From an uncultured bacterium (lineage in GTDB: Bacteria > Verrucomicrobiota > Kiritimatiellia > CAIKKV01 > CAIJXV01), in assembly GCA_903824675.1 (NCBI GenBank), contig CAIJXV010000032.1, forward strand, positions 1 through 64,000: DNA of 64,000 nucleotides, written 5' to 3'. Both the position numbers and the translations under genes were made by a program. Below are positions 1-64,000 of the stretch, in pieces; within the stretch, counting starts at the first letter, position 1; each line of letters begins with the position of its first letter. The notes beneath the pieces were generated by a model. It saw nothing but the letters and a program-made list of their open reading frames with translations. It was not told the origin of the DNA and ran no database searches.

Positions 1-263
1 GGGGGCGATCCTATTCCTGCTTCCCCTCACAACCCTCTCCCTATCAACGCCTTCTCCTTGTCAGGCTGTCCGCTTTTGCTCGCTCCACGCTTTGTCCGCT
101 TTTGCTCGCTCCAGCCGTTCGCTTTTGAAAATCCCCCGACACCTTTTTATCGGTCATTTAGCTTGCGATCTCCTCTCGCTTCATTATTTCACAGGGAGGT
201 GTCTCATGAGTTTAATCTGGCACCGTCGCGTCTTATCGGCAAGGCTTCACAACAGCACGAAAA

Positions 264-315
264 GGAATGCGCGGGCAATAAATCACTTACGCATAGGCGC
301 ATTCCGGCGTTTTTT
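264..315 (+). terminator. Terminator-like inverted repeat GGAATGCGC...GCGCATTCC followed by a T-run, upstream of the 459 ORF
   Basis: 9-bp perfect inverted repeat (264-272 / 297-305) with a 24-nt loop, then ggcgTTTTTT. The loop is long for a canonical terminator. Confidence 0.35.
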
Positions 316-458
316 CCCCACACATTATAGGTGCCGCATTATTTCGCACTCTGAGGCGGCCAAGCCACGATAATATTCTTCACACGGCGTGAACTTTTCC
401 CCTTGGACCCGCGCTATTATTCATTGTAGATTAGTATTCAACATTTAGGAGTCATATC

Positions 459-1661
459 ATGAAAAGAATCACGTTTCCATCCTGTTTTGCTCTCTGCATT
501 GCTCTCAATTCTTCACCGGCTATCAATAATCCGGTAACGCCCACCACTCCCACCCCCCCCATTAATCTCTCCGCTGCCCAGGCACCCGACGCGATGATTG
601 ACATCTCCCTTATGAATGAAGTCCGGTCTGCTCAAAAACGAGGACTCGATTGGTTGGCCGCCCTACAAAACAATGATGGGTCGTGGTCCACCCCTGATTT
701 CCCCGCCCTCACCGCCCTCCCCCTATGGGCCTTCGCTCTCAGCGATTACCCGAATAAAGGCCCCATCGTTTCAAATGCCGTCCACTACATTCTTCAGTAC
801 GTTCAACCGAATGGGGGTATCTATAAGCCCGCCGAAGGAAAAACAGGAGGCCTTGCCAATTACAATACCGCGATCGCCATGGTCGCACTCCACCTTACCG
901 GCGACCGATCTCTGACACCCATTGTTCTCAAGGCCCGTAAGTTCATCGCCGATTCCCAACATCTTGAAGGCGACGACATGTATAAAGGCGGCATGGGCTA
1001 TGATAAATCGACAGGACGTTCCTATGCGGATTTGAGCAGTTCGGTCGTTGCCTACGAAGCCATGCGCCTAACTCAAGGCGCTGAAGACCTCCGGCCCGCC
1101 GACGAGAAAAAAGCCGATCTGGACTGGCAGGCGGCCACACAGTTTCTCGCCAAAGTTCAAAATCCGCGCTCTGCCGGTGCCGAAAATGCCGGCGGGTTTT
1201 CCTACCGTCCAGACGAAAGCAAGGCCGGAACCGTCACAAACGCCGAAGGCGCTATCGTCTTGCGATCCTATGGCAGTATGTCCTATGCGGGACTTCTTAG
1301 TCTGATTTATGCCGAAGTCGACCGAAATGATCCCCGCGTCAAATCTGCCTTTGATTGGGCGATGAATCATTGGTCTATCGAAGAAAACCCCGGCATGGGA
1401 TCTCAAGGTCTCTTTTATTTTTACAATATTATGTCTAAGTCCCTCGCCACGTTCGGCCGCGATGTCCTTCCCGTTCCTAACTCCACCCCTATCGCCTGGC
1501 GCAAGGCGATGATCGAGAAAGTAATCTCCCTCCAGAAAACCGACGAAAAAACTGGCGCTGGATATTGGGTTAATCAAAATAATCGCTGGATGGAAGGTGA
1601 TCCGATCCTGGTCACCTCTTACTCCCTGATCGCATTGAATATCGCCGTTGGCGGTCGCTAA
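459..1661 (+). CDS. Secreted prenyltransferase/squalene-cyclase-like alpha-alpha toroid repeat protein
   Basis: N-terminal signal-like segment; repeats of the type RGLDWLAALQNNDGSWSTPDFPALTALPLWAF and GAGYWVNQNNRWMEGDPILVTSYSLIALN. Confidence 0.7.
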   Translation: MKRITFPSCFALCIALNSSPAINNPVTPTTPTPPINLSAAQAPDAMIDISLMNEVRSAQKRGLDWLAALQNNDGSWSTPDFPALTALPLWAFALSDYPNKGPIVSNAVHYILQYVQPNGGIYKPAEGKTGGLANYNTAIAMVALHLTGDRSLTPIVLKARKFIADSQHLEGDDMYKGGMGYDKSTGRSYADLSSSVVAYEAMRLTQGAEDLRPADEKKADLDWQAATQFLAKVQNPRSAGAENAGGFSYRPDESKAGTVTNAEGAIVLRSYGSMSYAGLLSLIYAEVDRNDPRVKSAFDWAMNHWSIEENPGMGSQGLFYFYNIMSKSLATFGRDVLPVPNSTPIAWRKAMIEKVISLQKTDEKTGAGYWVNQNNRWMEGDPILVTSYSLIALNIAVGGR

Positions 1662-1880
1662 AAGTGTCCCGCCCCAATTAAATAACATTGCGGGTCCTTT
1701 ACCCCCCCTAAAAAAAACTAGCCGTTATTGGCCTTTCCCGATCGTCTTCACGCATAGAACCCGGACACTAAATGCCTGATTCGGCTCGAGTTTTCGGACC
1801 TTCGGAGGACGATCGTCACCACGCTTGAAATGAAAACGGGATGTGGTACGATTCGAGCAACCTTTGGTTTGGAGGTGACC

Positions 1881-2372
1881 ATGTTTATCCATCGTGTACT
1901 GTGTATTGTATGTGTCGGTTGCGCTCTGGCCCTGCCCGCCATCGCTGCCCCCGCGTCGGGATTGAGTGTCCAGGTCCGCAAGGCCGACGTCCGCAGCACT
2001 CCCTCCTTTCTCGGGGCCATCGTCGGATCCCTGGTCTATGCCGATCGCGTAACACAGGTCGAAAAAAAGGGCGACTGGATTAAGATTAGCCGCGACGGTA
2101 CCCCCCTCGGCTGGGTTCACCAGCAATCCCTCACCTCCAAACAGATCGTCCTGAAAGGCGGGGAGGTCGCCAAAACCGGCGCCTCCAGCGATGAACTCGC
2201 CCTCGCCGGCAAAGGCTTCACGGAAGAAGTCGAAAAGGAATACAAGGCGCAAAACAAAGATATCGATTTCGCCCCCATCGATCGCATGGAAAAAATCACG
2301 ATCGCTCCGGAAAAACTCGCCAAATTTCTAAAAGCCGGTGACGTCAGCCCCGCCGCGGGAGACACCCTGTGA
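1881..2372 (+). CDS. Secreted SH3b-domain protein
   Basis: Signal peptide MFIHRVLCIVCVGCALALPAIAA, then an SH3-like VQVRKADVRSTPSFLGAIVGSLVYADRVTQVEKKGDWIKISRDGTPLGWVHQQSL. The start at 1881 is preceded by GGAGGTGACC. Confidence 0.75.
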   Translation: MFIHRVLCIVCVGCALALPAIAAPASGLSVQVRKADVRSTPSFLGAIVGSLVYADRVTQVEKKGDWIKISRDGTPLGWVHQQSLTSKQIVLKGGEVAKTGASSDELALAGKGFTEEVEKEYKAQNKDIDFAPIDRMEKITIAPEKLAKFLKAGDVSPAAGDTL

Positions 2373-3289
2373 AAAACAACCTTTTTCTTACCTCGACTCT
2401 GGCCCTGAGCGTAATCGTCAGCCTGACCGGATGCGAAACACTCGATCAGGTGACGCAAAGCGTCACTTCCGTCGCCTCCTCCACCGGCCTGATCAATGAC
2501 GACCAGGCAAAATCGATCAACAAAACCACCACGGCGGTCGCCAAACCCTTCGAAGGCATCACCCCTTCCCAGGAATATTACATCGGCCGTACGGTGGGTG
2601 CGACCATCCTGCATAAGTACAAACCGTATGACAAGGAAGAGTCCGTCCGTTATCTCAATACTTTGGGACAAGCCCTCGCGCTGGCGTCTGAACGCCCCGA
2701 AACTTTTGGCGGCTACCATTTCATGATCCTCGACACCAGCGAGGTCAATGCTTTCGCCGCGCCCGGCGGGCTGATTTTCGTCAGTCGGGGTCTTATCCTC
2801 TGCTGTAAAACCGAAGATGCGCTGGCCGCTGTACTGGCTCATGAAATCGGCCATGTCCAGTTGCAACACGGGTTGCAAGCAATTGAGAAAGGCCGCATCA
2901 CTTCGGCGGTCACCACCTTGGCCGCGGAATCGGGCAAGAATCTGGGCGGACAGCAAATCGCCGAATTGACCAAGTCCTTTGAAGGGGCCATCACCGACAT
3001 CACCGGCACCCTGGTCAATAACGGGTATGCCCGGAAACTGGAATTCCAAGCGGATGCCGCTGCCGTGAAAACCTTGAAAAATATCGGTTACGATCCCAAT
3101 GCCCTGGTCGCCATGCTTGAGGAGATGGATCGCCACCTGAAACCCGGCGGAATGGGTTTCGCCAAAACCCATCCCAAACCCAAGGAACGGATCGACGAGT
3201 TGCGTAAAATCCTCCGCTCCGCCGATCATCCGGCAACCCTGTCCAAAGACCGTGCCGAACGGTTTGAAAAATTCGCGGAAAAGATTTGA
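2369..3289 (+). CDS. M48-family metalloprotease, lipoprotein-like
   Basis: LAHEIGHVQLQHG (HExxH) motif; lipobox-like SLTGC near the N-terminus; EFQADAAAVKTL third-ligand region. Confidence 0.85.
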   Translation: MKNNLFLTSTLALSVIVSLTGCETLDQVTQSVTSVASSTGLINDDQAKSINKTTTAVAKPFEGITPSQEYYIGRTVGATILHKYKPYDKEESVRYLNTLGQALALASERPETFGGYHFMILDTSEVNAFAAPGGLIFVSRGLILCCKTEDALAAVLAHEIGHVQLQHGLQAIEKGRITSAVTTLAAESGKNLGGQQIAELTKSFEGAITDITGTLVNNGYARKLEFQADAAAVKTLKNIGYDPNALVAMLEEMDRHLKPGGMGFAKTHPKPKERIDELRKILRSADHPATLSKDRAERFEKFAEKI

Positions 3290-3381
3290 GGTCCGATTCA
3301 CCCGTAACCATCAGGGATCTATCCCGAATGGCACGGATTGGAAGACTCCTGTGACCCATGCGCACTCATTCCACCTTGAAA

Positions 3382-3454
3382 AACAGCGCCTCATGCGGCG
3401 CCACTACAAACGGGTGCAAAACGACGTTCGTAGCAGGCGCGTATGAGCGCTGTT
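3382..3454. repeat. Long imperfect inverted repeat (hairpin), about 30-nt arms
   Basis: AACAGCGC-c-TCATGCGGCGCCACTACAAACG (3382-3412) pairs with CGTTCGTAGCAGGCGCGTATGAGCGCTGTT (3425-3454), with a bulged C and internal mismatches. Confidence 0.7.
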
Positions 3455-3484
3455 CTTTAGTGTCATTAAAAGCGTGAGGCACGC

Positions 3485-5641
3485 ATGAAAATCTCATCCT
3501 CCAGCACGGTCGCAAAATTAATCCAAGGCCTCCTGATCGGGCTTTTATTTGCCTTGCCGGCCCTGTTTCTTTTCCAGACCGATCGGCTTGATCTCCTGGA
3601 ATACAAAACCTGGGATTGGCGGGTTAAACAATTCGCCAGCCCCCGCCCATCTTCCAGCCAAATCCGCCTGATTCTTCTGGACCAATATAGTTTGGACTGG
3701 GGAGCCAAGACCATGAAGCTGCCCTGGCCCTGGCCCCGGGAAGTGTATAAGCCTATTCTCGATTTCTGCGCCCGGGGTGGCGCAAAAGTGGTCGCCTTTG
3801 ACATGCTCTTCACCGAGCCCTCCGTTATGGGCGTCGAGGACGATGCGCGCCTTGCCGAAGGGATATTGGCCGTCCCCGAATTCATCGGCGCCGCGCAACT
3901 GAGTCGCTCTGATGGCACAACCACCCATTGGCCCGACGATACGGATAACCTGCGTATCCCTCCCCTCATCGTCGACCCGGCGATTTCCAACCAGCTCGAT
4001 CATTTCACGTTTCCAAACGCCACCTTGCCGATCCCCGAAGTCCTGACCAATGCCACCGCCCTGGCCAATGTCTTCGGAAATCCGGACCGGGACAGCATCT
4101 ATCGTCGGATTTCACCCCTCGCCCGCTTCGATGGTCAATGGGTTCCCGCCCTTGGCTTCAGCGCCTATCTGGCGGGAGGCGGCATCGATTCCAATACCCC
4201 TCTCCGCTTGACCGCCCAGGGACTCCAGCTCAAAGGAAACCGGCTCCTACCCCTCGATCACAATGGACAAGTCATCCTCCGATTCCGCGGAGCCTCCCAA
4301 ACTCACCGCGCCTTTAACGCGGCGGCGGTTATCCAATCCGAAATCGCCTGCCAGGCGGGCACGCCTCCACCCATCGATCCCACAGAGTTTCGCGATAAAT
4401 ATGTCTTTTTCGGGACCACCGCCCCGGGCCTCTTTGACTTGCGCCCAACTCCCGTCAGCTCCGTCTATCCCGGCGTGGAAATCCATGCCACTTTGCTCGA
4501 TAATCTCCTCGAGCTCGACAGCCTGCGCGAGATGCCCACCGGATGGGTCGTCGGACTGACCCTGATCCTGACTTTGTTCGCCGCCGGAATCGCCCGTATC
4601 TGTCGATCCGGCCTGCAAATCCTCATCCTCGCAATCCCCATTCTGCTCCTGCCCTGGGTCCTCGGCTGTGCCGCCTATACCCATGGATATTGGCTCCCCA
4701 TGGTGGTCCTCTGGACGGGTTCATTACCCGCCCTGATCGCCGTTCTCGGGGTCAATTACGCCGTTGAAGGACGCCAGAAACGCTATCTCAAAAACGCCTT
4801 CCGGCAATATCTCAGCCCCATCGTGATCGACCAACTCGTCGCACATCCCGAACGCCTGCGGTTGGGCGGCGAACTCAAGGAGTTGACCATCTTCTTCTCA
4901 GATGTTCAGGGATTCACCTCTATTTCTGAAAAACTCGACCCCCAGCAATTGACCGAATTTCTAAACACGTATCTGACCGGTATGACCAATATCATCCTGG
5001 AGGAAGGTGGCACGGTCGACAAATATGAAGGGGACGCCATCATCGCTTTCTGGAATGCCCCGACCGATCAGGCGGACCATGCCCGACGCGGGGTCCGCGC
5101 CGCCCTGCGATGCCAAGCCCTGCTCGCCGAAAAACGCGACGAATGGGCGGCTCGTTATGGCTCGAAAATATTTATGCGCGTCGGCATGAATACCGGCCAG
5201 GTGGTCGTCGGGAACATGGGGTCCGATCAACGCTTCGATTATACCTTCCTCGGAGACGCCGGCAATCTGGCCGCCCGACTCGAAGGGATCAATAAAAAAT
5301 TCGGTACCTATTACATCATTTCCGAAGCGACTCGGAAGCGACTCGGGTCTGAATTCCATGGTCGGGAAATTTCCCGCATCACCGTCGTCGGTCGCCGCGA
5401 ACCCGTGCGCATTTTTGAACCCGTGACGGAAGAAACAGAAAACCAGAACGAAACCCTCTATGCCGGATTTGCCGCCGCTCTACAGGATTATTACGCCGGC
5501 CGTTTTGGCGAAGCCCATCGTAAATTCGGCGCATTCCAAGATCAGGATCCCATTTCCGCCCGCTACGTCGCCCAGTGCGAGGAACTCATCCTCCACCCCC
5601 CCAAGGAATGGACCGGTGTCTGGTCCATGACGGAGAAGTAA
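3485..5641 (+). CDS. Adenylate/guanylate cyclase with N-terminal CHASE2 sensor and TM segments
   Basis: CHASE2-like N-terminus, TM helices about aa 350-420, class III cyclase core LKELTIFFSDVQGFTSISEKLDPQQLTEFLNTYLTGMTNIILEEGGTVDKYEGDAIIAFWNAP. Confidence 0.92.
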   Translation: MKISSSSTVAKLIQGLLIGLLFALPALFLFQTDRLDLLEYKTWDWRVKQFASPRPSSSQIRLILLDQYSLDWGAKTMKLPWPWPREVYKPILDFCARGGAKVVAFDMLFTEPSVMGVEDDARLAEGILAVPEFIGAAQLSRSDGTTTHWPDDTDNLRIPPLIVDPAISNQLDHFTFPNATLPIPEVLTNATALANVFGNPDRDSIYRRISPLARFDGQWVPALGFSAYLAGGGIDSNTPLRLTAQGLQLKGNRLLPLDHNGQVILRFRGASQTHRAFNAAAVIQSEIACQAGTPPPIDPTEFRDKYVFFGTTAPGLFDLRPTPVSSVYPGVEIHATLLDNLLELDSLREMPTGWVVGLTLILTLFAAGIARICRSGLQILILAIPILLLPWVLGCAAYTHGYWLPMVVLWTGSLPALIAVLGVNYAVEGRQKRYLKNAFRQYLSPIVIDQLVAHPERLRLGGELKELTIFFSDVQGFTSISEKLDPQQLTEFLNTYLTGMTNIILEEGGTVDKYEGDAIIAFWNAPTDQADHARRGVRAALRCQALLAEKRDEWAARYGSKIFMRVGMNTGQVVVGNMGSDQRFDYTFLGDAGNLAARLEGINKKFGTYYIISEATRKRLGSEFHGREISRITVVGRREPVRIFEPVTEETENQNETLYAGFAAALQDYYAGRFGEAHRKFGAFQDQDPISARYVAQCEELILHPPKEWTGVWSMTEK

Positions 5642-5753
5642 TTCGTCAGGGTTCTGTCTATTCATTCTGGATACGGAGGCTCTGATGTTCTGCCCCCCTC
5701 CAACGGCCGTGGACGGACGTCTCCATTCAACAATGAAACCTTCCCCTCTTCTC

Positions 5754-6035
5754 TCAGCTCGCTGTCTGCCAGCCGAATCCCTGAAATTCAGATGTGCCGT
5801 GGAATGACCGGCTCTCCGACCGGCTGATTCGCATTACCGGCAGCCAACGAACGTCTTGCTTTGACCACGCCACTTTCATGCGCAAGCCCATCAAACCCAA
5901 TCCCACCGCCCAGCCGCTCAAAACCAGAACCGACCGTTTAACGGCCAGTTGCCGAATCTGACTCTTGACACGCACCGCCTCCTGATCCAACTCCCGCCGC
6001 CGACCCTCAATTTGCACCCGATTCACTTTTTTCAT
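5754..6035 (-). CDS. Small putative single-TM membrane protein divergent from lexA
   Basis: About 93 aa from MKKVNRVQIEGRRREL. Start preceded by AAGGAAAAAGCC; TM-like SVLVLSGWAVGLGLMGL. No family recognised. Confidence 0.5.
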   Translation of the reverse strand: MKKVNRVQIEGRRRELDQEAVRVKSQIRQLAVKRSVLVLSGWAVGLGLMGLRMKVAWSKQDVRWLPVMRISRSESRSFHGTSEFQGFGWQTAS

Positions 6036-6059
6036 GGCTTTTTCCTTCATTCTTTTTTG

Positions 6060-6102
6060 TTTACATGCCGCACAGAATAGACTATACATTTGTACAGGTC
6101 AA
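6060..6102. promoter_or_regulatory. Divergent overlapping sigma70-like promoters with a LexA-box-like sequence
   Basis: Rightward TTTACA (6060-6065)-17 nt-TATACA (6083-6088). Leftward TTGACC (6102-6097)-17 nt-TATTCT (6079-6074). Operator-like CTGTACAAATGTATAG (reverse complement of 6082-6097), one mismatch from CTGT-N8-ACAG. Confidence 0.6.
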
Positions 6103-6121
6103 GCGATTTTTGGAGATTTTT

Positions 6122-6745
6122 ATGGAACCCATGACTGAACGACAGGCTGACATTCTCCGGTTTATCCGCGATGAGATTCATTCCCGGGGCTGTCCCCCAA
6201 CAGTGCGCGAAATCGCCCGCCGCTTTGGTTTCGCCTCGCCTCACGCAGTCACCGAGCATCTCGACACCCTCGTCCGTAAGGGATATATCACCCGCGCCGG
6301 CCGCCAAACCTCCCGTGGAATCCGCCTGACCCAGGGGGTGCCCAACGGCATCCCCCTCGTCGGACGGGTCGCCGCCGGCACTCCGCTCGAAGCCATCGAA
6401 AACCTGGAAGGCCATATCGACCTCCCCGACCACTTCGGCAGTGGGGAAATTTTCGCGGTCCGCGTCCAAGGCGACAGCATGCGCGATGCCGGCATCCTCG
6501 AAGGGGATTGCGCCATCATCCGACTCCAACCCCGCATCGATGACGGGGCCATTGGCGTGGCCATCCTCGATGGCGCGGCCACGGTCAAGTATGTTTTCAA
6601 AACCCATCAGGGTTATCGTCTTCAACCCGCCAACCCCGCCTATCAACCCATCGAGGTCTCGCCCGATGAACATCCGGATTTCCGGATTGCCGGCCCCATG
6701 GTCGGCCTCGTCCGCAAAATGAGCCGCGGTTTTGGACCTGGGTAA
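6122..6745 (+). CDS. lexA: LexA repressor (SOS regulator, S24 peptidase)
   Basis: MTERQADILRFIRDEIHSRGCPPTVREIARRFGFASPHAVTEHL wHTH; Ala-Gly cleavage region VGRVAAGTPL; GDSMRDAGILEGDCAII and ATVKYV catalytic Ser/Lys regions. Confidence 0.96.
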   Translation: MEPMTERQADILRFIRDEIHSRGCPPTVREIARRFGFASPHAVTEHLDTLVRKGYITRAGRQTSRGIRLTQGVPNGIPLVGRVAAGTPLEAIENLEGHIDLPDHFGSGEIFAVRVQGDSMRDAGILEGDCAIIRLQPRIDDGAIGVAILDGAATVKYVFKTHQGYRLQPANPAYQPIEVSPDEHPDFRIAGPMVGLVRKMSRGFGPG

Positions 6746-6853
6746 ACCTATTAGGAGCAGTTGACTGCGAAATACGCCCAACACGCAAAAACAGTTTCAT
6801 TTTCGCGCCTTTCGAGTGTTTCGTAGTAAATCAACTGCCGAAATCCGTCCGTC

Positions 6854-7294
6854 ATGAACACGCCCCATACATGCATCCTGCCGCTGGGTCGGTTTGAACC
6901 GCCCTCGGTCTGCCGACGCCCGCTCGTGGGTGCCCGGATTTCGGCTGGATTCCCTTCGCCCGCTGATGACTTCATCGATCGCAAACTCGACCTCAACGAA
7001 CTCCTCATTCACCACCCGTCCGCCACGTTTTTCGTCCGTGTTGAAGGGTCATCGATGACGGGCGTCGGCATTCATCCCGGCGATATCCTCGTCGTCGACC
7101 GCTCACTGGAGCCGTCCGACCACAAAATCATCATTGCGATTCTCAATGGCGAACTGACTGTTAAACGCATTAGTCGACGCAACGCCAAATTGTTTCTCCT
7201 CCCCGAAAATCCCGCCTTTCAACCAATCGAAGTCACCCCGGACATCCAGTTTGAAGTCTGGGGCGTTGTCACCAGTGTGATCCATTCCCTATGA
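6854..7294 (+). CDS. umuD: UmuD-type S24 peptidase, DNA polymerase V accessory subunit
   Basis: AGFPSPADDF cleavage site, VEGSSMTGVGIHPGDILVVDRSLEP, NGELTVKRI; immediately upstream of umuC. Confidence 0.93.
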   Translation: MNTPHTCILPLGRFEPPSVCRRPLVGARISAGFPSPADDFIDRKLDLNELLIHHPSATFFVRVEGSSMTGVGIHPGDILVVDRSLEPSDHKIIIAILNGELTVKRISRRNAKLFLLPENPAFQPIEVTPDIQFEVWGVVTSVIHSL

Positions 7295-7301
7295 GCCGCC
7301 C

Positions 7302-8651
7302 ATGCCCCCTGTCTTCGCCCTTGTGGATTGCAACAACTTCTACGCCTCATGCGAACGGCTCTTTAATCCCCGCCTGATCGGTCAGCCGATCATCGTTCTC
7401 TCGAACAATGATGGCTGTGTGATCGCCCGTTCGAATGAAGCCAAGGCCGCCGGCATCGCCATGGGCCAACCTTTTCACGAATGCGCAGGTCTTATCCACC
7501 GGCATCAGATCGCCGTCTTTTCAGCCAATTTTGGCTTATACGGCGACCTATCCCATCGGGTCATGCAAACCCTGGAGCGATTCACCTCCGCCATGGAAGT
7601 CTACTCCATTGATGAAGCCTTCCTCACCCTGCCCGTCCAGCCCGGTGAAGACCCCGCCCCCCTCGCCCATCGCATTCGTCAAACCATCCGCCGGGAAACC
7701 GGCCTCCCGGTTTCCGTCGGCATCGGACCCACCCGGGTTCTCGCCAAACTGGCTAACGAAATTGCCAAGCATACGCCCGCCCTCAATGGGGTATCGAACC
7801 TGATACCCCTGTCAAACCGCAACGATTGCCTGGCCCGGACACCGGTCGAAGAAGTTTGGGGTATTGGATCCCGTCTGACCCGCCGACTGGCAGCCATCGG
7901 CATCCACACGGCCGCCGACTTGCGAGACGCCGATCCGTCGCGGATTCAAACCGTATTAACGGTGCAGGGAACGCGAATCGTGCATGAATTGCGAGGCCGG
8001 GCCTGCATCCATTTGGAGGACTTGGCGGCTCCGCGGAAAACACTGACCTGTTCCCGATCGTTTGGCCGTCCCGTCACCGGCCTGGATGAACTCCGCGAGG
8101 CCGTCGTGGCCTATGTCAGCCGCGCGGCGGAAAAACTGCGCGCTCAACATTCACTGGCTGAAGCGCTGCAAATTTATATCCGCACCAATCCCTTCCGCCC
8201 CACCGACCCGCAATATAGCGCCACCGCAACCCTGCGCCTGCCCGTACCCAGCGATCACACCCCAACCCTGGCCGCAGTTGCCGGACGGGCCGTGGCCACC
8301 ATTTATCGATCCGGTTATGTGTATCACAAGGCGTCCGTCCTACTCTTCGGCCTTTGTGCGAGAGAGCACCGCCCGCTCGATTTATTTGCATCAGCTTCGG
8401 CAACGGATGTCATCCGACAGACCCGCCTGATGACAGCGCTCGATTCGCTCAATGCGACATTCGGCAGGCATACGGTACAAGTGGCCTCGGCAGGTTTGGA
8501 AAAGCCCTGGAAAATGCGCCAGAATCACCGCTCGCCCTCCTTTACGACCCGATGGACGGAACTCCCCGTTGTCTCCGCCGGGTGCGAGCGGCCAAAGAAA
8601 AAAATGGAAATGCCGTGCACTTCCGTTTGGCCACGTGTATCACACAGCTGA
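7302..8651 (+). CDS. umuC: Y-family DNA polymerase UmuC
   Basis: ALVDCNNFYASCERLFNPRLIGQPIIVLSNNDGCVIARSNEAK; SIDEAFL; C-terminal PSFTTRWTELPVV. Confidence 0.95.
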   Translation: MPPVFALVDCNNFYASCERLFNPRLIGQPIIVLSNNDGCVIARSNEAKAAGIAMGQPFHECAGLIHRHQIAVFSANFGLYGDLSHRVMQTLERFTSAMEVYSIDEAFLTLPVQPGEDPAPLAHRIRQTIRRETGLPVSVGIGPTRVLAKLANEIAKHTPALNGVSNLIPLSNRNDCLARTPVEEVWGIGSRLTRRLAAIGIHTAADLRDADPSRIQTVLTVQGTRIVHELRGRACIHLEDLAAPRKTLTCSRSFGRPVTGLDELREAVVAYVSRAAEKLRAQHSLAEALQIYIRTNPFRPTDPQYSATATLRLPVPSDHTPTLAAVAGRAVATIYRSGYVYHKASVLLFGLCAREHRPLDLFASASATDVIRQTRLMTALDSLNATFGRHTVQVASAGLEKPWKMRQNHRSPSFTTRWTELPVVSAGCERPKKKMEMPCTSVWPRVSHS

Positions 8652-8720
8652 AGCCAGCCCGTAGGTCTGGCTTTACTGGCGCTCTCCAGTACAGCCATGC
8701 GTATCGCGTGGCTGCTCTCC
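8645..8720 (+). repeat. REP-like hairpin repeat, copy 1
   Basis: CAGCTGAAGCCAGCCCGTAGGTCTGGCTTTAC...CAGTACAGCCATGCGTATCGCGTGGCTG. Contains AAGCCAG/CTGGCTT and CAGCCATGCG/CGCGTGGCTG hairpins. Confidence 0.8.
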
Positions 8721-8770
8721 CGTTGGCCTTTACGGAAATCTGGATTTACGGGATCCCCGGCACCGTCACG

Positions 8771-8816
8771 CGCATCGCACGGCTGAAGCCAGCCCGTAGG
8801 TCTGGCTTTACCGGCG
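8771..8816 (+). repeat. REP-like hairpin repeat, copy 2
   Basis: GGCTGAAGCCAGCCCGTAGGTCTGGCTTTACCGGCG, near-identical core to copy 1. Confidence 0.8.
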
Positions 8817-8829
8817 ACACCGATTGGCC

Positions 8830-9717
8830 TCACACCAACGCATTGGCGCGTTTGGCGGACTCGACGGTATTATACAACAACATCGTGATCGTCATCGGTC
8901 CGACTCCGCCTGGGACCGGCGTGATCATCGAGGCTTTTTCCTTCACGGCTTCGAAATCAACATCTCCAACCAGCCGGAAACCCGCCTTTTTCGTCGGATC
9001 CGGTATCCGGTTAACCCCCACATCGATCACCACCGCGCCCTCCCGGATCATGTCCGCCGTAATCGTGTTGGGCTTCCCCGCCGCCGCAATCACAATATCC
9101 GCCTGCCGGGTGAAGGAGCCGATATCCGGGGTCCGCGTATGGCAAATCGTCACCGTCGCATTACCATACGGACTCTTCTGCATCAGCATGTTCGCCAGCG
9201 GTTTGCCCACGATGTTGCTCCGTCCCACCACCACCACATGCGCCCCTTCGATCTTAACCTGACTGCGCAACAACAATTGAATGCAGCCGTGCGGCGTGCA
9301 GGGCAGAAAAGCCTTTTCCCCCACCACCATCCGGCCGACATTCGTGGGATTGAATCCGTCCACATCCTTTTCCGGGTCGATCGCCAGCAACACGTCACTC
9401 TCGCTCAAATGGCGCGGTAACGGCAGTTGTACCAGGATTCCATTGATCTTCGGATCCCGGTTCATCCGCGCGATCACGGCCATTAACTCGGGCTGGGATG
9501 TCCGCGACGACAACCGGTTGTCGTCCGAAAACAAGCCGATCTCTTCGCACGCCTTCTCCTTGGCCGTCACATAGGATTTGGAGGCCGGATCGTCGCCGAC
9601 CAGGATCACCCCCAACCCGGGAACAATTCCCCGGTGCTTGAGTTTGAAGACCTCGCCCTTGAGTTCTTCGCGGATTTCGGTCGCAATCTTCTTGCCGTCG
9701 ATGATGAGTGCCGTCAT
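8830..9717 (-). CDS. folD: Bifunctional methylenetetrahydrofolate dehydrogenase/methenyltetrahydrofolate cyclohydrolase
   Basis: VGDDPASKSYVTAKEKACEEIG; GILVQLPLPRHL; PCTPHGC; VVVGRSNIVGKPLANML; PVPGGVGPMTITML. Confidence 0.96.
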   Translation of the reverse strand: MTALIIDGKKIATEIREELKGEVFKLKHRGIVPGLGVILVGDDPASKSYVTAKEKACEEIGLFSDDNRLSSRTSQPELMAVIARMNRDPKINGILVQLPLPRHLSESDVLLAIDPEKDVDGFNPTNVGRMVVGEKAFLPCTPHGCIQLLLRSQVKIEGAHVVVVGRSNIVGKPLANMLMQKSPYGNATVTICHTRTPDIGSFTRQADIVIAAAGKPNTITADMIREGAVVIDVGVNRIPDPTKKAGFRLVGDVDFEAVKEKASMITPVPGGVGPMTITMLLYNTVESAKRANALV

Positions 9718-9736
9718 GAAAAATTCCTCCGATCGG

Positions 9737-10531
9737 TCAGGTCCAAAAACCCTTCAACAATGGAAACTGGGTCTTGTACCCCAGCATCGCCAGGTACATG
9801 CCTTGTCCCTGATAAATCGACTGCAACTCCTTGAGATTCGTCATGGGATCATATGGCGTATCTTCCGGAATCGTATAACCGACGCATTCCGACAACAAGT
9901 GGAGCTTTTTCGACATCCAGCATTCGATAAACACCGGCAAACCGAATTGCGCAAGCGCCAAAACCCGGTCATCCTTCCCCAGCACCGGCTGGGTACAAAT
10001 GAATTCGGCGCCAGCCTCGATCTTGCGATGCATCTTTTCAAGCTCATGGTCCTGCGGTTCGTAGGGATTGAAGGCCACTCCGATCGAAAACACACCCGGC
10101 CAGTTTTTACGAATATACGCGGTCAATTCCACCGACGTCACCACGTTACAGGTCAGCCCCAACTGCGCCGGCTGAAGTTTCGCCAGCCGCTCGTTCCCGT
10201 CGCCTGAAATCACCAGGATATCCTTCACCCCCAACCCCGCCGCGGTGTCGAGCAGTTTGTGCAGATCCTCCCGGGTGTGAAACGTATTGAGATGCAGGGA
10301 CAACTGCCCGGGCTTGGGAATCAGGCCCAATTCCGGAATGATATCGGTCGCCTGGAAACTCACGTTCCCCATCGGATTGTCGGTGATACAGACCACGTAA
10401 CCGGCCTCCGTGACCTGGTTGAATTTTTCCGTAAATTTCTCCAGATCGTCCTCCAGCTTTTCGGTGTTCTGCTTGGGGGTCAATACTTCGACATGATAGA
10501 TCTTCTTGTGAATATCGTGTTTGACGGACAT
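9737..10531 (-). CDS. Methylenetetrahydrofolate reductase (MetF-like)
   Basis: MTHFR-like barrel: VEVLTPKQNTEKLEDDLEKF..., VKDILVISGDGNE, SIGVAFNPYEPQDHELEKMHRKIEAGAEFICTQPV. Confidence 0.8.
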   Translation of the reverse strand: MSVKHDIHKKIYHVEVLTPKQNTEKLEDDLEKFTEKFNQVTEAGYVVCITDNPMGNVSFQATDIIPELGLIPKPGQLSLHLNTFHTREDLHKLLDTAAGLGVKDILVISGDGNERLAKLQPAQLGLTCNVVTSVELTAYIRKNWPGVFSIGVAFNPYEPQDHELEKMHRKIEAGAEFICTQPVLGKDDRVLALAQFGLPVFIECWMSKKLHLLSECVGYTIPEDTPYDPMTNLKELQSIYQGQGMYLAMLGYKTQFPLLKGFWT

Positions 10532-10558
10532 AAGAATGAACCTTTCGTTTCGGTTGGT

Positions 10559-12331
10559 TTAAAATAATCCCCGGACCCGGCCGGTTTCGACATCGACATC
10601 GACATTCATGAACCCCGGCTGGGACGCGGTTCCGGGCATGAGCTTGATGGCCCCAGCAACCGGCACGACAAATCCCGCCCCGCGATACACCAGGATGTCG
10701 CGAATCGGCAAAATCCATCCCGTGGGACGTCCCTTGATATCCGGATCATGCGACAGGCTCAAATGCGTCTTCACCATGCAAACACCCAGGCGGGCAGTTT
10801 CGGGATCCGCCTCAAACGCTTGCGCCTTGGCCAGCGCCTCATCGGAATAGGACACACCGGCCGCGCCGTAAATTTCCGTTGCAATGCGCTCAATCCGCTG
10901 ACGGAGCGGCAGATCCAATTCGTACAGGAAGTGGAAGTTGTTTTTCTCATTCGCCGCGGTCACCACCGCTTCGGCCAATTCACGGGCACCTTCCCCGCCC
11001 TTCAGCCAGTGTTCGGAATGCGCCATATAGGCGCCTGCGGCCTCGGCCACCCGCCGAACCAGCCGGACCTCTTCCGCCGTATCGGTATAAAATCCGTTCA
11101 GGCAGACCACCGGCCGCACGCCGCTCTTTTTCACCGTCTCGATGTGTGCCAATAAATTGGAACATCCCTTTTCCAGCAAAGGCAGATTTTCCCGGGTATA
11201 AGCCTCATCCAGCTTCGCGCCAGGCTTGACCGCCGGACCGCCACCATGCATCTTGAGCGCCCGAACCGTGGCCACAATGACCACCGCGTTCGGGGTCAAC
11301 CCCGAAAACCGGCATTTCAAATTCCAGAATTTTTCATACCCGATATCCGCGCCAAACCCGCTTTCGGTGATATGATACTCGCCCAATCGCGTGCCCAGTT
11401 CGTCGGCGATGATCGAGCTCTGCCCGATGGCGATATTGGCGAACGGCCCGGCATGCACAAAAACTGGCTGCCCTTCGATCGTCTGGAGCAGGTTCGGATT
11501 CAGGGCATCCACCATCCATGCGGTCATCGCCCCATCCACGCCCAAATCGGCGGTCGTGATCTCCCGGCCTTGCCGACTATAGGCCACCACCATCTTCGCC
11601 ATCCGTCGGCGGAGATCGGCCAAGTCCTTGGCCATCGCCAAAATAGCCATCACTTCACTGGAGACGGTGATCTGGAAACCGGACTCCATCTCAACCCCGT
11701 CCATTTTACCGCCTTTGCCGATCGTGATATTGCGCAGAGCCTGCGCGCAGAAATCGATCGCCCACTTGATCGTCACCCGGCCCGGATCGACATCCAACCG
11801 TTTCAACCCCAGCTTGGCCAGCTTGTCATCGTCATAATTCGCCTCGTGCTGCATCCGCGAGGTCAACGCCACCATCGCCAGGTTATGGGCGTTGGTGATC
11901 GAGTCAATGTCACCGGTCAGGCGGATCGAAAAGGGGGTCAACGGCAGGCACTGCGCCAAACCGCCCCCGGCCGCGGATCCCTTGATGTTGAACGTGGGCC
12001 CGCCGCTCGGTTGGCGAATCGCCCCCACCACGCGCTTGCCCAGTTTGCCCAACCCCTGGACCAATCCGATCGTGGTCGTCGTTTTGCCTTCGCCCAAGGG
12101 CGTGGGATTGATCGCCGTGACGTCGATGTATTTGCCCTGCGGCAGATGGCGAATCCGTTTTAAAACCCGCGGATAATCCACTTTTCCCAGAAACCGGCCA
12201 TAGGGAATCAGCTCATCCTCTTTCAGCCCCAATTCGGCGCCCACTTGGGCGAAGGGCTTCATCGTCCGTTCCGCCACCTCGGCGATTTGCCAGTCCTTCA
12301 TCGTCCGGGGATCCAAAGTCGCTCCACTCAT
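10559..12331 (-). CDS. fhs: Formate--tetrahydrofolate ligase
   Basis: YIDVTAINPTPLGEGKTTTTIGLVQGL; EKFWNLKCRFSGLTPNAVVIVATVRALKMHGG; start at MSGATLDPRTMKDWQIAE. Confidence 0.96.
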   Translation of the reverse strand: MSGATLDPRTMKDWQIAEVAERTMKPFAQVGAELGLKEDELIPYGRFLGKVDYPRVLKRIRHLPQGKYIDVTAINPTPLGEGKTTTTIGLVQGLGKLGKRVVGAIRQPSGGPTFNIKGSAAGGGLAQCLPLTPFSIRLTGDIDSITNAHNLAMVALTSRMQHEANYDDDKLAKLGLKRLDVDPGRVTIKWAIDFCAQALRNITIGKGGKMDGVEMESGFQITVSSEVMAILAMAKDLADLRRRMAKMVVAYSRQGREITTADLGVDGAMTAWMVDALNPNLLQTIEGQPVFVHAGPFANIAIGQSSIIADELGTRLGEYHITESGFGADIGYEKFWNLKCRFSGLTPNAVVIVATVRALKMHGGGPAVKPGAKLDEAYTRENLPLLEKGCSNLLAHIETVKKSGVRPVVCLNGFYTDTAEEVRLVRRVAEAAGAYMAHSEHWLKGGEGARELAEAVVTAANEKNNFHFLYELDLPLRQRIERIATEIYGAAGVSYSDEALAKAQAFEADPETARLGVCMVKTHLSLSHDPDIKGRPTGWILPIRDILVYRGAGFVVPVAGAIKLMPGTASQPGFMNVDVDVETGRVRGLF

Positions 12332-12368
12332 GCTTAAACCTCGTGTGACGTTCGTTGTGACAGATCGC

Positions 12369-13391
12369 TTATTCCTTACCCAGCCGGCCATCCCGATGCG
12401 CCGTCAGATATTCCCCGCCAAATTCATCCTGCCCCGTTAATAAGGCTTGCGCCAGTTTATAGGGCTCCGCATTGCGGTCCAGTCCGGCCAGGATTTTTCC
12501 GTTGATCTGCAAGGGATCCACGATCCCGCTATCCGCTCCGACTTGCACGGCCATGTCGGTAAACACCTGGTTGATCAGCTTGCGATTGGGCATGCCGAAG
12601 GAAACATTGCTCAACCCGCCGGTAATGTGAATCGCCGGGCCATAAGTCCTCCGGACCGCCGCCACCGCTTCCAGGAAATTCTGGGCATTGGCCGAATCCG
12701 TCGCGACCGGGAAGACCAGCGGATCAACATAAACCGCATCACCCCGGATTCCAACCGCGTCCAGTTGGGGAAACAGACGGGCCAGATTGTCCAGCCGGCC
12801 CTGGGTCGTGGAGGGCAGATCCTTTTCTCCGGCCGCCGAGGCCACCACCACCGCCTTGAATTCCGCCGCCACCGGTATGGAATCGATCCGCTCCAGCGAA
12901 ACGGAATTCACCATCGGCCGGCCCCGGGATTTATCGCAGGCCGCAAGCCCGGCGCGGAGAATTTCCGGATTGGACGAATCGATGCTCAGCGGTAATTTCG
13001 ACGCCTGCTGGACCACCTGAGCCATCCATTGAATGACCTTGACCCGCTCGGCGATATCGGTGCTGTATTCATCGACATTCACATCGAGAAAACCGGCATC
13101 GGCGGCTTCCTGCTTGCGGGCCAGGAACTGGAGATAATCAACGGCGGCGGCTTTGCCGGCGGCATCCCCATGGAATCCCTGCCAGGCCGCTACCGCGCAA
13201 TGCTTCACCTTGCCCGCCTGCCAGTCGGCGCCTTCCGTGAACACCTTGGGAACAGGCAGAAACCGCGGCGCGGTTTTGTCGCCGTACACGATGGCCTGAC
13301 CCCCGCCTTCCATCGGCTTCACAAAAGCGCCACCCACCTTGTAAATTCGCGTGCAGTGAATGTTTTCGCCAATGACAATGAACTTGCTCAT
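12369..13391 (-). CDS. Pterin-binding (dihydropteroate-synthase-fold) methyltetrahydrofolate methyltransferase-like protein
   Basis: MSKFIVIGENIHCTRI..., AGFLDVNVDEYS, LPLSIDSSNPEILRAGLAAC, HITGGLSNVSFGMPNRKLINQVF. Confidence 0.8.
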   Translation of the reverse strand: MSKFIVIGENIHCTRIYKVGGAFVKPMEGGGQAIVYGDKTAPRFLPVPKVFTEGADWQAGKVKHCAVAAWQGFHGDAAGKAAAVDYLQFLARKQEAADAGFLDVNVDEYSTDIAERVKVIQWMAQVVQQASKLPLSIDSSNPEILRAGLAACDKSRGRPMVNSVSLERIDSIPVAAEFKAVVVASAAGEKDLPSTTQGRLDNLARLFPQLDAVGIRGDAVYVDPLVFPVATDSANAQNFLEAVAAVRRTYGPAIHITGGLSNVSFGMPNRKLINQVFTDMAVQVGADSGIVDPLQINGKILAGLDRNAEPYKLAQALLTGQDEFGGEYLTAHRDGRLGKE

Positions 13392-13563
13392 CCGTGCTCT
13401 CCTCGTTTATCGATTTGCCGTTCCTGAAATTCAGTTTTTTGCGCAGTACAGCCGGACCTCTGGAACGGCTGATCCTTTCCCGTTCACGCGCCGCCCTCTG
13501 CCCTCTACTGCCGCTCTATGTTTTCCGCTCTCCGCTCTATGCTCTAGGCTCTTGGCGCTCCGC

Positions 13564-14451
13564 TCACCGCCCTGGTTTCAAAGCCTTCACAATCGCCGCG
13601 ATATGGGCCGGCGTCGTTCCACAACAGCCGCCAATGATCCGGGCGCCGGCTTCCCGCAGGAGCGGCACCTCATGGGCCACCGTGGCCGGCGTATCCGGAA
13701 AGATATCCTTCTCGCCCTCGCGATGAGGCAACCCGGCGTTCGCGTGCACCAGAACCGGCGCCGCACCCGCCGCGGCGCGAAGTTCGCGAACAATGTCCAC
13801 CATCAGCGCAAAACCCTGCCCACAATTGGTGCCGATGACATGGGCTCCCGCCGCAATGGCGGATTGGGCCATCTCGGTCGGCGTCACCCCCATCATGCTG
13901 CGAAATCCACCCTGGGCGCTCGGCGCAAAGGTGAAAGTGCAAATCACTTCCAATCGCGTATTCTCCCGTGCCGCCTTGATCGCCTGGCAGGCTTCATCCA
14001 GGGCAAACATCGATTCGATCAGGCAGGCATCGGCTCCGCCAGCTTCCAGGGCCGTCAGTTGCTCGCAAAAACCGTCGTACAGTTCCTGCTCGGTCACATC
14101 GCCCATCAAGACCATCTTGCCGGTGGGTCCCACGGACGCGATCACATGGCGATCCGGCCCGGCGGCCTCGCGCGAAATCGCGGCTGCAGCCCGATTCAGT
14201 TCGCCCACCCGGTCCGCCAACCCAAAGAATTCCAACTTGAACCGGCTGGCGCCAAAACTATTCGTCTTCACCATGTCGGCACCGGCGGCAATATAGGATC
14301 GGGGAATGTCCAGCACATCGGCCCGGTGATCGACACACCACAATTCAGGACAGGCGCCGACCGGCAATCCTTTCGCCTGTAGAAAAGTTCCCCACGCTCC
14401 GTCGGAAACCAGGCAGTCGACTGATTTCAATTGTTCAACTAATGATTTCAT
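13564..14451 (-). CDS. Homocysteine S-methyltransferase-family protein (MetH N-domain-like)
   Basis: DGAWGTFLQAKGL; DMVKTNSFGASRFKLEFFGL; zinc-site GTNCGQG and GGCCGTTPAHI. Confidence 0.85.
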   Translation of the reverse strand: MKSLVEQLKSVDCLVSDGAWGTFLQAKGLPVGACPELWCVDHRADVLDIPRSYIAAGADMVKTNSFGASRFKLEFFGLADRVGELNRAAAAISREAAGPDRHVIASVGPTGKMVLMGDVTEQELYDGFCEQLTALEAGGADACLIESMFALDEACQAIKAARENTRLEVICTFTFAPSAQGGFRSMMGVTPTEMAQSAIAAGAHVIGTNCGQGFALMVDIVRELRAAAGAAPVLVHANAGLPHREGEKDIFPDTPATVAHEVPLLREAGARIIGGCCGTTPAHIAAIVKALKPGR

Positions 14452-14505
14452 CGGACCTCCTCCATTCCTTGAACCAAACTCTAAATCTCCCCCCATTTTT
14501 ATGAT

Positions 14506-14541
14506 TGAATATTCTGACATTGTTTTTGTATATTCTGATAC
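14506..14541. promoter_or_regulatory. Two direct repeats spaced 21 bp (candidate AraC-family operator)
   Basis: TGaATATTCTGAcAt (14506-14520) and TGtATATTCTGAtAc (14527-14541), 12/15 identical with period 21 bp, in the divergent intergenic region. Confidence 0.5.
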
Positions 14542-15813
14542 ATGCCCTCAAGCCCGTTTCTGGATGCCATTGCGGCGATTTTGCGGAATATGGAAACCAC
14601 CACCGGACTGGGCGCCGCCTACCATGACGCCACCGATCCGCAAGCCCGCCGCGCCAATCGCACCCTCTGTGAATTCTGTCGCGCCTGTTTTGACAGGCCC
14701 GATACCGCCGCCCTCTGCCGCATCTCCTGCCTTAATGCCGCCACCCACTCTCTCGCCTCGGGGGAAGCCTTCTATTACACCTGCTGGGCGGGCCTCGTCT
14801 TTGTCACCGTCGCCATCGCACCCCGCCGGATTGTCCGCGGCGGCATCGCCATCGGCGGCTTCTGCGCCCCCGGGGATGACGCCTCTCTCCGCCAAATTGT
14901 ACCCGACCGTCTCCCGCCCCAATCCACCCGCCATGATCGCCGCTTCTTCTCCGAAAAACTGAAATCCATCCGCCCCATCGGTCCCGGCGAATTACGGGGT
15001 TTGGGCCCTTTCCTGCTCGAAGCCACTTTTTCATCCGGCTTGAATCGGGAATCTGATTTCCGACGCCAGGCCGACCGCTATGCCCAGCAACGGGCCATTG
15101 CCGAAGCCGCCGCCGCCCTGAAAAAAAGGCCCCTCACCCGCCTTCCGATCCGGGCCGAACACCTCGTCGCCGCCTGGGCCAGCCGCGCGCCCCTGATCGC
15201 CCTCCGCCGCGAGACCGCCACCTACCTAGCCGCCCTTCTCCAACATTGCTCCTGGGATCTGCTCCGATTCAAAGCCCACCTGCGGGTTCTTGCCGCTACT
15301 GTCACCCGCGACCGAATCCTCAAACACGGAGAGTGGAGCCAACCCTCGCAACATGAAATGCTTCTGCTCTCCCGGCTCGAGCAGGCGCACCATATCGATG
15401 AAACCTGTTCGCTCGTCACCGAATGGCTCGCCGGACTCCGTCCTGAAGCCTCCCCATCCCCCTCGATCGAACACCGCCCGCTCGCCGAACGGGTCACCCG
15501 CTGGATCCAGGACCATTACCGGGAAAAAGTGCGCCTGAATGGGGCTGCGCGCGAGGTGGGGGCGAGCGTTTCGGCGATCGTCCAGCATCTCCGCCGCGAG
15601 ACCGGAAAAACCTTCCACCAACTTTTGGTCGATATCCGCATCTCGGAAGTCAAACGCTTGCTGGCCACCACTGATTTAGAAGTCAGCGCCGTGGCCGCAC
15701 TCTGCGGCTTCTCCGATCAGAGCCACCTGACCCGTGTCTTGCAGCACGAAATCAACCTGACCCCCGGCCGATTCCGGGGATTGTTGACCCTTCCCCGACT
15801 GGATAATTTATAA
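14542..15813 (+). CDS. AraC-family transcriptional regulator with N-terminal PocR ligand-binding domain
   Basis: PocR-like LCEFCRACFDRPDTAALCRISC...FYYTCWAGLVFVTVAIAPRRIVRGGIAIGGF; C-terminal AraC HTH VAALCGFSDQSHLTRVLQHEINLTPGRFR. Confidence 0.85.
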   Translation: MPSSPFLDAIAAILRNMETTTGLGAAYHDATDPQARRANRTLCEFCRACFDRPDTAALCRISCLNAATHSLASGEAFYYTCWAGLVFVTVAIAPRRIVRGGIAIGGFCAPGDDASLRQIVPDRLPPQSTRHDRRFFSEKLKSIRPIGPGELRGLGPFLLEATFSSGLNRESDFRRQADRYAQQRAIAEAAAALKKRPLTRLPIRAEHLVAAWASRAPLIALRRETATYLAALLQHCSWDLLRFKAHLRVLAATVTRDRILKHGEWSQPSQHEMLLLSRLEQAHHIDETCSLVTEWLAGLRPEASPSPSIEHRPLAERVTRWIQDHYREKVRLNGAAREVGASVSAIVQHLRRETGKTFHQLLVDIRISEVKRLLATTDLEVSAVAALCGFSDQSHLTRVLQHEINLTPGRFRGLLTLPRLDNL

Positions 15814-16186
15814 CCGTGGGCTAAGGAACGATACCCGGCCACGTTTCGTGGACGCTCATCGCGGGACCCTCTCCCTTGGCGAACTCCACGGCGAGAAGGC
15901 CGTGCGAGGGACCGCCCGGCCCACCCGGAAATCGCGATCACTTTCCGGTGGCGGACTTTTCAACTACAGGGCAGATGGATTTGACCTTCATACCCCATTG
16001 CCGGTCAGGATGTTCGTCGGGGCGGTGGCCGTTTCATCATCGCAACCGAATCATTCCGGCTTAGGCTAGGGTTTGGGAAAGGAGCATATGGTTTCTGGTG
16101 TTTTCCAATCGCCTACCGTCTAAAAATCTATAGCCTTTGCATCCGATGGGATGCTTCTGAATTGAGTAAACTCCCGGCCTCCGCCC

Positions 16187-17344
16187 TCATTCCCAACCGG
16201 TCTCTTTTGCCAGCAGTTTGACGTAGTGAACAAAATTCGGCCAGGACACGTCCGAAGGAATTCCATGGTCGCAACTAGGGATAAACCCACCGTCGCGAAT
16301 CACCGGCGCGATCCGCCGGATTTCCTCCTCGATTACGCGTCCGCCCTTTGCCATCGCCCGCTTGTCCACCCCGCCGTGATAGGCCATATTCCGGCCAAAG
16401 CGTTTGCGGAAGTCGACAATGTCGTTGCCCGCCGCCACTTCGATCGGATTGCAGGCCTGGAAATTCGCCTCGATCCACAGCGGAATCAATTCCCCGATGA
16501 ATCCGTCGGAATCGATATCATACACCGGCACCCCGGCAGCGTGGACGATCTCGCCCCAGCGCTTCCAACTCGGAAAGATAAACTCGCGCGTCATCGCGGG
16601 CGAAATCATCGAAAAACTCTTGTAGGCCATGTCCTCGGAAACCAGCACCACGTCGGGCACAATGTGTTGAAACAGTTTCTTCAGGATCCGGCACATGAAA
16701 TCATCCCAAAACGCAATCATCTCCCCAACCCAGGCGGGATCATCATGGAACAGCATGCACAGATTTTCGAACCCGAGCCATTCGCGTAACTGCCAGAAAG
16801 CACCGGAAAAACCGAAGGTCAGGGGTTCGGTACGATTTTTCAATCGAGCCACCGTTTCTGCAAAATCGGGCGCGAACCGCACCGGATCGTCGGCATTATA
16901 GCGGCGCATCATGTCCGCCCAGTCGGCCCGGTTTTCAACCGGACACTTGATCCAACTGCGGGTGACGAAATCGATCGCATTGCGCAGGTAGTCTAGCGTG
17001 AATTCCTTGCCGATTTCGCAGATGTTCCCCTTCCAATCCTGGACCACCTGCGAATTTGGGCGAACCTCGATGACTTTTTCCTCGAACTGGGGAATCATCC
17101 GGGTATCGGCCAGCGACACCCAAAGGTCCCCGCGGCCCGCACGTACCTTCAATCCGGCCTCGGCATAGGCGCAATCGAGGATGTCGTCATAGTCATTGCC
17201 CATCACCTTCATCCCCTGCGAACGCCATGTTTCCCGGGTTGACTTCCGGCCATAGCCCGGAACCAGGGGGACTTGGTCAGGGGTTTGAAACAACAACGTT
17301 TTGAGATGACGTTCGCGACCATTCATGGCATTACTCCGATTCAA
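16187..17344 (-). CDS. Uroporphyrinogen decarboxylase (URO-D)-family protein, possibly a corrinoid-related methyltransferase
   Basis: URO-D-like fold motifs: FGFSGAFWQLREWLGFENLCMLFHDDPAWVGEMIAFW, DVVLVSEDMAYKSFSMISPAMTREFIFPSWKRW, IPSCDHGIPSDVSWPNFVHYVKLL. Confidence 0.75.
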   Translation of the reverse strand: MNRSNAMNGRERHLKTLLFQTPDQVPLVPGYGRKSTRETWRSQGMKVMGNDYDDILDCAYAEAGLKVRAGRGDLWVSLADTRMIPQFEEKVIEVRPNSQVVQDWKGNICEIGKEFTLDYLRNAIDFVTRSWIKCPVENRADWADMMRRYNADDPVRFAPDFAETVARLKNRTEPLTFGFSGAFWQLREWLGFENLCMLFHDDPAWVGEMIAFWDDFMCRILKKLFQHIVPDVVLVSEDMAYKSFSMISPAMTREFIFPSWKRWGEIVHAAGVPVYDIDSDGFIGELIPLWIEANFQACNPIEVAAGNDIVDFRKRFGRNMAYHGGVDKRAMAKGGRVIEEEIRRIAPVIRDGGFIPSCDHGIPSDVSWPNFVHYVKLLAKETGWE

Positions 17345-17439
17345 AAAATTACAATAAGGTATTCTAACCCATGGCCCGCCAAATTCAATGGACGGACCGA
17401 TTTATTTTATGTACATTTCGATACACGCTGAAATTAACT

Positions 17440-18312
17440 ATGACGCCTATTTATCGAGAAGAAAGATTCAGAACCCCGCTGGATATGGAGCGATCCGTCG
17501 GCCTTTGGGTTGATCGGATTGGGCATGAGCGGTTTGGATTTGCGCGCCGGGGACAAAGGCCTCCGGTGTCCTTCCGGATTTTCGGCCAGTTTGCCGCCCT
17601 GGCGATTGAAGACGGCGGTGGAACCCTGGAAATTCTAGGACGCCCCCCACTCACGGTCCAACCGGGAGATGCCATTATCCTTTTTCCCTCCCTCCCCATG
17701 TCCTATCGACCTAACCGGACCTGGACAACCCATTGGGTTGTTTGGAATGGACCGGAAGCCAACCTGCTGCTGAAAATCGGTTGCTTGATCGAAATGGATC
17801 CTGTTGCACACGGGCTTTCCTCTGCCGTTCGCGCCATATTCACCCAACTCGAGCCGCTGATGAATCGCCAGGATCGCCCCGCCATTCTCGAGCGAAAATC
17901 CTTAATTCTCGACCTGGTGGGTCGGCTGGATGCGGCCCGGGAAGCCCACAGCCCCACTCCGCTTCCCGCGATGATCCGGGATATTCAGCGGGAATTGGAG
18001 CGCGATTCGCTGGACCCGCTCTCCATCGACGATCTCGCCCGGCGCAACCGCATGAGCCCGGCCTATTTTCGCCGCCTGTTCAAGGCGCACACCGGCACCA
18101 CCCCAAAAGCCTTTCAGATGGCCCATCGCATCACCCACGCCAAACAGGCGCTGGTCGGAGGGTACTCCATCAAGGAAACAGCCGCACGATTCGGCTTCAA
18201 AGACGTATTCCATTTTATGCGGGTGTTTAAAAAAATGACCGGCCAGACCGCCGGCCGGTTCTCCAAGACCCGCATTTCCAATCATCCTCGTCGGCCGTCC
18301 GCTCGCCCGTAA
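17440..18312 (+). CDS. AraC-family transcriptional regulator (cupin-type N-domain)
   Basis: DDLARRNRMSPAYFRRLFKAHTGTTPKAFQMAHRITHAKQALVGGYSIKETAARFGFKDVFHFMRVFKKMTG. Confidence 0.88.
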   Translation: MTPIYREERFRTPLDMERSVGLWVDRIGHERFGFARRGQRPPVSFRIFGQFAALAIEDGGGTLEILGRPPLTVQPGDAIILFPSLPMSYRPNRTWTTHWVVWNGPEANLLLKIGCLIEMDPVAHGLSSAVRAIFTQLEPLMNRQDRPAILERKSLILDLVGRLDAAREAHSPTPLPAMIRDIQRELERDSLDPLSIDDLARRNRMSPAYFRRLFKAHTGTTPKAFQMAHRITHAKQALVGGYSIKETAARFGFKDVFHFMRVFKKMTGQTAGRFSKTRISNHPRRPSARP

Positions 18313-18315
18313 CAG

Positions 18316-19698
18316 TTATCGCGATTTACGGGCGTGCTCGCGATGGGTCAGGGCCAGTCCGATCGCCAGCAATGCCGAGGTGGTCCACACCGTCGCCGGC
18401 ATCTGCAAGTTGAAATCGCCCAACGAATGAAAGCCCATCGCCAGCAATACGCCCAGGGCTGCCAAAGGCGCCCAGACATCTTCCCGACCCGTGAAGCCCC
18501 ACCCCCCGCGGCACCGATCCCCCGCTTCCCGTCGAAGGGCATCCCACAACAACTTCACGCTCATTCCCATCATGAACCCAAATAAAATCAAACCCACCAC
18601 CCCATATTCCTCCAGCAATTGAACCCAGTCGCTATGGACTTCGTAAGAATAAAAATTATTATTGAGCTGAGTCGGCCAGCGCCCGGTCGCCTGATCCCCG
18701 TCATCGCTCGTCGCCACATGCGCCCACCAATGCCGATGCTGTCCCGGCCCGATCCCCCACATCGGGGCATGACGCCAGGCGCGCAGAGCGCCCCCGATCA
18801 TCATCCCCCGATCGCTGTGCTTAATCTCGCTCCACGGATAGTGGCGAAACCGAACCGCGTATGGATGGGACGATCCCATGACCCAGACGGTTAGCGCCAC
18901 CAACAGGGCCAGTACTGCCCCCCGCAATCGCCACCGCAAGGCCGGCCGATATTGGCCGAATCCAATGGCCAGAAAAGCCGCCCCTAACACCGCCACGGTC
19001 ATCCCCCCGCCACGGGATTTGCTTAACACAATACCCGTCAAAGCAATCGCCACCAGGGGGAGGGCCACCGCCTTCAATCGGCGGGGAATATCCCGGGCGA
19101 CACACAGGGCCATTCCCAACGCCAAGCCGATCTCCAAAATGCCGGCGAAATGATCCGGGCAATAATACGAGCCGGTCGCCCGCACATGCCCCTGCTGGTA
19201 TTGTGGGAAACCCGGCGCCCACATCACAGACGCGTTCCCCGTGGCCCAATGATTCACAATCCCGTAAAGCCCCAGAGCCATCAGGTTGAGCGCCAGCAAC
19301 AGGGCCAGCAGCCGGATTTGCTGAACCGTGAAGCTGATCAGGATCGGGAGCGTCACCAAGCCCGCCGTCAGGTATAATAAAAAACTCCGTTCCGCATCGA
19401 GCCGAACATCGGCCAGCAAGGCCCGGATAAAGGCGTACCCGAGAAACACCGCGTAAGCCCCCCCCAGCCCCACAAAAGGGCGTAAGGATCGCAAGTGGCG
19501 CGTCCCCAGCGTTCCGCAACATAGAAGCCGGAAACTGAAGAGCGCCGCCACGGCAAAAAGGCCTGTCGCAAAAATCCAGAACCACCACATCTCCCAAGCG
19601 CCAAACAGCCAGGGGGCAGCGATAATCAACATCGCCAACCCCCCAAAAATCAGACGGCTGAGGTGGGTATCGATCTGCTGAACGCTTTCAATCCGCAT
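18316..19698 (-). CDS. O-antigen ligase/polymerase-family membrane protein
   Basis: Multi-TM protein with IGPGQHRHWW...NNFYSYEVHSDWVQLLEEYGVVGLILFGFM, a Wzy/WaaL-type signature. Confidence 0.8.
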   Translation of the reverse strand: MRIESVQQIDTHLSRLIFGGLAMLIIAAPWLFGAWEMWWFWIFATGLFAVAALFSFRLLCCGTLGTRHLRSLRPFVGLGGAYAVFLGYAFIRALLADVRLDAERSFLLYLTAGLVTLPILISFTVQQIRLLALLLALNLMALGLYGIVNHWATGNASVMWAPGFPQYQQGHVRATGSYYCPDHFAGILEIGLALGMALCVARDIPRRLKAVALPLVAIALTGIVLSKSRGGGMTVAVLGAAFLAIGFGQYRPALRWRLRGAVLALLVALTVWVMGSSHPYAVRFRHYPWSEIKHSDRGMMIGGALRAWRHAPMWGIGPGQHRHWWAHVATSDDGDQATGRWPTQLNNNFYSYEVHSDWVQLLEEYGVVGLILFGFMMGMSVKLLWDALRREAGDRCRGGWGFTGREDVWAPLAALGVLLAMGFHSLGDFNLQMPATVWTTSALLAIGLALTHREHARKSR

Positions 19699-19709
19699 GC
19701 CGACCCTTT

Positions 19710-20828
19710 CTACCGACGATAGAATTCGGCAATACTCTCAACGACGTATTGGGCTTGGGCCTCGCTCAATTCGGGATAAATCGGCAGGGCTAGGGTCTCC
19801 AGCGCCGCACGCTCGCTCTCGGGAAAATCGCCGGGCCGGCCTTTTAGTCCGGAAAAACATTCCTGGAGATGCAGGGGCACCGGGTAATAGACTTCCACCC
19901 CGACCTGCCGGGACAGCAGGTGGGCCTTCAGTTCATCCCGTCGGGCGGTCCGAATGATGTACTGGTTGAAGATATGCCGGTTCATGACCACTTGGGGCAG
20001 GGTCAACCGATGGGGCCCCACAACGCCGGCCGCCGTCAGCAGTCGATCATACCGCTGGGCATTGGACTGCCGGGCTGCGGTCCAGTGGTCCAAATGACGA
20101 AGCTTGACCTCGATCACCGCCGCCTGCAAGGCATCGAATCGAAAGTTACCGCCGAGAAGCCGATGGTAATACTTGGGCTCCATGCCATGGACCCGCAAAA
20201 TCGAAAGCTTGTCCGCCCGGCCGCGGTCGCGCGTCACCACCATCCCGCCGTCCCCGGCCCCCCCCAGATTTTTGGAAGGGAAGAACGAGAAACAACCGTA
20301 ATCGCCGATCGAGCCAGCCCGCCGGCCCTGGTATTCGGCCCCGATCGCCTGCGCGGCATCCTCAATCACCACCAGGTTGTGCCGCCGCGCCAGTTCCATC
20401 AACGGATCCATGTCCGCCATCTGGCCATAAAGGTGTACGGGGATAATCGCCCGGGTCCGGGCGTTGATCCGCGCCGCAATCCCCTTCACATCGATGTTGA
20501 AGGTCACCGGATCGATATCCACAAATACCGGCTTGGCCCCCAGCCGGGCGACGGACCCGGCCGTTGCAAAAAAGGTGTAGGGCGTGGTGATGACCTCATC
20601 CCCCGGTCCAATGCCTTCCGCCATCAGGGCAATCAACAGGGCATCCGTTCCCGATGCCACGCCAATCGCATGGGCCACCCCGGAATAGGCCGCAATCGCC
20701 TCTTCGCAAGCCTTGACCCGTGGGCCCATGATGAAATACTGGCTCTCGAAAACCTCCGCCACAGCGGCGTCGATTTCCGGCTTGATGCTCCGATATTGCG
20801 CCTTCAAATCCAACAACGGCACATTCAT
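19710..20828 (-). CDS. DegT/DnrJ/EryC1/StrS-family aminotransferase
   Basis: [77 protein letters not shown]. Confidence 0.93.
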
Positions 20829-20850
20829 AATCGTCTCCCACTTTCCCCAA

Positions 20851-21810
20851 TCACACGCGATGATACTCCCGATACCACTTCACAAAACGGGGGATGCCCT
20901 CCCGAATCGGCGTCGTCGGTTCAAACCCCAGTTTGCGCCGTGCCAACGCGATGTCCGCATAGGTCGCCTCGACATCGCCGGCCTGCATCGGCAACAGCTC
21001 CATCTTCGGCTCCACGCCCACCGTTTGGGCCAAAATCTGGATCATCTCCATCAGGTTCTCGGACTGGTGATTTCCCAGATTGAAAACTTCATAGGGGGCT
21101 AAATCCGGCGTCATCAAGGACTGGGTGACGCCCTGGACGATATCGTCGACATAGGTGAAGTCCCGCCGCATCCGGCCGTGATTGAATACCGGGATCGTTT
21201 TGCCCGCCAGCATATCCCGGGTGAACATCCACATCGCCATATCCGGCCGCCCCCAGGGTCCGTACACCGTAAAAAAGCGCAACCCCACCGTCTGCAGCCC
21301 GTACAGGTGGGAGTAGGTATGCGCCATCAGTTCATTGGCCTTCTTGGTTGCCGCGTACAGGCTGATGGGATGATCGACGGGATCGCTTTCACTGAACGGC
21401 AACTTGGTGTTGCCCCCGTATACGCTCGAACTCGAGGCATACACCAACCGCGGCACTCGCGCATGCCGGCAGGCTTCCAGAATGTTTAAAAAACCTTCCA
21501 GGTTGGCCTTCTGATAAACAAAGGGCTTTTCGATCGAATACCGCACACCGGCCTGCGCCGCCAGGTTGCAGACCCGGTCAAATCCCTGCTCGCGAAACAA
21601 CCGGGTTAACCCCTCATAATCGCATAAATCCCCTTCCACCACCTTGAATCGGGGCTCTTTGCAAAGAATCGCATTCCGGTCGCGCTTGATCTGGACCGGG
21701 TAGTAGTCGTTGAAATTATCCAACCCCACCACCGTATGCCCCTCCGCCAGCAAACGCCGACTCAGGGAAAAACCGATAAATCCCGCCGATCCGGTTACCA
21801 GTATTTTCAT
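20851..21810 (-). CDS. NAD-dependent sugar epimerase (UDP-glucuronate 4-epimerase-like)
   Basis: [68 protein letters not shown]. Confidence 0.92.
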
Positions 21811-22697
21811 GGCGCTGATTGCCCTTGTCTTGTTTTTAGAAAATTCTTGAAGCTCTTCACCGCAGAAGGAGGGGTCTCGCCAGATTCCTCTTCCTTGCTC
21901 GTATCCGTCGCACCGAAAGCCTCTTCGGTGTAACCGGCCGGAATCGCAAACTGGGAAGCCGGAATCGTTTCCTCTTTGAGTTGAGTAACCTCCATCTGGC
22001 TCTGGGTCACCTTCGGCCCGTTGCGGGAATCCTGCACGGTTGTCACCGCCACCCGTTTCAAGGGAAAGCCCTTAACCTTTTCCATCTCCGCCTTCATCAG
22101 GGCATCCAGATCCTTATTGCCGGTGCGCATCATCTGTTGGTCCTGCCAGACTTTGAATCCGGGATCCGGCATTTTGTCCGTCACCCATAAGTTCTCATCC
22201 ACCGTCGTCGCGGTCGCCGTTTTGCGCCCCATGAAACTCATTTCGAGCGTATAAGAGGTCTTAAACTGGTAATGCGTCGTCGGCCGCCCCACCAGGGTGG
22301 GACCCTTGGATTCCGAGATCTTTTCCACTTTCAAATCCCGGAAATTCATCTGCATCATGCCGCCGGCCATCTGCATCATGCCGCCGGCCATCCCTCGCAT
22401 GGCCGCCAGGTCCATCTTCATGTAGGTTTTGCGCTCGGCGTCAAACAAGTACATCGTCTTGCCGCCATCCTGCGTCAGCATGAAATTGCCCGCCTTCATC
22501 ATCGGCTGGTTACCCGCGCGAATGTCCACCCGTAAATTCGCCCCCTCCACTTTCAAGTCGGTCTGAAGCGACTCCTGGGTCCCCTCCCGCCCCCCCTGGG
22601 TCGTCGTCACCGAACTAAAGGACATCCCCGCCCAAACCGTTCCCGCCGCACCCATCGATATCGCCCAAAGAATCAGTCGCCGTTTCATGGTTTGCAC
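21807..22697 (-). CDS. Secreted DUF4412-like protein with Met-rich tandem repeat
   Basis: Signal peptide; MYLFDAERKTYMKMD; GRPTTHYQF; MRGMAGGMMQMAGGMMQM. Confidence 0.55.
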   Translation of the reverse strand: MQTMKRRLILWAISMGAAGTVWAGMSFSSVTTTQGGREGTQESLQTDLKVEGANLRVDIRAGNQPMMKAGNFMLTQDGGKTMYLFDAERKTYMKMDLAAMRGMAGGMMQMAGGMMQMNFRDLKVEKISESKGPTLVGRPTTHYQFKTSYTLEMSFMGRKTATATTVDENLWVTDKMPDPGFKVWQDQQMMRTGNKDLDALMKAEMEKVKGFPLKRVAVTTVQDSRNGPKVTQSQMEVTQLKEETIPASQFAIPAGYTEEAFGATDTSKEEESGETPPSAVKSFKNFLKTRQGQSAP

Positions 22698-22794
22698 TCC
22701 TGCTAGGTGTAAATCGCCCGTTGCCCCGTCCCGATTTCATCCGTGTTCAGTCGGTTTTTTAGTATCGCTTTTCAAGACCGTTCCGTCAATTGTT

Positions 22795-23766
22795 TCATAG
22801 GGCCGCCCTGTGGAGAAACTCGACTTGTCCGGGCGTCAGGTGGACCGCCGCTGCGGCGCAGGAATCTTTTAATTGGTCCACCCGCCGACCCCCGACGATC
22901 GGGAAGCACGCAAAGGGCTGGGACATTAAATAGGCCAGTGCGATCTGATTGGGTGTGCAATGCAATTCCCGGGACAATTCCGTGGCCCGGGCGAGCCGGC
23001 CCCAGTTCAGGTCAGAACCATAGGCCTCGCGCACGGAGGCCTTGCCCGATTCCGGTCGATCGCTAAAATACGCACCGCTGAAGAAGCCTCTCGCTTGCGA
23101 CGTGAACGGCACCTGGGGCAACCCGGACGCCAAGTGATACCGCAGGGTCTCCTCGTCCATTTCCAACATCGTGGGATCCAGGACCCCCGCTGGATTCAGG
23201 TCGGCCAGACTCCATTGAATCTGGCTGGCCGCGAAGGGCTGAATTCCTTTCTGCGCGGCATATTGCGCCGCGTCCTGCAAACGGGCGGCAGACCAATTCG
23301 AGGCCGCATACCAGCGAATCAAGCCCTGCTTTCGCAAAACATCCAGGGTGTCCATCATCTCCCCGACCGGACGGCGGGGATCGTCCCGATGCAGCCAGTA
23401 AAGATCGACATAATCAAAGCGCAGTCGCGCCAATCCCCACTTGAGATCTCCGGTAATCTGCTCTGGCGCCAGTCTCGGAATGGGACATTCATTGGTGTAA
23501 CTACCCCCTTTGGTGCCGACGATAACCTTATCCCGGCATTTTCGCTCCGCCACCCAGGCGCCGATGGTCAGTTCGCTCATCCCTTTGGTTTCGCACTGCC
23601 AGTTCGCATAGATGTGCGCCGTATCCAGGAAATTGCCGCCCAGGTCCAGAAAGGAATCCATCAGTGTGAAGGAATCCTGGCGGCTGATGGAAGACCCATA
23701 TTCCGGCGTCCCCAGACAAATTCGGGACACTCGAAGATCCGTACCGCGCAAGAGGGCGTAGTTCAT
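22795..23766 (-). CDS. Aldo/keto reductase family oxidoreductase
   Basis: FLDTAHIYANW; VDLYWLHRDDPRRPVGEMMDTLDVLRKQGLIRWYAASNWSAARL. Confidence 0.9.
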   Translation of the reverse strand: MNYALLRGTDLRVSRICLGTPEYGSSISRQDSFTLMDSFLDLGGNFLDTAHIYANWQCETKGMSELTIGAWVAERKCRDKVIVGTKGGSYTNECPIPRLAPEQITGDLKWGLARLRFDYVDLYWLHRDDPRRPVGEMMDTLDVLRKQGLIRWYAASNWSAARLQDAAQYAAQKGIQPFAASQIQWSLADLNPAGVLDPTMLEMDEETLRYHLASGLPQVPFTSQARGFFSGAYFSDRPESGKASVREAYGSDLNWGRLARATELSRELHCTPNQIALAYLMSQPFACFPIVGGRRVDQLKDSCAAAAVHLTPGQVEFLHRAAL

Positions 23767-23913
23767 ATTCCATGCGTTTTATCGTAAAGGGCCCCAGGAG
23801 GAAAGTTCCAAATGAGACCCTCCCGCAGGGGACAATCGCATTGAAATCCCAAGGGAGGTGTTCTATCATCCCTCAGCCCGCAAACCCATTCGCAGGATCG
23901 TCTGATCATCGCC

Positions 23914-24792
23914 ATGTCCTTGAATCAACCTCAATTCCGCCCACCCGCCGAACAGGACAGCGTGTTGATCCAAATGGATGTGGGCTGCCCCTTCAATGGC
24001 TGTGCCTTCTGCGGAATGTACAAACATCTCCCGCATGAAAAACGCGCCGTTGAGTCCATCCTGAAAATCATCCGGCAGGAAGCCCGTGCTCAACCCGATG
24101 CCCGCCGGGTTTTTCTGGCCGATGGCGATGCCTTTTCCCGATCGGTTTCCGACTGGGATGCGGTATTGGAGGCCTTAAACGCCGCCTTCCCCCGGCTCAG
24201 CCGTGTAAATGTCTACGCCACGGGCCGTTCCATAACCGGCAAAAGTCCCGCTGATCTGGCGCGGTTCAAAGCCAAAAAACTCAACACGCTCTACCTCGGC
24301 CTGGAATCGGGTGACGAGGAAACACTCCGCCGGATGCTCAAAGGCGAAACGGCGGAACACATGATTCAAGCCGCTCAACTCGCCCAGTCGGCTGGCCTGA
24401 AAATTTCAGTCATGATCCTGCTGGGTTTGGGAGGACGCGAACAGTCCCTGCGCCACGCCCGGGCCACGGCCGCAGCCCTCAACCAAATGCAACCCCGCCT
24501 GTTATCCGCCCTTCGGGTGGTGCCGGTACCGGGAACCCCGCTGTTCAAGTGGGTTGAAGACGGGCTCTTTCAACTTCCCACCGAATATGCAATTGTCCAG
24601 GAATTACGGGAATTGGTCGCCCACCTCGCCTTGGAAAGCACTGTTTTCCGGGCCAACCACTCGTCCAATATCATTCCTTTGGAAGGCCGCTTCCCCCAGG
24701 ACCAGAATCGCCTGCTCGCGGAGTTGGATCAACTCCTGGCCAGCAACACCCTCGACACCCAATCCCCGGGCCCCCTCCCGTTCTGGCTGTAA
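23914..24792 (+). CDS. Radical SAM protein
   Basis: VGCPFNGCAFCGMYK (CX4CX2C) plus LYLGLESGDEETLRRMLKGET. Confidence 0.85.
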   Translation: MSLNQPQFRPPAEQDSVLIQMDVGCPFNGCAFCGMYKHLPHEKRAVESILKIIRQEARAQPDARRVFLADGDAFSRSVSDWDAVLEALNAAFPRLSRVNVYATGRSITGKSPADLARFKAKKLNTLYLGLESGDEETLRRMLKGETAEHMIQAAQLAQSAGLKISVMILLGLGGREQSLRHARATAAALNQMQPRLLSALRVVPVPGTPLFKWVEDGLFQLPTEYAIVQELRELVAHLALESTVFRANHSSNIIPLEGRFPQDQNRLLAELDQLLASNTLDTQSPGPLPFWL

Positions 24793-24859
24793 ATCAGGGA
24801 GTGATTGACTTCCATCCCTATTTTTGGCAAAACACACGCGATTGGGGGAAAGTTTTTTT

Positions 24860-25366
24860 ATGGCGCATTTAATCGGAATGTCGGCGTCCGTCAAGGGACG
24901 AAAATTCAACGTGGATTCCGATACCGTTCGGATCGGACGACGGACCGGCAACCCCATCGTCCTCGACGAGCCGTCCATCTCCGGGACCCATTGTGTGATT
25001 ACCCGAACCGGCGGGTGTTTTGTTTTGACCGATCTGGACTCGACCAACGGCACCCGGTTGAACGGCGCCCCCGTGCATGAAGCCCGGCTCAATCCCAAGG
25101 ATATCCTTCAAATCGGCAACGTCGAGCTGATGTTCGATGGCGACGATGTCGAGGCCGATCAAGCCACCGTGGCGGCCCCCCGCGGCATTGAATTCAGCCC
25201 CGAATTAGCCCGTGGCCCCGCCGAATTCCAAAACGGATCGCCCTTCAAGGCCCGCAATGAACGGCGGCACCTTAAAATTTGGATTGTTCTAATCGGCCTG
25301 GTCCTCCTGTCGATCATCGGCGGGGTGGTCTATTACATCATACAGATCTTTTCGACGGGGACTTGA
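24860..25366 (+). CDS. FHA-domain protein with C-terminal TM helix
   Basis: VRIGRRTGNPIVLDEPSISGTHCVITRTGGCFVLTDLDSTNGTRLNG; C-terminal hydrophobic IWIVLIGLVLLSIIGGVVYYII. Confidence 0.9.
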   Translation: MAHLIGMSASVKGRKFNVDSDTVRIGRRTGNPIVLDEPSISGTHCVITRTGGCFVLTDLDSTNGTRLNGAPVHEARLNPKDILQIGNVELMFDGDDVEADQATVAAPRGIEFSPELARGPAEFQNGSPFKARNERRHLKIWIVLIGLVLLSIIGGVVYYIIQIFSTGT

Positions 25367-26130
25367 TGTCGCCCCTTGTCCGTCCATCCCCGCGGGCCGG
25401 CTGGACTCTGCTGGAGCTGACCATCGCCATCGCCATCGCCCTGCTGATTGTCGGCATCGGCTCCGCAGCCTTCCGGATCCCCTACCAAAGCCTCGCCCGC
25501 CTTTCCGGCCCCCTGCCCCGTGATGCCGAAGCCCTTCGCATTTTTCGCGAAGATATCTCGGGGCTTGCCGCCCTCCCGGGATCGAAATTGCCCGCCCTCT
25601 CCCTGTCAGCCCCCAACGCAACACCCGGGGATCCGCTCGTGCTCGATCTCGTCTGCGCCCGCAGGACCCCCACCGCTAGCGATCCCCTCGCCTTTTCCCT
25701 CTACCAGATCAGTCATCGCTTTGAAGTCGACACCGGCAACCCTCCAGAGCGGCGGTGGATCCGTCGCTCCCGAAAAGTCGGCGAAGAAAGGGTGCCACCC
25801 CGCGAGGAAATCCTGACCGAAGGAATGACCAATATCACGGTGGAAGCCTGGACGGGCAATGTCTGGACCAATCAATGGATCGACACCCGGAGCCACCGCC
25901 TTCCCCCCGCCCTCCGGATCGAACTACAACGCGGAGACCAAACCGAAACCCTCATCGCCCCCATCCCGGCGGGATTTACAGCGGAACCGGAACGTGCTTC
26001 ACCGACATCCCGCGCAACATCAGGTCCAAACGGTCAACACACTGTTTCCAGGCAAACCGACGCACGACCATATCCCGTGCATTCGCGGCAATCGTCCGAC
26101 GCAACCCTCCGTCTTGCAACAGCAGATTGA
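25366..26130 (+). CDS. Type IV pilin/pseudopilin-like (GspJ-like) protein
   Basis: Prepilin-type motif RAGWTLLELTIAIAIALLIVGIGSAAF; GspJ-like tail RLPPALRIELQRGDQTETLIAPIPAG. The last ~50 codons overlap the convergent glycosyltransferase. Confidence 0.65.
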   Translation: MSPLVRPSPRAGWTLLELTIAIAIALLIVGIGSAAFRIPYQSLARLSGPLPRDAEALRIFREDISGLAALPGSKLPALSLSAPNATPGDPLVLDLVCARRTPTASDPLAFSLYQISHRFEVDTGNPPERRWIRRSRKVGEERVPPREEILTEGMTNITVEAWTGNVWTNQWIDTRSHRLPPALRIELQRGDQTETLIAPIPAGFTAEPERASPTSRATSGPNGQHTVSRQTDARPYPVHSRQSSDATLRLATAD

Positions 26131-27199
26131 TCGATTCGCCCATCGTATGCGGCGTGTCCGCCAATAGAATATTGTGGCCGGTCTGGGCCGGGATACCCTC
26201 GGCCGCGAGGGTGGTTGCAACCACGGGAATCCCGGCCGCCATCGCCTGCAGAACCTTCCCGCGGAATCCGCTCCCCAACCGGATCGGGCAAACATAGACC
26301 CGGGCTCGATTTAAATAGGGACTCACATCGTCCACGGCACCGGTGATCACCAGGTTCGGATCCCGTCGGGCCGCGTCCAGCATGTCCGGGGTCGCCCCCT
26401 GTCCCACCACATAAAACTTCAATTGCGGATGTCGCGCTTTGAGACCCGGCCAAACCATCCGGATAAACCAGTTAAAAGCATCCCGATTGGGTTCCTGGGC
26501 GAAATACCCGGTGTAGACAATCGCCTCCTCCGCCGGACGCGAAGGATGGGGTTTGTAAAAATCGACATCCACTCCGTAGGGAACCACGCCCACCCGCAAA
26601 TCCGGATCGTGCCGTAACAACTCCATCCGTTCCTCTGCGGTCAACGTCAACACCAGATCCGCACTGCGATACAACTCGAACTCATACCGGTTCAGTCGGT
26701 CCCAGACCAGTCGCCGGGCCAGCGCCTCCGGGGTATAGGGCCGCATGCGAAAAGCCTTGCGCGAAGCGGCGGACAGGCAACTATGGCAGGAAATCACCCG
26801 CCGCACCGCCGACAACCAGGGGTTCCGATACAAGTATTGGCCCATGATGGTGAATTCGGCGATCACCACATCGTAATGCGAGCGGTCCACCATCTGGCCG
26901 ACCAATCTCTGCATCGCCGGATGAAACGCCCGCCGGAATTCCTGCGGCAAAGGATTGAAAATCCGGTCGAACCAATCCAGGCGAAGATAGTAATTCTGGC
27001 TCGGCTGGGGGAGCATTTCAAATTCATAGAGCAGAGGACGCAAGGCCGGCAAATAGCTCTGATCCTCCGGTTTGGTGAAACAGGCCAACCCCACCTCATG
27101 CCCCATGCGCGACAGCAGTTTGATCCGCTGGTACACATTGATCATGCCGCTGACCACCTGCGCATGCGGCAGAACCGGACTCAAAAATAATATTCTCAT
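25976..27199 (-). CDS. Group 1 (GT4-type) glycosyltransferase
   Basis: MRILFLSPVLPHAQVVSGMINVYQRIKLLSRMGHEVGLACF; IVYTGYFAQEPNRDAFNWFI; RLGSGFRGKVLQAMAAGIPVVATTLAAEGI. Confidence 0.9.
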   Translation of the reverse strand: MRILFLSPVLPHAQVVSGMINVYQRIKLLSRMGHEVGLACFTKPEDQSYLPALRPLLYEFEMLPQPSQNYYLRLDWFDRIFNPLPQEFRRAFHPAMQRLVGQMVDRSHYDVVIAEFTIMGQYLYRNPWLSAVRRVISCHSCLSAASRKAFRMRPYTPEALARRLVWDRLNRYEFELYRSADLVLTLTAEERMELLRHDPDLRVGVVPYGVDVDFYKPHPSRPAEEAIVYTGYFAQEPNRDAFNWFIRMVWPGLKARHPQLKFYVVGQGATPDMLDAARRDPNLVITGAVDDVSPYLNRARVYVCPIRLGSGFRGKVLQAMAAGIPVVATTLAAEGIPAQTGHNILLADTPHTMGESINLLLQDGGLRRTIAANARDMVVRRFAWKQCVDRLDLMLRGMSVKHVPVPL

Positions 27200-28188
27200 G
27201 TGATCCGTACCTGTTCGATTCGATCCCGCCGGGCTGGCGTCACGTCCAACAGCCAATCCTCAGGCCCCCGGACCACCCGGATCTGAACTCGGGCTTGATC
27301 CCGTCCGTCGCTGTGCGCCGCACAAAAAGCAGCCGCTTCCTGAACCTGATCCGGATTCGCCGTGGCGCTCAAAATGGCCATCGGCCCGAAAACCCCTTCC
27401 GACGTCATCCGGTATTCGTCCGCGCCACAATCGGCCATCAGTTTCCCGTTCTCCATTTCATTCCGGCCGATGTTTAATTTGGCATGGGGGCCCAGGCGAA
27501 ATTGACGGCCCCACCGCAGGCGCCGCATCACCCGCCCATCGGTCAGGCACCCATGATCGCGCAAATCGCGGACCCGCCCACAAAAATTGGGATCCGTAAG
27601 CACACATCCCCCCGCGGGAGTGGGGACATCCTTCAATCCATACCGTTCAGCCAGGGTGAATTGCGCCTGGCGTCGACGTCCCTGAAGATCCAATAGCCGG
27701 GAACGATCCACCCACCCATCCCGCTCCGGCTGGGTTTCGGGTAACCGTTGCGCACTGAGCGGCCGCACCACCCGGTCACCATATCCGGATTCCTCCGCCA
27801 CCTGCAACAGCCGGCGGCGATTTTGCGACATCGGCCGCTGGTCGAGGACTTCGCCGGTCGCCAGGAAATCGCACCCCCACCGGGCCATTCCATCCCCCGC
27901 ACATTTCAACATCGCCGTATGACAGTCGATGCAGGGATTCATCGCCGAACCGAACCCATACCGGGGATGTTCCACGGCCGCGGCGATCTGCCGCGTGAAG
28001 GGCTCGACCACCAGCGGCACGCCCAGGTGCGCCGCAGCCGCACGCGCCCGATCCGCGCTGAAAAAGACGCTTTCAAACCCGATGGCCTGCACCGCCACCC
28101 CCTGCTCGCGCAACAGGCAAATCGCCAACTGGCTGTCCAATCCTCCCGACAGCAAAACCAACGCGCGATGAACGGTCGTGTTTTCCAT
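27196..28188 (-). CDS. PP-loop thiouridylase-like protein (TrmU/ThiI superfamily) with C-terminal domain
   Basis: LVLLSGGLDSQLAICLLREQGV PP-loop; NPCIDCHTAMLKCA; DFLATGEVLDQRPMSQNRR; C-terminal NFACT-R-like region WGRQFRLGPHAKLNIGRNEMENGKL (tentative). Confidence 0.7.
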   Translation of the reverse strand: MENTTVHRALVLLSGGLDSQLAICLLREQGVAVQAIGFESVFFSADRARAAAAHLGVPLVVEPFTRQIAAAVEHPRYGFGSAMNPCIDCHTAMLKCAGDGMARWGCDFLATGEVLDQRPMSQNRRRLLQVAEESGYGDRVVRPLSAQRLPETQPERDGWVDRSRLLDLQGRRRQAQFTLAERYGLKDVPTPAGGCVLTDPNFCGRVRDLRDHGCLTDGRVMRRLRWGRQFRLGPHAKLNIGRNEMENGKLMADCGADEYRMTSEGVFGPMAILSATANPDQVQEAAAFCAAHSDGRDQARVQIRVVRGPEDWLLDVTPARRDRIEQVRIT

Positions 28189-28193
28189 GGAGG

Positions 28194-28934
28194 TCACGTT
28201 TCGATCGTCTTTAATACCCGTGCCGGTACGCCGCCCACCACCGTATCCGGCGGCACCGGCTGGGTCACCACCGCCCCGGCCGCCACCACGCAATGGTCGC
28301 CGATCGAGGCGGCATCCATCACCACAATGCCCGCGCCCAACCAGCAGTTGGCGCCCACCGTCAATGGACCCTTGGTAATGAATCCGTTTTGTTCGGCAAA
28401 TCGCGGGGCGCCGGGACTCGTATCATATCCGCCCCCGCTCAACAGGTAGGCATACGCGCCCACCACACAATACGCCCCCACGGTCAGGTCGTTCGAAGAA
28501 ACGAACTGGCAGTTGGACGAAATGTTGACCCGATCTCCAATCCGGATATTCCCGTTCTTGCAATAGATGATCGTGTTGCGCCCCACATACACCCCATCGC
28601 CAATCGTGATCCCTTCGTTCGTCTCCCCCTTGGCATCAATGACGCTCTGGTCATCCAGGATCACCCCCGCCCCCAGCCGGATCCGATGGGGATGCCGGAT
28701 GGTCATATTGCGCCCAAAAACCGTTCCACGGCCCACCCGGGCAAAAACCAGGGGGTACAGCTTTGCCCGCAGTAACAAACCCAGCGCGCCGGACATCCCG
28801 CCCAGGACGCAAAATAGAAATTCGCATAGCAGGGCGCGCCCCACCGAGACATCGCCATAATAAAGATCGCGATATTTCCGGAAAGCCGATCCGCCGGCTT
28901 TCGCCGACATTTCGTGAATCTTGTAATCGGTCAC
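28194..28934 (-). CDS. Left-handed beta-helix (hexapeptide repeat) acyltransferase
   Basis: Hexapeptide repeats IGDGVYVGRNTIIYCKNGNIRIGDRVNISSNCQF...VGANCWLGAGIVVMDAASIGDHCVVAAGAVVTQPVPPDTVVGGVPARV. Confidence 0.9.
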   Translation of the reverse strand: MTDYKIHEMSAKAGGSAFRKYRDLYYGDVSVGRALLCEFLFCVLGGMSGALGLLLRAKLYPLVFARVGRGTVFGRNMTIRHPHRIRLGAGVILDDQSVIDAKGETNEGITIGDGVYVGRNTIIYCKNGNIRIGDRVNISSNCQFVSSNDLTVGAYCVVGAYAYLLSGGGYDTSPGAPRFAEQNGFITKGPLTVGANCWLGAGIVVMDAASIGDHCVVAAGAVVTQPVPPDTVVGGVPARVLKTIET

Positions 28935-30826
28935 GCCCCACCTCCGCCGGTTGTGCGATTTTCAAAAAAACGACGGTGCCAGATCGCGGTGTGCATCAAC
29001 CCCCACAACACATGGTTGTGATTGTGAGTCATCGCCACGTGTTCCCGGATCAAGCGATTGACGAAATCGAGATTCATATTTTCCCGGATCACCGGGGATT
29101 CGTTCAACAGGGTCGTCAACCGGTCGCGCAATTGGCCCCGGAGCAGATGCTTGACCGGCAGGCTGTACCCCTGTTTGCCGCGATAGACGATCTCGTGCGG
29201 CAACATCCCCTCCAAAGCTTTCCGGAAAATAGCCTTGGTCTGGAATCCCTTGAGTTTCCAGTTTCCGGGCACCGTGGCCATGAACTCCACCAGATGATGG
29301 TCCAGCAGGGGCACCCGCACCTCCAGGGAGTTGGCCATGCTCATCTTGTCCACCTTCATCAACACGCTGTCCGCCATCATAAACCGCATATCCAGATACA
29401 ACTCGTGGTTGACCGCGTCCGTGGCCGTACACCGACTATTATAGCCCCGCACCCGGAGGAACGGATCAAATACCACCTCCCGCCGGAAGGCTTCGGTAAA
29501 CAACTGGTCGTCCATCCGCCGGGATCCGAAATATTGCCAGCGCAAATGCCGACCTTCCGCCGGCAAGACCGCTCCCTCAATGAAGCGCTTGAGGAGATTG
29601 ATTGCCCCTTTTTTCTGGGGACGGTCCTTGAGCCGTAAAATCCAGGATTCGATCAGGGCCTGCCGCAGGGGTGCCGGGATCATCGCGTAATACCGGGCCA
29701 TCTTGCTCGCCTTAAACCGATCATAGCCGGCAAACACCTCGTCACCCCCTTCCCCGCTCAGGCAAACCGTGACCGTCTTACGCGCTTCCTGGCAGATCAG
29801 CATCAGGGGGATGGAGGACAAATCGGTCATCGGCTCGTCCAGATGCCAGAGCGATTTTTCGATCAACTCCGGCGTCATGTCATCGATCATCAGGATATGA
29901 TGCTCGGTCCCAAATTGATTCGCCACCGTCTGGGCATAGTCCAATTCGCTGAACGTCTTGTCCGCATACCCGATGGTAAATGTCCGGAGCGGGCCGGACA
30001 CATGGCGGCGCATCATCGCCACGATCGCGCTCGAATCGAGCCCGCCGGACAAAAAGGCCGCCAGCGGCACATCGCTGATCAGACGGTACCGGACCGATTC
30101 ATCGATCAGGAACCGGATCCGTTCAACACACTCGCCCTCGCTCATCCGGAAGGAGTCGGCCGCTGAAAAATCCAGATCCCAGTATTGTTCCACCCGCGCC
30201 TGACCGTTCTCGAAAATCAGCCGGTGTCCCGCCGGTAATTTTTTAATCCCGGCGAACATGGTATCGGGTGCCGGTACAAATTCAAAACCCAGGTAGGCAT
30301 AGAGCGCCTGCCGGTTTAGCGTCCGGGGCACTTCGGGATGCTCCAGGATCGATTTGATTTCCGAGGCGAAAATCAGTTTGGAACCCGCCAGGTAATAATA
30401 CAATGGCTTGATCCCCAGCCGATCCCGCACCAGGACGAACCGGCGGCGGCGCTGATCCCAGAGCCCAAAGGCAAACATGCCACGGAACCGATGGACGATG
30501 TCCTCCCCATATTCCTCATACCCGTGCAAGATGACTTCGGTGTCGCTATGACTGCGGAACTGATGCCCTTTAGCCTCTAATTCGGCTCTAATTTCGGCAA
30601 AATTAAAGATTTCACCGTTGAACACCACCCAAAGGGAGCCATCCTCATTGGTCATCGGCTGGCGGCCCTGCTCGGATAAATCGATGATACTCAGGCGGCG
30701 ATGCCCCAACGACCATTCGTCGGACAGATAAAATCCGTCCTGATCGGGTCCCCGATGAGCCATGGTTTCGGCCATGCGCCGAATCCGGGTCTCATCCCGC
30801 CAATTGAATCCGCAAATTCCACACAT
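28931..30826 (-). CDS. asnB: Asparagine synthase (glutamine-hydrolyzing)-family amidotransferase
   Basis: MCGICGFN N-terminal nucleophile; MAHRGPDQDGFYLSDEWSLGHRRLSIIDL; LSGGLDSSAIVAMM. Confidence 0.93.
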   Translation of the reverse strand: MCGICGFNWRDETRIRRMAETMAHRGPDQDGFYLSDEWSLGHRRLSIIDLSEQGRQPMTNEDGSLWVVFNGEIFNFAEIRAELEAKGHQFRSHSDTEVILHGYEEYGEDIVHRFRGMFAFGLWDQRRRRFVLVRDRLGIKPLYYYLAGSKLIFASEIKSILEHPEVPRTLNRQALYAYLGFEFVPAPDTMFAGIKKLPAGHRLIFENGQARVEQYWDLDFSAADSFRMSEGECVERIRFLIDESVRYRLISDVPLAAFLSGGLDSSAIVAMMRRHVSGPLRTFTIGYADKTFSELDYAQTVANQFGTEHHILMIDDMTPELIEKSLWHLDEPMTDLSSIPLMLICQEARKTVTVCLSGEGGDEVFAGYDRFKASKMARYYAMIPAPLRQALIESWILRLKDRPQKKGAINLLKRFIEGAVLPAEGRHLRWQYFGSRRMDDQLFTEAFRREVVFDPFLRVRGYNSRCTATDAVNHELYLDMRFMMADSVLMKVDKMSMANSLEVRVPLLDHHLVEFMATVPGNWKLKGFQTKAIFRKALEGMLPHEIVYRGKQGYSLPVKHLLRGQLRDRLTTLLNESPVIRENMNLDFVNRLIREHVAMTHNHNHVLWGLMHTAIWHRRFFENRTTGGGGA

Positions 30827-30973
30827 TTTGAATTCCCCGAAAAAAGGGCTGAATTGAGAGTTGAGATTACCCCAGAAGGACCTGCGGCGCAACGGTTTTC
30901 AGGCCAATAGCAATCTTGACTTTGCCCGGGGGTGGATTATAGCATGCCCCGTCATTCAGCCCCGGGAGTCGTC

Positions 30974-31873
30974 ATGATCATCGATATCCATGCCCATGTT
31001 TTTGCTTTCCCCAAACGTCACTACGGTTCTTCCCACACCACGTTCCTGTCGATGGAACAACAAATCGACCTCATGAATGCCAAAGGCATCGACCAGGCAG
31101 TCATTCTCCCCCTCGCCAACCCCGAAACCCCCGCCGAAATGCAAAGCTGGGGCGAAATCCTCTATATCTGCGAACGTTACCCCGGCCGCTTTATCCCTTT
31201 CTGTAATGTCGACCCCCGCCTCCCCCTCCGACCGGACCTGATCACCATCGACGATTTCCTCGACATCCTCAACCAATGCAAGGCCTTGGGATTCAAAGGC
31301 ATCGGAGAAGTCACCGCGCGCATCCCCTGGGATGATCCGTCGCTCGACAAACTCTTTGCCGCCAGTGAACAGGTGGGGTTTCCCGTGACGTTTCATACCA
31401 TCACCGCCGATGTCAATTCCTACGGGCTCATCGACGACCTCGGGTTCCCCCGTTTCGAAAAAGTTCTGCAAAAGTTTCCCCTCCTTAACTTCCTCGGGCA
31501 CAGCCTCAGCTTTTGGAGCGAAATCAGCGGCGGCATTACCTTGGCCGATAAAAACTGTTACCCCCCCGGCCCCGTCCTCCCCGGCGGGCGCCTCCCTGAA
31601 CTATTCCGGAAATATCCCAATCTCAATGGCGATCTTTCCGCCGGTAGCGGCCTGAACGCCCTCAAGCGCGACCCCGAACACGCCTTCCGTTTCATCGAGG
31701 AATTCCAGGATCGACTCTTTCTCGGTCTGGATTATTGTTCCGTCCACAATAATATGACCCACATCGAGTGGTTCAAGGAACACCGCGATGCCGGCCGCAT
31801 CTCCCCCCAGGCTTATGAAAAAATCATGTGGAAAAATACCAATCGACTCCTGCAACTTAACCTGAAAGGCTGA
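30974..31873 (+). CDS. Amidohydrolase (TIM-barrel) family protein
   Basis: MIIDIHAHVFAFPK; LPLANPETPAEMQSWGE; GLDYCSVHNNMTHIEWFKEH; MWKNTNRLLQL. Confidence 0.85.
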   Translation: MIIDIHAHVFAFPKRHYGSSHTTFLSMEQQIDLMNAKGIDQAVILPLANPETPAEMQSWGEILYICERYPGRFIPFCNVDPRLPLRPDLITIDDFLDILNQCKALGFKGIGEVTARIPWDDPSLDKLFAASEQVGFPVTFHTITADVNSYGLIDDLGFPRFEKVLQKFPLLNFLGHSLSFWSEISGGITLADKNCYPPGPVLPGGRLPELFRKYPNLNGDLSAGSGLNALKRDPEHAFRFIEEFQDRLFLGLDYCSVHNNMTHIEWFKEHRDAGRISPQAYEKIMWKNTNRLLQLNLKG

Positions 31874-31877
31874 TGCT

Positions 31878-32906
31878 ATGACACCTCATGTCAATGTCCG
31901 TGATTTTGGCGCACTCGGCGATGGCACCACCGACGATACCCTCGCCATTCGCGCCGCCATCGCCGCCCTGCCCGGCCCCGGCGGAGTCCTGTTCTTTCCG
32001 CCCGGCCGTTATCTCACCGACACCCTCCATCCTCCCAACCACATCACCCTCAGAGGGGATTCAGCCTTCGGTTACCAGGAATCCGGTGGCACCGTTATCT
32101 CCCCGATCCGCGCTTTCATTCCCCGCTTGATCGACCTCAATGGCAAACATGGGGTCCGCATGGAAGGCCTGACGTTTCATGGTCGCGATCTCGAGGGTGG
32201 CATCGTCGGCATATTCATCGCGCGCGGCACCAACCACGAACAGAATGTCATCATTGACAACTGCCGCATCGAGCATTTCTCCGGGACCGGCGTCCAACTT
32301 AATGAATCCCACGTCTGGAATCTGCGACACAGCATTCTCTTCGCCAATGGGGGTCACGGTCTGGACGCCGGCACCGCTTTCGATGGGTGGATCCATGATT
32401 GCATGTTCGTCGCCAACGGCGGCTGGGGAGTCGTCGCCGGCAACTCCATCTCGCTCCACGGTTCACGCATCGAGCACAACCGCGAGGGCGGGCTGACCGT
32501 CAACCGCTATTATTCCCAGCACCTCCAGATTTGCGGCAACCTCTTTTGCTCCGATCACGGTCCCTCGATCGAAATGCTCGAGGGCAATGTCCGGGCCATC
32601 GCCATCACCGGCAATACCATCCGCAACGGCGGGCGAAGCGCCAACGGGAATATCGATCGCGATTGCCAGGTCCGCTTCGAAGGCGTCCGCGGCCTGACCT
32701 TCACCGGCAATGTCATTCACGTCCTCTGGTGTAATACCCCCGCCACGGGAATGATCCTGAAAAATCTTCAACATTCCGTCGTGGCCCAGAACACCCTCTA
32801 CAAAGGGGCCATGCGCGAATTGATCCGCGATCTGGGAGGGCATGTCGAATCCCTGATCGGCCCCAACCCCGGTTGCCTGAAAGACCCCAACGACCTGGAC
32901 TCCTGA
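31878..32906 (+). CDS. Right-handed beta-helix pectate-lyase/GH28-superfamily-like protein
   Basis: VNVRDFGALGDGTTDDTLAIRAAIAALPGPGGVLFFPPGRYLT, then parallel beta-helix repeats. Confidence 0.88.
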   Translation: MTPHVNVRDFGALGDGTTDDTLAIRAAIAALPGPGGVLFFPPGRYLTDTLHPPNHITLRGDSAFGYQESGGTVISPIRAFIPRLIDLNGKHGVRMEGLTFHGRDLEGGIVGIFIARGTNHEQNVIIDNCRIEHFSGTGVQLNESHVWNLRHSILFANGGHGLDAGTAFDGWIHDCMFVANGGWGVVAGNSISLHGSRIEHNREGGLTVNRYYSQHLQICGNLFCSDHGPSIEMLEGNVRAIAITGNTIRNGGRSANGNIDRDCQVRFEGVRGLTFTGNVIHVLWCNTPATGMILKNLQHSVVAQNTLYKGAMRELIRDLGGHVESLIGPNPGCLKDPNDLDS

Positions 32907-32916
32907 CCCATCCTTT

Positions 32917-33909
32917 ATGAAAGCATTATACCTTCTCCCCCCGCAGTCCTTTGATCTCATCTACGGACCCGATGAACGCCGGGATATCGCCCGAGCCGTC
33001 ACCCTCCTCCATCCGGACGCCCTCGACCCCGAAACGGCCCGGACCCGATACGATCTGCTGGCCGAGGTGGAAATCATCTTTTCCGGCTGGGGCGCCCCCA
33101 TCCTCGATACGGCCTTTCTTGAATCCACCCCCCGCTTGAAAGCTGTTTTCTATGGAGCCGGATCCATTCGCGGGATGGTGACCGAAGCGTTTTGGAAAAA
33201 GAACATTCCGATCACCAGCTCATGGGCGGCCAATGCCATTCCGGTAGCCGAATTCACCCTGGCTGAAATTCTTTTCTCATTGAAGCGGGGCTGGACGTAT
33301 GCCGGGAAAATAAAAGAAAATCGGGCCTATCCCAGCCGCTTCGTGGTCCCTGGCGCCTACGGATCCACCGTCGGCATCATTTCGCTCGGCATGATCGGCC
33401 GGCGGGTCTGTGAATATTTGCGACCCTTTGATGTCCAGGTCGTCGCCTTTGATCCGTATGCCACGGCCGATCTGGCCCAGCAACTGGGCGCCCGCCTGGA
33501 AGACCTGAGCACGGTGTTTCGCCAGGCCGACGTCGTCTCCCTCCATACCCCCTGGATCAAGGAAACCGAGGGACTGATCACCGGCGCCCACTTCGAATCG
33601 ATGAAACCGGGGAGCACCTTTATCAATACCGCCCGCGGAGCGGTCGTCCGGGAAACGGAAATGATTGAAGTGCTGGGGCGGCGTCCGGATCTCACCGCCA
33701 TCCTGGACGTGACGTATCCGGAACCGCCCGCGCCCGGTTCACCCCTCTATACCCTGCCCAACGTCATCCTCACCCCCCACATCGCCGGCTCGATGGATCA
33801 CGAATGCCGCCGTATGGGCCGCTACGTGGTGGATGATTTACAGCGCTTCCTCAAAGGCGAGCCCTTGAAATGGCAGGTCTCCCAGGAACTGGCCGCCCGC
33901 CTGGCTTGA
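32917..33909 (+). CDS. D-isomer-specific 2-hydroxyacid dehydrogenase family protein
   Basis: VGIISLGMIGRRVCEYLRPFDVQVVAFDPY; SLHTPWIKETEGLITGAHFESMKPGSTFINTARGAVV. Confidence 0.92.
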   Translation: MKALYLLPPQSFDLIYGPDERRDIARAVTLLHPDALDPETARTRYDLLAEVEIIFSGWGAPILDTAFLESTPRLKAVFYGAGSIRGMVTEAFWKKNIPITSSWAANAIPVAEFTLAEILFSLKRGWTYAGKIKENRAYPSRFVVPGAYGSTVGIISLGMIGRRVCEYLRPFDVQVVAFDPYATADLAQQLGARLEDLSTVFRQADVVSLHTPWIKETEGLITGAHFESMKPGSTFINTARGAVVRETEMIEVLGRRPDLTAILDVTYPEPPAPGSPLYTLPNVILTPHIAGSMDHECRRMGRYVVDDLQRFLKGEPLKWQVSQELAARLA

Positions 33910-33934
33910 TGGGTTGTGTAGCAACGCACCCAAA

Positions 33935-35335
33935 TCATTCTAACTCGACGACATCCCCATACGCGGGAACCGTCACCGGCCAACCGGTTTCCTGCCGCAA
34001 ATAGGCGGCAAACGACGCGGCGGATTCCGGCTCACCATGCGTCACGAAAATTCCCCGGGGTGCCTGCGGCAAGCCGGAAATCCATCGAAGCAACTCGCCC
34101 CGATCCGCGTGTCCCGAAAACCCATGGATCGTCTCGATGTGGGCGCGAACCGTGCATATCTGTCCATGAATCCGCACTTCCGGAGCCCCGTCCTGGATAA
34201 TCCGGCCCAGGGTGCCCACGGATTGATACCCGATAAACAATACCGTGGTCGTCGGCTTTCCAATGTGATTCAAGAGATGATGCTTGATCCGACCCCCCGT
34301 GCACATGCCGGACCCGGCAATGATGATCGCCGGGTCCCGCAACTGATTCAGCGCCTTGGATTCGTCCGGCGTCCGGATGTAGTGTAATTCCGGGAAATCG
34401 AAGGGCGAGCGTCCCTCCCGGAATAACGTCTGGGCTTCTTTATCCAGTAAATCAATATGTCGCCGATAAATCCCGGTAACTTCGGTCGCCATCGGGCTGT
34501 CCAGGAAAACCTTCATCCGGGGAATGGCGCCGTTTTCAAAGAGTTCCCGCAAATGATACAGGATCTCCTGCGCCCGCTCGACGGCAAAACTCGGCATCAA
34601 TAGAATCCCGCCCCGGGCGTGGGTGGCGCGAATCTCCTCTGCCAACCGTTCCGGTATGGGTTTCGTATCATCATGGAGACGATCCCCATAGGTCGATTCG
34701 ATCTGGATGTAATCAGCCGATGATGCGCGATCCGGATCCTCCAGCAAGGGCCGATCCCGGCGACCGATGTCGCCCGAAAAAAGGAGCCGTCGCGGCCGGT
34801 CCCGACCCGGACAATCGATCCGGATCAGGGAGGACCCCAGAATATGCCCGGCATCGAAAAAGGTCGCTTCGATCCCCCGCCCCACCGAAACGGGCCGGCG
34901 ATAGTCCACCGTCTGGAATCGCGCGACGGTGGCTTCAACATCCGCCACCTGGTAAAGCGGTTCCTCGGGATACGGCCCCTGGCGGCCTTCGCGGGCATGC
35001 CGCTTGCGCTTGAACGCGGCATCTTCCGTCTGCAACCGGGCCGAATCCAACAACACCAGGCGGGCAATTTCCGCCGTCGGCGCCGTGCAAAAAATCCGGC
35101 CTTTGAATCCCTCTTTGACCAGGCGCGGCAGATACCCGCAATGATCGAGATGCGCATGGGTTAACAGGACGGCTTGCAACGAAGCCGGCGGCACCGGGAA
35201 GGGATCCCAGTTGCGGGCTTGCAAGGCTCGCTCCTGAACCAAGCCGCAATCGACCAGGCACTGGCAATCCGGCGCATCCAACCAATAGCGGGAGCCGGTT
35301 ACGTTACCGGCCGCACCCAAAAAATGAATTCGCAT
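33935..35335 (-). CDS. MBL-fold/beta-CASP RNA-processing exonuclease family protein
   Basis: MRIHFLGAAGNVTGSRYWL; LLTHAHLDHCGYLPRLV; AGSGMCTGGRIKHHL; FSGHADRGELLRWI. Confidence 0.93.
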   Translation of the reverse strand: MRIHFLGAAGNVTGSRYWLDAPDCQCLVDCGLVQERALQARNWDPFPVPPASLQAVLLTHAHLDHCGYLPRLVKEGFKGRIFCTAPTAEIARLVLLDSARLQTEDAAFKRKRHAREGRQGPYPEEPLYQVADVEATVARFQTVDYRRPVSVGRGIEATFFDAGHILGSSLIRIDCPGRDRPRRLLFSGDIGRRDRPLLEDPDRASSADYIQIESTYGDRLHDDTKPIPERLAEEIRATHARGGILLMPSFAVERAQEILYHLRELFENGAIPRMKVFLDSPMATEVTGIYRRHIDLLDKEAQTLFREGRSPFDFPELHYIRTPDESKALNQLRDPAIIIAGSGMCTGGRIKHHLLNHIGKPTTTVLFIGYQSVGTLGRIIQDGAPEVRIHGQICTVRAHIETIHGFSGHADRGELLRWISGLPQAPRGIFVTHGEPESAASFAAYLRQETGWPVTVPAYGDVVELE

Positions 35336-35369
35336 GGTGTCCGCCTTTCTATTTCATCCCTTACGGCAG

Positions 35370-36992
35370 TCATCCTGGCTTGCCCGGCATCTGATCGTGG
35401 GGCGAAACCGGATGCAGAACCAGTTTCCGTCGTTTATCGGCAAAATATTCCATCGACCAGGCATCGGGGAACAGCACCACCCAATGATCCCGGGTGTCCC
35501 GCGCCAGTTTGACGCCTTTGCCCAGATAGTCGTCGGCCAATTGCTCGATGCGGAAATCCGAGTCAAACCACCGAACCTGGGTAAACGGCGCCGGCTCCAG
35601 CCGCGGTTCCGCGCCATATTCGTTGGCCAACCGGTACATCACCACATCGAATTGCAGTTGCCCCACCGCTCCCAATAAAACAGCCGTGGAAACGCTCTCC
35701 GTCAGGGTGAAGGATTGAATCACCCCTTCCTCCAGCAATTGATCCAAACCGGCCTTGAACTGCTTATATTTTCCAGTTCCAAAATTCCGAATAAACGCAA
35801 AGGCTTCCGGTGAAAATCGCGGAATTTCATCATACCGGATCCCGGGATCCGTCGTCAGGGTTGCCCCGATCCGGAAGGCCCGGTGCGTCACCAACCCCAC
35901 GATATCGCCCGCTTGGGCCGTCTCCAGACTCTCCCGGTCCTGCCCGAATAATTTTTGCGGATAGGACAGGCGAACTGGTTTCCCTGTCTCCGGATCGTTG
36001 ACGACCATGTCCTTGACAAATTGACCGGAACAGACTCGCACGAAAGTCAGGCGGTCTCGATGCCGCGGATTCATATTCGCCTGAACCTTGAAGACAAATC
36101 CTGAAAACCGCGGATCCTCGGGGGCGATCGACTGGTCGCCCGATTTCCGCGGCTGGGGGGGGGCCCCATGCGCAACGAAATAATCCAAGAGCAACTGCAC
36201 CCCAAAATTCGTCATGCCGCTTCCGAAAAAAACCGGGGTTATCAACCCGGCCATCACCTGTTCGGAATCAAACGTCTCACCCGCCCCGACCAACATCTCC
36301 ACCTCTTCCAACCAGACGCGGTAAAGAGTTTCCGGGATTTTTTCGCGCAAGGCTTCGTCGTGGATGCCGCCCACCTGCTGGGGAGCACGATGTCCGCCGT
36401 GCGCCGTCCGCTCGAATCGGTGAAGGTTTTTGCGCAACCGGTCATACACCCCCATGAATTCGTCCCCGCTGCCCAACGGCCAGGTTACCGGAAAAGCGCC
36501 AATCCTCAGGGTTTTTTCGAGCTCGTCCAACAGGGCCAGGGGTTCCCGGGCCGGCCGATCCATCTTATTGATGAAGGTGAAAATGGGAATTCCCCGCAGT
36601 CGGCAGATTTCGAACAGCTTGCGCGTGCGCTCCTCAATCCCCTTGGCCGCATCAATCACCATTACAACGCTATCCACCGCCGTCAGAACCCGATACGTGT
36701 CTTCGCTGAAATCCTTGTGGCCCGGAGTATCCAGCAGGTTGATGACGCACCCGCCATATTCGAATTGGAGCAAGGTGGAGGAAATCGAGATCCCGCGTTC
36801 CTTCTCTAATTCCATCCAGTCCGATGTCGTCGACCGTTGGTTCTTACGGGCGCGGACCGATCCTGCCAATTGAATCGCTCCGCCATACAACAGCAATTTC
36901 TCGGTCAGCGTCGTCTTCCCGGCGTCGGGATGCGAAATGATCGCAAAGGTCCGCCGGCGCGCAATTTCCCGCTTCAATTCAGCATCTGTCAT
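35370..36992 (-). CDS. prfC: Peptide chain release factor 3
   Basis: RRTFAIISHPDAGKTTLTEKLLLYGGAIQLAGSVRARK; RGISISSTLLQFEY; NKMDRPAREPLALLDELE; VGQLQFDVVMYRL. Confidence 0.95.
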   Translation of the reverse strand: MTDAELKREIARRRTFAIISHPDAGKTTLTEKLLLYGGAIQLAGSVRARKNQRSTTSDWMELEKERGISISSTLLQFEYGGCVINLLDTPGHKDFSEDTYRVLTAVDSVVMVIDAAKGIEERTRKLFEICRLRGIPIFTFINKMDRPAREPLALLDELEKTLRIGAFPVTWPLGSGDEFMGVYDRLRKNLHRFERTAHGGHRAPQQVGGIHDEALREKIPETLYRVWLEEVEMLVGAGETFDSEQVMAGLITPVFFGSGMTNFGVQLLLDYFVAHGAPPQPRKSGDQSIAPEDPRFSGFVFKVQANMNPRHRDRLTFVRVCSGQFVKDMVVNDPETGKPVRLSYPQKLFGQDRESLETAQAGDIVGLVTHRAFRIGATLTTDPGIRYDEIPRFSPEAFAFIRNFGTGKYKQFKAGLDQLLEEGVIQSFTLTESVSTAVLLGAVGQLQFDVVMYRLANEYGAEPRLEPAPFTQVRWFDSDFRIEQLADDYLGKGVKLARDTRDHWVVLFPDAWSMEYFADKRRKLVLHPVSPHDQMPGKPG

Positions 36993-37186
36993 AACTCAAT
37001 CTCATATCCGACTTGAAAAAAAACCTGCGCCCGGAGGGTAGACCACCCCTTTTCACCTGTCAAATCCATTATTTAATTCCTGAATGCACCGGGGGATCAA
37101 GTCCTGGAGCTTTTTCCCATTATTCCACAATTTATCCGGCACCCCCGCCTGAAAACGACTCAAAAATATCTTTGTTTTTAAAAAAC

Positions 37187-38485
37187 ATGTTCATAATATC
37201 CCCGTGGTTGATGCCAGCATCAAGCTATTCGGGAAGGAGGCCTCGCCTGCGAAATCGTCGCTATCTTCTGGGGGTGGGGTTCCTGCTCCTGATCGGGTTT
37301 GTCATGACCAGCCTGGCCGCCTATTTTGTTTCCAAAGCCGCCTTGCGCACCCACATCCGGGAAAACGAACTCCCGCTGACCAGCGACACCCTTTATTCCG
37401 AAATCCAGCGCGATCTGCTTCGCCCCATCCTGATCTCGTCCCTGATGGCGCAGGACACCTTTGTTCACGACTGGCTTCTGGCCGGCGAACCCGATGAACT
37501 CCGCCTTCGCCGCTATCTGGACGAAATCCGTCGAACCTATGGCACGGTCACCAGTTTCCTCGTCTCGGAACGCACCCGGACCTATTATCATGCTGATGGG
37601 ATCCTGAAAAAAGTCAGCCCGGACGAACCCCGGGATGCCTGGTTTTTTCGCGTCCGCGATCTGACGACCCCTTACGAAATCAATCTCGATCCCGACCTGG
37701 CCAACCGGGATGCCCTGACCATTTTCGTCAATCACCGGATCGTCGATGATCAGGGCCGATTCCTCGGCGCCACGGGAATCGGCCTGACGATCAAATCCGT
37801 AAACGCTATGATGCTCGACTATCGCCGGCGCTATGATCGAAACGTCTACTTTGTCAACCCCAACGGCCAGCTGATCACCCGGCTCGACCAGACGACGGCC
37901 TCCACCGCTTCGCCCGTCACACCGGACGACCTCACGGCTCAGATAAAAAAACTGATCGCTTCCGGTAAATCCAGCGCCAGCTTTCAGCGAAAAGGTACCA
38001 CCCTCCATCTCAACGCCCGATTCATCCCGGAACTCAACTGGTATCTGGTGGTGGAACAGGCGGAAACCAAGGCCTTGCGAAACATTTTCAAAGCCTTGAT
38101 CGCCAATCTGTTTTTTTGTATCGCGGTTACGGTGGGCGTTCTTTTCCTGTTCAATTTCATCCTGAATATTTTCCGACGCCGGCTCGACCAGGTATTCGAG
38201 GAGGAACTCGCCTTGCGCCGTATCAACCGCGACCAGGCGGAATCCATTTCCCTCCAAAATCGCGAATTATCCGAAAGCAACATCCGCCTCCAAGCGGCCC
38301 TCGCGGATGTGAAAAAATTAAGCGGTCTTTTGCCGATTTGTGCCTCGTGCAAAAAAATCAGGGATGACCGGGGCTATTGGAACCGGATCGAAGCCTATAT
38401 CCAGAACCATTCCGAGGCCGAATTCAGTCATTCCATCTGTCCGGAATGTTCCCGAAAATTATACCCTGAGATCTTTCCCATCTAA
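37187..38485 (+). CDS. Membrane Cache-type sensor protein ending in a Cys-rich LPICASCKKIRDDRGYW module
   Basis: Two TM segments flank a periplasmic Cache-like domain; C-terminal LSGLLPICASCKKIRDDRGYWNRIEAYIQNHSEAEFSHSICPECSRKLYPE. The start codon is uncertain. Confidence 0.75.
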   Translation: MFIISPWLMPASSYSGRRPRLRNRRYLLGVGFLLLIGFVMTSLAAYFVSKAALRTHIRENELPLTSDTLYSEIQRDLLRPILISSLMAQDTFVHDWLLAGEPDELRLRRYLDEIRRTYGTVTSFLVSERTRTYYHADGILKKVSPDEPRDAWFFRVRDLTTPYEINLDPDLANRDALTIFVNHRIVDDQGRFLGATGIGLTIKSVNAMMLDYRRRYDRNVYFVNPNGQLITRLDQTTASTASPVTPDDLTAQIKKLIASGKSSASFQRKGTTLHLNARFIPELNWYLVVEQAETKALRNIFKALIANLFFCIAVTVGVLFLFNFILNIFRRRLDQVFEEELALRRINRDQAESISLQNRELSESNIRLQAALADVKKLSGLLPICASCKKIRDDRGYWNRIEAYIQNHSEAEFSHSICPECSRKLYPEIFPI

Positions 38486-38584
38486 AAGTTTGCTTGAATC
38501 CGCCGCCTGCTTAACGGTACAGTTTGAAGGGTTGCTGGATAAACCCTTCACCCGTCCGCCTTTGGGTGGACGCGAGGTCTTTCA

Positions 38585-39946
38585 ATGTGTTGGAAATCGA
38601 TGCGGCGCCCTAACCTGTGTTATCGAAGGCTCCTGTTTCTGGTGATGATCGCCACGGGCCTCGCCGGCTGCCGATCAACCCCTCCCGTTTCCGCCCCGTC
38701 CGCCCAACCCGTCGCGCTTCAAAATATCGGCTCCAACCCGCCGCCGACCGCTGTCGAGGCAGAAGATGTCGCCTACCAGCAACTCCGGCTCCTGGCCCGG
38801 GCCCTCATCCAGATCCGTAAAGACTACGTCGATCCCTCCAAAACCGAATACCCCGCCTTGATCCAGGGCGCCCTTCAGGGCATGCTCCAATCACTCGACC
38901 CTCACAGCCAGTTCCTCGATGCCGAGCTCTATGAAAATATCAAAAACGATACCTCGGGCGAATTCGGCGGGATCGGCATTGTATTGGGCTTCCAGGACGG
39001 AATTCTTTCCGTTATCGCCCCGATGGAGGGCACCCCTGCTTTCCGCGCCGGTATGCTCGCGGGTGATCGCATCGCGAGTATCAATGGAAAGTCGACCGAA
39101 GCCCTGAATATGCGCGATGCGATCCGCCTGTTGCGAGGCCCGGAAAATACCGCCGTGTCCCTCACCGTGACGCGAAAAGACGAAAAAAATCCCCTCGAGT
39201 TCAATCTGGTCCGGGAGCAAATCAAAATTCCCAGCGTCAAGGGCACCCGACTGCTCGACCCGGGGATCGGTTATATCCGCATCACCCAGTTCACTGAAAA
39301 TACCGCGCCCGAACTGCGGGACGCCCTCGATCAACTCCGCAAACAGGATTTGCGCGCTCTGGTTCTCGATCTGCGCAATAATCCCGGGGGATTGCTGAAT
39401 TCCGCGATCGAAGTCAGCCAGATCTTTCTCAAGCCTGGCCTGCCTATTGTCGTCACCCGTAGCCGTAACCCGACGAATGATCCGCCCCCCTATACCTCCG
39501 GCGGCCCCTTGCACCTGACTGAATTTCCCATGGCCATCCTGGTCAATGAAGGAAGCGCCAGCGCCTCGGAAATCGTCTCCGGCGCCCTCCAGGACCATCA
39601 TCGGGCCATTTTGATCGGCACCCGGACCTACGGCAAAGCGTCGGTTCAGAGTATCTTCCCCCTCGACGAATCCAATGCCCTCCGCCTGACCACCGCTCAT
39701 TACCATACACCCTCCGACCGGCCCATTCACGACATCGGAATCCCCCCCGATATCGCCGTCCCGGTCTCTCTTGGCGAATGGCAGAAAATTCTTCAAAAAC
39801 GAGCCCGCCTCGAAAACCCGGAGTTATTCACCAAAGAGCCGCCCCCGGAAGATTTGGCCGGCATCGTCGATCGCCCGCTGGAGCGAGCCCTCGATATTTT
39901 GAAGGGGCTTTTGATCCTTAATTCTCGCAGCCCCACCGAGCATTAA
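38585..39946 (+). CDS. S41-family C-terminal processing peptidase (lipoprotein)
   Basis: Lipobox-like GLAGC; PDZ GEFGGIGIVLGFQDGILSVIAPMEGTPAFRAGMLAGDRI; VNEGSASASEIVSGALQDHHRAILIGTRTYGKASVQ. Confidence 0.95.
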   Translation: MCWKSMRRPNLCYRRLLFLVMIATGLAGCRSTPPVSAPSAQPVALQNIGSNPPPTAVEAEDVAYQQLRLLARALIQIRKDYVDPSKTEYPALIQGALQGMLQSLDPHSQFLDAELYENIKNDTSGEFGGIGIVLGFQDGILSVIAPMEGTPAFRAGMLAGDRIASINGKSTEALNMRDAIRLLRGPENTAVSLTVTRKDEKNPLEFNLVREQIKIPSVKGTRLLDPGIGYIRITQFTENTAPELRDALDQLRKQDLRALVLDLRNNPGGLLNSAIEVSQIFLKPGLPIVVTRSRNPTNDPPPYTSGGPLHLTEFPMAILVNEGSASASEIVSGALQDHHRAILIGTRTYGKASVQSIFPLDESNALRLTTAHYHTPSDRPIHDIGIPPDIAVPVSLGEWQKILQKRARLENPELFTKEPPPEDLAGIVDRPLERALDILKGLLILNSRSPTEH

Positions 39947-39951
39947 ATCCC

Positions 39952-41019
39952 ATGATCGTCCTCGGCATCGAAACCTCCTGCGATGAAACCTCCGCCGCCC
40001 TGGTTCGGGCGGGACGCGAAGTGCTCTCCCAGGTTATCTTTTCCCAGGTGGCCCTCCACCGCCCCTATGGCGGGGTGGTCCCGGAAATCGCCTCCCGGAA
40101 TCATGTTGAAAAAATCATGCCGGTCATCTCCGAGGCCCGGGCCCAGGCCGGACTGGATTGGGACCGGATTGATCGCATCGCCGTGACCTCCGGGCCGGGT
40201 TTAGCCAGCGCCTTGATGATCGGGGTCGCCGCCGCAAAAAGCCTCTCCCTCCGTCTCCAGCGCCCCCTGGTTGCCATCAATCACATCGAGGCGCATCTCT
40301 ATTCGGCGTTTCTCGATCCTGCCGCACCGGATCCCGCCGCCGCCTGTCCGCTGTTGGTCCTGATCGTTTCGGGAGGACACACCTGTCTGGTTCGGATGTC
40401 CAAGCCGGGCGTTTACCGTCTGATCGGTCAGACCATTGACGATGCCGCGGGCGAAGCCTTCGACAAAGGCGCCAACCTCCTGGGGCTGGGATATCCCGGC
40501 GGCCCAGCCATCGATCGCGCGGCTCAAAACGGGAATACCCAGGCCATTCGCTTCCCCCGCGGACTCACCCGACGGCCTCATCATCACGACCCCACCCATG
40601 ATCTGCTTTGTCTCAGCTTCAGCGGGCTCAAAACGTCTCTGCTCTATCATCTCAAAGACCACCCCCTGGTCCCCGGGGACTCCCGCCTCGCCGATCTGGC
40701 GGCAAGCTACCAGGAAGCCATCGTCGACTCCCTCGTCCGCCGGACCGATGATGCCCTCCGGGACGAACCTTATCTGGCCGTTGTCGGGGGCGTCTCTCTC
40801 AACCGACGCCTACGGGAACAAATGACCGCCCTCGCCGCCCGGCGAAGAGTCCGCCTCCTGATGGCGCCCCCCACCTTTTGCGCCGACAATGCGGCCATGA
40901 TCGCCGGCCTAGCCGGATCGCCCGCTTTCGCCAAACAGCCGGAACGGCTCCCCATGGATCTCGATGTGGATCCGTCCCTGGAATTGAATTTCAACCTTTC
41001 GTCAGCAACGTTGACCTGA
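39952..41019 (+). CDS. tsaD: tRNA N6-adenosine threonylcarbamoyltransferase
   Basis: MIVLGIETSCDETSAALV; YGGVVPEIASRNHVEKIMPV; NHIEAHLYS; GGHTCLV; FSGLKTSLLYHL. Confidence 0.97.
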   Translation: MIVLGIETSCDETSAALVRAGREVLSQVIFSQVALHRPYGGVVPEIASRNHVEKIMPVISEARAQAGLDWDRIDRIAVTSGPGLASALMIGVAAAKSLSLRLQRPLVAINHIEAHLYSAFLDPAAPDPAAACPLLVLIVSGGHTCLVRMSKPGVYRLIGQTIDDAAGEAFDKGANLLGLGYPGGPAIDRAAQNGNTQAIRFPRGLTRRPHHHDPTHDLLCLSFSGLKTSLLYHLKDHPLVPGDSRLADLAASYQEAIVDSLVRRTDDALRDEPYLAVVGGVSLNRRLREQMTALAARRRVRLLMAPPTFCADNAAMIAGLAGSPAFAKQPERLPMDLDVDPSLELNFNLSSATLT

Positions 41020-41094
41020 CCATAAAGGCTGGCCGACATGGCCACAGATGATCCCCCGCCCCATCCCATCCGTCCATTCGGGCGGGCGACACAA

Positions 41095-41127
41095 AAAAAG
41101 GGGAGGGATATAATCCCTCCCCTTTTT
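41095..41127. terminator. Bidirectional intrinsic terminator between tsaD and the convergent 41147 ORF
   Basis: Perfect 15-bp stem AAAAAGGGGAGGGAT (41095-41109) / ATCCCTCCCCTTTTT (41113-41127), 3-nt loop, flanking A/T runs. Confidence 0.92.
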
Positions 41128-41146
41128 AGCAATACGAACTGACCTG

Positions 41147-41593
41147 TTACTTGGCAACCGGCGCAGCCGCGACTTCTTCGATCGTGGTGATCTCAGAAAC
41201 GACGGTCTTCTTGGCGCCCTTCTTATCGACGCCTTCATTACCCTTGCCGACCACTTTCACCTTCTTGTCGACAAAAGCATCGAGATTAATGGCCGCCGCT
41301 TCGCCCTTCTTGGCGCGGGGGGTAGGCAACTTCACACTGCTACCATCGTCCTGAACCAGCGAGAACTGGACTTTCTTGACTTCCTTGCCGGCCTTGTTCA
41401 TTTTGGTCTGTTCATCCTTCTTCAACGTGCCGGACACGGTCAGATCAACCGCGGGGGGCGGCGGAACTTTCTGCTTCTTGACGGCCTGCTCAACCGGAGC
41501 CGCGGGAACGGCCGGAGCCGCATCTTGGGCATTGACCGAAAGACCCATCGCCACAACACCCGCCACCAGACTACTGATTACAAAACGCTTCAT
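41147..41593 (-). CDS. Secreted Ala/Lys/Pro-rich hypothetical protein
   Basis: Signal peptide MKRFVISSLVAGVVAMGLSVNAQDAAPAVPAAP; no family recognised. Confidence 0.6.
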   Translation of the reverse strand: MKRFVISSLVAGVVAMGLSVNAQDAAPAVPAAPVEQAVKKQKVPPPPAVDLTVSGTLKKDEQTKMNKAGKEVKKVQFSLVQDDGSSVKLPTPRAKKGEAAAINLDAFVDKKVKVVGKGNEGVDKKGAKKTVVSEITTIEEVAAAPVAK

Positions 41594-41828
41594 GATTGAA
41601 CCACTCCAATTGTTGTTTACCTGCATTTTATCCAAATTATCCGGTCATCCGAATCCTGTATTGACCGCCACCTCCCCCTTCCGCCTACCGTTGCCATAAA
41701 ACGATGGTCTGCTCCATCAGGCCAGTCGCAGACTCCGGCTAAAGTTGCACTGTCAAATCAATCAAGCCTATAAGAAAAATCAGGCAACTTTACAAGTAAA
41801 TTTGACCGAACGGGCGACCGGTGTTCCG

Positions 41829-42581
41829 CTACAAAGACCCCACTCGGATCAGAACAACAGAAATATTATCCTCACCCCCCGCCGCATTGGCCGCCTCGAT
41901 CAATTGGGCCGCCAGTCGATCCAACGACCCTCCCGGGGACCGGTCCCCGAGCAAAACTGCCAATGCTGAATCGGGAACCGCCGTTGTCAACCCATCGCTA
42001 CACAGGAGAAACAGATCGCCGGACTCCACGGTTACCGGAGTTTGCTCCAGCTCGATCTCATCCTCGATTCCGACGGCCCGGGTGATGATGCCTTGAAACA
42101 GCGAAGCGACTTCTTCCATCCCCACAAAAAGCCCGGATGCGGCAAGGGAGTGGTCCAGCGTCAGCTGTTGAAGCCGGCGGTTCCGCCAGCGATAGGCGCG
42201 GCTGTCGCCGGCATGCAAAAGCATGGCGGATCGGGGATCGTTCGCCTGCCAGACCAGTACCACCACCGTGGTGCCGCAGCCAACCCATTCCCGCCGCCGG
42301 GCTTCCTGCCGAATCCGGACATTGGCTTCCTTCACCGCCTGAATCACGCGGTCCACCGGATCGCCCGAACGAGGGGCTGCGGGCGCGGCAGGATCGAACT
42401 GGGCGCAGAGTACATCCGCGACCGCCTGACTGGCCATTTCACCCGCCGGCCCTCCGCCGATGCCATCTGCAACGGCAAATAAACCCGCTGAGGGGATCGC
42501 CAGGATGGTGTCCTCATTCTTCGGGCGATGCCGACCGATGTCGGTGGCCGCCGCAGATTCCAAAAAGGGGAAGTCGTCCAT
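41829..42581 (-). CDS. PP2C-family serine/threonine phosphatase
   Basis: SAAATDIGRHRPKNEDTILAI; LFAVADGIGGGPAGEMASQ; LHAGDSRAYRWRNRRLQQLTLDHS; DLFLLCSDGLT; GGEDNISVVLI. Confidence 0.94.
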   Translation of the reverse strand: MDDFPFLESAAATDIGRHRPKNEDTILAIPSAGLFAVADGIGGGPAGEMASQAVADVLCAQFDPAAPAAPRSGDPVDRVIQAVKEANVRIRQEARRREWVGCGTTVVVLVWQANDPRSAMLLHAGDSRAYRWRNRRLQQLTLDHSLAASGLFVGMEEVASLFQGIITRAVGIEDEIELEQTPVTVESGDLFLLCSDGLTTAVPDSALAVLLGDRSPGGSLDRLAAQLIEAANAAGGEDNISVVLIRVGSL

Positions 42582-42602
42582 AACTCAATCCGCCGTCCAC
42601 CT

Positions 42603-43910
42603 TCAGAACGAGCGCATATCCACGACCCGGCGGGCTTTGCCCACGAACCGTTCCAGCCCCCCGGGTTCGACCAGGGTCAGCTTGGAATGAACGCCCAGCG
42701 CCGAGTCAATCTTATGCTTCAGCTCATCCCGAAACGCATTCAGCTTTTTCATCTCATCCGAAAACAGATTTTCAGAGACCTCGACGCGAATCTCCAGGTG
42801 GTCCATCGCCCCCTCGCGGGTGATGACCAGTTGATAATGCGGTTCCGCCCCCTGAAGTTGCAACAACACCGTCTCCACCTGGGAGGGGAAGATATTGACG
42901 CCGCGAATGATCAGCATATCATCGGTGCGCCCGATCACTTTCTGCATCCGGCGCAGGGTCCGCCCGCAAGGGCAAGGCTCGGTAATGATCCGCGAAATGT
43001 CGCGGGTCCGGTACCGCATGACCGGGATCGCCTCCTTGGTCAGGGTCGTGATCACCACTTCACCCCATTCGCCATCCGGCAAAGGCTGCAAGGTATTCCG
43101 GTCGACGACCTCAAACAGGAAATGATCCTCGGCGATGTGCATCCCCTTTTGCTGGAGACATTCCCCACTGACCCCGGGGCCGACAATTTCCGACAACCCA
43201 TAATTGTCGGTGGCGACGACCCCCAGCGATTCCTCAATTTTATGGCGGACGCTTTCGGTCCAAAATTCGCCGCCAAAAAAGCCCAGACGCAACCGTAGAT
43301 CGCGCAGGGCGATATTTTCCTTGCGCAGGGTTTCGCCTAATAAAACAGCGTAGGTCGGCGTACAGACCAGGGCGGTCGTCCCCAAATCCTTCATCAGCAG
43401 GATCTGGCGCTCGGTATTCCCGCTGGAGGCGGGGATCACGGTAGCCCCCACCTTTTCAACGCCGTAATGCAGGCCGAACCCGCCGGTGAACAAGCCATAC
43501 CCAAAGGCGATTTGGACAATGTCGTCGGGGGTTAATCCCCCCGCCACCAGGAACCGGGCGACCACTTCACTCCAGATCTCCATATCCTGCCGGGTATACC
43601 CCACCACGGTCGGTTTGCCAGTGGTCCCGGTGGACGCGTGAATCCGGACCACCTCCCGCAAGGGAACGGCAAAGGTTTGAAAGGGATAATTCTGGCGCAG
43701 ATCGTCCTTTTCCGTGAACGGCAACAGGCGCGTATCCGCCAGACTGCGGATATCGCCCGGGACGATCCCGGCGGCCTTCATCTTCTCGGCATAATAGGGC
43801 ACCCGTTCACTCATCCGCCGGATCTGATTTTGCAGGCGATCCAACTGGAGCGACTCCAACTGGGGCCGAGCCAGGCATTCGATATCCGGATTCCATATCG
43901 TCGTATTCAC
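42603..43910 (-). CDS. paaK: Phenylacetate-CoA ligase-family enzyme, copy 1
   Basis: [82 protein letters not shown]. Confidence 0.92.
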   Translation of the reverse strand: MNTTIWNPDIECLARPQLESLQLDRLQNQIRRMSERVPYYAEKMKAAGIVPGDIRSLADTRLLPFTEKDDLRQNYPFQTFAVPLREVVRIHASTGTTGKPTVVGYTRQDMEIWSEVVARFLVAGGLTPDDIVQIAFGYGLFTGGFGLHYGVEKVGATVIPASSGNTERQILLMKDLGTTALVCTPTYAVLLGETLRKENIALRDLRLRLGFFGGEFWTESVRHKIEESLGVVATDNYGLSEIVGPGVSGECLQQKGMHIAEDHFLFEVVDRNTLQPLPDGEWGEVVITTLTKEAIPVMRYRTRDISRIITEPCPCGRTLRRMQKVIGRTDDMLIIRGVNIFPSQVETVLLQLQGAEPHYQLVITREGAMDHLEIRVEVSENLFSDEMKKLNAFRDELKHKIDSALGVHSKLTLVEPGGLERFVGKARRVVDMRSF

Positions 43911-43960
43911 GTCAGCACCTCGCTCAACCCTATATCCGCGATTCCGAGACAGGCCGCACC

Positions 43961-44392
43961 TTATAACTTGAGCAATTCGTCTTCCTTCAGCAACCGCACG
44001 GACCCGGCTTCCAACGTCCGCACCGCCGCGTCGAAATTCTCGAACCGGAAGACCACCACCGCCTTGCCGCGGGCCTTTTCAACAAAAGCATACATATATT
44101 CAACATTCACGCCGCCCCGCCCCAAAATCGCCAGCACCCCGGCCAACCCGCCCGGCACATCCGGAATCTCCACCGCCACCACCTCGGTCAGCCGGATGGT
44201 GAAACCCTCCCGGCGCAGCAGCTCGGAAGCCGCCTCGGGCTGGTTGACAATCAGGCGTAAAATTCCAAAATCACTGGTGTCAGCCAACGACAGCGCCCGA
44301 ATGTTGATTCCCGCATCCCCCAGCAATTTCGCAACGGTCTCCAATCGGCCGGCGCGGTTCTCGATGAAAACACTGATTTGACGAATGCGCAT
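43961..44392 (-). CDS. ACT-domain protein (tandem ACT)
   Basis: MRIRQISVFIENRAGRLETVAKLLGDAGINIRALSLADTSDFGILRLIV; second ACT-like VAVEIPDVPGGLAGVLAILGRGGVNVEYMYAFVEK. Confidence 0.92.
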   Translation of the reverse strand: MRIRQISVFIENRAGRLETVAKLLGDAGINIRALSLADTSDFGILRLIVNQPEAASELLRREGFTIRLTEVVAVEIPDVPGGLAGVLAILGRGGVNVEYMYAFVEKARGKAVVVFRFENFDAAVRTLEAGSVRLLKEDELLKL

Positions 44393-44406
44393 GGCTGTTC
44401 CTCCGG

Positions 44407-45714
44407 TTAAATCACCCGTTTATCGATCACCCGCTTGGCCTTGCCCTGGCTCCGTTCGATCGTCCGGGGTTCCACCAGGGTAATTTTGGCGGTCAAACCC
44501 AGGATCGAATAAATCTCGTAGCCAATCCGGTTGCGGAGATCCTCCAGTTTGCGGATCTCATCCGAGAATAACTTCTCGTCCACCTCAACCTGAATTTCGA
44601 TCTCGTCCAACCGGTCCCGGCGTTCAACAAGGATGAGATAGTGCGGCTGGGTGCCTTCAATCTCCAGCAGGACGCTTTCAATCTGGGACGGGAAGACGTT
44701 CACCCCCCGAATGATCAACATATCGTCCGTCCGGCCGGTCACCCGTTGCATCCGGACCAGGGTCCGGCCACAGGCGCACGGCTCATGCGTCAGGCGGGTC
44801 AGATCGCGCGTCCGGTAGCGGATCAACGGCAACGCTTCCTTGGTCAGGCAGGTGAAGACCAGTTCGCCGGGCTGTCCGTCCGGCAGGGAGCGGCCGGTCT
44901 GCGGATCGATCACTTCGGGATAAAAATGATCCTCGAATACATGCAAGCCACAGTGCGCCAGGCATTCGGAGGCAACCCCCGGACCGATGACTTCGCTAAA
45001 TCCATAGATATCGAGCGCCGTCACTCCCAGCCGCTCCTCGATCGCCTTGCGCATGTTATCACTCCACGGCTCGGCTCCAAAAAAGCCCACCCGCAGTTTG
45101 GTTTTGCGCAGGTCCACGCCCATCTCCGCCGCCACTTCCGCGATTTCCAAGGCATAGGAGGGCGTCGAACACAGCAGCGTCGTGCCAAAATCCTGCATCA
45201 GGAGAATCTGACGCTTGGTATTTCCGCCGGACATCGGGATGACGGTCGCACCCAGTCGTTCGCCGCCGTAATGCATTCCCAGTCCGCCGGTAAAAAGCCC
45301 ATAGCCATAGGCGTTCTGCACCACATCCCGCGCGGTCCCATTACCGCACCCCAGCGTCCGCGCACAGGTACGGGACCATAATTCAATATCTTTACGGGTA
45401 TAGCCCACCACGGTCGGCTTGCCGGTCGTTCCCGATGAGGCATGAACCCGGACCACCTTCTTCATATCCACGGCAAACAGGCCAAAGGGATACTGATCCC
45501 GGAAATCAATCTTGGTCGTAAAGGGCAACCGGACCAGGTCATCGATGGACCGCACCTCTTCCGGTCGGATTCCGGCTTCATCGAGTTTACGGCGATAAAA
45601 GGGCACCCGTTGATAAACCCGGGCCACCATCGACCGCAATCGCTCTCCCTGCAGGGCGGACAGCTCATCACGGCCCATCATCTCATATTTCTTCTCGAAA
45701 CACCTTGTTTTCAT
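44407..45714 (-). CDS. paaK: Phenylacetate-CoA ligase-family enzyme, copy 2
   Basis: [41 protein letters not shown]; start at [13 protein letters not shown] preceded by a GGAAGG-type region. Confidence 0.92.
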
Positions 45715-45742
45715 CCTTCCTCCCTCTCCAAGCCGTCCCCAA

Positions 45743-47920
45743 CTATCCGCGCATCCACGCGCGGATCGCTTCTGACGGGGCCTCGATGGACTCCACGGTA
45801 CAGGGAACCATTTCCTCACGGGCATTCGGAACCTGCACCGTATCCCCCACCCGTGCCCCATTCAGCAGTTGGGCCAACCGACTACTGCTGGAAATAATAT
45901 TCAGATCCGAATTCTGGTCCCATTCGCCCAACAGCGTGTGACTTTCGACCCGGCCATCGGCATAGCGAATCTGCACACTGGTACCCGGAGCCACCCGATC
46001 GGTCGGCACCCCGCTGAAATCCGTACCTCGCGCCTGGGCCAGATCCTGTTCCAATTCCGCGCGCCGTTGCATCAACAGGCCCTGCTGTTCCTTGGCGCTC
46101 TTGTATTCGAAATTCTCGCGCAAATCGCCGTAACTCCGGGCCACGCCGATATCCCGGCTGTTGGCGGGGATCTCTTCGTTGACCAGTTTTTCCAACTGGT
46201 ACCGGCGATCCTTCAGGGAACGCCAGGAGGTCAACCGCGCCGCGGTCGTCGTCGGGGTCTCGTCGGTCGACGACAACACCCGGTTTAATTCGGGGAACAA
46301 CACGATCAACCGCCCCATCAAACCTTTGACGTCGATCACATTCCGCCCTTCGGCCATGTGCTTCAGCCGTTGCATCACCCCCTGGCGCTGCTCCGACGTC
46401 ATCCGGCCCATCACGGCCATGAGCCAGGCCTTATCCATCAGGATCTCTTCGGCCAGATGAGCGGCCTTTAACATGTCGTAGGCGTACCGGCGGCTGAGAA
46501 GTTCCAAAAGAAATTCGGGCAGTTCAAGCATGGGAATGGTCGACCACTCATCAATCGTCTCCCAGTGGCGAGCCACCCAGTTGGCCACCGCCGGGCTGGT
46601 ATCCCGGGTGGCGGTCAACGCCTTGATCCGTTCCCGAATCAACGCCCCTTGCCCCCATCCCTCAAGCCCCTCAACCACCAGGGCCAGACAGGGAGAACTC
46701 ATTTCCGGAACTTCTTCGAGTACCCGCGCCGTCATCGCCTCCCGGTCAAACCCGCCCACCAGTTCGATCAGCGGCCGGTGGAAACGCACCGGCAATTTCG
46801 TCAGGGCGCTCCGGAAAATTCCCGGACGCAAAAACAGGGCCCGCGCGCGCCCGGGATCCATTTCGACCAAATCCAACCCGAGTTCGTGCGCCATCAGCAA
46901 ACCGCGCGCCAACAAATCCGACTGGCGTTCACTCGAACCGCGAATGATAAACCGAACGCGATCGGCCACCGCCTCATAGACTTCGGGGCGGCTCTTCTGT
47001 TCGTCCCAGCACTCCTGCAGGTTTTCCAACCGTTCCAGCAGCACATCCATTCCGCGTTCGCGCCGGAAGGCTTCAACCCAGGAGACGTCGAAACGGCTTT
47101 GCCGGTTCGTCAGACGCAAACATTCCGACCGCTTGGCGGGGATTTCGATCTGCGGATCCGTTTTCAACCCTTTGCGCGCCGCATCCCAGAACGCCTTCCA
47201 ATCGGTCACCACCTTCAGTTTCAGCACCAGCCACTCCTGGAGAATCGGCAACGGCATCGAACCCAGGCTTTTCAAGGTTAATTTCACCAGGTCAGCGGGT
47301 TGATCCCGAACCATCGCCGCCAACCGCTCGGGCTGCAGCCGCCGCAAGGCCAGTAAATGTTCGCTATCAACCAGTTGCAGGGCCGAGGAAGCATAGGCAA
47401 ACGTCATCTCGTGCCCGGTCTTGCCGTCGAAATCGATGCGCACTCGACCATAAAATCCATCCAGCGAACGGACGATCCCGAATCCCCAGGTTTTATCCTG
47501 ACAATATACTCCGGGAGCCAGGGCCATCAAAACTTCCAACCGGCGCAACGCCTCGGCGGGAGAGGTGTCTCGTTTATCAATTCCAATCGACTCCACATAT
47601 CGCTTGGTCACCGGATCCTTGATAAACAGCGGGGTGAGGACCGCGGTCAGATCGGGCTTTACGGCCGGCACAGCGGCCGACCAGGCCAGACGGTGTTTCA
47701 GCAACGCCACCGACGGCGCGACCTGTCCTTCAGCGCCTAATCGGGTTTGGATCGTTTCGACCAGATCGGCAAAATCGGGATCCGTTCGAAGCTCAGGCGC
47801 ATTTAAAGCAACCCCTATTTTAGCCCAATCCGGCGTGGGCGATTCCAAGCAAGCCTTGATCCCTTTCACCGTAATCAAGGACGCGTTTGCCTCCGTCGGC
47901 GAAGCCTGATTCTCCGTCAT
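45743..47920 (-). CDS. Large GreA/GreB-type transcription elongation factor-like protein with ~550-aa N-terminal extension
   Basis: C-terminal GreA-like [61 protein letters not shown]...[37 protein letters not shown]. Confidence 0.85.
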
Positions 47921-48073
47921 AGTGTGCTCCTCTTTTGTCGAAACGTATCCCTATATCACACCCAGCCCACCGGAACAAGGATATTGAGCAGAAAATCGCT
48001 CCTGAGAAACGCCCGTTTGGGCTAAAACCCTTATTCCGTTGAAATACGGGCAAAACCGTGCTAGAACGCCTCC

Positions 48074-48595
48074 ATGAACCGCGGGCTTCTCATCGTTTAT
48101 ACGGGCAACGGCAAGGGTAAAACCACCGCCGCCTTTGGACTGGCCTTCCGCGCCCTCGGACAGGGACTCCGGGTCTGTATTCTGCAATTCATCAAGGGCC
48201 CCGGGAAATGTGGCGAGCTGGTTTCGGCCGAACTTTTTAAAAACCGGTTGGAATGCCACACGCTCGGCCGCGGGTTTACCTGGAAATCAGAAAACCTCGC
48301 CGAAGATATCCGCCTGGCCCGCGAGGGGTGGACGCTCGCCCAATCCCTCATCGCCACGGGCAAACAGGATCTTCTCATTCTCGACGAATTGACCTATTTG
48401 ATGAAATACGACATGGTCCCCGCCTCCGAAATCATCCCCGCCCTGAAAAACCGCCCCCCGGGTCTGCATCTCATCGTCACCGGTCGGGACGCCTCTCCCG
48501 AATTGATTGAAGCCGCTGACCTGGTCACCGAAATGCGGGCGATCAAACATCCTTTTGACCAGGGTATCCAAGCCCAGAAAGGGATTGAGTTCTAA
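48074..48595 (+). CDS. Cob(I)yrinic acid a,c-diamide adenosyltransferase (CobA/CobO-type)
   Basis: GLLIVYTGNGKGKTTAAFGLAFRALGQGLRVCILQFIKG; LLILDELTYLMKYDMV; RPPGLHLIVTGRDASPELIEAADLVTEM. Confidence 0.95.
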   Translation: MNRGLLIVYTGNGKGKTTAAFGLAFRALGQGLRVCILQFIKGPGKCGELVSAELFKNRLECHTLGRGFTWKSENLAEDIRLAREGWTLAQSLIATGKQDLLILDELTYLMKYDMVPASEIIPALKNRPPGLHLIVTGRDASPELIEAADLVTEMRAIKHPFDQGIQAQKGIEF

Positions 48596-49398
48596 TGCCG
48601 ACCCCCCTCCCGCCCGACTACCACCTGCACACCCCGCTTTGTAAACACGCCGTGGGGGCCCCGGCCGAATACCGCGCCGCCGCTCACGCCCGGGGCATCG
48701 AGGAAATCTGTTTCACGGATCATGTGCCAACCCCCGATGCTTACGATGCCCGACACCGGATGGCCCTGAGCGATTTCCCCACCTATCGGGAGATGATCGC
48801 CGCCCTCCAGGATGAAAATTTACCCAAGGTACATTTCGGAATCGAAGCCGATTACTACGAGGGTTGCGAGGATTTTCTACGCCAATGGCTTCCCGCCCAA
48901 AATTTCGATCTCGTCCTCGGTTCGGTGCATTACCTCGACGACTGGGGATTCGACAGCCCGGATGAACTTCCCCGGTGGAGTTCGGTGGATGTCCCCTCGG
49001 TCTGGCGTAATTATTTCGATTGTGTCGTCCGGTTGGCCAACACCCGGCTGTTCGATGTCGTCGGGCATTTCGATCTGCCCAAAAAATTCGGACATCGCAT
49101 TTCGGAAACAACTTTGAAGGCGGCGGCCGTGCCCGCCCTGGATGCCGTGGCGGCGGCGGGCATGGGAATTGAAATCAACACCTCGGGCTATCGCCGGCCG
49201 GCCAAGGAACAATACCCCGCCGTCCTGCTCCTCTCCCTCGCCCGGGAACGCAATATTCCGATCTGTTTCGGATCGGATGCCCACCAGCCGGAAGAGGTCG
49301 GCCATGAATTCGAAACCGCTATCGCCGTTGCTCGCGTCGCAGGCTATACCCAAACCACCCGGTTTGAAAAACGGCGGCCGCAACCGCTGGCCCTTTAA
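48595..49398 (+). CDS. PHP-domain histidinol-phosphatase family protein
   Basis: DYHLHTPLCKHAVGAPAEYRAAAHARGIEEICFTDH; GIEADYYEG; LVLGSVHYLDDWGFD; CFGSDAHQPEEVG. Confidence 0.9.
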   Translation: MPTPLPPDYHLHTPLCKHAVGAPAEYRAAAHARGIEEICFTDHVPTPDAYDARHRMALSDFPTYREMIAALQDENLPKVHFGIEADYYEGCEDFLRQWLPAQNFDLVLGSVHYLDDWGFDSPDELPRWSSVDVPSVWRNYFDCVVRLANTRLFDVVGHFDLPKKFGHRISETTLKAAAVPALDAVAAAGMGIEINTSGYRRPAKEQYPAVLLLSLARERNIPICFGSDAHQPEEVGHEFETAIAVARVAGYTQTTRFEKRRPQPLAL

Positions 49399-49450
49399 GG
49401 GGTCTGCCGGGATAGCCACCGAAAACCAAGTCCATCCCCAACCGGCCATT

Positions 49451-52400
49451 TCAATAGAGCGAGAAAATGGTTCCCTGATTCGGCATCATGAAAATGTAGA
49501 TCGTGCCGGGATTGGCGCCATTGGGTGCCCCATTGGTATAACCGGTCCCATTGGTGACGTTGAAGGATCCCAAATATTGTCTGGGGACCTCTGCGGACTG
49601 ATCCAACAATCGCAACTCGCGCCTGAGATATTTCGCCTGCATAACGTCAGAGAGTCCAACCCAAACCGCAATGCGCCCCCCGCCACCGCCTCCGCCACCG
49701 GCGGTGGAATTGGTGGGGCCAGCGCCCCCGATCGCCCTCACGATCCCGTTGGAATCGCCGCTGAATGAGGAACAGAGCAGGTTAATCGCGCCACCCGATC
49801 CGGCACCATGGGGAGTATCTCCATAGACGAGAACGCCTGGGCCACCATTGGCGGTCAGCGTCCCGTCGATCGTCATACTCCCTTCGGCCACAACCCACAC
49901 CACCCCACCCCCATGTCCACCCCGGTTATTCCCATCCGTTACCCCCCCGCCGCCACTGCCGGGTACCAGCGGTGCATTCGTCACGCCATAAATACCGCCT
50001 CCGATCGTGGTCGACCCGGATCCCCCTTTGCCGCCATATCCAGCCCCCCCGGAGCCCTGGTATCGCACGGTCGCATTGGTTCCCCGCCCGGGGCCTGTTC
50101 CCCGTGCATACCCGCGCCCGTCAGCGTCAATACCACCGCCGTTTCGGATGGCCAGCGCCCCTACGCGCAGAAGAACCGACCCGCCGTTCGTCGAATGCGA
50201 GTAGGGGTAAATCCAGCAGTTGGAGCCGACCGTCAACGTGTTGGCAATGGTCACCCGGGCGCCATACGAATTCGTGTAAATCGCATTCGTCTCTCCGCCA
50301 TAAACAACCAGGCGAGCACCCTCGCTCATCGTCAGGTTCCCGTCACACATCAGGTTGGCATGGGTGGCGACAACCAACCCGCCAGTTACAACCGTCAGGT
50401 CGTTCGGGATCTGGAGCGTGAATCCCTCCAGAATACCCCAGGTTGAATTGTTCAGCGACAGGAGCGAGCCAGGCACCCACATATTGGTTGACTGAAAAAC
50501 GAAATAGCCATTCATCCCGGAAGCCGTTCCCGACCAGGCCGTCAGAACATTATCCAACAGCGCCGAGTCGGAAAAATACAGGGTTCCCATTTGTGCGGCG
50601 GTTTTTTCTGTCGGCGAATTGATGTCCACCGGATAGGGGGCTATCGCGCCGCAATTCGCGGAAAAGCGGACGCCCGGCGTGCCCGCGAGCGACTGATACA
50701 CAACCGCAATCCGGCCGCCACCGCCGGCCCCATAGGCATACTGGATATACCCTGCATCAGTCGATCCTTTGCCGCCGTTGGCCTGCAGGAGCCCATTGGT
50801 GTTTCCGCCGAATGAGGCACAGGTGATAAAAATCGCACCACCCGATCCGCCCCCCCCTCCGGCTTGCCCCGCAACTCCTCCGTTCCTGCCGTTGGCGGAA
50901 ACCGTTCCATTGACCGTCACTTCGCCAGAGGCCTCGATTCGCACGGCGCCCCCGCCATGGCCGTAGACCGAACCGACAGAAACCCCACCCCCACTGCCGG
51001 GAGCGATCGGCTCAGACGTCGATCCATAGGCCGGACCCACCGCGTATTTCGACAACCCCATCCCCCCTTGCCCGCCGTATCCGCCCCCGCTGGAATAACC
51101 GCTGCCCGACCCCCCGCTTCCGGGCCCCATGGCACAGAAGTAACCCCGCTCATCGGCCAGGATCCGGCCCCCGGCGTTCAGCATGAAATTGGTGCAGACC
51201 ACCCATACCCGGTTCGACATCTGGTTGGTCGTGAACGCGGGCGGCAAGGTCATCGTCCCATTAGTCAGAATGGTCACATTGCTCGCAGTCAGACAGGTGG
51301 TCCAATTCGTGAAGAGCAATGTCGCCCCGTTGCTGACAATGAGCGAACCGACGCTGTAGGCTTCGCTCAGCGTCGAGGTCCCCGTCTGTAGAACGGCCCA
51401 ATCGTTCGGGCCGGGCATTCCCTCCGGCGTCCAGTTGGTCTGGCTCGTCCAATTGCCCACTCCGTTCCAGGCCTTGGTCTCACCCACCAGCGAGACAAAC
51501 GAGGCCATGAGATTCGTGCGGGCCTGATTCAGGGTGACGGTCAACGGATTCACCGCCGCCTGGCCGGCCGGCACGGACGCACCCACCCACGCGATAAACC
51601 CATAACCCGGATCGGCCGTGGCTTCGATCCCGCTCACCCCGGTCCCATTGGTATACCACCCATTCACCGTGTTGGAATTCACGGAACCGTTCTTGCCGGC
51701 CGAGACCGCCAGTAGATATTGATTGGTCCAGAGCCAGGTCAGGGTCACATTGGCCTGCGCCGTGAAAACCGCCTGAGTGCCGACATCGTTCGAGATCAAG
51801 GTCCCCAGCGCGGTATCGGTCAATCGCCAGCCGATACAGGACCAGCGCACCCCGTCGCCGATGCTGGCGGGAGTCGAAACAGTGTTGGTGATCGTCGTGC
51901 CATCGTCAAACAGCCAGGAATCCCCGTACCCGTTCGGTGCCGGCGCGCCATACGGGCCCGGCGAACCCGCAATGACAACGGTCCGCTGGCCCGCGGCGAC
52001 GATCTTGAGGAATTGCCGCGTGCCTGGATAGGAGCCGTCAGGGGGATCGACGATGGGCCGGTAAACCGCATCCACTCCTCCCGTCACGGAAAGCGTCCCG
52101 GAAAAATCCAGCGCCGTCGACGAGGCCGTCAACCCGGGAATCTCTTCACCGGCCCACAGCGCGGCCAATTGCTCCGCGGTAAAGCCGATAACCACCGAAA
52201 TCCGGCCACCTCCGCCGCCACCACTGAAATAGGTGGGCGGGTAGTTGGTCCCCGCCCCCCCATCGGCTTGCAATAGGCCGCCGGCGCCCGCGAACGAAGC
52301 GCACGTCATAAAAACCGACCCGCCGGCGCCTCCCCCGCTAGGGGTATCGTTGTAGGAGGTGTCGAACCCGCCAACCAAACCATTGGCCGTCACGGCCCCA

Positions 52401-55400
52401 TTGAGCGTCACGGCGCCTCGCGACGCAACCCAAACCACTCCACCACCATGTCCGAAGGGGAAGGGGCCACTGAGGATGACCCCGCCGCCACTGCCGGGAA
52501 GGAGCGGCACATTGGTCGCATCATAGGTCCGCCCGCCCCCCACATGCACCGCGCCATCATATCCCCCCGTTCCTCCTTTTCCGCCATGCCCCCCGCCACC
52601 GGATCCGCGATACCGGGATATCGCATTCGTGCCCCGGCCGGGGCCGGTCGCCCGCGCGAATCCGCGACCATCCGCGTTGATGCCGCCACCGCTTTGCACG
52701 GTCAACGCTCCCACGTCCAGGAGAACCACGCCTCCGTTGGTCGAATGCGCAAAGGGATACACCCAGCAACCGGAGGCCACCGTCAGGGTATTGGAAACGG
52801 CCACCCGATTGCCGTACCGATTCGTGTTGACCGTGTTGGTCTCGCCGGCATAAATCAATAAACGTGATTGATTGGTCAAGGTCAGATTTTTCTCGCACGC
52901 CAACGTTGCCCCACCGGCCACCACCAGCGCTCCCGTAACGGTCAAGGTTAAGTCGTTGGTGATCCGCAAAACGGTCCCCGCTGAGACCCCCAGGGTGCTG
53001 TTGCTGACGGCCAGGAGATAGGGCGCCCAGTTGGTCGTCGTTTGAAATGTTGGATAACCGAACAGGCTGGCGGCGACGCCGTTATTGGCGGCGATCAGGC
53101 CATCCAGCATCCGCGTGTCCGAGAAATGCAACGTCCCCACATGGGGCGCCATGGCGTTATCCTGCGCGCACAGGTCCACATTGGTCCAGCTGTTTCCGTG
53201 GTTGGCGAAAAAGCGAACTCCCGGCGTACCCGACAGTGCTTGGTATTCGATCGCGATCCGTCCGCCCCCACCGCCCCCAGCCGCCGCCGTACCGAAGATC
53301 GCGCCGTTGCCGCCATTGGCCTGTAAGACGCCGCTGGTACCGCCGCCAAAGGTGGCGCCGACAATGTAAATCGATCCACCAGAGCCGCCCCCGCAAGGCG
53401 TATCGCCGTATATCGCGCCGCCATTGCCGCCATTGGCGGAGACCAATCCATCGATTTTGACCAAGCCGGACGCCGAAATCCAGACCACGCCGCCGCCCCC
53501 CCCCCCCAAGGCATTTCCACCTAACGTCCCCCCCCCGCCACTGCCCGGCGCCTGGGGCCCTTGGGGTGCGCCGTAAGAACGCCCCCCGGGAGACGCACGG
53601 TTCCCGCCGGCCCCGCCTCGTCCACCGTATCCGCCCCCGCCCGATGCCACACCACGCGCGGGATAAGTAGTCCCCAGCCCGGGTCCGTTCAGGGGCGCAT
53701 AACCCCGCGCATCGGCGAGAATCACGCCGCCCGCATCAAGTGTGAAATTTGTACACACCACCCAAACCCGGTTGGACATCTGGTTGTTGGTAAAAGCCGC
53801 CGGCAGGGTCAACGTTCCTCCGCCGACGATCGTGACGTTGCTCGCCGTCAAACAGGTGGTCCAATTGGTGAACATCACGCCCGCGTTCGTGGCTACGGCG
53901 AAATCCCCCAACGCGGCCGTGGCGCCGGATAACGTCACCGTCCCGGAAGCGATCCACACATTCGAGCCCGGCCCCGGGATACCATTGCTCCAGTTTCCCG
54001 GATTCGCGAACCAGTCGCCGGTGCCCCGCCAAACAAGGGTGTCGGGACGCGTATCGGCATTGACCGTCAAATAACCGGTGTTGGCCGTGAAGAACACATC
54101 GTCATGGTAAATCGCCGCCGTCGCGAGGCTGGAACCCCAAGTCCCGTTCTTGCACCCCACGCCGCCCAGCGTCAGCGTCCCCACGGGCACGTTCACCCCA
54201 TCCGCGATGCCGGCTTTGACCCCCGTGGCCACACTTAACCCGCCGGTCGCCGAAACGCCCGAACCCAAACTCTTGACCCCACCGCCGGACAGAACCAAAT
54301 TATGATATCCGATCACGGCCAGCGTCTGATCCCCCGCCCCGTTCCATTCCACGGTGGACGTGCCGGCCGTGAACGCTCCGCCGGAACCGCTGACGCCGCC
54401 CCCGATCTTCAATGTGCTGGATCCGCCCAGCAGGCTCCCGGCGGTCCGGGTCCAACCGCCGGTGAACGTGTGCGTCAGATTCGTGCCCAGGTTGAGCGTG
54501 CCCCCCGCCAGGACCAATGCCCCCGCATTCACGGTATTGGTCAGGGTGGACGCCCCGCTGGAGGAGTATGTGATGGCCCCGCCGATCGTCATGACCGGAT
54601 TGCTGAGGATCGTCGCGCTGCCGGCCACGGTCCAATCGCCATTGATCGTTGAAACACCGGTCAAATCTTTGGCCCCGGTTCCCGCGAGAACCAGGTTGTG
54701 ATAGGCGACCGCACGAACAGTTTGAACCCCGCCCGTATAGATGACGGTGTTGGGTTGATCCGATGCGACCAGCGAGGCCACCGCGGCCGCCGCATTGGTG
54801 GGACCGACGAGGATCAACGTGGCGTTCGCACCCTGCGTCAACACCCCGGCGCCCAAAAGCGCGTTGGACACAATCAGCGTCCCGTTGTTCTGATAGGTTC
54901 CATCCATCGTCAGCCGCGAAATCGCGATTGGACTGCTGCCGCCGAAAAACTTGCCGACCCCCGTGAACGTATGCACGCCATTCGTATTGGCGGCGATGAC
55001 CCCATTATTCGTCAGACTCCCGCCAAACGAATACGCGATGGTCGCCACGGTTCCGCTCCAGGCGCCACCGCTGTTGATGATCACGTCGCCGGCATAGGTC
55101 TTCAAGCCAATCGCGTTGTTATGCAAGAGAATCCCCGAAACCGACGTCCTGCCGTTCACGGTGTTCGTGAAAGCGCCGACCGTCAAGATCGAACCCGACG
55201 CGATGCGCAAATCACCGCCCAGAACCAGATTGGCCCCCGTCGTCAGCGCCGCCGTGTTGGTCACCGTCAGATTACCGGCGATGTTCGTAATCACCGGGGT
55301 GGCCGTCGCCGTCCCGCCGATCGAGAAATTTCCCAGCACGTTCGTCACCCCGGCCATCGACTTCGCCCCGCTACCGGAAAGGTTCAAATGGTAGTAGGGT

Positions 55401-56155
55401 GCGCTCTTGACGGTCTGTGCGCCGCCGGTGTAGCTGACGGAATTCCCCTCGGCGGAGGCGTTCAAAACCGTCAGGGCGGAACCCGCTCCGATATTCAGTA
55501 TCGCGTTCGCGCCCTGGGTCAGAGTCCCCGACCCCGACAGCGCGGTCGCCACCGTCACGGTACCGTTATTCTGATAGGTCCCGTTGATCGTCATACTGGG
55601 AATGACGACCTCCTGGGTCCCGCTCAAGGTCTTGACGGCCCCCGTAAAGGTGTAAACCCCCGTGCCGGCCGTCAGGGTCCCGTCATTCTGTAAGTTGCCG
55701 CCCACGGTAACCGCCGAGGCCGCGGTGGCACTCCACGTTCCGCCGTTGTTGATCGTCACATTGCCGGAAAACGTTTTGGCGCCCGACGCGCTATTGATCG
55801 CCAGCGTGCCGTTGATCACCGTGGCGCCGTTGATGGTGATGGCCTGATTCAAGACGATCTGCCCCCCGGAATTGAGAGTCAGGGAGTTGGGCGAATTTCC
55901 AACGACCGCGGTGACGGTCACCGAGTGGCTGGTATCGATGATGACGTCGTCCCCCGCCGCCGGAACCGTCCCGCCCGGCCACGGCGCGTTCGCGACGATG
56001 GAATTCCAATTGCCGCTGCCGGCGGTGGTGACCGCTCCGGCTTGAAGCGCCAACGAAAAAAACAGGCCGCCGATCAGGGCCGGGAGAATTCGCCGAAAAA
56101 CCAGCGCCCCCCGCAAGACGGACCGGGATCGGAAAAAAAACGGCGTTGAACTCAT
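49451..56155 (-). CDS. Giant secreted Gly-rich/beta-repeat protein (about 2234 aa)
   Basis: Signal peptide after MSSTPFFFRSRSVLRGALVFRRILPALIGGLFFSLALQAGAV; N-terminal TYQNNGTVTVATALSGSGTLTQGANA-type beta repeats; four Gly-rich modules (GGGYGGRGG...PGSGGG...GHGGGVVWV...GGGGGGRIAV). Confidence 0.85.
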   Translation of the reverse strand: MSSTPFFFRSRSVLRGALVFRRILPALIGGLFFSLALQAGAVTTAGSGNWNSIVANAPWPGGTVPAAGDDVIIDTSHSVTVTAVVGNSPNSLTLNSGGQIVLNQAITINGATVINGTLAINSASGAKTFSGNVTINNGGTWSATAASAVTVGGNLQNDGTLTAGTGVYTFTGAVKTLSGTQEVVIPSMTINGTYQNNGTVTVATALSGSGTLTQGANAILNIGAGSALTVLNASAEGNSVSYTGGAQTVKSAPYYHLNLSGSGAKSMAGVTNVLGNFSIGGTATATPVITNIAGNLTVTNTAALTTGANLVLGGDLRIASGSILTVGAFTNTVNGRTSVSGILLHNNAIGLKTYAGDVIINSGGAWSGTVATIAYSFGGSLTNNGVIAANTNGVHTFTGVGKFFGGSSPIAISRLTMDGTYQNNGTLIVSNALLGAGVLTQGANATLILVGPTNAAAAVASLVASDQPNTVIYTGGVQTVRAVAYHNLVLAGTGAKDLTGVSTINGDWTVAGSATILSNPVMTIGGAITYSSSGASTLTNTVNAGALVLAGGTLNLGTNLTHTFTGGWTRTAGSLLGGSSTLKIGGGVSGSGGAFTAGTSTVEWNGAGDQTLAVIGYHNLVLSGGGVKSLGSGVSATGGLSVATGVKAGIADGVNVPVGTLTLGGVGCKNGTWGSSLATAAIYHDDVFFTANTGYLTVNADTRPDTLVWRGTGDWFANPGNWSNGIPGPGSNVWIASGTVTLSGATAALGDFAVATNAGVMFTNWTTCLTASNVTIVGGGTLTLPAAFTNNQMSNRVWVVCTNFTLDAGGVILADARGYAPLNGPGLGTTYPARGVASGGGGYGGRGGAGGNRASPGGRSYGAPQGPQAPGSGGGGTLGGNALGGGGGGVVWISASGLVKIDGLVSANGGNGGAIYGDTPCGGGSGGSIYIVGATFGGGTSGVLQANGGNGAIFGTAAAGGGGGGRIAIEYQALSGTPGVRFFANHGNSWTNVDLCAQDNAMAPHVGTLHFSDTRMLDGLIAANNGVAASLFGYPTFQTTTNWAPYLLAVSNSTLGVSAGTVLRITNDLTLTVTGALVVAGGATLACEKNLTLTNQSRLLIYAGETNTVNTNRYGNRVAVSNTLTVASGCWVYPFAHSTNGGVVLLDVGALTVQSGGGINADGRGFARATGPGRGTNAISRYRGSGGGGHGGKGGTGGYDGAVHVGGGRTYDATNVPLLPGSGGGVILSGPFPFGHGGGVVWVASRGAVTLNGAVTANGLVGGFDTSYNDTPSGGGAGGSVFMTCASFAGAGGLLQADGGAGTNYPPTYFSGGGGGGRISVVIGFTAEQLAALWAGEEIPGLTASSTALDFSGTLSVTGGVDAVYRPIVDPPDGSYPGTRQFLKIVAAGQRTVVIAGSPGPYGAPAPNGYGDSWLFDDGTTITNTVSTPASIGDGVRWSCIGWRLTDTALGTLISNDVGTQAVFTAQANVTLTWLWTNQYLLAVSAGKNGSVNSNTVNGWYTNGTGVSGIEATADPGYGFIAWVGASVPAGQAAVNPLTVTLNQARTNLMASFVSLVGETKAWNGVGNWTSQTNWTPEGMPGPNDWAVLQTGTSTLSEAYSVGSLIVSNGATLLFTNWTTCLTASNVTILTNGTMTLPPAFTTNQMSNRVWVVCTNFMLNAGGRILADERGYFCAMGPGSGGSGSGYSSGGGYGGQGGMGLSKYAVGPAYGSTSEPIAPGSGGGVSVGSVYGHGGGAVRIEASGEVTVNGTVSANGRNGGVAGQAGGGGGSGGAIFITCASFGGNTNGLLQANGGKGSTDAGYIQYAYGAGGGGRIAVVYQSLAGTPGVRFSANCGAIAPYPVDINSPTEKTAAQMGTLYFSDSALLDNVLTAWSGTASGMNGYFVFQSTNMWVPGSLLSLNNSTWGILEGFTLQIPNDLTVVTGGLVVATHANLMCDGNLTMSEGARLVVYGGETNAIYTNSYGARVTIANTLTVGSNCWIYPYSHSTNGGSVLLRVGALAIRNGGGIDADGRGYARGTGPGRGTNATVRYQGSGGAGYGGKGGSGSTTIGGGIYGVTNAPLVPGSGGGGVTDGNNRGGHGGGVVWVVAEGSMTIDGTLTANGGPGVLVYGDTPHGAGSGGAINLLCSSFSGDSNGIVRAIGGAGPTNSTAGGGGGGGGRIAVWVGLSDVMQAKYLRRELRLLDQSAEVPRQYLGSFNVTNGTGYTNGAPNGANPGTIYIFMMPNQGTIFSLY

Positions 56156-56638
56156 GGCATGGCACTCCTTCAAAGGTAACCTCACTTCGCGCGGTTGTCC
56201 CGCACCTGCGGGAACGGGGATAGCGGCGACGTTGCCGCCCTGACCTTTATAGGCTAGCGCAACCGGACAACCCATCCCCATCGTCATTCATCAGCGCCCG
56301 ACACAGACACTTGTAACCTCTCAACTTACATTCTTCGCTTTTTTCGCGGCACCCTACCACACCTAAAAACGAATTTATGATAGCACTTTTCAAGGCGCTT
56401 GTCTACCCTCACCATCCCATTAAATATTTTTATCTATTTGCGGCAACACATGTTAGGATGATGCAAACAACATGAATCGCGTGATTCAGCGCAAAAAATA
56501 GATCGAAGACGCTGACCAGGGTGTGACGTTCTGCATAGAACAGACCGGTCCCCGGAAAGACCCGCGCATCGTCACCAATAACGCATGGCGCATCAAACCG
56601 TTGCAAGCCGCCGAAAGAAGCTATAAGGCTAAGACTCA

Positions 56639-56720
56639 GAGGGGGATCTTTGGAAAACCGGATCTCGGTTCGGAGGATCCCCCTCACCCCGCCCTCCCCC
56701 GCGCCGGGGGGAGGGAGGAG
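56639..56720. repeat. Two adjacent hairpins (GAGGGGGATC/GATCCCCCTC and CCCTCCCCC/GGGGGAGGG)
   Basis: 10-bp inverted repeat 56639-56648/56676-56685; 9-bp inverted repeat 56692-56700/56707-56715. Confidence 0.65.
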
Positions 56721-56820
56721 CGAAAAGCCGATGCCAAAGGCCGAGCGCCCACGGTGTATTATCACCTTACCGCGATCAATGCGGTTTCTGTGCACCTAAT
56801 CGTAGTTGCGCCCGAAGCGC

Positions 56821-57054
56821 GGGTGTAAGACAAATTTCGGAAAAATAAAAGAAAGCCTCGTTTTTGTTTGCGCGGAACGATATATCGATAAACCAAGCCC
56901 CACTCACATTGCGCCCCGAAGCCATCCCATAGGTCTGGCTCTACGGGCCTCTGCCTCTCAGTACAGCCGGGCGTATCGCACGGCTTCTCTGGCAGATAGG
57001 CGCAAGCCGCATCAGAAGACGATTCCCTATTTCTCCGAAATTTGTCTTACACCC
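56821..57054. mobile_element. MITE-like element, 234 bp
   Basis: Terminal inverted repeats GGGTGTAAGACAAATTTCGGA (56821-56841) and TCCGAAATTTGTCTTACACCC (57034-57054), perfect over 21 bp and 26/27 when extended. Flanks CGAAGCGC (56813-56820) and CGAAGCAC (57055-57062) look like an 8-bp target duplication. No transposase ORF inside. Confidence 0.85.
56915..56990 (+). repeat. REP-like hairpin repeat, diverged copy 3, nested in the MITE
   Basis: CCCGAAGCCATCCCATAGGTCTGGCTCTAC...CAGTACAGCCGGGCGTATCGCACGGCTTCTC aligns with the 8645-8720 copy. Confidence 0.7.
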
Positions 57055-57107
57055 CGAAGCACCCCCCCAAAAATGGGGATTGCCACCGCGAAACATTTGT
57101 GATTATA

Positions 57108-57125
57108 TTTGATTGTTTTTGATTG
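57108..57125. promoter_or_regulatory. Direct repeat TTTGATTGtTTTTGATTG upstream of the DeoR-family gene
   Basis: Two TTTGATTG units in 10-bp phase (57108-57115, 57118-57125) just upstream of ATG 57139. Confidence 0.35.
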
Positions 57126-57138
57126 AAGTCTTTTCGAT

Positions 57139-57954
57139 ATGAGCAAAAACGAACAACGCGACCTGGCTCCTGAACGCCTCGAAAAACTCCGGCACATCCT
57201 CCGGGAACACCGGATTATCCGGGTCGATGACCTCTGCCAGATCCTCCAGATTTCCGCCGCCACCGCCCGCCGGGATCTGGCCCAGCTCGAAATGCAGGGA
57301 GAAGTCCGGCGCGTACACGGCGGCGCGGTCGGGCTGGACACCATGCTCGCGGAACCCGTTTTCGACGATAAAACCTCGATCGCCGCCTCCGAAAAACAGG
57401 CCATCGCCGAAGCCGCCCTCCCCTTCGTGAAACCGAACGATTCCCTCTTCCTCGATGGCGGCAGTACGGTCCTCGCCCTCGCCGGGCTCCTCGCCTCGCG
57501 CACCGACCTCACCGTCGTCACCAACTCCCTGCGCGTCGCCGGTGCCCTGGCCGCCGGCGGGCCGGCCGTCATTCTCGTCGGTGGCGAACTGCGCCGTCTC
57601 TCCCAAACCTTTGTCGGCCCCATGACCCGCTTCACCCTCGAACAGATCCATGTCGACACCGCGTTCATCGGCACCATCGGCTTGACCCCCGAACAGGGGC
57701 TGACCACGACCGATCCCAAGGAAGCTTATACCAAGAGCCTGATCATCTCCCGCGCCCGTCAGGTCATTCTCCTGGCCGATAGCTCTAAAATCGGAAAAAC
57801 CGCTTTCTCCCCCTTCGCCCGAACCGATCAGGTCCATGTCCTGATCACCGACCGGGCGCTGGACCGCAAAGCCACCCGCGATTTCGAAAAACACGGCGTT
57901 CGCGTGATCGCCGTCGACATTGTCAAGAACCGCACGACCCCGAAAGGACCGTAA
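57139..57954 (+). CDS. DeoR/GlpR-family transcriptional regulator
   Basis: RLEKLRHILREHRIIRVDDLCQILQISAATARRDLAQLEMQGEVRRVHGGAV; DGGSTVLALAGLL; FIGTIGLTPEQGLTTTD. Confidence 0.95.
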   Translation: MSKNEQRDLAPERLEKLRHILREHRIIRVDDLCQILQISAATARRDLAQLEMQGEVRRVHGGAVGLDTMLAEPVFDDKTSIAASEKQAIAEAALPFVKPNDSLFLDGGSTVLALAGLLASRTDLTVVTNSLRVAGALAAGGPAVILVGGELRRLSQTFVGPMTRFTLEQIHVDTAFIGTIGLTPEQGLTTTDPKEAYTKSLIISRARQVILLADSSKIGKTAFSPFARTDQVHVLITDRALDRKATRDFEKHGVRVIAVDIVKNRTTPKGP

Positions 57955-57958
57955 CACC

Positions 57959-60247
57959 ATGCCGAATTATCTGAGTAACCGGAAACCGGATTTCACGCCG
58001 CATAAAATCAATTGCGGATCGATCATGGCCTATCAATTCAAGGGCACCCTCAAGGATGAATTGGCCGCCAAGCATCTCACCAAGGCCCGCGCGATCGACC
58101 TGCTGGAAGACATGCTGGTCATCCGCGAGTTCGAGGAAATGATCGTTAAACTTCGCTCCGGCGCCTATGCCCCCTGCGCCGGCTATGATTACCGCGGCCC
58201 CACTCACGTTTCGATCGGTCAGGAAGCGGCCTCCGTCGGCGGCTGTTACGGCATCGACGCCCCCGATTATATCACCTCCACCCACCGCGGCCACGGCGAC
58301 AGCATCGCCAAGGGCTGTGTGGCCATCCGGGCCATGTCCAACGAAGAACTCCGCGCCCGGGTTCCCGCCTTCAAGGGCAAGGACGCCGATCTGCTCGAGG
58401 CCGCCCTTGAGGATCACATTTATAAGACCGCCGCCGAATTGTTCGGCAAGGAAGACGGTTATTGCCGGGGGCGCGGGGGCGGCATGCATATCGCCGATTT
58501 CACCGTCGGTCACCTCGGCGCCAACGCCATCGTCGGCGGCGGCGTGCCCATCTCCACCGGTGCCGCCATGGCCTGCCGTTATCTCGAAAACGACCGCGTC
58601 GTCTGCTGTTTCGCCGGCGACGGCGCCTATGCCAACGGCATCGTCCTCGAATCCTTGAACTGGGCCGCCATGCAGCAGTTCACCAATGCCCTCGCCAAGG
58701 ATAAGAAATTCGGCATCCCCATCATCTTCCTGATCCTCAATAACCATTATGGCATGACCCACCGGACCGATGACGAGGTCATGGGCGTCAGTTCCATGGC
58801 CCGGCGCGCCGCCGGATTCGCCGACAACAATATGCACGCCGAAGTCGTCAACGGCATGGATGTGCTGGCCGTCCGCGAAGCCGTCAACCGCGCCGCCGAC
58901 GGCTGTCGCAAGGGCGAAGGTCCCTTCCTGATCGAGGTCAACACCTATCGTTATTACGGCCATTCCCTCAGCGATCCCCGCAACGAGTACCGCACCAAGG
59001 AGGAGGAGGAAGCCTGGAAGGTGGTCGACCCCATCACCACCTTCTCCCAACAATTGCTCGACGCCAAGGTGTTATCGAAAAAGGGCCTCGAAGAGGTGAT
59101 CAAACGGGTTCAGGACCGCAACGCTCGCGCCTGTAGCCGGGCCGCCAAGGCCGCCGACCCCGATCCCGCCGACGTGATCAAGTACATGTATACCGATACC
59201 AGCTCGGTCGAGGTTCCGGCGCCCCATAACCAGGTGAAACTGGTCAAGGCCCTGCCGGAAATCAAGCGGGTGGACGGTCAGTTGACCTATCGTGACGCCA
59301 TTAAAGAGGCGATGATCCAGGAGATGCTCCGCGATAACCGCGTCTTCTTCTACGGCGAGGATGTGGCGGATTACGGCGGCGCCTTCAAGGCCACCAAGGG
59401 CCTGCTCGAAGCCTTCGGTCGGCGGCGCATCTTCAATTCCCCCATCTCGGAAGCCGCCATCTGCAGTACCGCGGTCGGTGCCGCCATGCTCGGTTTGCGG
59501 CCCGTGGTCGAATTGATGTATATGGACTTCGCCCTGATGGCCGGGGATGCGATCAGCAACCAGGCCGCGAAATGGCACTATATGTCCGGCGCCCGGGCCG
59601 AGATCGCCCTCGTGATCCGCGCCTCGGTCGGCGGTGGCAAGGGCTATGGCGGCCAGCATTCGCAAACGCTCGAATCGGTATTCGCCCATATCCCCGGCCT
59701 GTATGTCGTGTATCCTTCCACCCCGCATGATGCCAAGGGCATGCTCAAGGCCGCCATCCGGAATAACAACCCCGTGCTGTTCGTTGAGTCCCAGTTGCTC
59801 TACGGCGTCAAGGGGCCCGTATCGGAGGACGATTACCTCATCCCGCTCGGCGTCGCCGACGTCAAGCGCGTGGGATCCGACATCTCGCTCGTCGCCTGGG
59901 GGCCCGCGGTTCTCGATGCCCTGAAGGCCGCCGACCAACTGATGACCGATCACAAGATCAGCGCCGAAGTCGTCGACCTGCGGTCTCTGGTGCCGCTGGA
60001 CATGGAAACGGTGCTCACCTCGGTCCGTAAAACGGGCAAGTGCGTCGTCGCCAGTCAGGCCATCAGCATCGGCAGTTTCACCGGCGAAATCGCCTCGAAT
60101 ATCATGCGCGAAGCTTTCGACGATCTCGATGCCCCCGTCATCCGCGTCGGAGCCAAGGATGGAATCGCCCCGCAGGCGCTTTGCCTCGAGCAGGTCTTTC
60201 TGCCCACCGCCGATGATATCTACAAGGCCGCCTTGTCCATCCTATAA
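57959..60247 (+). CDS. 2-oxoacid (pyruvate/acetoin-type) dehydrogenase E1, fused alpha and beta subunits
   Basis: Alpha: GPTHVSIGQEAASVGGCYGIDAPDYITSTHRGHGDSIAKG, ThDP motif GDGAYANG...NN. Beta: LTYRDAIKEAMIQEMLRDNRVFFYGEDVADYGGAFKATKGL. Start preceded by AAAGGA. Confidence 0.94.
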   Translation: MPNYLSNRKPDFTPHKINCGSIMAYQFKGTLKDELAAKHLTKARAIDLLEDMLVIREFEEMIVKLRSGAYAPCAGYDYRGPTHVSIGQEAASVGGCYGIDAPDYITSTHRGHGDSIAKGCVAIRAMSNEELRARVPAFKGKDADLLEAALEDHIYKTAAELFGKEDGYCRGRGGGMHIADFTVGHLGANAIVGGGVPISTGAAMACRYLENDRVVCCFAGDGAYANGIVLESLNWAAMQQFTNALAKDKKFGIPIIFLILNNHYGMTHRTDDEVMGVSSMARRAAGFADNNMHAEVVNGMDVLAVREAVNRAADGCRKGEGPFLIEVNTYRYYGHSLSDPRNEYRTKEEEEAWKVVDPITTFSQQLLDAKVLSKKGLEEVIKRVQDRNARACSRAAKAADPDPADVIKYMYTDTSSVEVPAPHNQVKLVKALPEIKRVDGQLTYRDAIKEAMIQEMLRDNRVFFYGEDVADYGGAFKATKGLLEAFGRRRIFNSPISEAAICSTAVGAAMLGLRPVVELMYMDFALMAGDAISNQAAKWHYMSGARAEIALVIRASVGGGKGYGGQHSQTLESVFAHIPGLYVVYPSTPHDAKGMLKAAIRNNNPVLFVESQLLYGVKGPVSEDDYLIPLGVADVKRVGSDISLVAWGPAVLDALKAADQLMTDHKISAEVVDLRSLVPLDMETVLTSVRKTGKCVVASQAISIGSFTGEIASNIMREAFDDLDAPVIRVGAKDGIAPQALCLEQVFLPTADDIYKAALSIL

Positions 60248-60264
60248 AGCAAAAAGGTTCTACC

Positions 60265-61614
60265 ATGGTCAATGCCATTATCATGCCGAAACTGAATCAG
60301 TCCGAGGATGACTGCATCATTGTCAAATGGCGCGTCAAGCCCGGCGACAAAGTCAAAAAGAACGAAATCCTTTTTGAAATTGAAACCGAAAAGGCGGTCC
60401 TCGAAGTCGAAAGCTTCTACGACGGCACACTCCTCAAAATCGTGGTGCCCGAAGGAGTCGCTACCCCGGTCAACGCAACGGTCGCCTGGGTCGGCGAACC
60501 GGGAGAAAAAGTGCCTGATGTTGCCCCTCCGCCTCCTGCGGCCGCCGCACCCATCCCGGCTCCCGTCGCCCCGGCTGCGACTAAAACTCAAACCGCGGCC
60601 GCCGCTCCCGTTGCCGCCGTTGCGGTGACCGCTCCGGTCCCCTTCCCTTCCGCCGCGGCTCCGGCCCCTGCCCGCCGCCAAGCCGTTTCGCCCCGCGCCC
60701 GGGCGCTCGCCCGCAATTCGGCCGTCAGCACGGATTCGATCCGCGGGACCGGACCTGGGGGTCGGGTTGTCGAAAAAGATGTCCGCGCCTACCTCGATTC
60801 CAAGGGCTACGGCCAACTCCGGATCACCCCCGCCGCCAAGGCGCTCGCGCTCCGCGAAAAGGTCGATATCCTGACCGTCCGGGGTACTGGCGATTCTGGC
60901 CGGATCATGACCGGCGATATTGAGCGCTCCCTCCGCGAACGGCCCCGGGCCCTCAGCAAAATGCGCCAGATCATCGCCCAACGGCTCACTCAAAGTGTCG
61001 TTACGGCCCCGCATTTCTTTGTCACGGTGCCGGTCGATATGACCGATCTGCTCAAGTTCCGTCATGTCCTTAAAACCCGCGGAGCACCCTTCAGCGTGAC
61101 CGATTTCGTCCTCGAATCGGTCGCCCTTTCCCTGGTCGAATTTCCCGCGATGAACAGTTCGACCGATGGAAAAACCGCCCGCTGGCACAGTGCCGTCCAC
61201 CTCGGCATGGCCACCAGCCTGGAAGACGGACTCGTCGTTCCGGTCATCCGCAACGCCCAGGATCTCAGCCTGGCCGAATTGCACGCCGCGGTGGTCGCCC
61301 TGGCCGGCAAGGCTCGCGATGGCAAGCTGCTTCCGGATGAAATGACCGGCAGCACCTTCACGGTTTCGAACATGGGCATGCTGAATATCGAAAACTTCAC
61401 CGCGATCATTAATCCCGGCGAATCGGGCATCCTGGCGGTCTCCAGCACGGTGCAAACCCCGGTCGTGCGCGACGGACGCATCGTGGTCCGCGAGGTGATG
61501 AAAATCACCCTCTCGTCCGATCACCGTCTCATCGACGGCGCTGTCGCCGCCCGCTTCGTTAATGCCATCAAATCCAAACTCGAGGATATCAACTTATGGA
61601 AAAGTTTGACCTGA
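60265..61614 (+). CDS. Dihydrolipoamide acyltransferase (E2)
   Basis: Lipoyl domain EIETEKAVLEVESFYDG; Ala/Pro linker; E3-binding ARALARNSAVSTDSIRGTGPGGRVVEKDV; catalytic SSDHRLIDGAVAARF. Confidence 0.95.
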   Translation: MVNAIIMPKLNQSEDDCIIVKWRVKPGDKVKKNEILFEIETEKAVLEVESFYDGTLLKIVVPEGVATPVNATVAWVGEPGEKVPDVAPPPPAAAAPIPAPVAPAATKTQTAAAAPVAAVAVTAPVPFPSAAAPAPARRQAVSPRARALARNSAVSTDSIRGTGPGGRVVEKDVRAYLDSKGYGQLRITPAAKALALREKVDILTVRGTGDSGRIMTGDIERSLRERPRALSKMRQIIAQRLTQSVVTAPHFFVTVPVDMTDLLKFRHVLKTRGAPFSVTDFVLESVALSLVEFPAMNSSTDGKTARWHSAVHLGMATSLEDGLVVPVIRNAQDLSLAELHAAVVALAGKARDGKLLPDEMTGSTFTVSNMGMLNIENFTAIINPGESGILAVSSTVQTPVVRDGRIVVREVMKITLSSDHRLIDGAVAARFVNAIKSKLEDINLWKSLT

Positions 61615-62987
61615 TCGTTATCGGCGCCGGACCCGGCGGCTATCCCGCGGCGATTCGCGCCGCACAACTTGGCGCGTCTGTGGCCATCGTCGAGCGCGAA
61701 GTCCCTGGCGGGACCTGCCTGAATTGGGGCTGTATCCCCACCAAAACTCTGATCGCCTCTGCCGAGTTCGCCGATCAGTTCCGCCACGCTGAAACTCTGG
61801 GCTTCAAGGCGGCCGCGCCCCAGATCGATTACCCGGCCCTCATCCGCCGGAAGAATGAGGTCGTTGCCCAATTAAGCGGCGGCGTCGCCAGCCTGCTTAA
61901 GGCCAATGGGGTTAAATGGTTTCACGGCACGGCTTCGTTCCTGACCCGGAATCAGATCAACGTGGCCAATGGATCAATAAACACTGTGTTGGAAGCCGCG
62001 CATACCATCATCGCCACCGGATCGACCTCCACCATGCCAGGCTTCCTGCCCCGCCATTCCCGTGTGGTTGAAAGCCGTTCCTTCCTCGATCTCACCCGGC
62101 TGCCCGCCTCGGTGATCATCCTCGGCGGCGGCGTCATCGGATGCGAATTCGCCTGCCTGCTCGCCCGACTCGGGGTGCAGGTCACCCTCGTCGAAATGCT
62201 GTCCGATATTCTCCTGATCCTCGATGAGGATGTCCGCCGGGAACTGCGTCAGGTTTTCGAAAAGAAATTGAAGATCCGGATCCTGACCGGCGCGCCCTTG
62301 ACGGACATCACGGCCAGCGACGAAGGCGTCTCCGGCAAGGCCGGCGATCAAACCGTCTCCGCCGAACTCATGCTGGTCGCCATCGGACGGCGACCTGTGA
62401 CCGCTGAACTCAATCTCGCCGGAATCGGCATCCAGACCACACCGGCCGGACATATTCCGGTCGATGCCCAGGGGCGAACCCGGGCGGCCACCGTCTTCGC
62501 GGTCGGCGACGTCAATGGCGGACCACAATTCGCGCACGCCGCCACTCGCCAGGGCGTCATCATCGCCGAAAATCTCTTCGCAAAAAGCCGAACCGCTTTC
62601 GACTCCCTCGTGCCGTCCTGTATCTTCACCGATCCCGAAGTCGGCTGTGTCGGCCTCACCGAAGCCCAAGCGAAAGAACAGAATCGGGCGATTAAAGTCG
62701 GCAAATTCACCTTTGCCCACCTCGGCAAAGCGCTGGCTTCCGGACATCCCGGCGGCTTCGTCAAGTGGATCGCCGATGCCGCGACCGATCGGCTGTTGGG
62801 CGCCCAGGCGGTTGGATCCCACGCCACGGAACTGATCGCCGAAGCCACCCTGGCCATCCGTGGAGAATACACCGCTCAGGAATTGGGCCGGACCATCCAC
62901 TCCCATCCGACGCTCTCCGAGGCTTGGATGGAAGCCGCACACGCCCTGCACGGCACCTGTGTTCATGCCCCGCCGCGGCGTTCCTGA
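61596..62987 (+). CDS. lpdA: Dihydrolipoyl dehydrogenase (E3)
   Basis: FDLIVIGAGPGGYPAAIRAAQLG; GGTCLNWGCIPTKTL; VFAVGDVNGGPQFAHAA; HSHPTLSEAWMEAAHALHG. Confidence 0.96.
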   Translation: MEKFDLIVIGAGPGGYPAAIRAAQLGASVAIVEREVPGGTCLNWGCIPTKTLIASAEFADQFRHAETLGFKAAAPQIDYPALIRRKNEVVAQLSGGVASLLKANGVKWFHGTASFLTRNQINVANGSINTVLEAAHTIIATGSTSTMPGFLPRHSRVVESRSFLDLTRLPASVIILGGGVIGCEFACLLARLGVQVTLVEMLSDILLILDEDVRRELRQVFEKKLKIRILTGAPLTDITASDEGVSGKAGDQTVSAELMLVAIGRRPVTAELNLAGIGIQTTPAGHIPVDAQGRTRAATVFAVGDVNGGPQFAHAATRQGVIIAENLFAKSRTAFDSLVPSCIFTDPEVGCVGLTEAQAKEQNRAIKVGKFTFAHLGKALASGHPGGFVKWIADAATDRLLGAQAVGSHATELIAEATLAIRGEYTAQELGRTIHSHPTLSEAWMEAAHALHGTCVHAPPRRS

Positions 62988-63026
62988 GACCAACCCTTGC
63001 GCAGCGATGTGAAATCATCGGTTGAT

Positions 63027-63045
63027 AGCGGCCGGGGTGGCCGCT
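63027..63045. terminator. Hairpin between convergent lpdA and aguB
   Basis: AGCGGCC-GGGGT-GGCCGCT perfect 7-bp stem in the convergent gap; no strong U-tract. Confidence 0.4.
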
Positions 63046-63929
63046 TATTCACTGAATCGCTTCAATAAATCCCCATAGGCGTCGATCCGCCGGTCACGTA
63101 AAAAGGGCCACATCCGCCGAACGGTTTCGGTCCGGGTCGGATCGAGCGCTATCGTCAGCACGGCCTCTTCATTTTCCGGTGCCTGGGCCAGCATTTCGCC
63201 CTGGCACCCGGCGACGAAACTCGACCCCCAAAACTGGGCGCCCGCCCGGTCTGGCCCGGGATCCGGCTCTGTGCCGGTTCGATTGACGCTGATCACCGGC
63301 ACATGATTGGCGATGGCATGGGAGCGTTGGACGGTAATCCAGGCATCCCGCTGACGCACTTGCTCATCCCGGGGCTCCATCGGATCCCAACCGATCGCGG
63401 TCGGATAAATCAGATACTCCGCACCGTGCAGGGCCATGATCCGCGCGGCCTCCGGATACCATTGATCCCAGCAGACGAGCACCCCCAGCACCCCCACCGA
63501 TGTCCGGATGGGGGTAAACCCGAGATCGCCGGGTGTGAAATAGAATTTTTCATGGTAGCCGGGATCGTCGGGGATGTGCATCTTGCGGTAGCGTCCGGCC
63601 ATGGAACCGTCGTGCTCGATTACGACCGCCGTGTTGTGATACAGACCGGCACCCCGCTTCTCGAACAGGGAAATCACCAGAACCACACCCAGTTCGCGGG
63701 CCAGATCCCCGAAATAACGGGTGGACGGTCCCGGCACCGTTTCTGCCAGGTCAAACCGGGCCGGATCCTGCCGGTCGCAGAAATAGAGGGTGTTGTGCAA
63801 TTCGGGCAACACGATCAGTCGGGCACCCCGCCCGGCAGCTTCGCGAATCCGGTCGGCCAACCGGCGGCGGTTGGTATCGATATCCGGCGTATTGCGCTGT
63901 TGAATCAGGCCCACGATCAACGGTTTCAT
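63045..63929 (-). CDS. aguB: N-carbamoylputrescine amidase (carbon-nitrogen hydrolase)
   Basis: LIVLPELHNTLYFC; YRKMHIPDDPGYHEKFYFTPGD; GVLVCWDQWYPEAARIMALHGAEYLIYPTAIGW. Confidence 0.92.
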   Translation of the reverse strand: MKPLIVGLIQQRNTPDIDTNRRRLADRIREAAGRGARLIVLPELHNTLYFCDRQDPARFDLAETVPGPSTRYFGDLARELGVVLVISLFEKRGAGLYHNTAVVIEHDGSMAGRYRKMHIPDDPGYHEKFYFTPGDLGFTPIRTSVGVLGVLVCWDQWYPEAARIMALHGAEYLIYPTAIGWDPMEPRDEQVRQRDAWITVQRSHAIANHVPVISVNRTGTEPDPGPDRAGAQFWGSSFVAGCQGEMLAQAPENEEAVLTIALDPTRTETVRRMWPFLRDRRIDAYGDLLKRFSE

Positions 63930-64000
63930 TCCACATTCTCCCCGGGGATTTGCTGAGTCAGACAATGCACCGCGCCATGTTGCAAAATAAAGCCGGTGGC
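63926..64000 (-). CDS. aguA: Agmatine deiminase, C-terminal end only (runs off the window)
   Basis: Reverse frame reads ATGFILQHGAVHCLTQQIPGENVE*; the stop overlaps the aguB ATG (ATGA). Confidence 0.7.
   Translation of the reverse strand, partial: ATGFILQHGAVHCLTQQIPGENVE

Follow-up and report, generated by a model that had tools for sequence, protein, structure and literature searches.

A candidate small membrane-protein gene divergent from lexA behind a probable LexA operator in an uncultured Kiritimatiellia bacterium

Introduction

The small proteins YneA, SosA, DivS and ChiZ are recognised by the position of their genes near lexA and are largely unrelated in sequence (PMC6851548). Because these proteins have so little sequence in common, missing similarity to any of them still leaves room for a further analogue beside the lexA gene of another genome. 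SosA of Staphylococcus, for instance, is a 77-aa protein encoded divergently from lexA and controlled by LexA, with its membrane segment at residues 10-30 and no LysM domain (PMC6851548).

Here we analyze a 64,000-nucleotide stretch (the window) of contig CAIJXV010000032.1 from an uncultured bacterium of the class Kiritimatiellia (assembly GCA_903824675.1), in which the span 5754-6745 comprises a small open reading frame (ORF) and lexA, separated by an intergenic region of 86 bp. A first-pass annotation had put this ORF forward as a possible counterpart of the division inhibitors found beside lexA. Our best reading is that it probably encodes a lineage-specific, LexA-repressed small membrane-associated protein.

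Materials and methods

A phase-aware fourth-order Markov model, for which 366 kb of the window genome served as training sequence, was used to score coding potential. An operator consensus, CTATACANNTGTATAG, was derived from relatives, and the regulon was checked through a pattern search of the complete 4,243,228-base (4.24-Mb) assembly. All relatives compared lie outside the family of the window genome; the order comprises 17 genomes, most of them without a close LexA.

Results

The lexA gene (6122-6745, plus strand, 207 aa) matches TIGR00498 at 185.7 bits, against a cut-off of 110.95, and most likely starts at ATG 6122, with GGAG at 6112-6115. Its product joins a winged-helix domain to an S24 peptidase with an intact A85-G86 cleavage site and S119/K156 dyad and, judged by its sequence, is a genuine LexA. 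Downstream of it on this strand are a umuD-like gene (6854-7294, 146 aa; NF007621, 165.5 bits; Pfam PF00717) that retains the S24 peptidase dyad, and a umuC-like gene for a Y-family polymerase (7302-8651, 449 aa) with the Pfam domains IMS, IMS_C and DUF4113 and a match to NF002955 of 405 bits, under the cut-off of 431. The interval from lexA to umuD showed no further LexA box, so the three genes probably form one operon.

Upstream of lexA, the 16-bp near-palindrome CTATACATTTGTACAG (6082-6097) is the only site in the assembly with at most one mismatch to CTATACANNTGTATAG. Two mismatches admit one additional site, as they do for a control pattern, and three yield 24 sites versus 69 for the control, which amounts to no general excess. 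Conservation of the site at lexA is directly observed: the perfect 16-mer precedes lexA, in one copy per genome, in three relatives (G012, G063 and G028), and the variants CTATACGCTTGTATAC, GTATACACCCGTATAG and CTGTACACAAGTACAG are among the boxes before the lexA genes of others. Because lexA genes of different families carry it upstream, CTATACATTTGTACAG can very probably be taken as the group's LexA box, in keeping with the shared LexA-like operator that the first-pass annotation had placed between the divergent genes. A promoter-like element read by eye, TTTACA-17-TATACA (6060-6088, plus strand), leads into lexA, and the operator overlaps its -10.

Before recA, no LexA box was found in the window genome, G063 or G028, where the best candidates carry six mismatches. 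A broad LexA regulon in the window genome was rejected on this ground and on the lack of any excess of boxes. With recA devoid of a box, the circuit looks local: judged by CTATACANNTGTATAG-type motifs, LexA looks like a local rather than a global regulator, acting on lexA-umuD-umuC and the divergent ORF. Several genomes of the class likewise carry the box essentially once, at lexA, and have a recA without one, so that the LexA circuit there may be local or minimal. Such a circuit, in which lexA-umuD-umuC are the sole other predicted targets of the box, would suit a lineage-specific accessory, neither toxin nor division inhibitor, of the mutagenesis operon or of the LexA circuit itself, such as a membrane tether or a modulator of UmuD/UmuC or RecA. 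In the relatives fetched, however, umuDC adjoining lexA is not a conserved feature, which makes the co-occurrence uninformative, and we know of no such small partner of UmuDC, which also counts against this role; we regard it as distinctly unlikely.

The small ORF occupies 93 codons of the minus strand (6035-5754) and is oriented away from lexA, with the coordinates and direction previously assigned to it, and its ATG is preceded by the expected Shine-Dalgarno-like AAGGAA (6042-6047, minus strand). An alternative in-frame ATG at 6089, which would extend the protein to 111 aa, falls inside the operator box and lacks a Shine-Dalgarno sequence, and the start at 6035 is therefore preferred. A promoter-like element, TTGACC-17-TATTCT (6074-6102, minus strand), leads into the ORF with the operator as its spacer; it is a consensus match only, and chance would give 0.7 elements of this kind over the 1.8 kb that were scanned. 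A gene that converges on the small ORF (3485-5641) encodes a CHASE2 and adenylate/guanylate cyclase protein, which matches Pycsar cyclase models, probably through the shared cyclase domain only.

The length of the ORF is not significant by itself, as an ATG ORF this long occurs in 17% of shuffled 480-bp gaps. The codon statistics, which had been named beforehand as a possible ground for dismissing the gene, divide it in two. Residues 1-60 score 0.175 per codon, which ranks at the 57th percentile among segments of real genes; not one of 492 wrong-frame ORFs reaches this value, nor does any of 2,495 ORFs drawn from Markov-random sequence, whose highest score is 0.104. Residues 61-93, on the other hand, score -0.165, at the 0.8th percentile. 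The corresponding stretch of the window (5754-5855) is thus non-coding-like, yet its frame remains open; a frameshift was rejected as the source of this anomaly, since none of the other frames is coding-like there.

These figures bear on the proposition that the ORF is a product of chance or decay, in which case the operator would serve lexA-umuDC only and the minus-strand frame would have no product or be a relic. Its orphan status, the frequency of equally long ORFs in shuffled gaps and the non-coding-like tail all suit that account, but the codon statistics of residues 1-60 lie beyond every chance ORF tested, and the good ribosome site and promoter-like element are rightly placed for a gene. 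We hold a chance or decaying frame to be a minority possibility, if a serious one, and regard the small ORF as probably a real gene, at any rate across codons 1-60.

Residues 1-34 of the predicted protein have a net charge of +7 and show a heptad pattern formed by I9, L16, V23 and L30. They are followed at residues 35-51 (5883-5933, minus strand) by SVLVLSGWAVGLGLMGL, a stretch of 17 uncharged residues, four of them glycines, flanked by R34 and R52, with K54 beyond. The basic N-terminus and single hydrophobic segment originally described are thus both real, though the latter is marginal as a membrane segment: it averages 1.51 on the Kyte-Doolittle scale over 19 residues, where the usual cut-off is 1.6, its biological-scale sum is +1.3, and 6% of spurious ORFs are equally hydrophobic. 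The natural, if marginal, prediction is a protein that crosses the membrane once and keeps its N-terminus inside.

A single-sequence AlphaFold model (mean pLDDT 69.5) places a helix at residues 3-60 and renders the remainder disordered and at low confidence; built without alignment depth, it says little beyond the boundary between helix and tail, which independently coincides with that of the coding score. The coding score and the model alike fit a real core of 60 residues followed by a tail under little constraint. A Foldseek search of the model, one long helix, against the PDB returned no match, and neither LysM nor any other cell-wall domain was detected with Pfam and NCBIfam.

A short basic hydrophobic protein under LexA control would suit a TisB-like SOS toxin no less than a division inhibitor. 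A growth brake of this type would perturb or depolarise the inner membrane and leave the divisome untouched. The predicted protein is nonetheless much longer than known type I toxins and has a marginal membrane segment, and Rfam, which had no match in the window, gave no sign of an antisense antitoxin RNA. We therefore consider a TisB-like action unlikely.

Searches of 346 genomes of the class and of 388 genomes sampled across the phylum gave no homologue of the small ORF, a negative outcome for the comparison with PVC genomes that had been proposed at the outset. Pfam, NCBIfam, PHROGs and PADLOC contain no family match, in agreement with the initial impression that the protein belongs to no recognised family, and no homologue was found in the PDB, phages or plasmids, nor among GTDB and viral contigs, where the search reaches close relatives only. 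Two weak hits were rejected as orthologues. In L002 the match covers a single membrane helix within a multi-pass protein of 309 aa that appears CAAX-protease-like by eye, and in L073 it falls on a stop-containing stretch opposite well-formed genes. As the relatives all come from other families, the absence of the small ORF from them may reflect loss as well as recent origin.

The suggestion that the gene might keep its place beside lexA in relatives fails, an outcome that the first-pass annotation had named beforehand as refuting its proposal: the ORF is absent from that slot, which holds unrelated genes, and the arrangement of the window is common to none of the relatives examined. In L022 a NIF3-like gene lies beside lexA, about 150 bp from the box, and in further relatives the genes upstream of lexA are on the same strand. 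In one related family, a headless integron-integrase-like gene is divergent from lexA with the box in between (L024, 788-1435; L026, 779-1435; L028, 841-1497). The encoded recombinases, of about 217 aa, lack the N-terminal SAM domain and match TIGR02249 at 33, 41 and 81 bits, respectively; in alignments read by eye the catalytic tyrosine looks lost in L024 and L026, and the first arginine in L028, and these proteins may be DNA-binding regulators or relics. A full integron integrase (107-1480; TIGR02249, 470 bits) was observed in L025 directly downstream of lexA (1501-2091, minus strand), on the same strand. Relatives thus carry quite different genes behind the same operator, and given this variety position beside lexA carries less weight and is not evidence alone.

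Discussion

That the small ORF is both a real gene and under LexA control is a joint claim towards which we lean, with modest confidence. The operator is unique and lies between the two start codons, the minus-strand promoter-like element straddles it, and the same 16-mer stands before lexA in relatives; the coding score of residues 1-60, the hydrophobic stretch next to a strongly basic helix and the intact cleavage site and dyad of LexA point the same way. Weighing against the claim are the absence of a homologue wherever we searched, the atypical tail, a hydrophobic segment below the usual cut-off, a promoter supported by consensus match only, and the chance that the operator serves lexA alone.

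With a control site in common with lexA, the small ORF is probably induced by DNA damage. We infer that it is expressed and that a single LexA operator represses both it and the lexA-umuD-umuC operon; upon DNA damage, active RecA would promote self-cleavage of LexA at A85-G86, and both transcripts would rise together. The basic heptad helix and the short glycine-rich hydrophobic segment would most likely bring the product, its N-terminus facing the cytoplasm, to the inner membrane, where it would most likely oligomerise through the helix. For such a protein the likeliest individual role, though still less likely than not, would be a damage-induced brake on division or envelope growth, which we propose tentatively.

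The narrower proposal, a functional analogue of YneA, SosA and DivS that is SOS-induced, enters the membrane and blocks the divisome, we rate as rather unlikely. A small product with one candidate membrane segment, encoded next to and divergently from lexA behind a common operator, fits the described pattern (PMC6851548), and together with the coding signal of residues 1-60 these features are the parts of the first-pass proposal that stand. The protein has no LysM or cell-wall domain, however, its segment is central rather than N-terminal, and beside lexA in relatives the slot is taken by recombinase-like or other genes, so that conservation, LysM and segment location speak against that proposal. 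Inhibition of division by the small protein is one plausible conjecture, drawn from genome position only, and rather unlikely. It is improbable, though worth stating, that the ORF represents an SOS effector of independent evolutionary origin: a small membrane protein specific to this lineage that is paired with lexA-umuDC and acts as a damage checkpoint; if it does, this would be a class in which the slot behind the lexA operator is repeatedly refilled with new genes.

Compared with known systems, the locus resembles SOS mutagenesis operons of the lexA-umuDC style in having lexA, umuD and umuC in succession on one strand behind one upstream box, and differs from them in its divergent orphan ORF and in a recA without a box. 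Like SosA, the predicted protein is small, has one membrane segment (here marginal and predicted), is encoded divergently from lexA with a LexA box, and carries no LysM; unlike SosA, whose gene is conserved at lexA across staphylococci, it appears in no relative searched, and its segment lies at 35-51 instead of 10-30, clear homology being neither expected nor found. YneA of Bacillus, ChiZ/Rv2719c of Mycobacterium and DivS of Corynebacterium, all from Gram-positive bacteria, share with it a small size and a place next to lexA and have the single membrane segment and LexA control that are predicted for it (PMC6851548), whereas YneA and ChiZ carry the LysM domain that it lacks. The short cytoplasmic N-terminus and extracellular C-terminal domain typical of YneA, SosA and DivS are replaced, as predicted here, by a basic helical N-terminus of 34 residues and by 33 C-terminal residues that are modelled as disordered and are not coding-like. 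If the resemblance is real, the same solution would have arisen again in a lineage in which no described SOS checkpoint was found, and it would offer a directly testable target.
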